From Clostridiales bacterium (GTDB lineage Bacteria > Bacillota > Clostridia > DUOD01), in assembly GCA_012838995.1 (NCBI GenBank), contig DUOD01000011.1, forward strand, positions 1 through 64,000: a stretch of 64,000 nt of DNA, read 5' to 3'. Every line of letters starts with the position of its first letter. Positions within the stretch are counted from its first letter, which is position 1. Positions 1 through 64,000 of the stretch are shown piece after piece. Both the position numbers and the translations under genes were made by a program. A model generated the notes under the pieces. The model was not told where the DNA came from and searched no databases. It saw only the letters and a program-made list of their open reading frames with translations.

Positions 1-161
1 ACATGCCATGTACTCATTATCAACAGCTTTCGCGGCATAAATGCTTTGATCCGGTTGATAGTATTAATCTTCTTTATTATACTGGCTGGACAACCGAGGG
101 AATTTACACACTAATTTGGACTTGACTTACTTTTTAGTTACATTAGTGAGTAGTTTAATAA

Positions 162-190
162 ATAAAACCCCAGCATTGTTACTGGGGCTA
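162..190 (-). terminator. Rho-independent terminator downstream of the cold-shock gene
   Basis: CCCCAG-N8-CTGGGG stem followed on the minus strand by TTTTATT. Confidence 0.7.
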
Positions 191-236
191 TATTGCTACC
201 TTTATAATATTATATATTAAAAATATTGTGATCTTA

Positions 237-437
237 TTATATTGATCTTACATTGGCTGCCTGAGGGCCTTTTGCTCCTTCAACTATATCAAACTCAACT
301 TCCTGTCCTTCTTCCAATGTTTTGAATCCGTCTTTGTCTATTGCAGTATAATGAACAAAAACGTCATCTCCTTCTTCTCTTTCGATGAATCCAAACCCCT
401 TTTTAACATTAAACCATTTTACTTTACCCTTTTCCAT
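237..437 (-). CDS. cspA: Cold-shock protein (CspA family)
   Basis: [33 protein letters not shown] with RNP1/RNP2 motifs, 66 aa. Confidence 0.95.
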
Positions 438-493
438 GTTATTACATTCCTCCTAAATTGATTATATTTATTATATTTAATTTTAAGGTAGCT

Positions 494-1255
494 TTAAATC
501 TTACTACATACGAAGGTCAGACGTTCTGTCCTGTCACTGGGTTTCCTGTCGGTATAATTGTCATAAACACTTACATTGCTAAATCCGGCTTGTACTAACA
601 TATCCAGCACCTCGTTCAATTCATAAGCCCTTTGGCAGTGGACTTCGTCAAACCTTTGATATAGTTGGCCCTCTTTTTTAAAAAAGGTTATATAATATTC
701 ACACACCTTTGTATGGCCATCATAATTACCCTGCCATACATAGTATATTCCATTTTTGTCCCAAATAAAAGTGTTATTGTTTATATTTTTAATTCTATAT
801 GGGGTATTTAAGTCAAAAATGAAAATACCGCCTTTGTTTAATATATTATACAACTTTTTTAGTAGTTTTGCCAATGCCGGGGCATCCAAAATATAATTAA
901 GACAATCGCAGGTTGACAACAGGCAATCAAAGGCCATGGGAATATTTAAATCCTCCATTTTCTGTTGTATAAACAATATATCCAAACCCTTATCCATTGC
1001 CTTGTCTTTGGCAATTGCCAGCATATCCTCGGAAGCATCCACACCTACCAGGGAAAACCCCTTTTGGGCCAAGGGAATGGTAACATTGCCTGTACCGCAT
1101 CCTAAATCCAATATACTGCCACATGAAAAAGAGTATTTTCCAAATATACCCAGTATAAATGCTACCCATTGGTTATAATCTACATCTTCCATTAAACTAT
1201 CGTAAATATATGCAAATTCTTTATAGCCGGGTTTACCGCCAAAAGCACTACTCAT
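494..1255 (-). CDS. Class I SAM-dependent methyltransferase
   Basis: ILDLGCGTGNVTIPLAQKGFSLVGVDASEDML motif. Confidence 0.9.
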   Translation of the reverse strand: MSSAFGGKPGYKEFAYIYDSLMEDVDYNQWVAFILGIFGKYSFSCGSILDLGCGTGNVTIPLAQKGFSLVGVDASEDMLAIAKDKAMDKGLDILFIQQKMEDLNIPMAFDCLLSTCDCLNYILDAPALAKLLKKLYNILNKGGIFIFDLNTPYRIKNINNNTFIWDKNGIYYVWQGNYDGHTKVCEYYITFFKKEGQLYQRFDEVHCQRAYELNEVLDMLVQAGFSNVSVYDNYTDRKPSDRTERLTFVCSKI

Positions 1256-1430
1256 ATCTATTCTTTTGCCGCTTTATCCTGGTCATTATTCCGCCTATCC
1301 TACCAGTTTCCTCGGCAGTCAAATACCTCCATCCCAATTTTTCTACCTTTTCTGACAACCCCAATTTTTTAGCAACTTCATATTTTAAAGCCTCGTTTTC
1401 AGATTTTTTGCTTGACTTAGCCTTTTTCAT
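1248..1430 (-). CDS. Small acid-soluble spore protein, alpha/beta type
   Basis: LKYEVAKKLGLSEKVEKLGWRYLTAEETGRIGGIMTRIKR resembles the SASP alpha/beta signature. Confidence 0.88.
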   Translation of the reverse strand: MKKAKSSKKSENEALKYEVAKKLGLSEKVEKLGWRYLTAEETGRIGGIMTRIKRQKNRYE

Positions 1431-1547
1431 AATATCCCTCCTTACAAGGATATTATGAAAGTTTACCGTCTGTTTTATGCATTCTTATAATAATGGCCAT
1501 GCCCCTATAGCCAACTTTTATCCGTTAAGCTGGCTAACGAACTTTAA

Positions 1548-2705
1548 TCATACATTCAACGGGTTTTCCAATATGGTTTTAAAGACACTGACGCCTTTTA
1601 ATAATACTTCTTCATCAAAATCAAATTTGTCACTGTGCAGTGGATGTATATAGCCTTTGTGTTTATTCCTGGTGCCCAGCAACATGAACAGGCCGGGCAC
1701 CTCCCTTTGATAAAAGGAAAAATCCTCTGCTATCATAAGGGGCTCAACCGTCGTCCTCTCCTCCGGTGGAAACATGGCCATTACCTGTTCCGTTAAATGG
1801 GGATGGTTATACACAACCGGATAATTGATAAGCTCGGTATACTCTATTTTTGCACCCCACGACTTCTCCAATCCCTTTATTATATCTTTGATTTTTTTAA
1901 CCGCCGTGTCGTTGCACTCCTCGTTAAAGGTCCTTAATATACCCTCCAATAAAGTCTTTTTAGCAATTATATTCCGCCTTTGACCACCCGAAATCCTACC
2001 AAAGGTAATCAGCGCGGCATCGTAGGGATTGATGCTCCTGGTCAACATTGACTGAATCATATTTATCAACTGGGCGGCTATTGTTATGGTATCGATACCC
2101 AAATGGGGCATTGCACCATGGGCTGACCTTCCGCGAATTTCCACGTCGAATTCAACGGTTTGGGCCATCAAAGGACCCTTTTGTATAACAACCCTACCCT
2201 GTTCAACCCCGGGAAATAAATGGATGCCGAATATACAGTCCACCTTGGGATTGTCCAAAACACACTCTTCTATCATCCTCTTGGCTCCGCCGACTGATTC
2301 TTCAGCCGGTTGGAAAATTAATACTACATTTTTTGTAAGCTTTGCCCTATTCAGCGAAAGGTATTTGGCAAGTCCCAACAATATGGCCATATGACCGTCA
2401 TGGCCACAAGCATGCATAACATTTTTCACCTTGGACTTATAGGGCACATCGTTCTTTTCCTGTATGCCTTCCAACGCGTCCATATCACTCCTAAAAGCAA
2501 CGGTTTGTTGCGCGTCTTTGGCAAATAACACGGCCTTTATACCGGTTTGGGCCAAAATTTCCACCCTGTCAAAACCCAGAGATTCTAAATATTCTTTGAT
2601 GAAACTACTGGTGCTATATTCCTTATACCCGATTTCAGGGTTTTGGTGAATATGTCTTCGTATGCTAACCATTTCCTCTTTTAAGGCTTCTATTTTAACA
2701 TCCAT
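1548..2705 (-). CDS. M20 family amidohydrolase (N-acyl-amino-acid / N-acetyldiaminopimelate deacetylase-like)
   Basis: RRHIHQNPEIGYKEY, MHACGHDGHMAILLG, PAEE motifs. Start set at internal MDVKIEAL; the ORF extends to 2753. Confidence 0.88.
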   Translation of the reverse strand: MDVKIEALKEEMVSIRRHIHQNPEIGYKEYSTSSFIKEYLESLGFDRVEILAQTGIKAVLFAKDAQQTVAFRSDMDALEGIQEKNDVPYKSKVKNVMHACGHDGHMAILLGLAKYLSLNRAKLTKNVVLIFQPAEESVGGAKRMIEECVLDNPKVDCIFGIHLFPGVEQGRVVIQKGPLMAQTVEFDVEIRGRSAHGAMPHLGIDTITIAAQLINMIQSMLTRSINPYDAALITFGRISGGQRRNIIAKKTLLEGILRTFNEECNDTAVKKIKDIIKGLEKSWGAKIEYTELINYPVVYNHPHLTEQVMAMFPPEERTTVEPLMIAEDFSFYQREVPGLFMLLGTRNKHKGYIHPLHSDKFDFDEEVLLKGVSVFKTILENPLNV

Positions 2706-2885
2706 GTTCAAAACACCTATCTCTACATTTGTCGTATAATTTTTATTATACATTTTATCCCCCGGTTATATCAACCAAATATTATGCACTGCTCCATCCA
2801 AAACCTTTTGCTTAGTATTATATAAAATATATTTACAACGGGCAAAAAAATCTAATTCATCGGCCAAAAAAATAACCGCCTTTGA

Positions 2886-2914
2886 TTGACTTTTATTCCA
2901 TACAATGATATTAT
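2886..2914 (+). promoter_or_regulatory. Sigma-A-like promoter upstream of the lysine riboswitch
   Basis: TTGACT (2886-2891), 17-bp spacer, TATTAT (2909-2914). Confidence 0.65.
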
Positions 2915-2944
2915 GATTGGGATAATAGAATATTTACAAAAAAC

Positions 2945-3125
2945 AGTTTAGAGGCGCACTTTTTATGAGTAGGTTTATGGAGAAATATGGGCATCTATGA
3001 AATAAACTGAAAGGAAAAAGTGCCGAAGGATATAATACCCATAAATTATATCCTGGTCCTACAGCTAATAACTGTAAGACTGTCATCAAGAAACTTGATG
3101 GAGAGCTAACTGTTTTTATAGAAAG
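2945..3125 (+). promoter_or_regulatory. Lysine riboswitch (L-box)
   Basis: Conserved blocks AGAGGCGCACTTTTTATGAGTA, AAGTGCCGAAGGATAT, CAGCTAATAACTGTAAGACTGTCAT and TGATGGAGAGCTAAC, upstream of asd-dapA-dapB. Confidence 0.93.
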
Positions 3126-3172
3126 GTAAGGAAGTAGTTTCATTCCTTTGTTGTTTACTATGAAAACAGGAC

Positions 3173-3202
3173 GGCTGGTTATCATCAACCAGTCTTTTTT
3201 TA
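3173..3202 (+). terminator. Terminator stem of the lysine riboswitch leader
   Basis: GGCTGGTT-loop-AACCAGTC followed by TTTTTTT, just before the asd RBS. Confidence 0.8.
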
Positions 3203-3248
3203 ACAAGTTTTATAATAAACTGTATATTAAATTGAGGAGGACATAATC

Positions 3249-4253
3249 ATGAAAGCTTATAATTTAGCAGTTGTAGGCGCCACCGGTATGGTGGGACGAA
3301 AATTTTTACAGATACTGGAAGAGAAGAAACTGCCCATTGAAAATTATTATTTTTTCTCGTCGGCCCGTTCGGCAGGCAAACAAATAGAATTCATGGGGAA
3401 AAAATATACCGTTGAAAAGTTAACCGAAAATGCCCTGGATAATAAAAAAATCGATATCGCATTATTTTCGGCCGGAGGCAGTACAAGTAAAAAATTTGCA
3501 CCTGTTTTTGTATCAAAGGGCTCGGTGGTTATAGATAACAGCAGCGCATGGAGGATGGACGATAAAGTGCCCTTGGTTGTACCGGAGGTAAACCCTGAAG
3601 CAATTAAAAGCCACAAAGGTATAATAGCCAACCCAAACTGCTCAACCATCCAAGCAGTAGTGGCATTAAAACCCCTCCACGACAAATATAAAATAAAGCG
3701 CATTGTATATTCAACATACCAAGCCGTTTCAGGTGCCGGTATGGGCGGTTATCAGGACTTGGAAATGGGCCTTAAGGGCGAAAAACCGAAAAAGTTTCCA
3801 CATCCGATAGCCGGTAACTGCCTACCCCATATAGATGAATTTTTACCCAACGGATATACTAAGGAAGAAATGAAAATGATAAACGAAACCAAAAAAATTC
3901 TCAATGACTATAGCCTGAAGATAACCGCAACAACGGTAAGGGTTCCGGTATTCCACGGTCACAGCGAGTCCATCAATGTTGAATTCGAAAGGGATTTTGA
4001 TCTGGATGAATTGAAACAAACCCTATCCCAAGCACCCGGCATAATAGTTATAGATAACCCGGAAAAACTCGAGTATCCTATGCCCATATATGCCGAAGAT
4101 AAGGATGAAGTATTTGTTGGACGTATAAGAAGGGATGAAAGCGTAAAAAGCGGAGTAAATCTTTGGGTTGTGGCAGACAATATCAGAAAAGGTGCGGCTA
4201 CCAATACCGTGCAAATTGCACAACAGCTGATAAAATTTTGGGAAGAACGGTAA
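3249..4253 (+). CDS. asd: Aspartate-semialdehyde dehydrogenase
   Basis: VGATGMVGRKF, NPNCSTIQ catalytic Cys motif; RBS GAGGAGG. Confidence 0.95.
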   Translation: MKAYNLAVVGATGMVGRKFLQILEEKKLPIENYYFFSSARSAGKQIEFMGKKYTVEKLTENALDNKKIDIALFSAGGSTSKKFAPVFVSKGSVVIDNSSAWRMDDKVPLVVPEVNPEAIKSHKGIIANPNCSTIQAVVALKPLHDKYKIKRIVYSTYQAVSGAGMGGYQDLEMGLKGEKPKKFPHPIAGNCLPHIDEFLPNGYTKEEMKMINETKKILNDYSLKITATTVRVPVFHGHSESINVEFERDFDLDELKQTLSQAPGIIVIDNPEKLEYPMPIYAEDKDEVFVGRIRRDESVKSGVNLWVVADNIRKGAATNTVQIAQQLIKFWEER

Positions 4254-4277
4254 TAAATTTTGGAGGAGATGATTAAT

Positions 4278-5162
4278 GTGAGCATTTTTAAAGGTTCAGG
4301 CGTAGCTATAGTTACACCCTTTAGCGATAAAGGCATAAATTTCGATGCCTTTGAAAGACATATTGAATTCCAGATAGCCAACAAAACGGACGCCATAATA
4401 GTATGCGGTACCACCGGGGAACCATCCACCATGACAAAGGATGAGAAAGAAGCGGTAATAAAGTTTGCCGTTGATAAGGTGAATAAAAGGGTGCCGGTAA
4501 TAGCCGGTACCGGTGGAAATAATACCGCTGAGGTCGTAGAAGCATCGAAAAAGGCTGAGGCTTTGGGAGCTGACGGGTTGCTTGTAGTAACGCCATATTA
4601 CAATAGAGCAACCCAAAGGGGATTGATCGAGCATTATAAAAGAATCAATGATGCTGTTAATATCCCAATAATCGTTTATAACGTACCCGGCCGTACAACG
4701 GTAAACATAACTCCTGAAACCCTAAAGGAATTAAGCAACTTGGAAAATATTAAGGGGATGAAAGAAGCCAGCGGCAATATAGTGCAAATTACCGAAATGG
4801 CCCGATTGTGCGGTGATAAAATCGACCTGTATTCCGGTAACGACGACCATATAGTCCCCGTACTGTCTGTAGGCGGTATTGGCGTAATCTCGGTAGTTGC
4901 TAACATAGCACCCAGGGATACCCATGACTTGGTAATGAAGTTTTTGGACGGCGATATTGTCGGCAGCAGACAACTCCAATTTAAGCTAAATCCATTGGTT
5001 AAAGCGTTATTCCTCGAAGTCAATCCCATTCCAGTAAAAACGGCTTTAAATCTTATAGGCTTTGATGCCGGCAAACCAAGACTGCCCCTTACACCCATGG
5101 CGGATAACAATTTGGAAATATTAAAGAAAAGATTAACAGAATACGGTTTTCAATTAAAATAA
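4278..5162 (+). CDS. dapA: 4-hydroxy-tetrahydrodipicolinate synthase
   Basis: GVAIVTPF, GTTGEPSTM, YNVPGRT, KEASGN motifs. GTG start at 4278 preferred because of the upstream GGAGG; the ORF opens at TTG 4260. Confidence 0.95.
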   Translation: MSIFKGSGVAIVTPFSDKGINFDAFERHIEFQIANKTDAIIVCGTTGEPSTMTKDEKEAVIKFAVDKVNKRVPVIAGTGGNNTAEVVEASKKAEALGADGLLVVTPYYNRATQRGLIEHYKRINDAVNIPIIVYNVPGRTTVNITPETLKELSNLENIKGMKEASGNIVQITEMARLCGDKIDLYSGNDDHIVPVLSVGGIGVISVVANIAPRDTHDLVMKFLDGDIVGSRQLQFKLNPLVKALFLEVNPIPVKTALNLIGFDAGKPRLPLTPMADNNLEILKKRLTEYGFQLK

Positions 5163-5178
5163 GGAGTGAAGCAACTTT

Positions 5179-6399
5179 ATGATAAATGTGGTGGTAATTG
5201 GCTGCAATGGTAAAATGGGTCAGGCTGTAATGAAAGTAGCACAAGAAGATCCAGAGGTTACTGTTGTGGCGGGCATAGATAAATGCCTCGAAGTTAAGAA
5301 TGACTGTATACCCGTTTTTTCAAGCTTAGATAAATGTAATACGAAACCTGATGTAATCATAGATTTTTCCAGGCCTGAAGCCCTATATGATATCATTCAA
5401 TGCGCCAAGGCCAATAAAATTCCCTTGGTTATTGCAACTACAGGCTACTCTGATAAAGAATACCAAATGTTAGAAGACGCTTCCCAGGAAATACCCATAT
5501 TTATTTCCTCCAATATGGCCTTGGGCGTAAATGTAATGGTCGACCTTGTAAAAAAGGCCACCAGCGTGTTGGAAGACGGTTTCGACATTGAAATTATAGA
5601 AAAACATCATAACAAAAAAATAGACGCCCCTAGCGGTACCGCCCTAACCTTGGCAAAATCAATCAACGACGTTCTCCGCAGTTCAAGGAATTTTGTTTTC
5701 GGAAGAGATCCTAAATCAAATAAGCGCTCCTCCTCAGAGATAGGCATCCATGCCGTAAGGGGTGGCACCATAGTGGGTGAACATACCGTACTATACGCCG
5801 GTCGTGATGAGGTATTGGAAATCAAACATACTGCCCTGTCCAGGGAAATATTTGCAGCAGGGTCTATAGAGGCAGCAAAGTATATTGTCAATAAAGAACC
5901 CGGCCTCTATCATATGGAAAATTTAGTATCGGAAAAGAGCCTGGTTACCAATATATACACATCCAATACCGATGCCATGATTACTTTAAACAATATACCG
6001 CAACAACCGAGCATAATAGCCGAAATTTTTAACAGCATTGCCGAAAGAAAGATAAATATAGATATGATAAGTCAAACGGCACCTGTAGACGACCTTGTCG
6101 ACATATCCTTTAGCATGCCCGAGCATCAGCTCAACCAAGCCATTGAATGCATAGGCAAATTTAAAGACAGGCTGCCTAAATTAAGAATGGACATCTTTAC
6201 CGAGGTTACCAAGCTGACGGTAGAAGGCCAGGGAATGGAAAGACAATCAGGAGTTGCAGCAAAAATGTTTAGCATCTTGGCGGAACAGAATATCCAAATA
6301 AAGATAATTACAACTTCAGAAACTAAGATTACCTACATTATAGATCAAATAGACGAAAAGCCAGCCGTGGAGGCAATAACCCGGGCCTTTGGGCTTTAA
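5179..6399 (+). CDS. dapB: 4-hydroxy-tetrahydrodipicolinate reductase with C-terminal LysC-type tandem ACT domains
   Basis: DapB motifs VIGCNGKMGQAV, EIIEKHHNKKIDAPSGTA, GLYHMENL, followed in frame by about 150 aa resembling the aspartokinase regulatory ACT pair (ERKINIDMISQ...DISFSM, GMERQSGVAAKMFSILAEQNIQIKIITTSETKITYIID). Confidence 0.9.
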   Translation: MINVVVIGCNGKMGQAVMKVAQEDPEVTVVAGIDKCLEVKNDCIPVFSSLDKCNTKPDVIIDFSRPEALYDIIQCAKANKIPLVIATTGYSDKEYQMLEDASQEIPIFISSNMALGVNVMVDLVKKATSVLEDGFDIEIIEKHHNKKIDAPSGTALTLAKSINDVLRSSRNFVFGRDPKSNKRSSSEIGIHAVRGGTIVGEHTVLYAGRDEVLEIKHTALSREIFAAGSIEAAKYIVNKEPGLYHMENLVSEKSLVTNIYTSNTDAMITLNNIPQQPSIIAEIFNSIAERKINIDMISQTAPVDDLVDISFSMPEHQLNQAIECIGKFKDRLPKLRMDIFTEVTKLTVEGQGMERQSGVAAKMFSILAEQNIQIKIITTSETKITYIIDQIDEKPAVEAITRAFGL

Positions 6400-6448
6400 A
6401 ACTTAGATTCTAACCCATCACAAACCCTATTTTTCATAAAACAGAATT

Positions 6449-6494
6449 AAAAAGGGAGTTGCGCAAATTGCATCTTTGCACAACTCCCTTTTTA
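6449..6494 (+). terminator. Terminator of the asd-dapA-dapB operon
   Basis: AAAAAGGGAGTTGCGCAAA...TTTGCACAACTCCCTTTTT. Confidence 0.85.
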
Positions 6495-6556
6495 TGCATT
6501 ATACCCTTGTTGCAAAGTCTTCCGGATGTCGTGGTTAAAGGGTCGTCATCACTTTA

Positions 6557-7087
6557 TTAATACTCTATGCCCTTTCTTGCCTTTACGCCTTTATTCATAT
6601 AATGTTTCACCTGCTTCATCTCCGTTATCAGGTCTGCTTTTTTTGCCAAAAGTTTGGGGACATCCCGGCCTGTTATTACTACCTCCATACCCTGGGGTTT
6701 TTGATCCAGCAGATGGCAAAGGGTGCTTTCTTGTAATAATCCATTGTTTACGGCACCTATTATTTCATCCAATATTAACAAGTCGCACATGTTATTTTCC
6801 AGAATATTTTTGATGAAGGCAAGCCCCCTTTGCATATCATCCTTGAGCTCATTCCTTTCAATATCCGATAAATGCCAGAAGAACTCCTTGCATTGGCAAA
6901 ACCTGTAGATCTCAAAGTGGGGCCTTACATATTCTATGGAATGCAGCTCCCCTGTATCCCTGCCCTTTAAAAACTGTATCATAATTACCTTAAACCCACC
7001 GCCTATGGCCCTAAAGGCAAGGCCCAAGGCTGCTGTCGTTTTTCCTTTGCCGTCCCCCGTATATACTTGGATATAACCCTTCTCCAT
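6557..7087 (-). CDS. cobO: Cob(I)yrinic acid a,c-diamide adenosyltransferase (CobO/BtuR/CobA family)
   Basis: GYIQVYTGDGKGKTTAALGLAFRA P-loop, LLILDEIIGA. Confidence 0.92.
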   Translation of the reverse strand: MEKGYIQVYTGDGKGKTTAALGLAFRAIGGGFKVIMIQFLKGRDTGELHSIEYVRPHFEIYRFCQCKEFFWHLSDIERNELKDDMQRGLAFIKNILENNMCDLLILDEIIGAVNNGLLQESTLCHLLDQKPQGMEVVITGRDVPKLLAKKADLITEMKQVKHYMNKGVKARKGIEY

Positions 7088-7127
7088 CCGTTTTCCTCCG
7101 TTTAATATGGTTTAAAAAGCAGTTATA

Positions 7128-8387
7128 TTATTTACAGCCGATGTCCCTTCTAAAATGCATATCTTTAAAGGATATCCTTTTAACGTTTTCATAGGCCTTT
7201 TCTACCGCCCCTTTTAAGGACTCACCCAAGGCAGTTATGCCCAGCACCCTGCCTCCGTTGGTATAATACTTACCATCTTTATACAAAGTACCTGCGTGAA
7301 ATACCATACAGTCGCTGTGGTTTATATCATCCAAGCCCGATATTTCGTACCCTTTTTGGTATGCCTTGGGGTATCCGCCGGAAGCCAATACAATACATGC
7401 GGCAGATCTACTGTCCCATTCCAGCTCAACTTCGTCTAATCTGCCCTCTATCGTTTTAATAAAAATATCCACCAAATCGTTTTTCAACCTAGGGATAACT
7501 ACCTGGGCCTCGGGATCGCCGAATCTTGCATTGTATTCCAGTACTTTAGGGCCCTCCTCTGTAAGCATTAAACCAAAATATAAAACTCCTTTAAAGGGAC
7601 GTCCTTCCTGTTTCATTGCTTTTATCGTCGGATGTACTATTTCATCCATCACCCGTTCATGGACTGCATCCGAATAATAGGGACTGGGAGAAAATGCGCC
7701 CATCCCTCCCGTGTTAGGACCTTCATCATTGTCATACGCCCTTTTATGGTCCTGACTGGTTACCATGGGTAGCACCGTCTCGCCGTCGGTAAAGGCGAGC
7801 AGCGATACCTCGGGTCCCGTTATAAACTGTTCGATTACCACCCTTTGGCCGGCTTGGTTGAAAATTTTCTTTACCATCATATTATCCAGGGCTTCTACCG
7901 CTTCTCCCTTATCCTTGGCTATAATCACACCCTTACCAAGGGCAAGACCGTCTGCTTTGATGACCACCGGGAAAGAACAGCATGTGGTTATGTATTCCCT
8001 GGCATCGACAAAGTTATCAAATACCCTATAGGGGGCAGTGGGAATACCGTATTTTTTCATTAAATCCTTAGCAAAAACCTTGCTACCTTCAATAGCGGCT
8101 GCCGCCTTACTAGGGCCAAAGGCCCTTATTCCTTTTTCCTCTAACTTGTCCACCGCACCTAGAGCCAAAGGATCATCCGGCGCAACCACTGCAAGGTCTA
8201 TTTTATTTTCTACAGCAAATTTTGTGATGCCACCGATATCGGTAGCAGGTATATCAACACATTGTGCCTGCTGGGATATGCCTCCGTTGCCCGGGGCACA
8301 ATATACTTCCTTTACCATACTGCTTTGTCTAATTTTCCATACAAGGGCGTGTTCCCTTCCACCGCCTCCTACTACTAATACCTTCAC
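7128..8387 (-). CDS. purD: Phosphoribosylamine--glycine ligase
   Basis: MKVLVVGGGGREHAL, NTGGMGAFSP, ARFGDPEAQ. Confidence 0.96.
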   Translation of the reverse strand: MKVLVVGGGGREHALVWKIRQSSMVKEVYCAPGNGGISQQAQCVDIPATDIGGITKFAVENKIDLAVVAPDDPLALGAVDKLEEKGIRAFGPSKAAAAIEGSKVFAKDLMKKYGIPTAPYRVFDNFVDAREYITTCCSFPVVIKADGLALGKGVIIAKDKGEAVEALDNMMVKKIFNQAGQRVVIEQFITGPEVSLLAFTDGETVLPMVTSQDHKRAYDNDEGPNTGGMGAFSPSPYYSDAVHERVMDEIVHPTIKAMKQEGRPFKGVLYFGLMLTEEGPKVLEYNARFGDPEAQVVIPRLKNDLVDIFIKTIEGRLDEVELEWDSRSAACIVLASGGYPKAYQKGYEISGLDDINHSDCMVFHAGTLYKDGKYYTNGGRVLGITALGESLKGAVEKAYENVKRISFKDMHFRRDIGCK

Positions 8388-8406
8388 TATCCAATACCTC
8401 CGTATA

Positions 8407-9951
8407 TTAATGCTTAAAATGTCTCATTTTTGTAAATACCATGGCTATACCAAATTCATCGGCCTTTTCTATGGACAGGTTATCCCTTAATGAGCCCCCT
8501 GGCTGGATTATTGCCGTCACACCTGCCTTACCGGCAGCCTCCACACAGTCGGGGAAAGGGAAGAAGGCATCCGAAGCCAAAACCGCACCCTTTATTTTTT
8601 CCCCGCTTCTTTCCACTGCCTGGGTGGTTGCCCATATTCTATTCACCTGACCGGGACCTATGCCCAGGGTTTGTTTATCCTTGCAAATAGCAATACCGTT
8701 GGATTTAGTGTGTTTTACCACCTTCCAGGCAAATAACAAATCCTCCATCTCTTTATCGGTGGGTTTCCTTTTGGTAACCACCTCGAGATTTTCCATGTCA
8801 ATTAAGATGTTGTCAATGTCCTGAACCAAAAGCCCACCGCCCACCTTTTTCATGTCCAGGGCGGTAGCCGGTAATTTAGTTGATATATCCTCCAGTTGCA
8901 ACAATCTTATATTTTTCTTTGACTTAAGTACCTCAAGTGCCTCCTGGGTAAAGGACGGTGCAACAACTATCTCAATGAAAATCTTATTTATTTCTTCCGA
9001 CGTCCTTTTGTCTATTTCTCTGTTGGCAGCCACGATACCGCCAAATATGGATACCGGATCGGATTGATAGGCCTTCATGTAGGCATCGTAAATATTGTCG
9101 GCGCTGCCTACACCACAGGGATTGGCATGTTTTACTGCCACAACGGTGGGTTCCTCAAATTCCTTGAGCAAATCTAAAGCTCCGTTGGTATCGTTTATAT
9201 TATTAAAGGACAGCTCCTTACCGTGCAACTGTACAGCCTGTGCTATGCTTCCCTTAACGGGTAGCACTTCCTTATAAAAGGCTGCAGCCTGGTGGGGATT
9301 TTCGCCGTATCTCATATCCTGGATCTTCTCAAAGGTTATGGTGAGCTTTTGAGGGAATTTCCCTAAGCCCTTATAATTCCTCAAATAACCCGCTATCATG
9401 GTATCGTACTGGCTGGTATGTTCAAAAACCTTCAGCGCCAAACTGTACCTTGTATCCGGTGTTGTATTGCCATTGGCTTTAATTTCATCCAATACCCTCT
9501 CATAATCCCCGGGATCCACCACAACGGTCACGTCTCGGTAATTCTTGGCCGCCGAACGCAGCATGGTAGGTCCGCCTATATCGATATTTTCTATGGCCTC
9601 CTCCAGGGTTACCCCGGACTTCATAATGGTATGTTTAAAGGGATACAGGTTAATTACCACCATATCTATCGTGTCAATGCCCAGTTCCTTCAACTGCTTC
9701 ATATGCTCTTCATTATCCCTAACAGCCAATAATCCGCCATGTATCTTTGGATGAAGGGTTTTCACTCTACCGTTTAAACATTCAGGAAAACCCGTAATAT
9801 CCGATACATTTATTACATCAATCCCTGCATCGCTTAAAACCCTGGCGGTACCGCCGGTGGATATTATTTCAACCCCTAGGCTATTTAAACCCTTTGCAAA
9901 TTCAACAATTCCCGTCTTATCCGACACACTTATTAAAGCCCGCTTAATCAT
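8407..9951 (-). CDS. purH: Bifunctional AICAR formyltransferase/IMP cyclohydrolase
   Basis: [30 protein letters not shown]. Confidence 0.96.
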
Positions 9952-9953
9952 AT

Positions 9954-10592
9954 TTATTCCTCCTTTTTAGTTATTGACACCCATCGTCCGTCTACCTTGA
10001 GCCTGCCCTCTACCAGCAATTTAACGGCCAGCGGCAATAACTTATGTTCAACCTCCAACACCCTTTTGGAAAGAGTGTCTACGGTATCCCCTTCCTGCAC
10101 TTCCACTGCCTGTTGCAAAATTATGGGGCCGGTATCGGCCTGTTCGTCAACGAAATGGACGGTGGCGCCGGTTAGCTTTACTCCGTAATCCAAAACGGCT
10201 TTATGTACCCTGCTGCCGTAAAACCCCATACCGCAAAAACTGGGAATTAACGAAGGATGGATGTTTATTATCTTATACCTATATGCATCTACAATTTCCG
10301 GTGCCAGTATGCTTAGGTAACCGGCAAGCACTATATAATCAATGTCATTTTCTTTTAATACCTTTAATAAATGCCTATTGTACTCATGCTTATCCTTAAA
10401 CTCTGCCGGTGTAATTACACAGCCGGGGATTCCCGCCCCTCGTGCCCGTTCCAAAGCGAAAACCCCGGCCTTGTTGGAAATAACAATGGCGATCCTGCAA
10501 CCCTTTATATATCCGCTGTCAATAGCATCTATTATGGCTTGTAGATTGCTCCCACCGCCGGATACCATAACGGCTATTCTTTTTTGCTGCAT
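9954..10592 (-). CDS. purN: Phosphoribosylglycinamide formyltransferase
   Basis: [27 protein letters not shown]. Confidence 0.95.
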
Positions 10593-11611
10593 ATGTCAAC
10601 ACCCGTCTCTCCCTTTATTACTTCCCCGATTACATATACATTATAGTCAAAGGAACTTGATATTTTAAGTACATCGTCGGCTGAACGCCTATCCACCGCC
10701 AGCACCATACCTATACCCATGTTAAAGGTATTAAACATCTGTCTATCCTCAAGTCCGGACATGGATTTTATTATGGAGAAAATTGGCGGTATCTCCCATC
10801 TTTCTTTATGCACAATAGCCCTTAGTCCCTCGGGAAGCATCCTGGGTATATTTTCAATAAAACCGCCCCCTGTTATATGGGCAATGCCTTTAATTCTAAC
10901 CTTTTCAAGAATTGTAAAAACGTCTTTGACGTATATCCTGGTGGGCTTTAGCAGTTCCTGGCCGTAGGTACAACCCAAATCTTCGCAATACTGATCCAAA
11001 ACATTTTTATCATCCACCATCAACCTTCTGACCAGTGAATATCCGTTACTGTGCAGGCCTGAGGATGACAGACCTATCAATACATCGCCGTTTTTAATTT
11101 CGTTGCCCGTTATTATTTTATCCCTGTCAACCATACCCACTGCAAAACCTGCCAAATCATATTCGCCATTTTTATAAAACCCGGGCATCTCAGCCGTTTC
11201 CCCGCCGATTAGGGCACAACCGGACTGCTTACAGCCCCCTGCCACTCCTTCCACGACGGCGGCCATTTTTTCGGGCTCCAGCTTGCCGGTGGCGATGTAA
11301 TCGAGAAAAAACAAAGGTCTAGCCCCTTGGCATACAATGTCATTGACGCACATGGCCACGCAGTCCTGACCAATGGTATTGTGGATATCCATTAGAAAGG
11401 CAATCTTTAATTTGGTGCCCACACCGTCGGTGCCGGCAACCAATACAGGTTGCTTCATCCCTTGGGTGTCCAGGGCATATAAACCGCTGAAGCTTCCTAT
11501 GCCCCCAAGCACATTTTCATTGTGGGTACCGGCCACATGTTTCTTCATAAGCTCAACGGCTTTATACCCAGCACGTATATCTACACCGGAATCTTCATAA
11601 CTAATCGCCAT
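10574..11611 (-). CDS. purM: Phosphoribosylformylglycinamidine cyclo-ligase
   Basis: [45 protein letters not shown]. Confidence 0.96.
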
Positions 11612-13046
11612 TTTTATCCTCCCGCCTTTTACATTTTTTGTCTCCTTTGTTCAGACAGGATACCTCCATAGGATATCGACCGTCAAAGCATCCCGTACAA
11701 AACTGGCAGCTACTTCCCTCCACCGTTTTTAACAAAGATTCAATACTTATATATCCAAGACTATCGGCGCCTATAAGCTTCTCGATTTCCTCCACCGTAT
11801 ATGCAGCACCTATCAGTTGTTTTGTGGAAGGCGTATCCATGCCAAAATAACAGGGCGATACGACGGGGGGTGAGCTTATTCTCATATGCACTTCCCTGGC
11901 ACCGGCCGTCCTTAGCATATCCACTATCATCTTACTGGTGGTACCCCGTACAATGGAATCGTCCACCATGGCTATTCTCTTGCCCTGTACCATTTTCCTT
12001 AAAGCATTCAACTTGATACGAAGGGCCTGTTCCCTCATGGATTGGCTGGGCTGGATAAAGGTCCTGCCCACATACCGGTTTTTTATCAAGCCCTCTCCAT
12101 AGGGAATATTGCTTTGCTCCGCAAAGCCAATAGCAGCGGTGGTACCCGAATCGGGAACACCGATCACCATATCCACATCGGCGGGATGTTCCATGGCCAG
12201 ATACCTGCCCGCATCCATTCTTGCCTGGTATACGCTGATGCCGTCAATGATGCTGTCCGTCCTGGCCAGATATACAAACTCAAATATACACAGGCCGGAC
12301 TTTAACGGCACCTCGGTTTGGATGGAAGTCAAGCCGTTTTTATCTATAATTATAATTTCTCCCGGCTTAACATCCCTTATATAATCGGCTCCTATTACAT
12401 CAAAGGCACAGGTTTCCGATGCCAAGACATATGAATTGTTTATCTTGCCCAAAGCCAGCGGCCTTATGCCATGGGGATCCCTTATGCCGATAAGTTTATC
12501 CTTTGCCATCATGGTAATTGCATATGAGCCCTTAATCCTTCTTAAGGTTTTTTTAACGGCGGTTACCAAATCCTGGTCCCTATACTGGGCAATCAATGTT
12601 GCAATTACCTCACTGTCGATGGAGGTCTGAAATATTGCCCCGCTTTCTTCCAGTTCCTGCCTAAGTTCTAATGCATTGGTCAGTTTACCGTTATGGGCCA
12701 GGGCTATATCTCCGCCCTTGTATTTTATTACAAGGGGCTGGGCATTTACCGTATGACAATCACCGGCAAGGGAATGTCTTACATGCCCTATCGCGATATT
12801 ACCCCTATCAAGCTGTTGCAATTTTTCCATGGTAAATACATCAACCACAAGGCCCATTTGCTTGTGGTATATAATTCCCCTTTCGGTTGACACGGCAATA
12901 CCGGCACTGTCCTGTCCCCTGTGCTGAAGGGCGTATAACCCGTAATAACATATATCAACACAGTCAATGCCGTCCACATCATATATGCCAAATACACCGC
13001 ACTCTTCCCTTGGTTTGTCCAATAAAAAGTCTGACTTATAAAGCAT
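11601..13046 (-). CDS. purF: Amidophosphoribosyltransferase
   Basis: [33 protein letters not shown]. Start reset to MLYKSDF at 13046 after an AGGAG RBS; the ORF track start at 13268 overlaps purC. Confidence 0.94.
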
Positions 13047-13077
13047 GTTGTTGTCTCCTGTCACTAAATTCACTTCC

Positions 13078-13788
13078 CTATTTAGCACCCATAAGTCTGT
13101 TGAGTATTTCCTGATAGGCCTCTTCCACATTGCCCAGATCCCTTCTGAACCTGTCCTTATCCAGCTTTTCACCGGTGGTAGAATCCCAGAACCTGCATGT
13201 ATCCGGTGAAATCTCATCGGCCAATACAATTCCGCCCTTGAAACGTCCGAACTCCAACTTAAAATCAATTAAATCTATTTTTAAATCCTTTAAATAATCC
13301 CTTAATAAATCGTTAACCTTAAAGGCCATTTGGGAAATGGTTTTTATCTCCTCAGGTATTGCCAGGTCCATGGCATAAATATGGTATTCATTCACCATAG
13401 GATCTCCCAGGTCATCGTTTTTGTAGCAAAACTCCAGCACAGTACGTTTAAGCACCGTGCCCTCGGGTATCCCCAGCCTCTTTGACAGGCTGCCGGCGGC
13501 AATGTTTCTTACTATCACTTCAACGGGGATTATTTCCACCTTTTTTACTATGGTCTCACGATCACTTATTTCCTCTATATAGTGAGTATCTATGCCCGAT
13601 CTTTCCAGTAGCCCGAACAGATGGTTGGATACCTTGTTATTTACCACGCCTTTGCCTATTATGGTTCCCTTTTTTAAACCGTTAAAAGCCGTGGCATCAT
13701 CCTTATATTCAACTATACACCTATCTTCCATATCGGTTTTATACACTTTTTTAGCCTTACCTTCATATAACAAATCCAGCTTTTTCAT
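13078..13788 (-). CDS. purC: SAICAR synthase
   Basis: [30 protein letters not shown]. Confidence 0.96.
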
Positions 13789-13790
13789 AT

Positions 13791-14288
13791 TTAGTCTATC
13801 TCCTTCCCTATCTTTGCATCCTTCTTTTTCACTTCTTCTGCCATTGAGGACCGGAAGTCTTCCAGTTTTTCAACTAAATGTGTATACTTTAACGACAAAA
13901 TTTGTGCGGCCAGCAAACCGGCATTCCTTGCACCATCGATGCCTACCGTTGCAACCGGAATACCGGGGGGCATCTGTACTATCGAAAGCAATGCATCCAT
14001 GCCATCCAGTACCGACCCCTTTATAGGAATACCTATTACCGGTACCGTAGTATAGGCAGCCAGCACCCCGGGTAAATGGGCAGCCATACCGGCGGCTGCG
14101 ATTATTACATCAAAGCCGTTTTCACGAGCCTTGCCGGCAAATTCCGCCGCTTGGTCCGGGGTACGATGGGCTGAAATTACCCTTGCCTCCACATCGATAT
14201 CCATATCCTTGAGCACCTTAATAGCCTTTTTGACCACGGGAAAGTCAGAGTCGCTTCCCATGATGACGGCAACCTTTGGTTGTTTCAT
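13791..14288 (-). CDS. purE: 5-(carboxyamino)imidazole ribonucleotide mutase
   Basis: [26 protein letters not shown]. Confidence 0.96.
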
Positions 14289-14320
14289 GTATGTACCTCC
14301 TTAAATGATGACAACTTTTT

Positions 14321-14406
14321 TCAAATCTTATGGAAAAAGAGAAACATTTCTCTCCTTCCATAAGATTTGAGATCCGATTAGGAAACCTAATCGGATCTCA
14401 AATCTT
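14321..14406 (-). repeat. Two overlapping, mutually exclusive inverted repeats in the permease-purE intergenic region
   Basis: 14362-14406: AAGATTTGAGATCCGATTAGG-AAA-CCTAATCGGATCTCAAATCTT (21-bp arms). 14321-14370: TCAAATCTTATGGAA...TTCCATAAGATTTGA (15-bp arms). Confidence 0.9.
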
Positions 14407-14414
14407 TTATTAAC

Positions 14415-15824
14415 CTAAAGACGGGCTAGTAAGGCATACCTTAGTATGAACACAATAGCCAGTACATATAGAATGGGATGCACTTCCTTACCCTTACCCC
14501 TTGCCAGTTTAACTATCGGATAGAAGATAAATCCTGCAGCTATACCATTGGCAATGCTGTATGAGAAGGGCATCAGCGCCATGGTCAAAAACGCCGGAAA
14601 TGCCTCTTCAAAATCATTAAAGTTAATATTCTTTAGAGATCCCATCATTAATACACCCACTATTATAAGGGCAGGGGCAGTAGCCTGGCTGGGTATGATG
14701 CCGGCAATGGGCGCCAAGAATATTGCCAGTACAAATAATATGGCAACGACTATGGCGGTTAAACCCGTCCTTCCCCCTTCACTTACACCGGCACTGCTTT
14801 CAACATAAGTGGTAACGGTAGAGGTACCTAAAGCCGCACCCACCGATGTGGCAATTGCATCGGCCAACAGCGCCTGATTAGCCCTGGGCAACCTACCGTC
14901 CTTATCAAGGAAACCGCCCTTGGAAGCAGTTCCTATCAAGGTGCCGATGGTATCAAACATGTCCACCATGGTAAAGGCTATAATTACTGTTATAACAGAT
15001 ACCACCGTACCAAAAAGGGTTGCTCCCTCACCAATATTAAGCAGTCCGGCAAAATCCATTTTCATGAAGGTGGGTTCCAGGGACAAGCCACTTAGGGTAA
15101 CCTGCTCGGGCAATTGGGTAACGCCCATAAAAAAGCCTATTATAGTAGTAACTATTATTCCAATGAACAGCGAACCCTTTATCTTCTTAACCACCAATAT
15201 TCCGGTAATGACCAGACCTATTATGGCCAGCAAAACTCCGGGATCGCTAAACCGCCCAAACTCCAACACCTGGGATCCGGCATTGGAAACGGCCTCTGCC
15301 ATAACATCGGGATTAAATTCCTTTGTAGCATAAATGATGTCCAATATAGGCCCTTGATTAACCCTTATAATCTGGGCATTGTTAAGACCTACAAAGGCAA
15401 TAAACAGTCCGATACCTGCACTAATGGCATGTTTCAGGGAATTGGGTATGGCATCCACAATTGCCGCTCTCCAACCGGTCAATGAAATAATTATGAAAAT
15501 TATACCTGAAATAAATACAGCAGCCAAGGCCTGCTGCCAAGTAAATCCCATTGCAAAAACGACGGTAAATACAAAAAACGCATTTAATCCCATTCCGGGG
15601 GCCTGAGCAAAGGGATAATTGGCCAACAATCCAATCAATAACGTACCGATTGCAGCAGAAATACAGGTTGCCAGCAGTACCGCATTATAGTCCATACCTG
15701 TTTGGGATAATAACGACGGATTAACAAAGATAATGTAAGCCATGGTAAAAAAAGTGGTAAGACCGGCTATTATTTCCGTCCTTACAGTGGTGTTGTTTTC
15801 CCTTAACTTGAAAAATTTATCCAT
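14415..15824 (-). CDS. NCS2 family hypoxanthine/guanine permease (AzgA/PbuG type)
   Basis: TEIIAGLTTFFTMAYIIFVNPSLLS, APGMGLNAFF; downstream of a guanine riboswitch. Confidence 0.93.
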   Translation of the reverse strand: MDKFFKLRENNTTVRTEIIAGLTTFFTMAYIIFVNPSLLSQTGMDYNAVLLATCISAAIGTLLIGLLANYPFAQAPGMGLNAFFVFTVVFAMGFTWQQALAAVFISGIIFIIISLTGWRAAIVDAIPNSLKHAISAGIGLFIAFVGLNNAQIIRVNQGPILDIIYATKEFNPDVMAEAVSNAGSQVLEFGRFSDPGVLLAIIGLVITGILVVKKIKGSLFIGIIVTTIIGFFMGVTQLPEQVTLSGLSLEPTFMKMDFAGLLNIGEGATLFGTVVSVITVIIAFTMVDMFDTIGTLIGTASKGGFLDKDGRLPRANQALLADAIATSVGAALGTSTVTTYVESSAGVSEGGRTGLTAIVVAILFVLAIFLAPIAGIIPSQATAPALIIVGVLMMGSLKNINFNDFEEAFPAFLTMALMPFSYSIANGIAAGFIFYPIVKLARGKGKEVHPILYVLAIVFILRYALLARL

Positions 15825-15878
15825 GATCTGCCTCCTTATATTATAAAAGTTTAGGTTTTAGTATAAACCCCTATAACA

Positions 15879-15923
15879 TAAAAAATACATGAACAATAAA
15901 GAGAGTGAAATTCATGTATTTTA
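15879..15923 (-). terminator. Riboswitch-controlled terminator upstream of the purine permease
   Basis: AAAATACATGAA-loop-TTCATGTATTTTTT on the minus strand. Confidence 0.78.
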
Positions 15924-15967
15924 TAAAAACGTAATTGTGGCAGATAAGGAACAATCCACCGAATGTA

Positions 15968-16042
15968 TTTCACCCATAGTCAAGCAATTTCCGGTTGCTT
16001 GGTAGAAACGTTCGGACCATATTACCGAATTTATATGAGCGT
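15968..16042 (-). promoter_or_regulatory. Purine riboswitch, guanine/hypoxanthine class
   Basis: Minus strand CGCTCATATAAATTCGGTAATATGGTCCGAACGTTTCTACCAAGCAACCGGAAATTGCTTGACTATGGGTG; a C in GACTATG indicates guanine rather than adenine. Confidence 0.94.
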
Positions 16043-16227
16043 TATTAAATTATATTTAAATATTAACAGAAGAAGGGACCGGTGTCAATAAGGACTAGAA
16101 CATTTATTGATGATTTGGGCAAAATGTTCGGATTTTTCGTCACGGACCATCATGTTGTAACACTATATATAATTTAATCATATATTGTTATATAGCCAGA
16201 TATATATATTTTTAGGAGGTATGTAAC

Positions 16228-16428
16228 GTGAATTATATGTATCCGCCCAACAATTCGGCTCCGTATTCTGCCGACCAACAAAGCCAACGGTGCGGTGTTG
16301 AACTTGCCAGGGCCTATGTACCCTTCCAACAATATACGACCACTTTTCCTATAAAGGAAGCTTTATTAAAGAGGGGGACGCTTTTCCCCGAACTATATAA
16401 GCCTTATAAGAAAAAAGGCAGCTATTAG
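16228..16428 (+). CDS. cotJA: Spore coat protein CotJA
   Basis: ELARAYVPFQQYTTTFPIKEALLKRGTLFPELYKPY. Confidence 0.9.
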   Translation: MNYMYPPNNSAPYSADQQSQRCGVELARAYVPFQQYTTTFPIKEALLKRGTLFPELYKPYKKKGSY

Positions 16429-16442
16429 GGAGGTTAAAAAGA

Positions 16443-16697
16443 ATGGACAAAGCAAGGAGTAAAATGCTGCAAGATATTCAAGCCCTTGAGTTCGCCGTAA
16501 TAGAATTAAATCTGTATTTAGACATTAACCCCTGCGACGAAAGGGCTTTAAAAGATTATAACAATTACGCCTGTCAATTGGAAGCCTTGAAAAGGACATA
16601 TGCCCAAAGGTACGGATCATTGGTGGGCCTCATGCCCAGCAAGCTACCATGCTTTGATTGGATTAATGAGCCATGGCCATGGGAAATGCAAGTTTGA
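16443..16697 (+). CDS. cotJB: Spore coat protein CotJB
   Basis: LQDIQALEFAVIELNLYLDINPCDERALKDYN, WPWEMQ C-terminus. Confidence 0.92.
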   Translation: MDKARSKMLQDIQALEFAVIELNLYLDINPCDERALKDYNNYACQLEALKRTYAQRYGSLVGLMPSKLPCFDWINEPWPWEMQV

Positions 16698-16718
16698 ACG
16701 TAAAAGGAGGACAATTGT

Positions 16719-17291
16719 ATGTGGATATATGAAAAGAAGCTTGAATACCCCGCAAGGGTTTCCGGCCCAAATCCAAAGCTGGCCAAGACAATAATAACAC
16801 AATACGGCGGCCCCGACGGTGAGTTATCCGCTTCCATGCGTTATCTTACTCAAAGATATTCCATGCCCACTCCCCAAACCAAAGCCCTTTTGACGGATAT
16901 TGGTACCGAAGAGCTGGCCCATATGGAAATAGTGGCCACTTTGGTATATAACCTAATAAAGGACGCACCCCTGGAACAACTGAAAAAGGAAGGCATGGCA
17001 GGATATTATGCAGACCACGATAGGGCAGTATACTTTATAGATGCTTCGGGTAACCCGTGGACGGCTACCTATATTCAATCCAAGGGCGATCCCATAACCG
17101 ACCTGCACGAAAACATGGCAGCCGAACAAAAGGCCAGGAGCACATATGAATACCTTATAAATCTGTCGGATGACCCTTGCGTAACGGATACCTTAAGGTT
17201 TTTACGGATGAGGGAAGTAGTCCATTTCCAAAGATTCGGCGAAGCCCTGCAGTTGGTACAGGAATATTTGGACCGTAAAAAATTTTATTAA
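16719..17291 (+). CDS. cotJC: Spore coat protein CotJC (manganese-catalase family)
   Basis: MWIYEKKLEYPARVSGPNPKLAKTIITQYGGPDGELSASMRYLTQRY; ferritin-like EELAHME. Confidence 0.95.
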   Translation: MWIYEKKLEYPARVSGPNPKLAKTIITQYGGPDGELSASMRYLTQRYSMPTPQTKALLTDIGTEELAHMEIVATLVYNLIKDAPLEQLKKEGMAGYYADHDRAVYFIDASGNPWTATYIQSKGDPITDLHENMAAEQKARSTYEYLINLSDDPCVTDTLRFLRMREVVHFQRFGEALQLVQEYLDRKKFY

Positions 17292-17319
17292 AAAAGAGGG
17301 TTTTAAAACCCTCTTTTTA
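17288..17319. terminator. Bidirectional terminator between cotJC and guaA
   Basis: AAAAAGAGGGTTTTAAAACCCTCTTTTT. Confidence 0.82.
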
Positions 17320-18852
17320 TTCCCACTCTATGGTTGAAGGCGGCTTGGAGGTTATATCGTACACCACCCTGTTGACCTTGGGCACCTTGCTTACTATGGT
17401 GTTTGATATGTCAGCCAGTACATCATGGGGTATCCTGGCCCAATCGGCAGTCGTGCCGTCAATGCTGGTAACCGCCCTAAGGGCAATTGTATAGTCATAG
17501 GTCCTATCGCCATCCGTAACACCGACGCTTCTCATACCGGTCAGTATGGCAAAGTACTGCCATATTTTTTTGTCCAAACCTGCCCGTTCAATGGCGTCCC
17601 TGAACAGGGCATCGGCCTCCCTTAATATTTCCAGTTTTTCTTGGGTAACATCGCCTATTACCCTTATGGCCAATCCGGGACCGGGAAAGGGCTGTCTTTC
17701 CACCATATGATCCGGCAAGCCCAGCTGTCTGCCCACTTCCCGTACTTCATCCTTAAACAGATTTCTTAAAGGTTCTATTATCTCCTTGAAATCTATATGC
17801 TGGGGTAGTCCTCCCACGTTATGATGGCTCTTTATCATACTGCCGTCGCCCAGTCCACTCTCGATTACATCGGAATATATAGTCCCCTGTACCAGATAAT
17901 CCACCCTTCCCAAGGACCTTGCACATTCTTCGAACACCCTTATAAACTCTTCGCCGATTATCTTACGTTTAGACTCGGGATTGGTAACGCCTTTTAATTT
18001 ATCTAAAAAACGCTTACCGGCATCTACCATTATCAGGTTAATGTCGAATTGGTCCTTAAAGATTTTTTCTACTTGCCGAGCCTCGCCTTTTCTCATAAGG
18101 CCGGTGTCCACAAAGATACAGGTAAGCTGTTTGCCCACGGCGCGGTGGATCAATACTGCCGCCACCGATGAATCCACGCCGCCGGATAAGGCGCATAAAA
18201 CCTTTCCATCTCCTACCTTGTTTTTAATATCCTCTATGGTTTGCCGGATAAAGGACGACATCTTCCAGTCACCGCTGCACTCGCAAATATTGTATAAAAA
18301 ATTCTTTAATATTTCCCTATCCTCCACGATATGTACATCCTCGGGATAAAACCAAACTCCGTACAGTTTCCTTTCGGGATGCTCAAAGGCAACAACAGGA
18401 CAATCATCGCTCCATGCAGTTACCCTAAATCCCTGCGGCACCTTTTGTATGCTGCCCTTACAATTTATCCGACACCGAATAATATCATCCATATCCTTGA
18501 ACAATAAGGACTGGTTGCTTATATTGACATCAACCTCACCCTGCTCACCGCAGTCCTCCATTGAGACCTTGCCCCCCATTTGATGGCATATTAATTGGGC
18601 TCCGTAACAAATACCCAATATGGGTATATTGAGGCTGTATATATCCTCACTGCACCTTGGGGCATTGTCGGCATAAAAACTGCCCGGCCCGCCGGCCAAT
18701 ATTATTCCCTTGGGATTTATACTCTTTATACGTTCTATGGAAGCATTATAGGGTAACACTTCACAATATACATTGGCCTGCCGTACCCTCCGGGCCATTT
18801 GTTGAATATATCCTCCTCCAAAGTCCAGCACCACAATCTTTTCAATCTCCAT
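17317..18852 (-). CDS. guaA: GMP synthase (glutamine-hydrolysing)
   Basis: [27 protein letters not shown]-terminal KPPSTIEWE. Confidence 0.96.
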
Positions 18853-18962
18853 AACAACACCTCTTCATATGAAATAAACGAATTTTACCTATTCAAGTAT
18901 ATTTTATACCCTTTTTTGTTGTCAAATAATTTTCCATTTAAACCGACATGTTATTCCCCATT

Positions 18963-20063
18963 TTAAGCGTCCAACGACTTGATATAATCCAGCCTTTCTA
19001 CAATGGGCAATCTTTGGGTACATACTTCCTCACAGTGCCTGCAGCCGGTGCATTGATATATATCCGACTGTTTGTTCAATGGCATATTCCAATGAAATTT
19101 TAACCTATTGTGTATCGCCTCATCCGGCCTGCCCAATATCATATAATTGTATACATCCATATACTTAGGTACGGCAATGCCTTGGGGACAATCGGTGCAA
19201 TAATTACAGCCGGTGCATAAAGTATCCAACCCCCCATGGAGGTTTTTCTTTATTTGGGCCAGCCTTTCATCAGAAATCTCCTCCAGCCCCTTAACGGCGG
19301 CGACGTTTTCCTCCAGTTCATCGATGGTGCTAATACCCGTCAAGACCACGGTTACCTCCTTATGGGCTGCATTAAACCTTATGGCGGCCTCGGCCACCGA
19401 CTGATCTTCCTTTTCTTTAATGAATTCAAAATACTCGGGATTTTTAGGTATCACCCCTCCACCCAGGGGATTCATAGTAACCACACCACAACCCTTTTTG
19501 TAGGCTGCCTTCAATCCTTGCTCCCTGAAGGGGAAATTAATTATATTGTATCCCAGGGTAAAACCCTCAAAATAGCCTTCATTGACCATTATTTCTATTT
19601 CATTTCCATCACAGTGGGTAGAGCAGACTATATGTTCAATTAAGCCTTCTTCCTTCGCCTTTACCGCTCCTTCATAGGGCCCCCCGGCTGAAATCACCCT
19701 TCTGTATTGTTCAAGATTTAGGATGCTCCACATATGGAAAAAGTTTATTTTATCCACCCCCAGGCGTTTTAAGGATTCTTCTATCCTCCTCCTTACATCA
19801 TCGGCGGTAGAATCCATTCTAAGCATGCTTTTGGTGGATACATAAAAAGGACGGGGCATATCTTTGAAGGCTTGGCCGAATATCTTTTCACTGGTACCGT
19901 CGCAATATGTGGGAGCAGTGTCGAAATAATTTATACCCAGTTCGCTGGCCCTTCGCACAATGTTGGCGCATTCGTCAATGGAGTGTTCCTTTAGAAAACG
20001 CATGCCACCGAAACCTACTACAGATACCCTTTTCCCGGTTTTGCCGTATTCCCTGTACAGCAT
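18963..20063 (-). CDS. Aldo/keto reductase with C-terminal 4Fe-4S cluster region
   Basis: YREYGKTGKRVSVVGFGGMRF; CTGCNYCTDCPQGIAVP, CTGCRHCEEVCTQ. Confidence 0.9.
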   Translation of the reverse strand: MLYREYGKTGKRVSVVGFGGMRFLKEHSIDECANIVRRASELGINYFDTAPTYCDGTSEKIFGQAFKDMPRPFYVSTKSMLRMDSTADDVRRRIEESLKRLGVDKINFFHMWSILNLEQYRRVISAGGPYEGAVKAKEEGLIEHIVCSTHCDGNEIEIMVNEGYFEGFTLGYNIINFPFREQGLKAAYKKGCGVVTMNPLGGGVIPKNPEYFEFIKEKEDQSVAEAAIRFNAAHKEVTVVLTGISTIDELEENVAAVKGLEEISDERLAQIKKNLHGGLDTLCTGCNYCTDCPQGIAVPKYMDVYNYMILGRPDEAIHNRLKFHWNMPLNKQSDIYQCTGCRHCEEVCTQRLPIVERLDYIKSLDA

Positions 20064-20150
20064 ATCCTTTCCCCCTTTGCAACTTCATACCCATATACGG
20101 TTTATTTTCTTATAATTTTATCATAAATTGTTGTCGATATAAAAACCGCA

Positions 20151-20177
20151 AAAAAAAAAGAAAGGAAACCCTTTCTT

Positions 20178-20178
<1 letters not shown>
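20151..20178 (-). terminator. guaB terminator
   Basis: GAAAGG-GTTT-CCTTTC then T10 on the minus strand. Confidence 0.8.
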
Positions 20179-21725
<1,547 letters not shown>

Positions 21726-21796
21726 TCAAGAAATGAAATAAGGGCTTTTAGCCATTTTTCACCCGGATTTTAAGGCATTTTACCACCCCTGGAAAA

Positions 21797-21840
21797 AATG
21801 GTTAAAGGAACAGCTACTGCCGTTTCTTTAACCATAAAAA
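21797..21840 (-). terminator. Intrinsic terminator-like hairpin in the groEL-guaB interval
   Basis: ATGGTTAAAG...CTTTAACCAT followed by TTTTTT on the minus strand. Confidence 0.65.
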
Positions 21841-21924
21841 ATTAAATTTAAAAGCTTTGTCTCTTCAATTTATTGCAATTATTATATTTAATTTGAATAA
21901 TGCTGTCAACAAAAATTTGCCCAT

Positions 21925-21957
21925 AAAAAAACTTCGGCAAATTGCCGAAGTTTTTTA
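21925..21957 (-). terminator. groEL terminator
   Basis: AAAACTTCGGCAATTTGCCGAAGTTTTTTT. Confidence 0.88.
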
Positions 21958-21959
21958 TC

Positions 21960-23606
<1,647 letters not shown>

Positions 23607-23625
23607 TCAACCTATGTATTGTAAA

Positions 23626-23934
<309 letters not shown>

Positions 23935-23954
23935 TTATTGTTAAATCCTTCCTA

Positions 23955-23981
23955 TTAGCACTCTCTGTTGGGGAGTGCTGA
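23955..23981 (-). promoter_or_regulatory. CIRCE operator (HrcA binding site)
   Basis: TTAGCACTC-N9-GAGTGCTGA upstream of groES. Confidence 0.95.
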
Positions 23982-24131
23982 TTACAGGTATTATATTATA
24001 AAAAAGTTATTTTTTAATCAAGCACAATAATTTTGCAAATATCCCGCAAAATGGATGTTTAAAGTTATTATGGCAATTCTTCTCTGATTTGCTCCTAGTA
24101 TCTGTCCATTACATTTATTATCGACTTATTA

Positions 24132-24827
24132 TTAAGCCAGCAATCTAAACGCCTTAATGAGTATATCATAAACTATGGGGATAAAAACCGCCGGCAGCAG
24201 GTTTGCCACCTTTATCTTCTTTATTTCCAACATGGACACCCCTATGGCTAAAATCAAGATCCCGCCTACGGCAGACATCTCGGTGACAACCGTTTCATTT
24301 AAATAGGATTTAAGCAATGCTGCTCCCAAAGTTATTAATCCTTGGTATATGAAAACACTTGCAGCCGAAAAAATAACTCCAATGCCCATGGTAGAAGCTA
24401 AAACAATTGAAGTTACACCATCCAGGGCGGATTTTACATATAGTATTCTATGGTTATCATACAAACCGCTTTCCAACGAACCCATTATGGCCATTGCGCC
24501 TACACAGTATACCAGGGTAGCGGTTATAAAGCCATGGGAAAATCGACTGTCCTTCTTCCCAATTTTGGATTGTATCCATTCCCCCAAACCGCTAATCCTG
24601 TAATCTATGCCTATCCGTTCGCCGATAATAGCCCCAATCATCAAGCTTACTATAACTAATATAATATTATTCGTTTTTATGGCATCCATTATTCCCAAAA
24701 CGCAAATGGCAAGACCCAACCCCTGGGTTATTAGCTTTCTATATCTTTCCCCTATACCGCCCTTTATCAGCAGTCCTAATAAGCTCCCTGCGATTATTGC
24801 TATGGAATTTACTATTGTTCCCCACAT
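24132..24827 (-). CDS. DUF554 family membrane protein
   Basis: MWGTIVNSIAIIAGSLLGLLIKGGIGERYRKLITQGLGLAI. Confidence 0.88.
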   Translation of the reverse strand: MWGTIVNSIAIIAGSLLGLLIKGGIGERYRKLITQGLGLAICVLGIMDAIKTNNIILVIVSLMIGAIIGERIGIDYRISGLGEWIQSKIGKKDSRFSHGFITATLVYCVGAMAIMGSLESGLYDNHRILYVKSALDGVTSIVLASTMGIGVIFSAASVFIYQGLITLGAALLKSYLNETVVTEMSAVGGILILAIGVSMLEIKKIKVANLLPAVFIPIVYDILIKAFRLLA

Positions 24828-24887
24828 TGCAACCCCTTCTTCACATCTTTATCCGTATCAGATCCCTTCTATATGATTAATAACAGG

Positions 24888-25769
24888 TTATTTTTTGCCA
24901 ACCCCCAACTCCCTGGCATAAAAGAACAGGTATTGCTGTGCAAAACCTGCCAGCGACCCGAAATACTCCATGGCAAAGTCATGTATTTTTTTCATGGATG
25001 CGCCTTTTGGAAAATAAAAATACTCCATTATCCTTTTTATCCATACATCAATAGGAAATGCTTCGGGTTTGTCGCCCGAAAACAACAAAACACAATCGCC
25101 CACCTTGGGGCCTACACCGGGCAATTCCATGATGGCCCGGCGGGCTTCCCCATAGTCCATATCTTTAATTGACTCTAAATCAAACTTTGATGAAGCAATC
25201 CTTTGGGCGGTTTTTATTATATACTGTGATCTGTAACCGCACCCACAAAGGGCCAGTTCCTTTTCAGACAAGCCAGCCAACTTTTCAGGTGTAGGAAAGG
25301 TAAAAAAGGTCTTCCCCCATTTTTCCACCGCAGATCCGTAACCGGAACATAGCTTTTCTATTGTCCTTTTAATCATCGGTATCCGGTTATTTGCCGATAT
25401 AATAAAAGAAACCAGAGTTTCCCATATATCCTGCTGAAGCAACCTTATGCCAAAGCCAAACTTGACTGCGCATTCCATAATATTATCCTTTTTTAAGGCA
25501 TCCTTTATCAAACCATAATCTCTATTAAGATCAAAATAATGGCACCAAAAGCTTTGGAATTCTTCTTTTGTTGTGCCCTTAAGAATAATACTGCTGCCTT
25601 GTTGTGTCACATGCAATACCTTATTGCCCACCACTCCGGTATAACCACCGTCTTGTTCATGCCATCTAAAACACTGTCCGCATTCAAAAATATGCTGCCA
25701 TTTAAGGTGCCTTATTCCCTCTATTATAACCCCTTCGTGGGTTGCATAAACTTTGTCGTAATCACCCAT
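24888..25769 (-). CDS. 8-oxoguanine DNA glycosylase (OGG1-like)
   Basis: ECGQCFRWHEQ, helix-hairpin-helix ELPGVGPKVGDCVLLFS...AFPIDVWIKR. Start at MGDYDK. Confidence 0.9.
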   Translation of the reverse strand: MGDYDKVYATHEGVIIEGIRHLKWQHIFECGQCFRWHEQDGGYTGVVGNKVLHVTQQGSSIILKGTTKEEFQSFWCHYFDLNRDYGLIKDALKKDNIMECAVKFGFGIRLLQQDIWETLVSFIISANNRIPMIKRTIEKLCSGYGSAVEKWGKTFFTFPTPEKLAGLSEKELALCGCGYRSQYIIKTAQRIASSKFDLESIKDMDYGEARRAIMELPGVGPKVGDCVLLFSGDKPEAFPIDVWIKRIMEYFYFPKGASMKKIHDFAMEYFGSLAGFAQQYLFFYARELGVGKK

Positions 25770-25841
25770 AAGTATCCCTTCTTGGTTATTTCCTTGCAAT
25801 AATATTATTATTATACTACAAGTTGCATATTTTTTATCGAT

Positions 25842-25870
25842 AAAAAAAATAGGCTTAAGCCTATTTTTTT
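25842..25870 (-). terminator. Terminator after the NfnB/GltA-like gene
   Basis: AAAAAAATAGGCTTAAGCCTATTTTTTT. Confidence 0.8.
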
Positions 25871-27270
25871 TGTTTTAAGTATTTATCGATGGCCCGGGCA
25901 GCCTTTTTACCCGCTCCCATGGCCTGTATAACGGTGGCTGCACCCGTCACGGCATCTCCCCCGGCATATACTCCCTTTCTACTGGTTTGTCCCGTTTCTT
26001 GATCCACTATAATGCCGCCCCAAGGTTGGACATCGATGCCGGAGGTGGTTTTTGCAATCAATGGATTGGGATCGGTGCCTATTGCCATAATCACCACATC
26101 CACGTCCAAAACAAATTCAGAACCCTCTATGGGAATAGGACGTCCCCTGCCCGATTCATCCTGTTGCCCTAGTTTGGTTCTTATGCATTTTATGCCCGTT
26201 ACCCATCCGTCTTTTCCCAGTATCTCCACGGGGTTGGTTAAAACTTTGAATATTATACCCTCTTCTTTAGCGTGTTGGACTTCTTCCTTCCTGGCCGGCA
26301 TTTCACCTTCCGAACGCCTGTATACAATATATACCTTTTCCGCTCCCAGACGTAGGGCACACCTTGCAGCATCCATTGCCACGTTGCCTCCGCCCACCAC
26401 TGCCACTTTGCCGCCCCTTATTATAGGAGTATCGGACTTTGGAAAATCGTATGCCCCCATTAGATTAACCCTGGTTAGGTACTCGTTTGCCGAGTATACA
26501 CCGTTTAAGTTTTCGCCGGGGATATTCATAAACTTAGGAAGCCCGGCTCCGGTACCAATAAAAACGGCCTGGTAACCCTGTTTTAAGAGCTCATCAATGG
26601 TTATGGTTTTTCCTATTACCACATTGGGCATAAATTCCACACCCAGGTCCTTAAGCGCATCGATCTCTTGCTTAACTAAACGCTTAGGCAGCCTAAATTC
26701 GGGTATGCCGTATACCAACACTCCGCCCATCCGGTGAAGGGCCTCAAATACGGTAACCTTATATCCGCATTTTGCCAAGTCCGCCGCCGCCGTAAGACCG
26801 GCTGGCCCGCCGCCCACCACTGCCACTTTGGGAGCATTGCCTTTTTGTTTAACCGGATTTTTGGGATTACCGCTTTTGGGTTTATTGGCCATATAATAAT
26901 CGGCGGCAAAACGTTCCAACCTGCCTATGGCAACACTGTCGCCTTTTTTGGATAGTATACACATCTTCTCACACTGATCTTCTTGGGGGCACACTCTTCC
27001 GCAAATGGCGGGAAGATTGTTTGTCTTCAATATTTCTTCTGCCGCACCCATAAAATCGCCCTCTTTTATCAAGGCTATAAACTCCGGTATCCTCACGTTA
27101 ACAGGGCATCCCTTGACACAGGCCGGTTTTTTGCAATTTAAACATCTTTCAGCTTCTTCCATTGCCTGTTCCTTTGTATAACCCAAGGCAACCTCGTCAA
27201 AGTTATTTTTCCTTTTACCGGGATGCTGTTCCGGCATGGCGGTTTTTTTCTTTTTGTGCGTCATCTGCAT
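25861..27270 (-). CDS. gltA: NADPH-dependent glutamate synthase small-subunit-like / NfnB-type oxidoreductase
   Basis: AERCLNCKKPACVKGCPVNVRIPEFI, VGGGPAGLTAAADLAKCGYKVTVFE; overlaps an NfnA-like gene. Confidence 0.9.
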   Translation of the reverse strand: MQMTHKKKKTAMPEQHPGKRKNNFDEVALGYTKEQAMEEAERCLNCKKPACVKGCPVNVRIPEFIALIKEGDFMGAAEEILKTNNLPAICGRVCPQEDQCEKMCILSKKGDSVAIGRLERFAADYYMANKPKSGNPKNPVKQKGNAPKVAVVGGGPAGLTAAADLAKCGYKVTVFEALHRMGGVLVYGIPEFRLPKRLVKQEIDALKDLGVEFMPNVVIGKTITIDELLKQGYQAVFIGTGAGLPKFMNIPGENLNGVYSANEYLTRVNLMGAYDFPKSDTPIIRGGKVAVVGGGNVAMDAARCALRLGAEKVYIVYRRSEGEMPARKEEVQHAKEEGIIFKVLTNPVEILGKDGWVTGIKCIRTKLGQQDESGRGRPIPIEGSEFVLDVDVVIMAIGTDPNPLIAKTTSGIDVQPWGGIIVDQETGQTSRKGVYAGGDAVTGAATVIQAMGAGKKAARAIDKYLKQKK

Positions 27271-28097
27271 ACACCCCTATGCTCAATACTGTCCAAAGCA
27301 CTTTTTTCGTGATCCTTATACACTGACTGTCTTCTCATGGCCTCATCAAAATCCACCAAATGACCGTCAAAGTCCGGGCCGTCAACACATGCATATTTGA
27401 CCTGGCCCCCCACCGTCACCCTGCACCCACCGCACATACCGGTACCGTCGATCATTATGGGGTTCATACTCACCGTCGTAGAAATCCCGTATTCCTTTGT
27501 GAGTTTGGATACCATCTTCATCATGATTAAAGGACCGATGGCTATAACATGATCATACTTATGCCCTGCATCAAGTAATGCCTTTGCGGCATCCGTAACA
27601 AAACCCTTTTGACCATAGGAACCGTCATCGGTAGTAATATAAACATCATGGGCCACTTTTCTAATCTGTTCTTCCAGTATTATATATTCCTTACTTTTGG
27701 CGCCTAATATTACATCAACATGGGTTCCCTTTTGGAATAAATACTTAACCTGGGGATATAAAGGTGCAATCCCCACCCCGCCGCCAATACATAAAACCCT
27801 TTCAAAACCGTCGAGCTTAGATTCCGTCCCCAAGGGCCCAACAAAATCTTGTATAAATCCGCCTTGTTCCTTTGTTGCCAATAATATGGTTGTCTTGCCC
27901 ACCGCCTGGAAAATTATTGTAACAATTCCTTTTTTTCTATCATAGTCAGCAATAGTCAAAGGAATCCTTTCTCCCCTGTCATGGACCCTCAAAATAACAA
28001 ATTGGCCGGGCATGGCCTTTTGTGCTACCAACGGCGCCGCTATATCCATCCAGTACAAATTTTCAGCAAGTTTTTCCTTTTTGACTATTTTGAACAC
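27261..28097 (-). CDS. Sulfide/dihydroorotate dehydrogenase-like FAD/NAD-binding subunit (NfnA-like)
   Basis: GVGIAPLYPQVKYLFQKG; C-terminal CGGCRVTVGGQVKYACVDGPDFDGHLVDFDEAMRRQ. Confidence 0.9.
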   Translation of the reverse strand: MFKIVKKEKLAENLYWMDIAAPLVAQKAMPGQFVILRVHDRGERIPLTIADYDRKKGIVTIIFQAVGKTTILLATKEQGGFIQDFVGPLGTESKLDGFERVLCIGGGVGIAPLYPQVKYLFQKGTHVDVILGAKSKEYIILEEQIRKVAHDVYITTDDGSYGQKGFVTDAAKALLDAGHKYDHVIAIGPLIMMKMVSKLTKEYGISTTVSMNPIMIDGTGMCGGCRVTVGGQVKYACVDGPDFDGHLVDFDEAMRRQSVYKDHEKSALDSIEHRGVCR

Positions 28098-28114
28098 GGG
28101 TGCACCCCCCTTTT

Positions 28115-28957
28115 TTATTTATGTCCATTGGCGACGACAATGCTTTTTACGGTGATATCTATAAACAACACATTTAATCCGGTGCATTGTTCAACTTTCC
28201 TTATAATATCCTCCTTCAATTGTCTTACTGCAGCGGGTATTTCCACGCCGTACACAGCAGATAAGTCTACCTTTATTACTATACCTTGTTTTTTGCTTTC
28301 AATACTTACTTTAAAAATCCTGCCAATCCATTTATTGCCGCTGCATATATAGTATACCAAGGAAATAATGGCCGTATCCGATATGTAATACCTGCCTAAA
28401 TAGCTGTAGGTCGGCCTGACCACCGTCTTTTCGCTTAACGGCAGACGATCATTTTTACTCTTCTTTCTAAATATTCTTAAAGCATCTATGAAATACCCGG
28501 AAAACTCTTTTTTGATTTCAAAAGTGGGAACGGGAATAACGTGCATCCCTTGTTCATCTCTAATCCTTCTGGCTCGCCTTATTTCCCTTTCGGTGGCTAC
28601 ATCCTGTATATATATTTTTTCATAATCGGGATTTAGGTCCAGATTTTTTATTATTTTTTCGATCATTTGTTCAGATGTGCCGAGAATTAACAACGAATTG
28701 GGCTTGTACTGTTTTAATGCCTGTTTAACCTGGGCTGCATGGGCGTTGTTCATGAACAGGGCTCTTTTTATGGCCGATATCTTGGATGGTTCCCTTTTGG
28801 CTGAAACCCCGGCTATTATTTTGTTACCCTTAATTAGCAACCCGTCGTCTATTATATATTCAATATTCCTTTCGTTGGCGACCATGGACGCCCTGTAGCT
28901 CTTGCCCGTGCCGCTGGATCCGATTAATGCGTAAATGTTCAATATATTTCCTCCCAA
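28115..28957 (-). CDS. P-loop NTPase with C-terminal Asp23/Gls24-like domain, function unknown
   Basis: ALIGSSGTGKSYRAS Walker A; VEIPAAVRQLKEDIIRKVEQCTGLNVLFIDITV resembles the Asp23 fold. Confidence 0.7.
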   Translation of the reverse strand: MGGNILNIYALIGSSGTGKSYRASMVANERNIEYIIDDGLLIKGNKIIAGVSAKREPSKISAIKRALFMNNAHAAQVKQALKQYKPNSLLILGTSEQMIEKIIKNLDLNPDYEKIYIQDVATEREIRRARRIRDEQGMHVIPVPTFEIKKEFSGYFIDALRIFRKKSKNDRLPLSEKTVVRPTYSYLGRYYISDTAIISLVYYICSGNKWIGRIFKVSIESKKQGIVIKVDLSAVYGVEIPAAVRQLKEDIIRKVEQCTGLNVLFIDITVKSIVVANGHK

Positions 28958-29041
28958 TCTTACGGGTATGTTATTTTTTTAACTTTGTTTTTATTATATT
29001 ACATATGATGGAAAAGTACAATTCTAACAAGGAGCATGGCA

Positions 29042-29692
29042 TTACTCCTGGGTTGAAATCGACTCATTTTTATAATAAGAACACATGTCTTTTATAGGAC
29101 ATTGATTGCATAAGGGGTTGCGCGCTTTGCAGATGTTTCTTCCATGATATATCAGCCAATGATGGGCCTTAGACCATTTATCTTTAGGTATATTTTTCAT
29201 TAATTGCTTTTCGGTTTCCAGCACGCTTTTACTGTTGGCAAGACCGATCCTATTGGCAACCCTAAATACATGGGTGTCGACGGCAATGGCATCTTTACCA
29301 AAGGCGTTGCTCAATACCACGTTGGCAGTCTTTCTCCCCACCCCCGGTAATTTCTGCAATTGTTCTAGATCATCGGGCACCCTGCCGTTGAATTTCTCAA
29401 TTATCATTTCACAGGTTTTTTTAATGTTTTTTGCCTTAGTTTTATACAGTCCACAACCTTTAATATATTGCTGAAGTTGTTGTAAAGACATGTCATGCAT
29501 CTTTTGGACCGTTCCGTAATCCTTAAATAAGACTTCCGTAACTTTGTTGACCTGCTTGTCGGTAGTCTGAGCGGATAATATGGTAGCGATGAGCAATTGA
29601 AAAGGGGTACGGTATCTTAAAGCGGTTGTGGGATTGGGATACAGCTTGTCCAAAGCATCTAAAATATCCTTTACCAAATGTTTATCCAACAT
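29042..29692 (-). CDS. nth: Endonuclease III
   Basis: LLIATILSAQTTDKQVN, LPGVGRKTANVVL, C-x6-C-x2-C-x5-C cluster. Confidence 0.96.
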   Translation of the reverse strand: MLDKHLVKDILDALDKLYPNPTTALRYRTPFQLLIATILSAQTTDKQVNKVTEVLFKDYGTVQKMHDMSLQQLQQYIKGCGLYKTKAKNIKKTCEMIIEKFNGRVPDDLEQLQKLPGVGRKTANVVLSNAFGKDAIAVDTHVFRVANRIGLANSKSVLETEKQLMKNIPKDKWSKAHHWLIYHGRNICKARNPLCNQCPIKDMCSYYKNESISTQE

Positions 29693-30181
29693 TGTCCTCC
29701 TTTATCACGGCCCTTTTTATAGTAACCCACTTAATACGTAAGCCATATAAATAATATACTTGTGTTATAAAATAATGTAAACATCTTTAGCTAAATTTTA
29801 TACCTTTACAATATTTAACAATACACCTCCCTTATCCTTTTGTGCCCTGACAAACAAAGTGGCAATTATAACCTTACATCCGTCTAAAACTTCAAATTTA
29901 CCGGCATCAATGCTTCAGGACATCCCCAAAAACCTTTATCTTCCTGCTCCCTTTGCCTCTTATTACTCTTCTCTTTTATGTATACCTTATAATGATTAAA
30001 ATGAAAACTCCATTTACATAGACCGGCCCATACCTGCACAATCCGGTCCATCATGGGAACTAGGTAAATAAATGCATTTTTATTTGCATTATTTACCTTG
30101 GTAAACCTTAATGGATCTATTTGATTTTGTAATAAATACGTAATATAATTGTAACATATTATGTAGACAAGGGGTGTTAAA

Positions 30182-30889
30182 ATGTTTAAGAAAACCACTT
30201 CAATGTTACTTGTGTCATTACTCATACTGCTTTTTTGTTTCAGCATTCCGGGCAATGCTCAAGCAAAAACAATTACCAGCCACTCTTGGAAATACACCAT
30301 TTCCGGCAATAATGCGGGATATACAATCAAGCCCGTTACTGCCAAAATTTCCTTTAATTCTTTTAAATGGTTGAGGATTAACCTGGACCAATACTTCAAT
30401 ATACCCAAAAGTCCTCAGCCTCAGCCGCAGCCTCAGCCGCAGCCTCAACCCCAGCCAGAACCGGAACCGCAACCCCAACCACAGCCGCAGCCGGAAAACC
30501 CATATTCTCTGAATAAAATGGAAGAGGAGATGCTTGGCTACGTTAATCAGGCCCGAGCAAATGCGGGATTGAAGCCTTTGGTTGTAGACTATGAGCTTTC
30601 GAGGGTGGCCAGGATAAAATCCAATGATATGAAGGAAAACAATTATTTCTCCCACACTTCACCCAAATACGGTTCTCCCTTTGAAATGATGAATGCCTTT
30701 GGTATTAAATACAGGACCGCGGGAGAAAATATCGCCAAAAACTCCAGCGTACTGGGGGCCCATACCAGTCTAATGAACTCGGAAGGACATAGAAGAAATA
30801 TTTTAAATAGCAGCTTCACCCATATCGGCATAGGTATTGTATCTACCAATTCAGGAATTATAGTAACCCAAATGTTTATAGGAAAATGA
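30182..30889 (+). CDS. Secreted CAP (SCP/PR1) domain protein with Pro-Gln/Pro-Glu linker
   Basis: Signal peptide-like N-terminus, (PQ)n/(PE)n linker, NQARANAGLKPLVVDYELSRVARIKSNDM, HRRNILNSSFTHIGIG. Confidence 0.92.
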   Translation: MFKKTTSMLLVSLLILLFCFSIPGNAQAKTITSHSWKYTISGNNAGYTIKPVTAKISFNSFKWLRINLDQYFNIPKSPQPQPQPQPQPQPQPEPEPQPQPQPQPENPYSLNKMEEEMLGYVNQARANAGLKPLVVDYELSRVARIKSNDMKENNYFSHTSPKYGSPFEMMNAFGIKYRTAGENIAKNSSVLGAHTSLMNSEGHRRNILNSSFTHIGIGIVSTNSGIIVTQMFIGK

Positions 30890-30893
30890 GTTG

Positions 30894-30937
30894 AATATGT
30901 AAAAGGCTGTTTTGTTCAAAACAGCCTTTTACATATT
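30894..30937. terminator. Bidirectional terminator
   Basis: AATATGTAAAAGGCTGTTTTG-TT-CAAAACAGCCTTTTACATATT. Confidence 0.88.
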
Positions 30938-30963
30938 ATTGGCCAACATTTTATACTATCCGC

Positions 30964-31599
30964 CTAAGGACGTGTTTTTTTCTGAGGTGGGAAGAAAGGT
31001 GGAAGCGGTCTTTTTAAGAATTCATCACATACGTCTTCCAGAGCTTCATCGTCACATTCCCTAGGCTGCGGGCAGAAGCCTAATGTCTGGACTAATAGCT
31101 GAACTTTCCCAACCACCTTAACGACTATAAATACCCCAATGGAAAGTATCAATTTTTTACCGATTATTTCATGTTCCAGTACTTCCGAAAGTGTCTCTAC
31201 CATAATTTCGAAGGTGAATTCATCTCTGGAATCAGGAACATACATTATCATGCTCTTTTCAAATTGTAAATGCCCGGCAATAGCTTGTACGGATCCCGTT
31301 GCTTCGTTACGTACTCTGCTAATAAAGGGGACTTTGAGGGTAAAGGATACCCTTGCAAAGTTTTCCTTCTTTTGATGTTTGAGAGGTTTAATTCTTAATG
31401 TACCATCCACTATCACCCCCGGCTTGAACTTGGTAGACAAGTATGTCGCTTGCTTGCAGTCTTCCGGCAGGGGTAAAACCACCGAGGGCTCGCACTCCCT
31501 TTGGAAACAGGAATCATATACCTTATCAGCTATTATACATTCAGGCTTTAAAGCATATGGATCTTTACGCTGGCTTGAAACCTGGTCCTCAAATGCCAT
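30964..31599 (-). CDS. Hypothetical protein, weakly SPOCS (DUF3794)-like
   Basis: 211 aa ORF with upstream RBS; CIIADKVYDSCFQREC motif and beta-rich pattern. Confidence 0.6.
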   Translation of the reverse strand: MAFEDQVSSQRKDPYALKPECIIADKVYDSCFQRECEPSVVLPLPEDCKQATYLSTKFKPGVIVDGTLRIKPLKHQKKENFARVSFTLKVPFISRVRNEATGSVQAIAGHLQFEKSMIMYVPDSRDEFTFEIMVETLSEVLEHEIIGKKLILSIGVFIVVKVVGKVQLLVQTLGFCPQPRECDDEALEDVCDEFLKRPLPPFFPPQKKTRP

Positions 31600-31753
31600 T
31601 TTTCTCCCCCCTTTACCCTAAATTTCCTTTAATATGTTTTTCTATGATTAATATACTTACATGGAGTAATAATTGTTACATATTATTGTAAAATAGCAAG
31701 AAAAAAATTTACCTGCATATATTGTACTAATCCCTATTTGAGGAAAGGCAGGT

Positions 31754-33190
31754 ATGCTTATGGGTATTATTAAGCCAAAGGGGTTTTTGTTGTGTGCTCA
31801 GGAAGGATTATGGCATATATACAAGGAAAACAATTGTACGATAACATGCCAAAGATATAACCATGACGGAACAATGGAGTCATCCTTAAGGATGTCCGAG
31901 TACGTAATAGCGGATTTTTCCGTTGATGTGGACAGTAAGAATATACCCCATATATTCTTCTATACCGACAAAGGCCAACTGTTTTTGGGTTGTATGAAAA
32001 AGGAAGGCTGGGACATTCAACCCTTATCAACCTTCGATCCGTCCAAATATGCCATTTTCTGTCCCAACCTAATAATTGCATCAAACCATATCCACCTAAT
32101 TTTTCTTTTAAAGAACTACCGGGACAATACCCACAATATTCTACACCAATATTGGGACAACACCCAATGGAGAATAAATAAAGTCACGCAACCCGATTCA
32201 CCGGTCAAAAGCCAGGCCATTATAAATGTTAAAATAGACGGCAATGATAACCTGCACCTTACATACAACACAGGCAGCATCCAGGGAAACTATCAATTGT
32301 ACTACGTTAAATACAACCACCGCCTCAACCTTTGGAGTTCACCCGTTGAAGTAACAAACAGGATGAATAACCATTTCGATTGGGATATGGCCATCGATCA
32401 TAACAACAATGCAAATATTGCATGGATAGCAAAAACAGATGTTCATAACATATGCCTTAGGGTTTTCGGTAATTCTGCCGACAAGGAAATCTTTAACGGT
32501 ATTGTGGACAGTCGTCCCCTGCCCTGTTCGTATGTATCATTGTTCCAAGTCAATAATAATTTAAATATATTGTGGCAGGAAAGTAAAAATTTAAGGACAA
32601 AAGAATCAAAGAACATGGGTAAAACCTGGCAACAGCTGTACTCCCCCTCCCTGGCAGGTAAGGTCGTATATTGTTTCAACCTCATTAATCCCTCCCTGGT
32701 AGACACCCATAACATATACTATGATAAATTTATCAAGGTTTTCGGTATGCTCAAAGATAGGTTACATATCTATCGTTTATGTGATTTAAATCCGTTGTTT
32801 AACGACCAATCCCAACGCCAAGAAAAAGATCCGGCCAAAAACAATTATTGGGCAGGTATCCAAAAACCCATTGCTTTTATGAAGGACGATTGGGCGGATA
32901 TGGATTATCAAAGTCAAATAATGACATGGGAAAACAATGAAAACTTGGTGGATATTGATAACTACACCACCCAAGAACTTTTACAATATATAAAGGATAG
33001 AATAAACTTTCTTAATAAAAGGCAGTTTGCCATAACACAGCAATTACAAAAAATATCAGACGAAATGGAAAAAACGGATGGAAAAATCAGGGCCTGGCAG
33101 CATATTGTAGATACATTACAGCATGAAATTTCAATATTAAAGGAAAAAACTTTGTTAAAAAGGATTATAAAACTGTTAAAGAGTCATTAA
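31754..33190 (+). CDS. Hypothetical beta-propeller-like protein with C-terminal coiled coil
   Basis: 478 aa ORF with RBS; repeated beta-strand blades with Asp/Asn-rich loops; C-terminal heptad-like region. Confidence 0.6.
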   Translation: MLMGIIKPKGFLLCAQEGLWHIYKENNCTITCQRYNHDGTMESSLRMSEYVIADFSVDVDSKNIPHIFFYTDKGQLFLGCMKKEGWDIQPLSTFDPSKYAIFCPNLIIASNHIHLIFLLKNYRDNTHNILHQYWDNTQWRINKVTQPDSPVKSQAIINVKIDGNDNLHLTYNTGSIQGNYQLYYVKYNHRLNLWSSPVEVTNRMNNHFDWDMAIDHNNNANIAWIAKTDVHNICLRVFGNSADKEIFNGIVDSRPLPCSYVSLFQVNNNLNILWQESKNLRTKESKNMGKTWQQLYSPSLAGKVVYCFNLINPSLVDTHNIYYDKFIKVFGMLKDRLHIYRLCDLNPLFNDQSQRQEKDPAKNNYWAGIQKPIAFMKDDWADMDYQSQIMTWENNENLVDIDNYTTQELLQYIKDRINFLNKRQFAITQQLQKISDEMEKTDGKIRAWQHIVDTLQHEISILKEKTLLKRIIKLLKSH

Positions 33191-33439
33191 GGTATAGGTG
33201 TTGTTGCATCCATCACTTTGAACGTGGTACACCCCCTGTACGGATAAATACCTTTTTGTATACAATTCCCTTTTTACAATACCTGTGTATAATAAGGGAA
33301 ATTTTATAGACAAGCTACATCCATGGGATATTTCCATGGGTGTTGACATAACGGTCAATCTGCTTCTTATTTTCGATTGGTTATAAAAACTCATCGCATG
33401 TTGTCTGGATGTAAAGACTATCAAACCATATTCATACAT
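33176..33439 (-). CDS. DUF3343 family protein (putative Se/S carrier-like)
   Basis: MYEYGLIVFTSRQHAMSFYNQSKIRSRLTVMSTPMEISHGCSLSIKF; start at 33439. Confidence 0.78.
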   Translation of the reverse strand: MYEYGLIVFTSRQHAMSFYNQSKIRSRLTVMSTPMEISHGCSLSIKFPLLYTGIVKRELYTKRYLSVQGVYHVQSDGCNNTYTLMTL

Positions 33440-33565
33440 GCTTACCTCTCCCCACAAATCCTTAAATTAATATATGTGTAAACCCTTCTAAAAGTTCTGT
33501 CAATTAAAATGTCAATCTTTAACAAAAAACATATATTAAAACTAGGAGCTATAAGGAGGGATATA

Positions 33566-34708
33566 ATGATATATCTGGATAATGCCGCCACATCTTGGCC
33601 TAAACCCAAAGAAGTGCATAAATATATGGAAAAATGCTTGAAAATGTGCGGCGGTAATCCTGGGCGGGGAACGTATAAATCGGCGCTGGATGCAGAAAAA
33701 ATAGTTTACTCCACCCGGGAATGTTTGGCAAAACTGTTTAATATAGAAAACCCATTGGACATTATATTTACAATGAATGCCACCTATGGTATTAATTTTG
33801 CGATAAAAGGTATGGTCAAACCCGGTGATCACGTAATTACAACCTCAATGGAACATAACGCCGTTGCCCGTCCCTTGATACAGCTAAAAAATGACATAGG
33901 ACTTAAAATAACCTTTATTAATTGCAGCACAACCGGACAAATAGATTTAAATGAAATAAGAAAAGCCATTACACCGGAAACCAGGCTAATTGTCAGTACC
34001 CATGCATCCAATGTAACTGGTACCATTATGCCAATAGATGAAATAGGCATGATAGCCCGTCAGTACAACATCCCCTTTCTGGTGGACGCTTCACAGACAG
34101 CCGGTGTAATACCGATTGATACAAAAAAATCCAATATAAAGCTATTGGCTTTCCCCGGACATAAAGGTCTCATGGGACCTCAGGGCATTGGCGGGCTGTA
34201 TGTGGAGCATGGCATCAATTTAAATCCCATTATAACGGGCGGTACGGGCAGCAATTCCGCCAATCTTAACCAGCCCATGGAAACACCCGACAGATATGAA
34301 AGCGGTACATTAAATCTTCCGGGTATAGGGGGACTATATGGTGCCCTTAAATTTATCCTGAATAAAAAAGTTCAAAACATATATAACCATGAAAAAAAAT
34401 TGACTGATATATTAATCTCAAAACTTCAACGAATAAGAGGAATAAAGGTTTACTGCGGTAATGTCAGAAACAGGGTAGGCGTTGTGTCCTTTAATTATAA
34501 GGATGTGGATTCCCGTTTAATAGGGGATCTTTTAACGGAACACGGCATCGCGGTAAGAACCGGACTCCACTGTGCCCCCCTCGCCCATAACACCATCGGG
34601 ACCCTAAAACAGGGCACCGTCAGATTTAGCATGGGTTATTTCAATACCAAATACGACATTGATTATGCAGTCCATACCCTAAAGCATATAATATCAAAAC
34701 ATTTGTAG
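33566..34708 (+). CDS. Cysteine desulfurase family PLP-dependent enzyme (class V aminotransferase fold)
   Basis: MIYLDNAATSWPKPKEV, FPGHKGLMGPQGIGGLYV, GLHCAPLAH; RBS AAGGAGGG. Confidence 0.92.
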   Translation: MIYLDNAATSWPKPKEVHKYMEKCLKMCGGNPGRGTYKSALDAEKIVYSTRECLAKLFNIENPLDIIFTMNATYGINFAIKGMVKPGDHVITTSMEHNAVARPLIQLKNDIGLKITFINCSTTGQIDLNEIRKAITPETRLIVSTHASNVTGTIMPIDEIGMIARQYNIPFLVDASQTAGVIPIDTKKSNIKLLAFPGHKGLMGPQGIGGLYVEHGINLNPIITGGTGSNSANLNQPMETPDRYESGTLNLPGIGGLYGALKFILNKKVQNIYNHEKKLTDILISKLQRIRGIKVYCGNVRNRVGVVSFNYKDVDSRLIGDLLTEHGIAVRTGLHCAPLAHNTIGTLKQGTVRFSMGYFNTKYDIDYAVHTLKHIISKHL

Positions 34709-34806
34709 AAGAGGAAACAGCCCTTTAGGTTTATGCCTGTCCAGTTCTATATTTATATATTCAATAACGGGTTTGCATCTATATAATAAAATCAATTTTA
34801 GGAGGT

Positions 34807-35938
34807 ATGCTTATGGCCAAATATACGGTATGGCTTGATCCCGGCCATGGCGGCAGTAGCCAAAACTACGGGGTATGTTCCGTCAATGGAAAAAGGTATA
34901 AGGAGGCCGACGCGGTGCTGGATATAGCCCTTAAGACAAGGAATTACCTAAGCGGCTATAAGGACATAGAGGTAAAGCTCACCCGGGATAGGGACGTCAC
35001 CGTATCCTTGCAGCAAAGGGCTTGATATGATAAACAATTATAAAAAGAATTTGGGCAGGACGATAGTCATATCCATCCACACCAATGCAGCATCCGATTC
35101 CGGTATCCGGGGTTGTGAGACATATCATTCCATACATTCCCCCAAGGGCAAACTGGGGCACAAACTGGCAACTCTTATTCAGCAGGAAATAACCGCCGGA
35201 CTAAATATACCTGATAGAGGCATTAAAACCCGTAGAAGTACCCAGGGGAATTATGATTATTATTTTGTAATAAGGGAAATACAGCCCACCAGTGTACTGG
35301 TGGAATTGGGTTTTCACACAAACCCCCAGGACTGTCAAATGCTTATAAATCCCAGTACCCGGAACCTTTATGCAAAACATCTGAGCAATGCCGTACTCAG
35401 ATATTTTGATATACCCATAGGCCAGCCTGATGCTCCCGAAGGGGATGTTTGGAGAATAATAGTGGACGGAACCCAAAGAATTGCCCTAACCGGCCTTGAT
35501 AAGGCAAAGGTTTACGCCCTCACCAACTTCTACCCGGCGGATATTATATTGCAAAACACCACGACCAACAAGACTATTAAATTAACGGATGAAATGAATT
35601 ATGAAGAAGAAATAATACGCGTTATTGTAGACGGTCAACAAAAAATTACGCTAACAGGGCTGCTGAAAGCCAAAAATTATGCAATATCCAACTTTTCGGG
35701 CAAAATAGTATTACAACACGCAGCCACGGGTACCCTTTTGATGGAATTTGAAAATTTCATAACACCACCTGATACGCCGGAGGATGAAAAGGAGTCTGAA
35801 GATGAAGAAAGGTCAGAAGATGAAAAGAAATCAGACAAAGAAACAGAAATCCATCCTATTGAATATTTGGTAAAACTCATCATTAAACTTATATATTTGA
35901 TAATAGATGTCTTTAAGAAAACCAATAACAATGGCTAA
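34807..35938 (+). pseudogene. N-acetylmuramoyl-L-alanine amidase (Amidase_3) interrupted by a +1 frameshift at 35020-35026
   Basis: ORF 34807-35025 (DPGHGGSSQNYG...KEADAVLDIALKT...TRDRDVTVSLQQRA*) continues in the next frame as MINNYKKNLGRTIVISIHTNAAS...VLVELGFHTNPQD; removing one T gives QQRADMINNYKK. Confidence 0.85.
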
Positions 35939-36027
35939 ATCAATATTTTTAATAATGTAGGCGCCATACTTCATATATAAGATATTTTAGTTTTGCACTA
36001 TAAACGCTATTGAAGTGCAAATATAAA

Positions 36028-36055
36028 AAGGGGATGCAGAATGATGCATCCCCTT
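36028..36055. terminator. Bidirectional terminator
   Basis: AAGGGGATGCA...TGATGCATCCCCTT. Confidence 0.75.
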
Positions 36056-36057
36056 CC

Positions 36058-37338
36058 CTATTCACCGCCTTTGGCCATGTATTTTGCTATCTCCATTAAC
36101 TTGTTTAGCTTTTCCCTCTGGCTTTCGTCATTTAATAGTTTTCTAACACCGTCCAGCATATTGTCATCGCCGGTATTCTTGTTCTTATCTGAACAGCTCC
36201 GTTGATCGGCGGTATTTTCTTGGCCGTCAATGCCCCCCTTGTTTTGATCGATATCATTTTTTTGTCCGGAGGACTGGCCATTGTCCTGAGAAGTGTCGTC
36301 ATTATGTTGGGCCGCACCGTCATCTTTTTGGACCGTACCGTCGTCGACGGCGTCACCTTCTAATTGTTTGGTCAAAGCTTCGTCCTTGTCTTTGTCTTTT
36401 ACCCCTTCTTCCGCCTTTTCCCCTGCAGACGGTGGATCATCCGTTTGTTCTACAGGCGGTGGGTCATCCGTTGTTGTATTGTTTGTGAGTGTTGTCTTAT
36501 CGTCGTTTTTATGCGTCGTCTTATCCGGTTTCAAATCTTTATCCTTTTGTTCCTTTTCAATGCCGTTTTTAAGTTCCCGTTCATTCATCATCTCCATTAA
36601 AGCAATCATTTTTACCATTTTATCCATATTCTTTATAAGTTTTTCACTTAATATGGGTTTGAAGACCCTTACCATTTCCCTGACCTTCTCAGCAAAGGAA
36701 ACTTCATCATCTTCCATGGCACTTATCCTTTTGGTATAGTTGTTGAAATTATCCATTACCTCCATCAGTTTCAAGGTTTTTTGTGCCATGGACTTCGCTT
36801 TGGGTACTAAGTAAGGCTGCAGCGCCTTTAAAACACCGACGCCCTGATCCCTTGTATATGCAAAGCCCTTTAATGTATCTTTGCTTCCTTTATGTCGATA
36901 TTCCTTGATAGTCTTTATACTATCATCTAACTCGAAAACTTTAATAAACAGGTCTATAATATTTTGTTCCCTTGGATTAAAATGTGCCCTTAATGAAGAA
37001 AGCAAATCCTTAAGTTCTTTCTTTTCTTTAATCAATATCAGCCGTCCGGTTTCTGACTTAGAATTTTTATGACTTGGAATATCCAAAGGCTGCTTATCCA
37101 AAGGAAGGGGGCTTTCTTTTTTGTCTTTTGACATAGGCAGCCGTTTTCTATTATCCAATAGCACAAATATAAAAAATACAATGGCTGTGGCAATCAATAA
37201 ATTATGCTGGGCTTTGGAAAAACCACGATTGGTACTGTGGTATGTATCAGTCCCATCATTGAATAAAGTATTATTCTTTATATTGGTTGCCAAAATAGCG
37301 GTAAGTTTTTGGTCATTGTCTAAAAAACGCTCTTCCAT
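36058..37338 (-). CDS. Hypothetical membrane-anchored protein with low-complexity Asp/Gln/Asn-rich linker
   Basis: One TM segment (LLIATAIVFFIFVLL), helical middle, D/Q/N/K-rich linker, conserved-looking C-terminus LDGVRKLLNDESQREKLNKLMEIAKYM. Confidence 0.65.
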   Translation of the reverse strand: MEERFLDNDQKLTAILATNIKNNTLFNDGTDTYHSTNRGFSKAQHNLLIATAIVFFIFVLLDNRKRLPMSKDKKESPLPLDKQPLDIPSHKNSKSETGRLILIKEKKELKDLLSSLRAHFNPREQNIIDLFIKVFELDDSIKTIKEYRHKGSKDTLKGFAYTRDQGVGVLKALQPYLVPKAKSMAQKTLKLMEVMDNFNNYTKRISAMEDDEVSFAEKVREMVRVFKPILSEKLIKNMDKMVKMIALMEMMNERELKNGIEKEQKDKDLKPDKTTHKNDDKTTLTNNTTTDDPPPVEQTDDPPSAGEKAEEGVKDKDKDEALTKQLEGDAVDDGTVQKDDGAAQHNDDTSQDNGQSSGQKNDIDQNKGGIDGQENTADQRSCSDKNKNTGDDNMLDGVRKLLNDESQREKLNKLMEIAKYMAKGGE

Positions 37339-37355
37339 AAAAACCCTCCTAAAAT

Positions 37356-37625
37356 CTACTTTACTTGGGCGTTAACAACGGTATCCTGCTGTATATACCT
37401 TACTTGGGGTAATTTTACTATGGTTTCCAAACTGCCACAGGGAATATCCACTGTGATGGCATCGATCAAAGGCAAATCATATTTAATCTGCCCCGAAAGT
37501 TTGGCTATGGTTCTTTTTAACTGGTTGTCTATCTTTCCGTTGATGTACATGATTACGGAAATCCTTACATCCCTACATTTGTTAATTTTGTCCAACAGAT
37601 ACCTATCCAGTTTTAATCTCATCAT
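37356..37625 (-). CDS. Stand-alone subtilisin-propeptide (inhibitor I9)-like protein
   Basis: 89 aa; KLSGQIKYDLPLIDAITVDIPCGSLETIVKLPQVRYIQQDTVVN aligns with the propeptide of the subtilase at 39908. Confidence 0.65.
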   Translation of the reverse strand: MMRLKLDRYLLDKINKCRDVRISVIMYINGKIDNQLKRTIAKLSGQIKYDLPLIDAITVDIPCGSLETIVKLPQVRYIQQDTVVNAQVK

Positions 37626-37877
37626 TGATGATACAAGCCTCCGTATAATATTGTTAATGATCGAAAAAAAAATTTAGATCCTCACTGCGCTACGACTATA
37701 ACCTATTGTTATATTACGCAGTTTATGCAATAATTGTTACATGTATTAATGTCTACAAAGAAAATACCGCTACATCAACGTTCTTTTGCTTATCAAAGGG
37801 TTGAAAATTTATATTGGAGAAAAAATTTATATGTTATATAATAAAATCAAGAAAAATATGAAAAAAGGTGATGTGTC

Positions 37878-39425
37878 TTGTTAAAAAGCGAATGGAAGAA
37901 GCTTCAAAACGGAAGCGATATAAGGGGCATTGCTGTTCCCGGCGTGGAGGGTGAAACCGTAAACTTAACCGATGATGTGGTAAATGCCATAGCCCGGTCT
38001 TTTGCCCTTTGGCTGTCGGAAAAGAAACAAAAAGCGGTAAACGACCTGACGGTGTCCGTCGGGCATGATTCCCGCATATCGGCCCCGCAACTGAAAAAAG
38101 CCGTTATAAAGGGTTTAACCCATATGGGGGCTCATGTATTCGACTGCGGCATGGCTTCTACCCCGGCAATGTTCATGACAACCGTTACCCCCGGTTATAG
38201 CTATGACGGTGCAATAATGATTACCGCCAGCCACCTTCCATACAACCGCAACGGCCTGAAATTTTTCACCAATAAAGGCGGTCTGGAAAAGCAGGATATA
38301 ACCGATATTCTATACATGGCCCAGACGGGAGACTTCCCCCAAGGCAAATCTCAAGGCAAGGTAACATCCATAGATTTTATGTCGGTATACGCCAATATAC
38401 TGGTGGAAAAAATCAGGGAAGGGGTGGGTCATCCCCAAAACAGGCAGCAACCTTTAAAAGGCTTTAAGATAATTGTCGATGCGGGCAACGGGGCGGGAGG
38501 TTTCTTTGCCCATAAGGTTTTGGAACCCTTGGGTGCCGATATTACAGGCAGTCAATTTTTAGAACCCGACGGCGCATTCCCCAATCACATTCCCAATCCC
38601 GAAGACAAGCAAGCAATAAACAGTATAAAGGAAGCCGTGTTGAAAAACAATGCCGATCTGGGGATTATTTTCGATGCAGACGTGGATCGTGCCGGTGCGG
38701 TTGACAAAAACGGTAGGGAAATTAATAAAAACCGTTTGATTGCTTTGATGGCGACCATCGTGTTGGAAGAGGCCCCCGGTTCAATAATAGTTACCGACTC
38801 CGTTACTTCCACCGGGCTGAAAACATTCATAGAAGACAAACTGGGCGGTTATCATCACCGCTTTAAGCGGGGCTATAAAAATGTAATCAATGAAGCAATT
38901 AGGCTGAATAAAGAGGGCAAAGTATGCAACCTTGCCATAGAAACTTCGGGCCACGGCGCCCTCAAAGAAAATTATTTCCTAGATGACGGTGCATATTTAA
39001 TAGCCAAAATACTAATCAAAATGGCTAAGCTAAAACTACAGGAAAATAAAACCATCGACAGCTTGCTGGCCGGTCTGGCGGAACCGGTGGAAAGCGAGGA
39101 ATTTAGGCTTAACCTTTTAACCGATGACTTCAAAGAATACGGGACAAATATAATATCCGACTTAACGCGCTATGCCCAAGATAATGATACCTGGCACGTG
39201 GCACCGGATAACTACGAAGGCATTAGGGTGTCCTTTGATGAAAATAACGGAAATGGATGGTTTCTACTGCGCATGTCCCTCCATGATCCGCTATTGCCAC
39301 TGAACATAGAATCCGATTCCAAGGACGGTGTAAGGCAAATAGTAAACAAACTCATGCCCTTTCTGTCAAAATACGATAAATTGGATACCACTCCCTTAAA
39401 GAATTATTTGCAAAAAAGAGAATAA
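37878..39425 (+). CDS. Phosphomannomutase/phosphoglucomutase family phosphohexomutase
   Basis: SDIRGIAVPG, ITASHLPYNRNGLKFF, DADVDRAGAVD, ETSGHGAL. Confidence 0.92.
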   Translation: MLKSEWKKLQNGSDIRGIAVPGVEGETVNLTDDVVNAIARSFALWLSEKKQKAVNDLTVSVGHDSRISAPQLKKAVIKGLTHMGAHVFDCGMASTPAMFMTTVTPGYSYDGAIMITASHLPYNRNGLKFFTNKGGLEKQDITDILYMAQTGDFPQGKSQGKVTSIDFMSVYANILVEKIREGVGHPQNRQQPLKGFKIIVDAGNGAGGFFAHKVLEPLGADITGSQFLEPDGAFPNHIPNPEDKQAINSIKEAVLKNNADLGIIFDADVDRAGAVDKNGREINKNRLIALMATIVLEEAPGSIIVTDSVTSTGLKTFIEDKLGGYHHRFKRGYKNVINEAIRLNKEGKVCNLAIETSGHGALKENYFLDDGAYLIAKILIKMAKLKLQENKTIDSLLAGLAEPVESEEFRLNLLTDDFKEYGTNIISDLTRYAQDNDTWHVAPDNYEGIRVSFDENNGNGWFLLRMSLHDPLLPLNIESDSKDGVRQIVNKLMPFLSKYDKLDTTPLKNYLQKRE

Positions 39426-39444
39426 AATTATTCTCTTTTTTTTT
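39414..39444 (+). terminator. Terminator after phosphohexomutase
   Basis: AAAAGAGAATAAAATTATTCTCTTTTTTTT. Confidence 0.75.
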
Positions 39445-39570
39445 ACCTATCTTACAAGTTTTACAATGTACTAAAAGCAGCATCTACTTCATAATATATA
39501 AAGAACTTATTTAGACCAAATGCTCAAAAGTCCACAATAAATATATCATCAATAAGGAGGATATCCCACC

Positions 39571-39834
39571 ATGGCAGATATGGACTTTCTCGATTGCTTA
39601 ACCAAGGAGGATATCGACAAACTTTACGCAATTGCAAAGTCATTATCAAGCAAAAGTGAAGAAGAATTGATTAACCAGCTAAAGAGCATCAAACAGGATA
39701 CAAGCGGTGCATACCATTTCTTGACCCACTTGTCTCCGGAACATCAAGAGGAAATCATGGCCCAATTAAGGCAGTTCTTTGATGAAGAAAAGTTAGCCAA
39801 AATAGACAGGATTTTATCTGCATTGAAGGATTAA
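39571..39834 (+). CDS. Small hypothetical helical protein
   Basis: 87 aa, RBS AAGGAGG; MADMDFLDCLTKEDIDKLYAIAKSL. Confidence 0.65.
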   Translation: MADMDFLDCLTKEDIDKLYAIAKSLSSKSEEELINQLKSIKQDTSGAYHFLTHLSPEHQEEIMAQLRQFFDEEKLAKIDRILSALKD

Positions 39835-39907
39835 ATTTTTATCAGCCTTTAACATTATTTCGCCCCTGTTCATATGATGGTATAAGAAAACGAATAGGGG
39901 TGAAATA

Positions 39908-41170
39908 ATGTTAAATATAAACGCCTTTTTGCTGCTGGCACTGCTTTCTGCTGTTAAGAACTACGGTAATCATTGGAAGGTCGATACAGCCTTAAAAGAC
40001 AAGATTTCTACCATGTCTGACGAAAGCGTGCCGGTTATCATACTATCCAAAAGCCTTAACGGAAGCAGCATCGAACAATTCATAAAAGAACACAAGGGCA
40101 AGCTGAAATACAGGTTGCCCATAATAAACGGATATGCGGTAGAGCTGCGGTGTAATTGTTTAATGCCCATGGCTAATATCAAAGAAGTTGAATATATTTG
40201 TGAAGATAGTAAGATATCTTCTTTTATGGATATAGCGCGAAAGACGGTGGGAGCCCACAATTTCGGGAATAATAAGTATACCGGCAGTAATGTGGTGGTT
40301 GCCATACTGGATACGGGAGTATACCCCCACCCTGACCTAACCAAACCCAAAAACAGAATTATATACTTTAAGGATTTTGTCAATAACAAAAAATTTCCTT
40401 ACGACGATAACGGCCACGGTACCCATGTGGCGGGTACGGTGGCAGGAAATGGCACCATGTCCAAGGGTAAATATAACGGTATCGCTCCGGAGGCTAAGAT
40501 AATCGGAATTAAAGTCCTGGACAGCAACGGCAGCGGCAACGCATCGGATATTCTGGCGGGTATGCAATGGGTACTCGATAACAAGGACAAATACAATATA
40601 CGAATAGTATCATTATCCCTTGGATCCAAACCGAACAAGGCAGCGACAATGGACCCTTTGATAAGGGGAGTTAACGCCCTGTGGGACAATAACTTGGTGG
40701 TAGTGGCCGCTGCCGGAAATTCCGGTCCCAAAAGAAGTACAATTGCATCCCCGGGTATCAGCCCTAAAATAATCACCGTTGGCGCTTCCGATGATATGAG
40801 AACGATAGAACCCTTCGATGACTCCATTGCAGACTTCTCCAGCAGGGGACCGGTGGGCTGTTGCGGTAAAAAACCCGATCTGGTAGCTCCCGGAGTAAAC
40901 ATCGTATCCACCGCCACCGATAAAAAGTACGGCGGCGACAAAAACGGTCCCGATGGGGCTAATATGCCAAAACCCTATAGAACAATGTCCGGAACATCGG
41001 TTTCAACGCCCATAGTCTCTGGATGCATAGCCCTGATACTTGAAAAATATCCTTCACTGACCCCCAACGATATTAAAAAACTATTGAAAAAATCAACCAT
41101 AAATCTTAACAAAAGTGAGTATGTCCAGGGAAAAGGTTTGATATCCCTTAAAAAGCTAAACGGTCAATAA
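39908..41170 (+). CDS. Subtilisin-like S8 serine protease with N-terminal propeptide
   Basis: VVVAILDTGVYPHPDL (Asp), NGHGTHVAGTVAG (His), MSGTSVSTPIVSG (Ser). Confidence 0.95.
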   Translation: MLNINAFLLLALLSAVKNYGNHWKVDTALKDKISTMSDESVPVIILSKSLNGSSIEQFIKEHKGKLKYRLPIINGYAVELRCNCLMPMANIKEVEYICEDSKISSFMDIARKTVGAHNFGNNKYTGSNVVVAILDTGVYPHPDLTKPKNRIIYFKDFVNNKKFPYDDNGHGTHVAGTVAGNGTMSKGKYNGIAPEAKIIGIKVLDSNGSGNASDILAGMQWVLDNKDKYNIRIVSLSLGSKPNKAATMDPLIRGVNALWDNNLVVVAAAGNSGPKRSTIASPGISPKIITVGASDDMRTIEPFDDSIADFSSRGPVGCCGKKPDLVAPGVNIVSTATDKKYGGDKNGPDGANMPKPYRTMSGTSVSTPIVSGCIALILEKYPSLTPNDIKKLLKKSTINLNKSEYVQGKGLISLKKLNGQ

Positions 41171-41198
41171 AAAAGAGGTTCAAACCTCTTTTTTATTG
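41166..41198. terminator. Bidirectional terminator
   Basis: AATAAAAAAGAGGTTCAAACCTCTTTTTTATT. Confidence 0.85.
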
Positions 41199-41707
41199 AC
41201 TATTAAGAATTTACCCGCAGCCCTTATAACGCCCATTGCCACAATTCCACCCAAAACAGCGGTCACCAACTGGGGCCAGCTGTACAAAAACGATGCCGGG
41301 AAAGGTACCGGTATTCCCATTATTAATCTAAAGGAAAGTCTTATGCCAAAATACAAAAACACAAATTTGATTACGGATCCCGTTATAAAGGCCAGGTACC
41401 TATTTTTCCCTGCCAACAAACCATATATTATTACCAATATACAATTCCCGGCAGCGATTATGGGTACCATCCAAATCAAAGCTACATGCCCCTGCAGCAG
41501 TACAATAACAGGCGTCAGTATACCCACAACCACCCCGCCCGGTATATCCACCGAAGCCGTTGCAGTAAGCAGTACTGCATTAACCAGAGTACCTACTATA
41601 AACACGTTTACCGTGGGTTCAGGTAAAATAGCCCTGAACAACGTTTGAAACAATACCGCAAGGGCGAGCAGCAGGCCCGTCCTTGTAATATACCTCGTAC
41701 CCTTCAT
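41180..41707 (-). CDS. ECF transporter S-component-like integral membrane protein
   Basis: 175 aa, about five TM segments, basic N-terminus RYITRTGLLLALAVLFQTL. Confidence 0.6.
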   Translation of the reverse strand: MKGTRYITRTGLLLALAVLFQTLFRAILPEPTVNVFIVGTLVNAVLLTATASVDIPGGVVVGILTPVIVLLQGHVALIWMVPIIAAGNCILVIIYGLLAGKNRYLAFITGSVIKFVFLYFGIRLSFRLIMGIPVPFPASFLYSWPQLVTAVLGGIVAMGVIRAAGKFLIVNKKEV

Positions 41708-41728
41708 AAAGCTATCCCCATTTCATCT

Positions 41729-41977
41729 TTATTTGGAAGTAAAGGCGGTCTTTACCTTTACTCCCCTTAGGTTGCCCAGCTTACCTGTTAAGGCACCTAT
41801 TTCGTCGGTTGTACCGTCCACTATAAGAGCAATTACCGATATGTTCTTTTCTCTGTAGGGTATCCCCATTCTCCCGATAATTATATCACCAAACTGACTC
41901 AAGTAAGAGTTCAGTTTATCGCCCGCCTTTTCACGGTCTTCGACAACTATTGCAATTACACCAATTCTCTTTTCCAT
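41729..41977 (-). CDS. TM1266-like putative iron-only hydrogenase system regulator (ACT/NikR-C-like fold)
   Basis: MEKRIGVIAIVVEDREKAGDKLNSYLSQFGDIIIGRMGIPYREKNISVIALIVDGTTDEIGALTGKLG. Confidence 0.8.
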   Translation of the reverse strand: MEKRIGVIAIVVEDREKAGDKLNSYLSQFGDIIIGRMGIPYREKNISVIALIVDGTTDEIGALTGKLGNLRGVKVKTAFTSK

Positions 41978-42059
41978 CCTTTACCTCCGGATTATAAAGT
42001 CTTAAAACTTTAATACTTGTCCTTATTTAATGCGTGACCTTAAATTGAGGAAAGGGCTA

Positions 42060-42165
42060 AGACTCAGCACACTTCCCGTCTTCCGCCTTGTGCAGGGTCT
42101 TGCCTATAACCGGAATACGCAGCTTTCCCTGCAATCAGACTTTTACCTGACTTCGGCTGAGGAAT
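42060..42165 (-). ncRNA. Candidate structured RNA (family not assigned)
   Basis: GC-rich island in AT-rich intergenic DNA. Closing stem CTCAGC/GCTGAG; stem GCAGGG/CCCTGC; crossing TTCCG/CGGAA pairing implies a pseudoknot; a G-U-compatible hairpin favours the minus strand. Confidence 0.6.
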
Positions 42166-42287
42166 AAGGTATGGCATCATTATAATATAGCCGCGGCAAA
42201 AATTCTATTCTTTTGGCATAAGTTATTACTAAAAACAGTTATTATTAATTATGGCGGACAATAAGTTTTGCAACTAATGGCTGTTTT

Positions 42288-42857
42288 TTAAGGATCTCTT
42301 GAATCCAGCAGGGTATCGTTCACCTTCCTTAAATTTTCATAAGTAATGGGTCCCACTATACCGTCCGGCGATATGCCGTAGTCCTGCTGAAACCTTTGTA
42401 CCGCACTCCTGGTAAGCTCGTCATAGGTCCCGGTAATTTCACCGTCATAATACCCCGCCATCCTTAAAATGGCCTGCACTTCCTGCACGTCATCGCCGTC
42501 GGGTACCCCAACGTACAAGATACGACCGGTGAATACATCACCCACTATTTTTACCTTGGTACCCAAGGGCACCATATCATACAACTCGATAACATCTTCG
42601 TTAAGCATCCTTATACATCCGTTACTGGCAGCGGTGCCTATGCCCTCGGGGGCATCGGTGCCGTGTATACCATATCCACCCCACCCTGTGTTTAATATGG
42701 TACAATTTAGGTTGTCCAAGCTGCTGCGTCTGCCGCCTGTTACAGAAGCATTTAAATTATGGTCATTAATTTGGAAAAAATATTGCATTACCCTACTCTT
42801 TATAATATACTTATTAGTAATGATTAGTAGTAGGTAATATAATCTTGTGTTAAACAT
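42288..42857 (-). pseudogene. C-terminal half of an L,D-transpeptidase (YkuD catalytic half plus peptidoglycan-binding domain), separated from its N-terminal half
   Basis: [26 protein letters not shown] catalytic motif and C-terminal PG_binding_1; the N-terminal half of the YkuD fold is missing and found at 47929-48411. Confidence 0.9.
42667..42694. repeat. Putative att site (element left junction)
   Basis: ATACCATATCCACCCCACCCTGTGTTTA, 21/28 identical to 47951-47978; core CCACCCCA at 42676-42683. Confidence 0.82.
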
Positions 42858-42936
42858 TGCCTTTTATTAGTTTAACACCAATGCTTTTGCCCTACATTAA
42901 GGATGAATAAAATCTTTAAATAGGAGATGAAATTTT

Positions 42937-44094
42937 ATGGAGTACTTTTTAACGGAAGAACAGGAAATGATTAAGGACCTGGCCAAAAGGATTGCCGACG
43001 AAAAAATTGCCCCCGTGGCACTTGAATATGATGAAAAAGGGATATTCCCCAGAGATATAGTTAACATACTTGCCCAGTCGGATTTGTGCGGTGTGTATAT
43101 TCCGGAAGAATATGGCGGACTGGGGGGCGGAATCTTTGAAATGGCGCTGGTGGTGGAAGAACTCAGCAGAGCCTGCGGGGGAATAGCCTTGGCCTTCGCC
43201 GGAACCGGTTTGGGCATATACCCGGTAATACTCTTCGGTAATGAACAACAAAAGGAAAAATACCTACCTGATATCGCCTCCGGCAAAAAACTGGCCGCCT
43301 TTGGTTTGACCGAAGCCGATGCTGGCAGTGACGCCGCCGGTATACAGACCACCGCCACCAAGGACGGAGATTATTACATACTAAACGGCACCAAACAGTG
43401 GATTACCAACGGCGGCGAAGCGGATATTTATACGGTAATAGCCGCAACCGATAAAACCAAGGGTTCCAGGGGTTTTTCCGCCTTTATTGTGGAAAAGGAT
43501 ACCCCAGGCTTTTCATTCGGTAAAAAGGAAGAAAAAATGGGCATACGGGCCTCGGCAACCAGAGAACTGATTTTCGAAGATTGTAAAATACCCAAGGAAA
43601 ACCTGTTGGGTCGGGAAGGTATGGGCTTTATCGTGGCTATGAAAACCCTGGACAGGACCAGGCCGGGGGTTGCAGCCCAGGCTGTGGGCATAGCCCAAGG
43701 CGCCTTTGATAAAGCCGTTAAATACAGCAGGGAAAGACATCAGTTCGGACAACCCATATCTTCATTCCAAGCCATCCAGCATATGCTGGCCGACATGGCC
43801 ATACAAATCGAGGCTGCCCGGGCATTGGTTTACGCCACCTGCAGAACCATTGATGCGGGGGCTAAGAACTTCTCCAAAGAATCTGCCATGTGCAAGGTCT
43901 TTGCCTCCGATGTTGCAATGAAGGTTACCACCGATGCCGTGCAAATCTTCGGGGGTTACGGATATATGAAGGAATATCCCGTTGAAAAGATGATGAGGGA
44001 CGCCAAAATTACCCAAATCTATGAGGGAACCAATCAAATCCAGAGAAATATAATCGCACTGGAGCTTATAAAGGCTGCATCCAGAAGTAAATAA
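42937..44094 (+). CDS. Acyl-CoA dehydrogenase
   Basis: LTEEQEMIKDLAKRIADEKIAP, FGLTEADAGSDAAGIQT, YEGTNQIQRNIIAL. Confidence 0.95.
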   Translation: MEYFLTEEQEMIKDLAKRIADEKIAPVALEYDEKGIFPRDIVNILAQSDLCGVYIPEEYGGLGGGIFEMALVVEELSRACGGIALAFAGTGLGIYPVILFGNEQQKEKYLPDIASGKKLAAFGLTEADAGSDAAGIQTTATKDGDYYILNGTKQWITNGGEADIYTVIAATDKTKGSRGFSAFIVEKDTPGFSFGKKEEKMGIRASATRELIFEDCKIPKENLLGREGMGFIVAMKTLDRTRPGVAAQAVGIAQGAFDKAVKYSRERHQFGQPISSFQAIQHMLADMAIQIEAARALVYATCRTIDAGAKNFSKESAMCKVFASDVAMKVTTDAVQIFGGYGYMKEYPVEKMMRDAKITQIYEGTNQIQRNIIALELIKAASRSK

Positions 44095-44121
44095 ATACCC
44101 ATTTGGACAGGAGTGACAATA

Positions 44122-44916
44122 TTGAACGTAATAGTATGTATAAAGCAGGTTCCTGCTACCAACGAGGTAAAAATAAACAAACAAACCAACACCATTATTC
44201 GTGAGGGCATCGAATCCATAATCAATCCCTTTGATATGTACGCCGTGGAAGAAGGCATTAGGATAAAGGAAAAATTAGGCGGCAAGGTTACGGCCATCAG
44301 CATGGGTATCCCCAGCGTGGTGGATCTGCTGAGGGAAACCTTGGAACTGGGCGTTGACGATGCCGTTTTACTGAGCGATAAGGCCTTTGCAGGGGCGGAT
44401 ACCCTGGCCACTGCCTATACCCTATCCATGGGCATTAAAAAACTTGGAAAGTACGACATCATACTATGCGGAAAACAGGCTACAGACGGCGATACCGCCC
44501 AGGTCGGGCCCAGCCTCGCCGAAAAACTGGGTATACCCCATATAACCTATGTGAAAAGAATAGAAAAAATAGAAGACAGAAAAATTAGGGCCCAAAGAAT
44601 GACCGAGGACGGTTATGAGGTTATAGAAACAACCCTACCCGCCCTATTGACGGTGGTAAAGGAAATAAACGAACCAAGGCTGCCTTCCATAAAAAACAAA
44701 CTAAGGGCAAAAAAGGCCCACATCCCCATCTGGACGGCCGAAGATATAAACGCCGACAAGAGGCTTACCGGACTTAACGGATCGCCCACAAAGGTTGTAC
44801 GTACCTTTGTACCGGACATGAAAATAGACGGCGAAATGGTCCAAGGCAGTCCCGAAGAACAGGCAGCATACCTAGTACAAAAACTCTGTAAGCTATATTT
44901 CAAAAAAACCAGCTAA
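44122..44916 (+). CDS. etfB: Electron transfer flavoprotein beta subunit
   Basis: LNVIVCIKQVPATNEVKINKQTNTIIREGIESIINPFDMYAVEE, CGKQATDGDTAQVGPSLAE. Approximate start (ORF opens at 44113). Confidence 0.95.
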   Translation: MNVIVCIKQVPATNEVKINKQTNTIIREGIESIINPFDMYAVEEGIRIKEKLGGKVTAISMGIPSVVDLLRETLELGVDDAVLLSDKAFAGADTLATAYTLSMGIKKLGKYDIILCGKQATDGDTAQVGPSLAEKLGIPHITYVKRIEKIEDRKIRAQRMTEDGYEVIETTLPALLTVVKEINEPRLPSIKNKLRAKKAHIPIWTAEDINADKRLTGLNGSPTKVVRTFVPDMKIDGEMVQGSPEEQAAYLVQKLCKLYFKKTS

Positions 44917-44935
44917 TATACATGTGGAGGTAAAA

Positions 44936-46132
44936 ATGAGCAATATTAGAATTTTGACCGAAAAATGTACAGGATGTGGGTTATGCCTTTCGGCTTGTCC
45001 CTACGGCTGTATAAAGATAGAGAATAAAAAAGCCCAAATCTTAGAAAACTGTAACCTATGCGGCGCGTGCGTGGATTCTTGCAAATTCGGTGCCATAGAA
45101 ATAACCACCGATAAGGGTTTGGAAAATGAAATAGATATCAATGAGTATAAAGATGTTTGGGTGTTTGCCGAGCAAAGAGAAGGTAAAATTGCAAGCGTAA
45201 CCTTTGAACTTTTGGGCGCGGCCAAAAAACTCGCCCAGGACCTGGGCCAATCCCTGTGCGCCGTACTTCTAGGGGACGGCGTTGACAGTCAGGCCAACAC
45301 ATTGATAGAATACGGCGCCGATGTCGTATACTTGGTGGACAACCCTAAGCTTAGAAATTATAACGATGAAATTTATACAAATGTTTTTACGGATTTGATT
45401 AATGAATACAAGCCTAATATTGTACTAATGGGCGCAACAACCTACGGGCGTTCCTTGGCACCCAGGGTATCCTCTCGGCTTAATACCGGTCTAACCGCCG
45501 ATTGTACCGCGCTGGAAATACATCCAAAAGACAATATATTGATGCAGACACGGCCGGCCTTTAGCGGCAATCTTATGGCTACTATTATCTGTCCCGACCA
45601 CAGACCTCAAATGGCCACCGTCCGGCCCAAAGTGATGAAACCCTTGGATAAAGACAGTAACAGGCAAGGTAAAATTATATGCCCTAAAATCACCGTCGAG
45701 GATAGCCTGATGACCAAGGTAATAGAAACGGTAAAGGAAGCAAAGGAAGGTGTTAACCTGACCGAAGCCGACATCATCGTATCCGGCGGCCGGGGGCTGG
45801 GGGATCCCAAGCACTTCAAGCTAATAGAAGAGCTGGCAAAGGTGCTGGGCGGCGCCGTGGGTGCTTCCCGGGCGGCCGTGGATGCCGGCTGGATATCCTA
45901 CAGCCATCAGGTGGGTCAGACGGGAAAAACGGTATCGCCGAAAATATATATAGCCTGCGGTATTTCAGGAGCCATTCAACACCTGGCCGGCATGTCTTCG
46001 TCGGATATAATAATCGCCATAAATAAAAACCCGGATGCACCCATCTTCAAAGCTGCAACCTATGGGATAGTCGGCGATCTTCATCAAATCATACCCTTGC
46101 TGGTATCTGAATTTAAAAAGGCCCTGGCATAA
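44936..46132 (+). CDS. etfA: Electron transfer flavoprotein alpha subunit with N-terminal 2[4Fe-4S] ferredoxin domain
   Basis: KCTGCGLCLSACPYGC, CNLCGACVDSCKFGA; EtfA C-terminal IVSGGRGLGDPKHFKLIEELAKVLGGAVGASRAAVDAGW. Confidence 0.94.
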   Translation: MSNIRILTEKCTGCGLCLSACPYGCIKIENKKAQILENCNLCGACVDSCKFGAIEITTDKGLENEIDINEYKDVWVFAEQREGKIASVTFELLGAAKKLAQDLGQSLCAVLLGDGVDSQANTLIEYGADVVYLVDNPKLRNYNDEIYTNVFTDLINEYKPNIVLMGATTYGRSLAPRVSSRLNTGLTADCTALEIHPKDNILMQTRPAFSGNLMATIICPDHRPQMATVRPKVMKPLDKDSNRQGKIICPKITVEDSLMTKVIETVKEAKEGVNLTEADIIVSGGRGLGDPKHFKLIEELAKVLGGAVGASRAAVDAGWISYSHQVGQTGKTVSPKIYIACGISGAIQHLAGMSSSDIIIAINKNPDAPIFKAATYGIVGDLHQIIPLLVSEFKKALA

Positions 46133-46146
46133 TCCATTCCAAAATA

Positions 46147-46180
46147 AAAGGACTGTACCGATCGGTATAGTCCTTTTTTG
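46147..46180 (+). terminator. Terminator after etfA
   Basis: AAAGGACTGTACCGATCGGTATAGTCCTTTTTT. Confidence 0.85.
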
Positions 46181-46240
46181 TTTTAACGTACAACCCATAA
46201 GGCATATATTTTATTAAAAAGGTCACCAGGGGGAAAGTTG

Positions 46241-46357
46241 ATGAGAGCAAAATACAGTGTTAAAAGGATATTCGTAGGCACCCGGAGGTTGGAAAAAGTG
46301 ATAGCGGATATCATCCTTTTCCGGATTAAGGGAGAAATAAATCCCAACCCGGATTAA
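46241..46357 (+). CDS. Small basic ORF (38 aa) immediately upstream of the recombinase
   Basis: RBS CAGGGGGAAAGTTG then ATG; MRAKYSVKRIFVGTRRLEKVIADIILFRIKGEINPNPD*. Below the length cut-off of the ORF track. Confidence 0.55.
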   Translation: MRAKYSVKRIFVGTRRLEKVIADIILFRIKGEINPNPD

Positions 46358-46369
46358 GGAAGTTGTCAC

Positions 46370-47932
46370 ATGAATAAGGTTTATAAGGCAGGTATTTACG
46401 CCAGGCTGTCCAGGGAGGACGAGGAGAACAGTGAACAATCCAGCAGCATAGAAAACCAAATCGCCCTGCTAACCGCCCATGTTACCGCCATGGGCGCCGT
46501 TGTAGCAGGCGTATATACGGATGACGGCGTATCCGGCACTACTTTTGACAGACCGGGTTTTAAGCGCTTGATTGATGATATAGAAAGTGGAAAAATAAAT
46601 ATGGTAGTTACCAAGGACCTGTCGAGGTTGGGTCGGGATATTACCGAAACCAGCAGGTATTTCCAGCGTTATTTCCCCGAACATAATGTCAGATACATTG
46701 CCGTCAATGACGGTTTGGACACGGGAGACCCTTATAACCCCACCAACGATTTTTTTGTTTTCAAAACCGCCCTTGATGAAATGTACGCCTGTGACATATC
46801 AAAAAAGGTGCGAACGGTACTAGATCATAAGAGAAAATCCGGAAAGTTCATCGGTGCCCATGCACCCTATGGTTATATGAAGGATAAAAATAACCGCAAT
46901 AAGCTGGTCATTGACGAAGAAGCGGCAAAAACAGTGGTCAGGATATATAACATGTATCTTAAAGGCCTGGGTTTTAGCGCCATAGCCGATATATTAAACA
47001 GCCAAGGAATAATGAGTCCTTCCGTTTACAAATCAAAGAATACCAATTACGTTAACGGTAAAAATAAGTATCATCTATGGAACGGCGTTACAATCAAAAA
47101 TATACTTTCCAATCCAACCTACGCCGGGCACCTAACCCAGGGCAAACATAAAAAGGTGCACTATAAATCAAAAAAGAGCATTACCCTGCCCCGCCGGCAA
47201 TGGACCACCGTTTATAATACCCATGATGCCATTATCGACCAGCAGGTGTTTGACCTTGTACAACAAATGCTAAAGAGAAGGGGCAGCCGTCAAACCGGCT
47301 CTATAAAAAAACCAAGACCGTTATCGGGGTTTGTTTTCTGCGGGGATTGTAAGTCTCCCATGACCTTTGCCACCACATCAGCTAACAAAGAGTATTGTAT
47401 ATGTTCGGGTTACAAAAGATACGGCAAGGGTTACTGCAGCCGTCATTCCATTTTGCTGTCGGAATTGGAAGGCCTGATATTAGAGGATTTTTATTCATTG
47501 ATAGAACACCATATGGACTTAAAATGCTTGGATGCCCTGACAAAAGCGGCTGAAAAAAACTACAGCGAACAGTCCCTTGCTGCGGAAGTTAAACACATAA
47601 AAACAAAGCTGGAAAAGCTGGAAAAGGCTTTGACCTACCTCTACCGGGACAAGATAAATAACCTAATAAACCACCGGCAGTTCGTCGACCTTTATTTGCC
47701 CTTGAAGGAAGAAAGGGAAGTACTAAAAAACAGATACGATCATTTAAACGAGCAGCTTAGATTGAGCAAAAAACCAAAAGCCGGCATTAATACCGCCCGG
47801 GACATGATCAAAAAACTTTTAGACAAATCCTACATATTCACCAAAAGAAACCTTGAAAGATTAATAAAAAGGATAGATGTTTTTGAGGACAAAACCCTGA
47901 CGATATACTATAAATTTAAGGCTCCGCATTAA
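46370..47932 (+). CDS. Large serine recombinase (resolvase + recombinase + zinc ribbon + coiled coil)
   Basis: KAGIYARLSREDEE with catalytic Ser, DLSRLGRD, Recombinase domain, zinc ribbon CGDCKSPM...YCICSGYKRYGKGYC, coiled coil. Confidence 0.95.
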   Translation: MNKVYKAGIYARLSREDEENSEQSSSIENQIALLTAHVTAMGAVVAGVYTDDGVSGTTFDRPGFKRLIDDIESGKINMVVTKDLSRLGRDITETSRYFQRYFPEHNVRYIAVNDGLDTGDPYNPTNDFFVFKTALDEMYACDISKKVRTVLDHKRKSGKFIGAHAPYGYMKDKNNRNKLVIDEEAAKTVVRIYNMYLKGLGFSAIADILNSQGIMSPSVYKSKNTNYVNGKNKYHLWNGVTIKNILSNPTYAGHLTQGKHKKVHYKSKKSITLPRRQWTTVYNTHDAIIDQQVFDLVQQMLKRRGSRQTGSIKKPRPLSGFVFCGDCKSPMTFATTSANKEYCICSGYKRYGKGYCSRHSILLSELEGLILEDFYSLIEHHMDLKCLDALTKAAEKNYSEQSLAAEVKHIKTKLEKLEKALTYLYRDKINNLINHRQFVDLYLPLKEEREVLKNRYDHLNEQLRLSKKPKAGINTARDMIKKLLDKSYIFTKRNLERLIKRIDVFEDKTLTIYYKFKAPH

Positions 47933-48411
47933 TATTTATATTTATGTTCCAAACCTAACCCACCCCATTCTATGTTTAGTCTCATCCACCGCGCGCCAAA
48001 GGGTCCTCCCGGATTAAGGGTTTTTTGTATTATCTTCCAGTCACCCAATGGCGTGGGCGTTGTGGGCTTGCCTACCGCCACCGGGTACGTGGCTACCCCC
48101 TGCTGGTTTTCATATACCGCCATTTCTTTTTTTTCAATATCAACGGTTATTGAATAGGGTGCGGTAGTAACCTCCTGTGCTTCCCGGCTTAAGCCTATGG
48201 CGTTCCATGTATCCGGACCTACCACACCGTCCGCCGTTAACTGGTTTTCCTGCTGGAAACGGGTTACGGCATCCACAACCTCACAATCATATATCGAATC
48301 GGTAGGGCCATCATAATAACCCAGCTCTGCCAGCTTTTGCTGTACGTTTAAAACATCCGGTCCTGATAAAAAGGGATCCATTATCCTCAAAAATCTGCTG
48401 TAATAAATCAT
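47929..48411 (-). pseudogene. N-terminal half of an L,D-transpeptidase (PG-binding domain plus N-terminal half of YkuD), truncated at the recombinase junction
   Basis: YSITVDIEKKEMAVYENQQGVATYPVAVGKPTTPTPLGDWKIIQKTLNPGGPFGARWMRLNIEWGG then 9 unrelated residues (LGLEHKYKY) and a stop. Confidence 0.9.
47951..47978. repeat. Putative att site (element right junction, next to recombinase stop)
   Basis: AAACCTAACCCACCCCATTCTATGTTTA; core CCACCCCA at 47960-47967. Confidence 0.82.
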
Positions 48412-48569
48412 AACATCACCCCTATCTTATAATATTGTTTATTTCAGTAAAAAGTTACCTTAAATATTTTTATGTAGGGATGAATATGCCGACGGTGCAT
48501 GGAGGAATAAAATAAATGTCCGGTGGTTAGAATTTTAAATACCAACAAAATTAAAGGAGTAAAAGGTTT

Positions 48570-49247
48570 ATGCTTGTATTCGTCAGAGCGCTGGTACTGT
48601 ATTTACTTGTGGTCATAGTAATGAGAATCATGGGAAAAAGGCAGATAGGCGAACTTCAGCCCTTCGAACTGGTAGTAGCAATAATGATTGCCGAATTGGC
48701 CTCGGTGCCCATGCAAGATACGGCCGTGCCTTTGATAAACGGAATCATATCCATAATAACCCTATTATTTGCCCAGGTTATGCTATCCTTTATTTCCCTT
48801 AAAAGCGTAAGGGCCAGGAAAATAATATGCGGCACCCCCAGCGTATTGATAGAAAACGGTAGAATCGTGGAACAGCAGCTGAGAAAGGAAAGATACAACA
48901 TAAACGATCTGTTGGAACAACTGCGGGCGGCAAACATGCCCAATATCGCCGATGTGGAATTTGCCATACTGGAAACAAGCGGCCAACTGAGCGTTATACC
49001 GAAATCCCAAAAGAGGACGGTTACCCCCCAGGATCTCAATATCGAGACCCAATACGAGGGACTGCCTACCACACTCATTATAGACGGAAAGGTTATCCAT
49101 TCCAACTTGAAAAAAATTAATCTCTCGGTTAATTGGCTAAAAGAGGAACTGCAAAAATGTGGTATCAAAGACACCAAAAAGGTATTGTTCGCCAGCATTG
49201 ACACATCGGGTCAATTGTATTGTCAACAAAAATCCTTAAAGGAATGA
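48570..49247 (+). CDS. DUF421 (YetF/YcaP family) membrane protein
   Basis: RIMGKRQIGELQPFELVVAIMIAELASVPMQD. Confidence 0.92.
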   Translation: MLVFVRALVLYLLVVIVMRIMGKRQIGELQPFELVVAIMIAELASVPMQDTAVPLINGIISIITLLFAQVMLSFISLKSVRARKIICGTPSVLIENGRIVEQQLRKERYNINDLLEQLRAANMPNIADVEFAILETSGQLSVIPKSQKRTVTPQDLNIETQYEGLPTTLIIDGKVIHSNLKKINLSVNWLKEELQKCGIKDTKKVLFASIDTSGQLYCQQKSLKE

Positions 49248-49262
49248 TACGGGAGAGTAGAA

Positions 49263-49643
49263 ATGAGAATAGTCGCAATAATGCTTGTCATCATACTGGC
49301 CTTTTTCGCCATGTCTATTTTTGTACAAATACAAATGAAAAAAACCGCAGAGCAACTGCTTGGAAAGCTGGACACCGTCGAAGATTGCATAGAAAAAGGA
49401 GAATGGACCTTGGGAAGGCAGCACATGGAAGAATTAAAGGCATCCTGGACCCGGGTTAGGAAAAAATGGGAAATTATCCATAATCATAAGGAAATCGATG
49501 ATATCGATGTTACCGTTGTCAAGGTAGACCGGTTTATAAAAATGCGGGAAAAACCCTCCGCCATGGCGGAGATAGCGGCATTGCGACTGTATATATCCCA
49601 TATACCTGAAAAGGAAGCATTCAGATTAAGCAACCTACTATAG
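49263..49643 (+). CDS. DUF4363 family protein
   Basis: Single TM N-terminus, helical; directly downstream of the DUF421 gene. Confidence 0.75.
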   Translation: MRIVAIMLVIILAFFAMSIFVQIQMKKTAEQLLGKLDTVEDCIEKGEWTLGRQHMEELKASWTRVRKKWEIIHNHKEIDDIDVTVVKVDRFIKMREKPSAMAEIAALRLYISHIPEKEAFRLSNLL

Positions 49644-49756
49644 CTCAAGCAAAAGTGTTGGTTAGCCCGTCCGGCATAACATTCCAAATTTACTTTATGA
49701 ATATTATTTAATTCCCTTTCAAAAACTAATGTAAGAAAAGGAAAGGAGGTAATTTT

Positions 49757-49939
49757 ATGTCCGGTAGGGTAAGCAGGACAAACAACCCCATATCCAGGGT
49801 GAAATGCGTGGTGAATACCTGTCAGTACTATGAAAGCGGGGATCATTGTGTTGCCAATGAAATAGAAGTACAGCCAAGAAATGCCAGCAACAGCGAAGAA
49901 ACCGACTGCGCAACCTTCACCCCCAGGGGAAGTATGTAA
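49757..49939 (+). CDS. DUF1540 domain protein
   Basis: VKCVVNTCQYYESGDHCVANEIEVQPRNASNSEETDCATF Cys pattern; RBS AAGGAGG. Confidence 0.88.
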   Translation: MSGRVSRTNNPISRVKCVVNTCQYYESGDHCVANEIEVQPRNASNSEETDCATFTPRGSM

Positions 49940-49957
49940 AATCAGTCAAAAATATAT

Positions 49958-49990
49958 AAGGCAGATGTACATCTGCCTTAGCCTTTATTT
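49958..49990. terminator. Bidirectional terminator
   Basis: AAGGCAGATGTACATCTGCCTT palindrome. Confidence 0.7.
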
Positions 49991-51807
49991 TTCTTATTAA
50001 TTGCTTTGGCTCTTTTATTTGGATCCAGTATCTTTTTTCTTATACGAATGGTACTGGGCGTTATCTCTACTAATTCGTCATCATCGATAAATTCCAACGC
50101 CTGTTCTAAAGTCAATTTCTTCGGCGGGACCAGCCTCAGCGCTTCATCGGCACCGGCAGCCCTTATATTTGTCACATGTTTCTTTTTACATACATTAACT
50201 TCAATATCACCTGGACGGTTGTGCTGTCCTACTACCATACCCTGGTACACCATGGTCCCCGGCTCGATAAACAACACACCCCGGTCCTGGGCATTATACA
50301 AGCCATAGGTTACCGCCTTACCGGTTTCATAGGCGACTAAAGACCCCTGGGGCCTTGAAACAATATCGCCCTTGTATGGTTGATACCCGCTAAATACGGA
50401 ATTCATAACCCCGTTACCCCGAGTATCCGTCAAAAACTCCGACCTGTATCCAAACAACCCCCTGGACGGTATGGAAAACTCCAGTCTTACATGGCCGCCC
50501 ATGGTATTCTCCATATTAACCAGCTCTCCCTTTCTCTTGCCCAGCTTTTCTATTACTACACCGGTGAATTCCTCGGGTACGTCTATGATAACGGTTTCCA
50601 TGGGCTCATGGATTTTTCCGTCTATTTCCTTATACACCGCCATTGGCTTGGAAACCTGGAACTCATACCCTTCCCTGCGCATGGTTTCTATTAATATGGA
50701 TAAATGGAGTTCTCCCCTACCAAGGACCTTGAAGGCATCGGGGGATTGGGTATTCTCCACCCTTAAGCTGACGTCGGTTTGGAGCTCCTTGTACAATCGC
50801 TCCCTTAGGTTCCGAGATGTGACATATTTACCTTCCTCACCGGCAAAGGGACTGTCATTTGCCGAAAAAACCATGGCCACGGTGGGTTCGGATATATCCA
50901 CAAAGGGTAAGGGCTCAACACAATCGACATCGCATATGGTATCGCCGATATTGATTTGCTCTATACCCGATATGGCTATAATATCGCCCAGCATGGCCGA
51001 CTCAACTTCCACCCTCTTAAGCCCTTCAAACTGATACAGGTTGCTTACCTTCACCCTAACATTATCTCCCCTGTTATTACACAGCACGGCATCCTGTCCG
51101 CTGGATATCCTACCCCTTTCCACCTTACCAATGGCAATCCTTCCTACATAATCATTGTAATCGATGGTGGAGACCAGCACTTGCAGGGGCCGGTCTACAT
51201 AGCCTGAAGGGGCGGGAATGTATTGTATGATGGTATCAAAGAGGGGCTTGAGATTGACCCCCTGTTTATCTATATCCAAAGACGCAGTGCCGTACTTTCC
51301 GGAAACATAAACAAAGGGACATTCAAGCTGCTGTTCATCGGCGTTGAGCTCTATAAGCAGGTCCAGTACTTCGTCAACCACTTCTTCAACCCTGGCATCC
51401 GGCCTGTCAATTTTGTTCACCGCCGCAATTACGGGATGACCCTGCTCCAATGCCTTCCTTAGCACAAATTTAGTTTGGGGCATAACGCCTTCAAAGGCGT
51501 CCACGAGAAGGAGGACGCCATTGACCATCTTGAGTACCCTTTCAACTTCCCCGCTAAAATCGGCATGTCCGGGTGTATCTACTATATTGATTTTTGTATT
51601 GTTATAATAAATAGCAGTATTCTTCGATAATATGGTAATACCCCGCTCCCTCTCAAGGTCGTTAGAATCCATTACCCGTTCCTGTACCACCTGGTTTTCC
51701 CTGAAGATTCCTCCCTGCCTAAGCATTTGATCCACCAAAGTGGTCTTTCCGTGGTCTACATGGGCAATAATTGCTATATTTCGCACATCATCTCTTTTTA
51801 CTTCCAA
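49978..51807 (-). CDS. typA: Ribosome-associated translational GTPase TypA/BipA
   Basis: [47 protein letters not shown]. Confidence 0.97.
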
Positions 51808-51899
51808 ACAAATTCCACCTCTGCAGTTTCAAAATTAATCACAGAAAATATTTTAATACAGCAAAAATTCTTTATCAATAAAATCCTTAAACACCCATA

Positions 51900-52571
51900 T
51901 TATTTTTTAATAATTTTTTTCAATTTACCCCTGGGGCTAAATATTGCTTTAATATCATCGGTAATGGTTCTATGAACTATTCCCTTGGGGTCCTTACCTA
52001 CGACGGTATATGCCAGTTGTATGGAAGGACCGATCAGGAAGGCGGATACAACGGTACCTATGCCTACCGGGCCTCCGAACAGAAAACCTATAGCCACCAC
52101 GCAAACCTCTATAACAGTCCTCACCTTCCAAACCCGGGCAGAAAATCTTTTGCTCAATCCGATCATTAGCCCGTCCCTAGGCCCGATACCCAAAGCCGAA
52201 TTCATATAAAAAAAAGTAGCCCATCCCATGGTTATGATCCCCAATAAAAGCATAATTATCTTTGCAGGCAATGAATTGGCACTGACTATCAAACCGTGGT
52301 CTTGTATTATATCAATAAACAAACCAATAAAATACATGTTGAAAATTGTGCCCCAGCCTATTCTTTCTTTCAAAAAATAATTTACTACTATCAATACCAC
52401 GCCTACTATTTGACTGACCTTACCGATTGTAAGACCGGTCATACTGGAAAGCCCCAGGTGAAACACGTCCCAGGGAGATGCACCGAGGTTGGCATGTATG
52501 GTTAGAAGTATGCCTATGCTATACAAAAACAGCCCCAGAAATAATAATAAAAACCGTTTGACCAAATCCAT
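51900..52571 (-). CDS. YczE/YitT-like integral membrane protein
   Basis: LFLYSIGILLTIHANLGASPWDVFHLGLS; start at 52571 after AAGGAG. Confidence 0.82.
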   Translation of the reverse strand: MDLVKRFLLLFLGLFLYSIGILLTIHANLGASPWDVFHLGLSSMTGLTIGKVSQIVGVVLIVVNYFLKERIGWGTIFNMYFIGLFIDIIQDHGLIVSANSLPAKIIMLLLGIITMGWATFFYMNSALGIGPRDGLMIGLSKRFSARVWKVRTVIEVCVVAIGFLFGGPVGIGTVVSAFLIGPSIQLAYTVVGKDPKGIVHRTITDDIKAIFSPRGKLKKIIKK

Positions 52572-52773
52572 TGCCGCATATTCTCCTTTATTAAAGCTTT
52601 TAACATTGGTAAATGTCACTATAAGATTGTACAGCCCTATGGGTATATAGTCAACATTAAAATCCCAATGCTTGGCCTTCCGGGCATATATCCACGATAA
52701 TATGCCAATTATTGTCGAGAATATATTATACTTACCATACAAATAATAGTAAAAAAAAGGAGGAGATAATTAT

Positions 52774-52989
52774 ATGAATATTACACCGGCGGAAATGCTG
52801 TCGCTCCGTGACCTGTTGGGAATGGAAATGCAAGCCCTGGCCACGGCCAAAGCATCGGAAAAGTTGATAACCCACGATGAATTAAAGACTTTGTCCCAGT
52901 CGACCATACATGCAATAGAAGCCAGGATAATGGCTTTGCAAAAATTTATTGAGGACAATGAAGTAATCGCCCTGAAAGGAGTGCAGTAA
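52774..52989 (+). CDS. Small coat-associated (CotF-like) helical protein
   Basis: 71 aa; abuts the CotF-like gene; RBS AAGGAGGAG. Confidence 0.6.
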   Translation: MNITPAEMLSLRDLLGMEMQALATAKASEKLITHDELKTLSQSTIHAIEARIMALQKFIEDNEVIALKGVQ

Positions 52990-53295
52990 ATGGCTTTGTT
53001 TAAAAACATGATGAAGGAATCGATGGATGGGTTTAATGACCGGGTAATCGCAATGAATATGCTATCCGGTGCCAAAGGCGGTGCCATAACATACTTAATG
53101 GCCGCCCTTGAAGCATCCACTCCTGAAGTAAAAAGAATGTACTCTGAATATATAACCCAATACTTAATGGCCCATCAAAATATAACGGAACTATGTATTA
53201 AATACGGATGGTACAAGCCCTATGAACAACCGGATACCCAGCTGGCACAAGCTTATTCCTTTTCTAAAGAAGCGGTAAGGCTGGAAGCCCACTAA
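52990..53295 (+). CDS. CotF family spore coat protein
   Basis: MNMLSGAKGGAITYLMAALEASTPEVKRMYSEYITQYLMAHQNITELCIKYGWYKPY. Confidence 0.85.
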   Translation: MALFKNMMKESMDGFNDRVIAMNMLSGAKGGAITYLMAALEASTPEVKRMYSEYITQYLMAHQNITELCIKYGWYKPYEQPDTQLAQAYSFSKEAVRLEAH

Positions 53296-53303
53296 AATAG
53301 ATA

Positions 53304-53345
53304 ACGGCGGACCGTAGGTATAAGTCCGTCGTTATATTTTTTATT
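53304..53345 (+). terminator. Terminator after the CotF-like gene
   Basis: ATAACGGCGGAC...GTCCGTCGTTATATTTTTT. Confidence 0.8.
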
Positions 53346-53388
53346 AAAATTAAAACAAAAAACGGATGCATCCGTTAAATCCGTTTTA

Positions 53389-53476
53389 TGGTGCGAGAGA
53401 CGGGACTTGAACCCGTACGCCATAAAGACACACGCCCCTCAAACGTGCCTGTCTGCCAGTTCCAGCACTCTCGCAC
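53389..53476 (-). tRNA. tRNA-Leu (anticodon GAG)
   Basis: GTGCGAG/CTCGCAC acceptor, anticodon stem CACGT/GCGTG with loop TTGAGGG, TPsiC GGTTCAAGTCC, variable arm, encoded CCA. Confidence 0.93.
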
Positions 53477-53546
53477 TTTGGCCCGTTTGTTATAATTGCC
53501 GGGCTTTTGAGTTCATAAAATATTATAGCTTTACTATTATCGTATG

Positions 53547-55238
53547 TCAAGTTGAATTATCTTGGATGGCATCCTTGCCATCGGCGGTATCGTCCTTAGG
53601 GGGAATTATATACCACTCTTCTATGCCATCAAACAACTGATCCTCTCTAACAGGATTTACGCCTTTAATTTTATCCTTAATGAGCAGCGATGAAGTTCTG
53701 TAATACAGGCTAATATACGGCAACTCCTCGGTAAACAGGGTCTGGATATCGCCGTAAATTTTTTTTATGGTGTCTTCATCCGCAGTCCAGTTCAACCTGT
53801 CCAATAACCCGTCCAATCTCACATTTGAATAGGATACAAAATTACTGCCCTCTTCAATGTTATTGGAATGAAGGGCAAAGCCCAGGTTGTATTTCGGTGA
53901 AAAGTTCCATCCCACAAGTGCCATATCAAAATTCTTATCCTGCAGCCGATTAGTTAACTGTTCTTCATCCAGTAATTGGACGTCAACCTGCATACCTACC
54001 TGGCTAAGGTTTTCCTTTATGACATCGGCCACCTGGCATCTTATTTCATTATCCTTGTTGACAAGCAAGGTAAAGGTTAAACTTGCTTTCTTGTCACCCA
54101 TATCCTTGGAGAAAATATTGTTTTCCCCCAGCATTCGCCAGCCGGCTTCCTGGAGCAGTCTTGTGGATTTGCCGGGATTATACCTGTATTTATCCGACGT
54201 CGGGGCATACATCCAGCAATTGGGCGGTATGGGTGTATCGACTATAACGCCATGGCCCAGCAAAATATTGGCCAGTATTTCTTCCCTGTCTATTGCATAT
54301 GCTATAGCCTGCCTTACTTCCCTTTGCCGCAGTGCAATATTCTCAAAATTCAGTGCAAGAAATTCATAATCGGTGGTCATTAATTTATGATAATTTATAT
54401 CCCCGGCTTCTTCATATTTTCTTGAATTAACAGCATCGGTGTGTACAAAGTCAGTTTGCCCGGTTTCAAAGGTAGCTATGACGCTCTTTTTGTCCGGTAC
54501 CAGCATTACTTCGATTTCATCTATATAGGGCCTTCCCTTCCACCAGCCTTCAAACCTTTCTAAATAAAAGCCTTTGCGCCTATGGTATTCACGTATCCTG
54601 TACGGACCGGTTCCCAGGGGTACGTCGGCATTCTCGTCCAGTATGTCATTAACACCTCCATACTGTTTAGACGACAGAACGGGAAAGGTAAACGCCCCCA
54701 GAACGTCTTTATACCCCGTCTCAAAAGTAACTTCTAAGGTGGTATCGTCTATTACTTTGTAACGGGTAATATGTTTTAAATCCTCTGCGTATACAGACTG
54801 TATCCTTTCATCCCGCAGCACGTCAAGGGTAAACTTTACATCTTGTGCACTTAAGAATTCCCCGTCATGCCATTTTACGTTTTCCCTCAGCTTAAATACA
54901 ATGGTTTTGCTCTCCTCATCAACTGACCATGTTTTAGCCAAAGCCGGAGTAATTTTTAACTGGTCATCGTACTTTACCAACCCTTCGTATACCATGCTGA
55001 AAAAATTTTTTTCTTCATAATTGGCAACCAGCAAGGGATTGCCGGAAGACAAGCCGGGCAGGGAAAAGACCAGCTTGCCACCGTGAACGGGTGAAAGCTC
55101 CTCTTGCTGTTGCTGCTGCTCGGGTGCTTGGGAGATGTCCGTTTGGTCTTCCGGTTGCAGCCAAACACAACCGAAAACACCCAGCAATATATATATCAAT
55201 ATTGCAAAAACTAAGAATATTTTTATCCCTCTATACAT
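53547..55238 (-). CDS. Peptide ABC transporter substrate-binding lipoprotein (SBP_bac_5)
   Basis: Lipobox-like LLGVFGC, GGKLVFSLPGLSSGNPLL, LRENVKWHDGEFLSAQDVKFTLDVL, YAIDREEI. Confidence 0.93.
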   Translation of the reverse strand: MYRGIKIFLVFAILIYILLGVFGCVWLQPEDQTDISQAPEQQQQQEELSPVHGGKLVFSLPGLSSGNPLLVANYEEKNFFSMVYEGLVKYDDQLKITPALAKTWSVDEESKTIVFKLRENVKWHDGEFLSAQDVKFTLDVLRDERIQSVYAEDLKHITRYKVIDDTTLEVTFETGYKDVLGAFTFPVLSSKQYGGVNDILDENADVPLGTGPYRIREYHRRKGFYLERFEGWWKGRPYIDEIEVMLVPDKKSVIATFETGQTDFVHTDAVNSRKYEEAGDINYHKLMTTDYEFLALNFENIALRQREVRQAIAYAIDREEILANILLGHGVIVDTPIPPNCWMYAPTSDKYRYNPGKSTRLLQEAGWRMLGENNIFSKDMGDKKASLTFTLLVNKDNEIRCQVADVIKENLSQVGMQVDVQLLDEEQLTNRLQDKNFDMALVGWNFSPKYNLGFALHSNNIEEGSNFVSYSNVRLDGLLDRLNWTADEDTIKKIYGDIQTLFTEELPYISLYYRTSSLLIKDKIKGVNPVREDQLFDGIEEWYIIPPKDDTADGKDAIQDNST

Positions 55239-55247
55239 TTCTCTCCT

Positions 55248-56282
55248 CTATTTAATCTTATACAATTTCTTATTCTCCGTTATTCCCGGTATCCTTCCTC
55301 TCTTGGCAACGGGCTTGCCTTCTACCTCTTTTATATCCATGGTCATATCGATGGCCGGTGCACCGGATATATAGCTGCCCACTCCAAAGGAATCCGCACC
55401 GCATTCCGAAAGTTCGGCTATCCTCTCCGGCGTCAAACCCCCGGATACAAATATCTTAACATGTTTGTAGCCTTTCATATCCAACCGCGCCCTTAATTCT
55501 TTTATAAGGTCCAAGGTCACCCCGCCCCTTTCGCTGGGAGTGTCCAGCCTAACGCCGTATAATTTGTCTTTTAAATGGTTTGCTATCCTCAACGCCTCTT
55601 CTACCTCGTCTTTAAAGGTATCCACCAGTATTATCCTGGGATCCTCCGGAGGCATGCTCTCGTCATAGGCCTTGGCGATTGTAAGGGTATCCCCGGCTAT
55701 GAGAAAGGCTGCGTGGGGAACTGTCCCCGCCGGTTCCTTGCCCATTAGCTTTGCACCCAATATACAACTGGCGTTGTCGGCACCTCCTACAATGGCCGCC
55801 CTTTCCATTACCGGAGCCACCGACGGGTGTACATGCCGGGCGCCAAAGCATAAAAAGGGTTTATCTTTGCAGGCCTCACGGCACCTTCTTGCAGCAGTGG
55901 CCCAGCCGGACGAGCTGGCTAGGCATCCCAAAATAGCCGTTTCAAAAATACCGAAATCCTCGTATTTGCCCCTTATCCTCATAAGGGTTTCCTTGGCTTT
56001 AAAGCTCTCCCCTTCTTTTACTGCCCATATCTCCACGGGCTTATCTTTAAGCAAATTCTGTGCTTCCTTAACACCGGCCAACACTCCCTCTTTACGGGCG
56101 AAAATCTCTGCCGTTACCACCTTGGACGCAAGGTTTTCATGACGCAGTATATCCATCGTCCTGACAAAGTAGATATCTGTAGTAGCCCCGGATAATATCT
56201 CATCATGATTTGCCGAAAACAGCACTCTATCTTTTTCTACCTTTAGTTTTTTAACATCATCCAAAGTTTTTAGCTCTTGCAT
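55248..56282 (-). CDS. pncB: Nicotinate phosphoribosyltransferase
   Basis: TTDIYFVRTMDIL, FGARHVHPSVAPVMERAAIVGGADNASCILGAKL, VRLDTPSERGGVTLDLIKELR. Start at MQELKT. Confidence 0.92.
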   Translation of the reverse strand: MQELKTLDDVKKLKVEKDRVLFSANHDEILSGATTDIYFVRTMDILRHENLASKVVTAEIFARKEGVLAGVKEAQNLLKDKPVEIWAVKEGESFKAKETLMRIRGKYEDFGIFETAILGCLASSSGWATAARRCREACKDKPFLCFGARHVHPSVAPVMERAAIVGGADNASCILGAKLMGKEPAGTVPHAAFLIAGDTLTIAKAYDESMPPEDPRIILVDTFKDEVEEALRIANHLKDKLYGVRLDTPSERGGVTLDLIKELRARLDMKGYKHVKIFVSGGLTPERIAELSECGADSFGVGSYISGAPAIDMTMDIKEVEGKPVAKRGRIPGITENKKLYKIK

Positions 56283-56378
56283 AATGCAGATTCCTTCCTT
56301 TCTTTCGTAGGGACACATAAAACCCCTCGTAGCCAATTGACTTTATAATAAACTAAAAATTTTTTTATATCAATAGTT

Positions 56379-56939
56379 TCAGCCTAAATTGTACAGTTCT
56401 TTATACTTTACATAATATTTTAACGTTTTTTCGACAAAGTTGCGTGTTTCAGTATACGGTATTTTGTGCAATGTCTTTCCGTCATTACTATACTGCCTAC
56501 TGTTTAACCATTTTACCACATTCCCGCGACCGCCGTTATAGGCAGCCAGTATTAGGGTGATGTCTTCTCCAAATTGCAATCTTAAATTGTTAATATACCA
56601 GCAGCCAAACTCTATATTAGTATCGGGATCGAACAGCATATCCTCATCAAAATCCTGTAAATTTAGCTTTTTGGCTATCCATCGCCCGGTTTCGGGCGTT
56701 ATCTGCATCAAGCCCCGGGCTTCCTTATGGGAAACCGCATCTTTCCTAAAACTGCTTTCTGCCATAATCACCGCCGCTACTAAATTGGGGTCAAGGTCGT
56801 ACTTGGATGCGTAGTTTAATATATGGTGCTCATATTTTAAGGGGTAAATCATTTTCTCATATGACTCGGAATTTAGTTTTATAATCATTATAATTACAAA
56901 GATCAACAATAATATTACAATCGTTGTAGCCCTTCTCAC
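56379..56939 (-). CDS. Lytic transglycosylase (SLT domain)
   Basis: DPNLVAAVIMAESSFRKDAVSHKEARGLMQITPETG, LAAYNGGRGNV. Confidence 0.95.
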   Translation of the reverse strand: MRRATTIVILLLIFVIIMIIKLNSESYEKMIYPLKYEHHILNYASKYDLDPNLVAAVIMAESSFRKDAVSHKEARGLMQITPETGRWIAKKLNLQDFDEDMLFDPDTNIEFGCWYINNLRLQFGEDITLILAAYNGGRGNVVKWLNSRQYSNDGKTLHKIPYTETRNFVEKTLKYYVKYKELYNLG

Positions 56940-56942
56940 AAT

Positions 56943-57554
56943 CTAAATACCTCCCCCCAATACATCGGCTCTCCATAAATTTTGTACCTGACGACGCAAG
57001 TTGGATAAATCTCCGTTATTGTTAATTATGCGGTGGGCAAACCTCTCTTTTTCTTCATCGGGCATCTGGCTGTTTATCCTATTGATGGCCTGTTCCCTCG
57101 ATATATTGTCCCTGACCATTAATCTTTTTATTTGTTGATTACGGTCTGTTTTAACCAGCCATATCCGGTCCACGTATTTGTACAACCCGCATTCTATCAA
57201 TAACGCAGCATCCACTATTATAGCGGGGAAAGGATGGGTGGCCTTTTTTATATTATCTATCTCACTGATTATTCTATCAATAATTACAGGGTGGGTAATA
57301 TAATTTAGGACTTTTAAAGCCTCGGCATTACCAAACACCCTTTCAGCCAGCTTTGATCTTATAACATTACCCTCACCATCGATAATATCAGGTCCAAAGG
57401 TTTTGACAAGCCTATTTACCACACGGCGATCATCCTCGTAAACTTCCCTGGCTATCACATCCGCATCTATAATATATGCACCTAATTGTTTCAACATTGA
57501 CGATACCGTACTTTTACCCGAAGCAATGCCTCCCGTGAGGCCAATAACCTTCAT
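56943..57554 (-). CDS. coaE: Dephospho-CoA kinase
   Basis: VIGLTGGIASGKSTVSSMLKQLGAYIIDADVIAREV. Confidence 0.96.
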   Translation of the reverse strand: MKVIGLTGGIASGKSTVSSMLKQLGAYIIDADVIAREVYEDDRRVVNRLVKTFGPDIIDGEGNVIRSKLAERVFGNAEALKVLNYITHPVIIDRIISEIDNIKKATHPFPAIIVDAALLIECGLYKYVDRIWLVKTDRNQQIKRLMVRDNISREQAINRINSQMPDEEKERFAHRIINNNGDLSNLRRQVQNLWRADVLGGGI

Positions 57555-57567
57555 GCCGACATACCAC

Positions 57568-60174
57568 CTACTTCACATCATACCAGTTGTCACCGATGCC
57601 GATGTCCACCACCAGCGGCACCTTCAGTTTAATACAGTTTTCCATTTTATCCCTTACTATTTCCCTTACCATATCCAGTTCCGGTTTATATACTTCCAAC
57701 AACAGCTCGTCATGGACCTGTAGAATTATCTTCGACTTTAAACCTCGGGCCTTTAACTCCCGGTATACGTTTATCATGGCCAATTTTATTATATCGGCGG
57801 CGGTACCCTGGATAGGGGTATTCATGGCAACGCGTTCCCCAAAGGCCCTTACGTTGTGGTTGCGGGAACTTAATTGGGGTATGTATCTCCTTCTGTTTAA
57901 TAATGTCTTTACATACCCGTTTCTTTTGCCGAATTCTATGATATCATGCATATACCTTTTTACACCTTTATATTTTTCCAGATAATTATCTATATACCTT
58001 TTGGCTTCATATCTCGATATCTTTAAGTCCCTGGCCAAACCAAAATCACTTATTCCATACACAATACCGAAGTTAACCGCCTTGGCCCGGTTTCTCATTT
58101 GGGGTGTAACCTCTTCCATAGGTATGTCAAATACCTCTGAGGCCGTACGTAAATGAACATCCTCTCCCTTGATAAAGGCATCCATTAAATTTTCATCACC
58201 CGATATATGAGCCAGCACCCTTAGTTCTATCTGGGAATAGTCGCCGTCCAACAGGATGTATTCCTCACTGCCGGGAATAAAGGCTTTGCGTATCTGCCGC
58301 CCCGATTCAAGCTTGACGGGTATATTTTGAAGATTGGGCTCGGTGCTGCTAATCCTGCCGGTGGCGGTCACCGTCTGATTAAAGGTAGTATGGACTTTAT
58401 GGGTAACGGGATGGGCTACGTTTAACAGTCCGTGTATATAAGTGGAATCAAACTTGGCCATCTGCCGGTATTCTATAATATAATCGGCTATGGGATGGTA
58501 GTTGCTTAGTTGTTCCAATACTTCGTTGTCGGTGGAGTATCCGGTTTTGGTCTTCTTTATAACGGGTAATTGCAGCTTTTCAAATAGGATTTTGGAAAGT
58601 TGCTTGGGAGAATTAATGTTAAACTCTTCCCCCGACAGAGAGAATATCTTTTTTGTCAACCTGTCTATTTCGCCCTGGAACTCCTCTGACAATTGACGTA
58701 GCATATCCACATCCACTTTAAAACCGCTTATTTCCATAGACGCCAATACATTGGCCAGCGGAAGCTCGATATCGAAAAACAGTTTGTCCAGTTCTTTGTC
58801 TTTCAGTTGGGTTTCCATGGCCTTTGCCAAATAATAGACACTGTATGCCGGGGCGTCCTTTTGATAGTGTACAGAATATCTTTCGCATAGTTGCTCAAGG
58901 TTGTACTCCTTGGCCGTGGCATCCAGCAAATACGCCGCAACCATGACGTCAAAGGCCACTCCCTTAAGTTCTACGCCATAGGTATTCAGCATTGTATATA
59001 AAGCCTTGCTGTCCAATACGTACTTTTGTATGTCTTGATCGGCCAATACATCCTTGATTGTATCAAAAAGCAGCTGAGGCTCAACACCCTCGCCTATGAA
59101 TGAATCCTTTACTTTAATCGTGTAGTTCCTTTGTCCGTCATACAAATAAGCCCTATCGATATCGATGTACAATGCAAGGCATTGGGAACGTCTAACCGCC
59201 GATACTACCTTGCCCAAGTCGTCTTTATCTTCCATTGTTTCAATGTCAACGGCCTCGGCACTGCCATTGTCAGCCTCCCCTGCCCCGTGTATACCGCCTT
59301 GATCGGGTTCCAGCCCCATTCGGGCCATCAATGTTTTAAATTCCAAATCACGGAACAGTTGGGTCAATGCCACAGTGTCCATATCTCCCAACCTATAACC
59401 GTCAAGCCCTCTATCCATGGGTACTTCTTTATAAATGGCAGCCAGTTTTTTATTTATAACCACCTGATCCTTATATGTTTCTAGGTTGTTCCTCAGTTTA
59501 TCCCCTTTTATGTCGTCTATGTTTTCCAAAACCCCTTCAATGCTGCCGTATTTTCTCACCAACTTCAGGGCCGTTTTTTCGCCGATGCCGGGTACGCCGG
59601 GAATATTGTCGGATTTGTCCCCCATTAGGCTTTTGACATCAATAAGCTGTTGGGGGTCTATTTGGTACATTTCCTCAAAGCACTGTTTGTTTATTTCCTC
59701 CACGTCAGATATACCCTTTCTGGTCAGAAACACCGTAACATCGTCAGACACCAATTGTAAAACATCCCTGTCTCCAGAGATAATAACAACGGGCATGTTT
59801 TCTTTTTGGCATGCCTCGGATATGGTGCCTATAATATCGTCGGCCTCATAGCCCTCGGATTCAAGGATGGCTATGCCCATGGCCGACAGTATATCCTTTA
59901 ATACAGGAAGCTGCTGGGCCAATTCATCGGGCATTTTCTTACGATGGGCTTTATACATCTCGAACTCTTTATGCCTAAAGGTCGGGGCCTTTTTATCAAA
60001 GGCTACCAAGACATGGCTGGGTTTTTGTTCTTCCATAACTCTAAGCAACATATTCATAAAACCGTAAATGCCATTGGTATGTAGCCCCTTTGAGTTGCTA
60101 AGCATGGGCAATGCATAAAAGGCCCTGTTTATTAAACTATTACCGTCCAACAATAACATCTTTTGCTGTGCCAT
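57568..60174 (-). CDS. polA: DNA polymerase I
   Basis: LLLDGNSLINRAFYAL, DGDYSQIELRVLAHISGDENL, KAVNFGIVYGISDFGLA, QVHDELLLEV. Confidence 0.98.
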   Translation of the reverse strand: MAQQKMLLLDGNSLINRAFYALPMLSNSKGLHTNGIYGFMNMLLRVMEEQKPSHVLVAFDKKAPTFRHKEFEMYKAHRKKMPDELAQQLPVLKDILSAMGIAILESEGYEADDIIGTISEACQKENMPVVIISGDRDVLQLVSDDVTVFLTRKGISDVEEINKQCFEEMYQIDPQQLIDVKSLMGDKSDNIPGVPGIGEKTALKLVRKYGSIEGVLENIDDIKGDKLRNNLETYKDQVVINKKLAAIYKEVPMDRGLDGYRLGDMDTVALTQLFRDLEFKTLMARMGLEPDQGGIHGAGEADNGSAEAVDIETMEDKDDLGKVVSAVRRSQCLALYIDIDRAYLYDGQRNYTIKVKDSFIGEGVEPQLLFDTIKDVLADQDIQKYVLDSKALYTMLNTYGVELKGVAFDVMVAAYLLDATAKEYNLEQLCERYSVHYQKDAPAYSVYYLAKAMETQLKDKELDKLFFDIELPLANVLASMEISGFKVDVDMLRQLSEEFQGEIDRLTKKIFSLSGEEFNINSPKQLSKILFEKLQLPVIKKTKTGYSTDNEVLEQLSNYHPIADYIIEYRQMAKFDSTYIHGLLNVAHPVTHKVHTTFNQTVTATGRISSTEPNLQNIPVKLESGRQIRKAFIPGSEEYILLDGDYSQIELRVLAHISGDENLMDAFIKGEDVHLRTASEVFDIPMEEVTPQMRNRAKAVNFGIVYGISDFGLARDLKISRYEAKRYIDNYLEKYKGVKRYMHDIIEFGKRNGYVKTLLNRRRYIPQLSSRNHNVRAFGERVAMNTPIQGTAADIIKLAMINVYRELKARGLKSKIILQVHDELLLEVYKPELDMVREIVRDKMENCIKLKVPLVVDIGIGDNWYDVK

Positions 60175-60322
60175 ATGGTTTTATACCTCCCGGCTTTTAA
60201 TTCCATACACTTCCATGGGCTATTAATAAGAGTTTATCCTTAAGATTTAATTATATCATATGGCGTATTATAAAGGTATTATCTAAACCATTACCTTTCA
60301 AATCGTATCCCCCATCCGTTGG

Positions 60323-60365
60323 GCATACAAAAAAAATGTGCTTTACAGCACATTTTTTTGTATGC
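60323..60365. terminator. Bidirectional-looking terminator hairpin
   Basis: GCATACAAAAAAAATGTGCT...AGCACATTTTTTTGTATGC. Confidence 0.8.
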
Positions 60366-60368
60366 ATT

Positions 60369-61628
60369 TTATTCTTCCTTTACTACGCGCCTTCTTTTCA
60401 GTATTACCTTTACGATGGCAACTACTACAACTATTACCAGGATAAAGGGCAGTGCACTTACTATGAAAACCAATATGCCTTCCAAAGCCCTGCCCAGGTT
60501 ATATATCGAGGATATGAAACCGTTTTTAAGCCTTGCTGACAGGCTTGTGTCATCGCCTTTGGCGGGTATTATGCTTTTCACTTCATAAATATCAATAACC
60601 ACCTTGGAATAGGAAATCATATTATCCCAGTTTTTCAATGTACCGGTGAGCATTTCTATTTCATTTCTCAGGTATGACAACTCCCTTTCTATATTGATGA
60701 TATCCTCAATTTTTTCGGCCTTTGCAAGGAGTTGAAGCACCCTTTCTTCCTGGGCCTTCAGGGTTTTTACCCTGGTTTCAACATCAAAATACTGGCCGGT
60801 TATATCCTCGCCCTGTATACTGGACCTTAATACATTTCCGTATTGGTTTAAATCCTGTACAAACTGATTAAATATATTTTTGGGCACCCTTAATTGATAA
60901 TTGGCCTGCCTTAACCCGCCTTTTTTGCTGTCGTTTATAAGCTCTGAATTTTCTATATATCCGCCGGCGGCTGTCACCCTTCCCGTTATTGTATCTATGG
61001 TTCTTTCAAATCCATCGGTTTCCATAGATACATAGGCCGATTTTATTATTTTCCTCTCCTGCAAACCGTGAACGGCATTTATATCCCTGGCAGCGTTATC
61101 ATAATCACGCCCTGAGATGCCAACGCCCGCTTCCTGGCTTTGTGCCACTTCGCCGGCAACATCTGCAGGATATGCCGGCGCGGGTTGAGCTTCTTCTACA
61201 GGTGCGACCATTTCGGGATGCACCGCCCTTTCATAGATACCTTCCATGGCATCCTGGGTTACTGCCATATCCCGAACCGTTTCATTCGGAACCGAACTGT
61301 CATGCCGACCGTCCATGATCACCGGGTAGGTAACCAACAAAATAACGACCAATACCGCAGCAGAAAAAACCGTTAAGGCTCTCCAACCAGCCTTGCCGGC
61401 AGACCTTTTTTCCTCCCGGATACGCCCTTTTATCACGCCGCCAAGTTCAGCAGGAGGCTCTATCTCTTCCATACCGCCGCAGGCATCCACTATTGCTTTT
61501 AACTCTTTATATATTCTTTGGCATTTTTCACATTGGGCCAAATGCTCCTCCACCTGGGCAGCTTTATCTTCTTCCAATTCCCTATCTATATACAGTGAAA
61601 TTAAATCCGTGCAATGCTGACACTTCAT
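60369..61628 (-). CDS. Zinc-finger anti-sigma factor fused to a DUF4349 domain
   Basis: CQHCTDLISLYIDRELEEDKAAQVEEHLAQCEKC zf-HC2, TM segment, DUF4349 region KIIKSAYVSMETDGFERTIDTI...YFDVETRVKTLKAQEERVLQLLAKAEKIEDIINIERELS, C-terminal TM. Confidence 0.9.
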   Translation of the reverse strand: MKCQHCTDLISLYIDRELEEDKAAQVEEHLAQCEKCQRIYKELKAIVDACGGMEEIEPPAELGGVIKGRIREEKRSAGKAGWRALTVFSAAVLVVILLVTYPVIMDGRHDSSVPNETVRDMAVTQDAMEGIYERAVHPEMVAPVEEAQPAPAYPADVAGEVAQSQEAGVGISGRDYDNAARDINAVHGLQERKIIKSAYVSMETDGFERTIDTITGRVTAAGGYIENSELINDSKKGGLRQANYQLRVPKNIFNQFVQDLNQYGNVLRSSIQGEDITGQYFDVETRVKTLKAQEERVLQLLAKAEKIEDIINIERELSYLRNEIEMLTGTLKNWDNMISYSKVVIDIYEVKSIIPAKGDDTSLSARLKNGFISSIYNLGRALEGILVFIVSALPFILVIVVVVAIVKVILKRRRVVKEE

Positions 61629-61660
61629 CTTTTAACCTCCCTTCAATACCTTTAGACGCT

Positions 61661-62251
61661 TTACCCGTTTAAAAGTTCCCGGTCGTTGATTAGTTTTTTC
61701 CTAAGTTCATTCCTGGCCCTGGACAGTTTTGACTTAACGCTACCCAGGGGGCATTTTAATATATCCGCTATTTCTTGGTATGTAAAACCGTTAATATCCC
61801 TCAATATAATCATTGTTCTATGATCGTCGGACAGGGATAAGATGGCTTTTTGTATGGCTTTTATCAATTGGCTGCGTTCAAACAGCCTTTCGGGGTTTTC
61901 TTGGTTCATATATCTATAGGTTAACGGCAATTGAGTCTCTACCTCGGTATCCTCCATATAAGAAACTTTTCCGTTCTTCTTTTTTCTCAATTCATCCAAA
62001 CAAGTGTTTACAGCTATCCTGTAAACCCACGTGGACAGCGATGATTGTCCTTTAAATGATTTTATGTTTTTAAAAACCTTTACGAATACCTCTTGGGTAA
62101 TATCCATGGCATCTTCGGTATTACCCGTCATTCTATACGCTATGTTATATATCTTTTTTTGATGCTGATCTACCAGTTCATTAAAGTCAATTGATGCGAC
62201 CGTGTCTTTTCTCTTCCTGAGTACGTTTTTGACCAAGGACATAAATTTCAC
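61661..62251 (-). CDS. ECF subfamily RNA polymerase sigma factor
   Basis: IAYRMTGNTEDAMDITQEVFVKVFKNIKSF; sigma-4 GFTYQEIADILKCPLGSVKSKLSRARNELRK. Confidence 0.95.
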   Translation of the reverse strand: MKFMSLVKNVLRKRKDTVASIDFNELVDQHQKKIYNIAYRMTGNTEDAMDITQEVFVKVFKNIKSFKGQSSLSTWVYRIAVNTCLDELRKKKNGKVSYMEDTEVETQLPLTYRYMNQENPERLFERSQLIKAIQKAILSLSDDHRTMIILRDINGFTYQEIADILKCPLGSVKSKLSRARNELRKKLINDRELLNG

Positions 62252-62320
62252 CCCTTCGACAGAGTCCTATAAAGTATTAGACGCAAATCCATACCAAATG
62301 TTCCGTTTATATTGGCAATT

Positions 62321-62354
62321 AGTTAAAGCAGTAGCCGTTGCTACTGCTTTAACT
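62321..62354. repeat. Perfect inverted repeat
   Basis: AGTTAAAGCAGTAGC-CGTT-GCTACTGCTTTAACT, 15-bp arms. Confidence 0.88.
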
Positions 62355-62411
62355 GACTATAGATATTTAATTCTATTTCTTTTTTTATTTTCCTTTATTT
62401 CTTTAAATATT

Positions 62412-63416
62412 TTATTGTTTTGTTAAAACCTGTAATGAATAATTAACATTCTTTTGTCTATAACTATAGGGATGAAAAGTCCATCTTAGCATATTAAAAC
62501 AATCATCGAAATATGCGATGGCATGGTGCATATAATTATTCTTAAAATAATAACGCAGGTCTGTGTACTTTACCCAATATCCCCTGTCCAGTTCTTGGCA
62601 TTCTACATGGTAAATGGGGGTAAACTCTTTGAAAAATTTGCCCGCAGGACTATGCATAAATTTTTTTTCCAAATCCTTTTCTATTTTTTTAAGTTTATCC
62701 CTTATAACCACCTTTGAATTTATAATATTAACGGTACCGGTAATATTCAAATCCGGCGTCCATACTATAAAATCCCACCTAAAAAATCCGGTGATGGAAG
62801 GCAGGATATTTACCTTTATTATAGAATACTTACCTTGTATATTCTTCCTTATAAGGGAAATAGCCTTAAACCTCATCAGCGCCCTGATTATTAGATACGC
62901 TATAAAGCAAGCAATAATAATATAAATGCCTTTTATATTATGCCTGTAAATAATAACCAGTATGCTGCAAATAATCAATGGCAAGTCCACCAGCATCAAA
63001 AGACTTAAAGAAAACTTTTTCTTAGTTTTCGGCCAAAATAACTGCACTCCATAGGAGTTGAGCATATCAGTAAGGGAATGGGACAATCCTCCCATAAATA
63101 CCCAAAACATCAAGGATATAAAATTATATCCCGAATATATTTTAATCAATACACAAGTCAACAAAGCCGATATTACTGCCAGTCCAAAAAGGGAATGGCT
63201 TGCACCCCTGTGATTTTTTAGGTATGAATAGTTTCCCTTTAAACGTAAAATTATATCACCGTCGGGTATAACAGCCCCGATCACCGAACCCACCAAATAA
63301 GGATTGGAAAGGTTAAGGCTGCCCCCGCTTAAACTGCCTATTGCAGCCCCTACTATACCATGACTTACCGGATCCATAAATACACCCCCTTCTTTATGAT
63401 CTGGTTTACATAACAT
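62412..63416 (-). CDS. YdjM/DUF457-like membrane-bound metal-dependent hydrolase
   Basis: DPVSHGIVGAAIGSLSGG, GAVIPDGDIIL, HRGASHSLFGLA, GGLSHSLTDMLNSYG. Confidence 0.88.
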   Translation of the reverse strand: MLCKPDHKEGGVFMDPVSHGIVGAAIGSLSGGSLNLSNPYLVGSVIGAVIPDGDIILRLKGNYSYLKNHRGASHSLFGLAVISALLTCVLIKIYSGYNFISLMFWVFMGGLSHSLTDMLNSYGVQLFWPKTKKKFSLSLLMLVDLPLIICSILVIIYRHNIKGIYIIIACFIAYLIIRALMRFKAISLIRKNIQGKYSIIKVNILPSITGFFRWDFIVWTPDLNITGTVNIINSKVVIRDKLKKIEKDLEKKFMHSPAGKFFKEFTPIYHVECQELDRGYWVKYTDLRYYFKNNYMHHAIAYFDDCFNMLRWTFHPYSYRQKNVNYSLQVLTKQ

Positions 63417-63728
63417 TATACATTATAACATAAGCCTTTAAGGGGGTTTACTTGTATTTTATGTAAAGGGATATGCAATGCGTTATGCCGAACCCAGTGC
63501 TTGGCTGATTATTATGATACATGCTTTCATTGGCAGGACCCATGATATTCTTTGTCAGTACAACACCGGTTTGCCGTATTCAATTTTGCAGCGGGAGAAG
63601 GCCAATAATGAAGGTTAAAAAAGAATTTTAGATATGTTTGGAATAATCCCGTCCTTGAAGAAATAAAAGCTTTTAAATATACTTGCATAAGATAATTTTT
63701 TATGTTATCATTTTGTTGTTCTCAAAAA

Positions 63729-63817
63729 GCCGAAGTGGTGGAACTGGCAGACGCGCTGGACTCAAAATCCAGTGAGGCTTAAACCTCGTGCGGGTTCGAC
63801 TCCCGCCTTCGGCACCA
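63729..63817 (+). tRNA. tRNA-Leu (anticodon CAA)
   Basis: GCCGAAG/CTTCGGC acceptor, CTGGA-CTCAAAA-TCCAG anticodon arm, GGGTTCGACTCCC T arm, encoded CCA. Confidence 0.96.
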
Positions 63818-63825
63818 GTAACGTC

Positions 63826-63860
63826 AAGGGGTTCAGCTTAAACGGCTGAACCCTTTGTTT
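63826..63860 (+). terminator. tRNA-Leu terminator
   Basis: AAGGGGTTCAG...CTGAACCCTTTGTTTTTG. Confidence 0.75.
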
Positions 63861-64000
63861 TTGTCTGACACCAAGACGGACTCCGCCTCCTTTGAAATCA
63901 TGTAATATTTACAGTCTTCAATCAATATATTAGTACAAGGCAACAAAGCCATGTCCCATAAGGAGATGCTTTTATAGTGATTGATTACAATAAATATAAT

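Follow-up and report, generated by a model that had tools for sequence, protein, structure and literature searches.

A conserved family of DapB reductases with an aspartokinase-type ACT pair, predicted to respond to lysine

Lysine feedback is taught at aspartokinase (AK) and at DapA; DapB (4-hydroxy-tetrahydrodipicolinate reductase) is generally regarded as unregulated by the end products of the pathway. Why, then, does a clostridial dapB gene run on, in frame, into what looks like the regulatory half of an aspartokinase? The gene lies at 5179-6399 (plus strand) of a 64,000-nucleotide stretch of a Clostridiales genome (contig DUOD01000011.1), which we call the window. A preliminary description, made from the sequence alone, had read its product as a complete DapB of about 250 residues followed by about 150 residues that closely resemble the regulatory ACT pair of LysC.

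The domain searches bear out both halves of this reading. The 406-amino-acid ORF has an ATG start preceded by an AAGGAG box and forms a single continuous frame. Its DapB part (residues 1-250; 5179-5928) matches NCBIfam TIGR00036 as a full-length DapB with 233 bits (cut-off 122), while Pfam places DapB_N at residues 2-113 (106.7 bits) and DapB_C at residues 116-249 (156.3 bits), both above their cut-offs. We searched for the nucleotide loop GxxGxMG and the catalytic motif HHxxKxD(A/S)PSGTA. The first is present as GCNGKMG at residues 8-14 and the second as EKHHNKKIDAPSGTA at residues 141-155; ATTGYSD is also intact. H143, H144, K147, S152, G153, and T154 are invariant across 21 aligned fusions. 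Judged by these motifs, the DapB half is catalytically intact.

The remainder of the protein (residues 251-406; 5929-6399) is an ACT pair of the AK type. Pfam matches ACT_9 in two stretches (90.5 bits), ACT_7 (54.6 bits), and ACT (39.9 bits), all above cut-offs. Residues 246-406 are colinear with the AK regulatory region, aligning to positions 243-403 of the 407 in NF005155 (119 bits), and the closest solved structures are all AK regulatory domains (3l76, 2re1, 5yei, and 2dtj; E down to 2e-36). That the protein is itself an aspartokinase is ruled out by the absence of an N-terminal amino-acid-kinase domain: the aspartokinase model TIGR00657 aligns only over positions 288-441, and its 85.7 bits fall below the cut-off of 208.7.

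We also predicted the structure of one monomer from the alignment of 21 fusions; an ACT dimer lies outside the reach of such a model. The expected elements are present in both parts, including two ACT-like strand/helix units, with a pLDDT of about 90-95 over most of the ACT pair. The pTM is 0.62, and the placement of DapB relative to the ACT pair is uncertain. There is no linker, as the last DapB helix (246-253) leads almost directly to the first strand of the ACT pair (258). A Foldseek search with the model ranks solved DapBs first and AK structures next. The protein shares with DapBs the whole reductase, its nucleotide-binding and catalytic motifs, and a dap operon setting. However, solved and curated DapBs stop at about residue 250-270, whereas the fusion adds 156 residues of AK-type regulatory domain.

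The fusion recurs widely. The preliminary description had proposed a taxonomic survey, and we find the full-length fusion, without a stop, in 22 of 391 genomes sampled from the class (counting the source genome), spread over eight families. In about 15 further genomes of this sample, dapB is closely trailed by a separate ACT frame. A scan for this type of ACT pattern across about 85,000 species genomes identified 354 relatives. The best 80 of these comprise 24 fusions, 23 stand-alone ACT genes behind dapB, 32 AKs bearing the same ACT type, and one fragment. Named fusion carriers include Caldicoprobacter algeriensis and C. oshimai (both cultured) and a Mahella sp. MAG. We gathered 30 non-identical fused sequences in all. 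Because the same fusion recurs in other genomes, it is no chance occurrence, and we reject a frameshift or a chimeric contig as its source. On this comparative evidence, we regard the fusion as a real, old, conserved, and maintained family. In one MAG (UBA5454), two fused copies that are 92-95% identical lie on separate contigs (L045 and L047), reflecting either a strain mixture or a recent duplication.

The stand-alone ACT-pair gene lies directly 3' of dapB in Ruminiclostridium papyrosolvens, Petroclostridium, and Monoglobus; one more genus, from the phylum sample, is probably Caldicellulosiruptor. It is annotated merely as an “ACT domain-containing protein”, for example in Monoglobus pectinilyticus. 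The loci of this layout in these genera are L084, L075, L102, L103, L108, L114, L149, and L150.

Outside the Firmicutes, the fusion is carried by four Desulfobacterota and three Spirochaetota MAGs, whose ACT pairs form one subclade (support 100/95). Neither a lysine riboswitch nor a lysine operon around the gene was detected at the Spirochaetota and Desulfobacterota loci scanned. No second DapB was found in the six genomes tested from these phyla (an extra match in G391 is an ACT region). With the fusion as the only DapB found there, these organisms must rely on it for the reaction, provided that they make DAP by the DapB route. Their own subclade and their own gene contexts make horizontal transfer likelier than contamination, although the MAG origin leaves some doubt. 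The contexts vary. In two Desulfobacterota loci (L046 315-2547 and L061 4456-6471), a GntR/FCD-type regulator gene directly precedes the fusion, and L061 also has SDR, Asp/Glu racemase-like, and NMT1-like genes as neighbors. Two Spirochaetales MAGs (L048 4249-7226 and L096 2570-5087) have a DHDPS-family gene on the opposite strand, then dapB-ACT, then a TyrA-like dehydrogenase gene. In a Spirochaetes MAG (L073 605-1825), dapB-ACT adjoins MttB and MtmB methylamine methyltransferase genes.

In the window, dapB-ACT is the last gene of an operon ordered lysine riboswitch, asd, dapA, dapB-ACT. The riboswitch claimed earlier is indeed present: a lysine aptamer (RF00168) lies at 2941-3116 on the plus strand (Rfam, full model, 126.2 bits, E 2.1e-33). 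Between it and asd, a terminator-like hairpin at 3173-3201 (plus strand; 8-bp stem, then TTTTTTT) is a probable attenuator, located by a consensus scan that finds, in this region, as many sites of this kind as shuffled sequence yields on average. The 334-amino-acid asd ORF (aspartate-semialdehyde dehydrogenase, named by sequence and operon position; 3249-4253) and the 300-amino-acid dapA ORF (4-hydroxy-tetrahydrodipicolinate synthase; 4260-5162) follow on the plus strand. A 20-bp inverted repeat at 6448-6494, listed on the minus strand by the terminator-like scan, is the probable operon terminator.

This arrangement is shared among relatives. Orthologues of asd occur in most fusion operons, and orthologues of dapA occur in both fusion and stand-alone-type operons. 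We detected a lysine riboswitch upstream of eight of the nine Firmicute fusion loci scanned (it was not found at L043), in addition to the window's own. Lysine riboswitches also precede stand-alone-ACT operons and dapB-dapH-lysC operons, and in Geosporobacter and Clostridium tyrobutyricum one lies directly before a lone lysC with the ISQT signature described below. A survey of lysine riboswitches, which nowhere mentions an ACT domain, records asd-dapA-dapB for Mahella and Caldicellulosiruptor and dapA-dapB for C. cellulolyticum (PMC5584792).

The ACT junction retains a trace of where the module came from. AKs of the alpha2beta2 type have their beta subunit translated from an internal start where the ACT pair begins. 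In-frame overlapping genes have also been stated in the literature (PMC8690038). We find a Shine-Dalgarno sequence at this start in 28 of 32 ISQT-type (lysine-type) AKs and in 13 of 14 canonical AKs, among them the source genome's own LysC (aaggaggtagaaaaaGTG). The start of stand-alone genes falls at the corresponding position, and 26 of 33 show a Shine-Dalgarno match. Among the fusions, by contrast, just 1 of 30 has a Shine-Dalgarno-like match at the junction. The preliminary description had taken the gene to encode a single protein, a reading that a separate start near 5930 would have contradicted. No start or ribosome-binding site was found there: the sole ATG nearby (5914), which belongs to the DapB motif GLYHM, is not preceded by a Shine-Dalgarno sequence, and the other fusions, with that one exception, lack one too. 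The loss of this signal in fusions, set against its retention in AKs and stand-alone genes, suggests that the module is a freed AK beta subunit that was then tied to DapB.

Phylogeny places the fused ACT pairs apart from AKs. A tree of 111 ACT pairs, drawn from the midpoint and with the canonical-AK branch picked as root by choice, places the fused pairs in one group (97/86) and the stand-alone pairs in a second (100/99), and separates both groups jointly from all AKs (99/97). The sister of the fused clade thus comprises the ACT pairs encoded directly behind dapB. The nearest AKs carry the ISQT signature and are in many cases encoded in asd-dapA-dapB-dapH-lysC operons, while the canonical AKs, including the source genome's LysC, form a single long branch (100/100). 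A DapB tree, built by a quick method with SH-aLRT support only and a weak backbone, broadly matches the ACT tree and clusters 27 of 28 fused DapBs; stand-alone-type DapBs cluster elsewhere, with some plain DapBs intermixed. Fused and stand-alone genes share their place in the dap operon and, in most cases, the ISQ signature. They differ in that the stand-alone gene is separate, with its own start codon and usually a Shine-Dalgarno box.

From these sequence comparisons, the module most likely derives from an AK beta subunit that kept its place in the dap operon, was stripped of its kinase half, and became joined to DapB. A fuller history can be offered only tentatively. An AK may have lost its catalytic half inside a lysine operon, the orphan beta subunit becoming a DapB-specific lysine sensor. 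One lineage (Ruminiclostridium, Monoglobus, and others) would have this sensor as a separate subunit; in the sister lineage it would be fused to DapB, the fusion later spreading to other phyla. As the stand-alone and fused pairs are sister clades, the tree gives no order between the two states. Among the matches listed for 100 relatives, lysine-type LysC (11 genomes) and a stand-alone or fused ACT pair (23 genomes) never co-occur; at p of about 0.05, ignoring kinship, this mutual exclusion is suggestive only. Two assemblies labeled as other phyla group tightly with Clostridia: the lysC of Lutibacter sp. B2 (L095, labeled Bacteroidota) and the whole dap operon, including lysC, of Calditrichales MX18-03 (L063, labeled Calditrichota). 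These are likely mislabeled or contaminated assemblies, or recent transfers.

Effector-site segments of the ACT pair are conserved. The ACT1 segment NIDMISQTAPV (6055-6087, plus strand) is equivalent to the region 292-301 of Corynebacterium glutamicum AK, and the ACT2 segment ITTSETKIT (6307-6333, plus strand) to residues 378-386; both are among the most conserved stretches of the pair. ACT pairs of fusions, of stand-alone genes, and of lysine-operon AKs share the ISQT signature in ACT1, which is unlike that of canonical AKs. In ACT2, T378, T379, S380, E381, and T382 (P0001 numbering) are invariant in 21 fusions. Equivalents of C. glutamicum AK Q298, S381, and E382 are retained in 93-100% of fusions; for sites of this kind, mutations that alter AK feedback have been listed (PMC10464499). 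The window protein keeps Q298, N372, I375, S381, and E382 but has other residues in place of D274, G277, A279, and N374. Compared with the AK beta subunit (C. glutamicum LysC type, PRK06635 group; PDB 2dtj/3aaw), the fusion shares the full-length tandem ACT pair, with its TSE and Q298 equivalents. It differs in having neither a kinase domain nor its own start, in its reductase partner, and in the ACT1 D-K-P-G loop. This loop of canonical AKs is lost in fusions, with the equivalents of D274, P276 (in part), G277, and A279 altered, so the identity of the ligand is not readable from the pocket. Full-length AKs of the lysine-operon type share this loss, which thus need not mean loss of binding. 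Both halves of the fusion are under purifying selection: comparisons of close fusion pairs give dN/dS values of 0.03-0.12 for the DapB and ACT parts alike.

We propose that the ACT pair senses lysine and throttles DapB, a reading to which we give a probability of about 0.6. Amino-acid feedback on DapB, which the preliminary description had suggested, is the interpretation that fits best. The ACT type is typical of lysine-controlled AKs, so lysine is the most likely ligand. The ACT pairs of two subunits would dimerize as in AK beta subunits, and L-lysine, the end product of the pathway, would bind at their interface. The bound pair may then restrain the nucleotide-binding domain of DapB through the C-terminal DapB helix, such that reductase activity would fall when lysine is plentiful. 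Such feedback would add an enzyme-level layer on top of the riboswitch. It would also have moved from a lysine-specific AK, on which it would act in relatives, to the branch-specific DapB after loss of that AK. Furthermore, the existence of the fusion predicts that the stand-alone ACT proteins are regulatory partner subunits of DapB.

DapB might instead be allosteric with another effector, such as threonine, methionine, meso-DAP, or some other metabolite, or the effector might activate it. The ACT1 pocket, which is unlike that of AKs of known specificity, and the varied neighborhoods of the non-Firmicute genes would fit this explanation. However, lysine riboswitches recur at Firmicute fusions, stand-alone genes, and related AKs, and we consider a different effector unlikely, while granting it some plausibility.

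A purely structural role, in stability, oligomerization, or holding DapB near DapA or Asd, with ligand binding lost, seems to us quite unlikely. The fused ACT pairs do diverge more than the DapB parts (mean pairwise identity of 46% versus 57%), and some are highly divergent (G069 and G071). Yet purifying selection is of similar strength on both halves in close pairs, and conservation of the ISQT and TTSET segments points to retained ligand binding.

It is improbable that the ACT pair serves in trans as an AK regulatory subunit, joining DapB and AK in one complex. The preliminary description had raised a supply of the ACT module in trans to an AK, and had proposed checking whether the genome's LysC lacks ACT domains. 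In favor of such a role are the module's homology to the AK beta subunit and the alpha2beta2-like (canonical, PRK06635-group) AKs present in the source genome, G036, G064, and G019. However, the source genome's only full AK (G000:C9; 407 amino acids, PRK06635 group, in an ACT protein-hom-lysC cluster) turns out to have its own ACT pair, 35% identical to that of the fusion, as well as its own internal beta-subunit start. Moreover, we saw no alpha2beta2-type AK in four genomes that carry the fusion: the AK found is of PRK08210 type only in G041 and of PRK09034 type only in G071, while G003 and G069 each have a PRK08210-type AK plus one of 464-468 amino acids, judged by length and model span. Barring a missed AK, a beta-subunit role is not expected of the ACT pair in these genomes. 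The stand-alone form likewise persists in G021, G025, G058, and G085, where the sole AK found has 450-461 amino acids (PRK09034 in the two typed). Finally, a hidden frameshift or internal start, yielding two proteins or an assembly artifact, is very improbable: the layout with its own start does occur in relatives, but the frame is clean in 22 genomes and two cultured Caldicoprobacter species, and the junction has no Shine-Dalgarno sequence.

Enzymes that receive end-product feedback through an ACT or ACT-like module at the C-terminus include 3-phosphoglycerate dehydrogenase, prephenate dehydratase, and threonine deaminase. The fusion shares their layout of a catalytic domain followed by a C-terminal ACT module. 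It differs in that its module derives from the enzyme that opens the same pathway, and in that the step that would be regulated, DapB, is no classical committed step. ACT-regulated biosynthetic enzymes are common, but in the papers searched we found no report of DapB as one: a literature search for DapB with an ACT domain, a fusion, or a regulatory domain returned no description of this fusion. If our reading is correct, DapB would be feedback-regulated here by a regulatory subunit that had passed from one enzyme of the pathway to another, and the common “ACT domain-containing protein” behind dapB would gain a predicted role. Should the fusion prove sensitive to lysine, a substantial group of anaerobes would control the DAP/lysine pathway differently. 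The series from AK with an internal beta start, through stand-alone ACT gene, to fused ACT pair offers a clean case of a regulatory subunit switching its catalytic partner, and makes the transfer of allostery directly testable.

The source genome also encodes a second, ACT-free DapB of 284 amino acids (G000:C5:15885-16739; L146 886-1740, minus strand; TIGR00036 247 bits). It carries PSATA instead of PSGTA, adjoins a GntR-like gene, and has similar paralogues in many relatives. It is either a true DapB or another dehydrogenase; if a true DapB, it would allow control through the fusion to be bypassed. Further downstream in the window lies an ordinary purine biosynthesis operon (7128-14288, minus strand), with a purine riboswitch upstream of it at 15957-16058 (minus strand, 91.6 bits).
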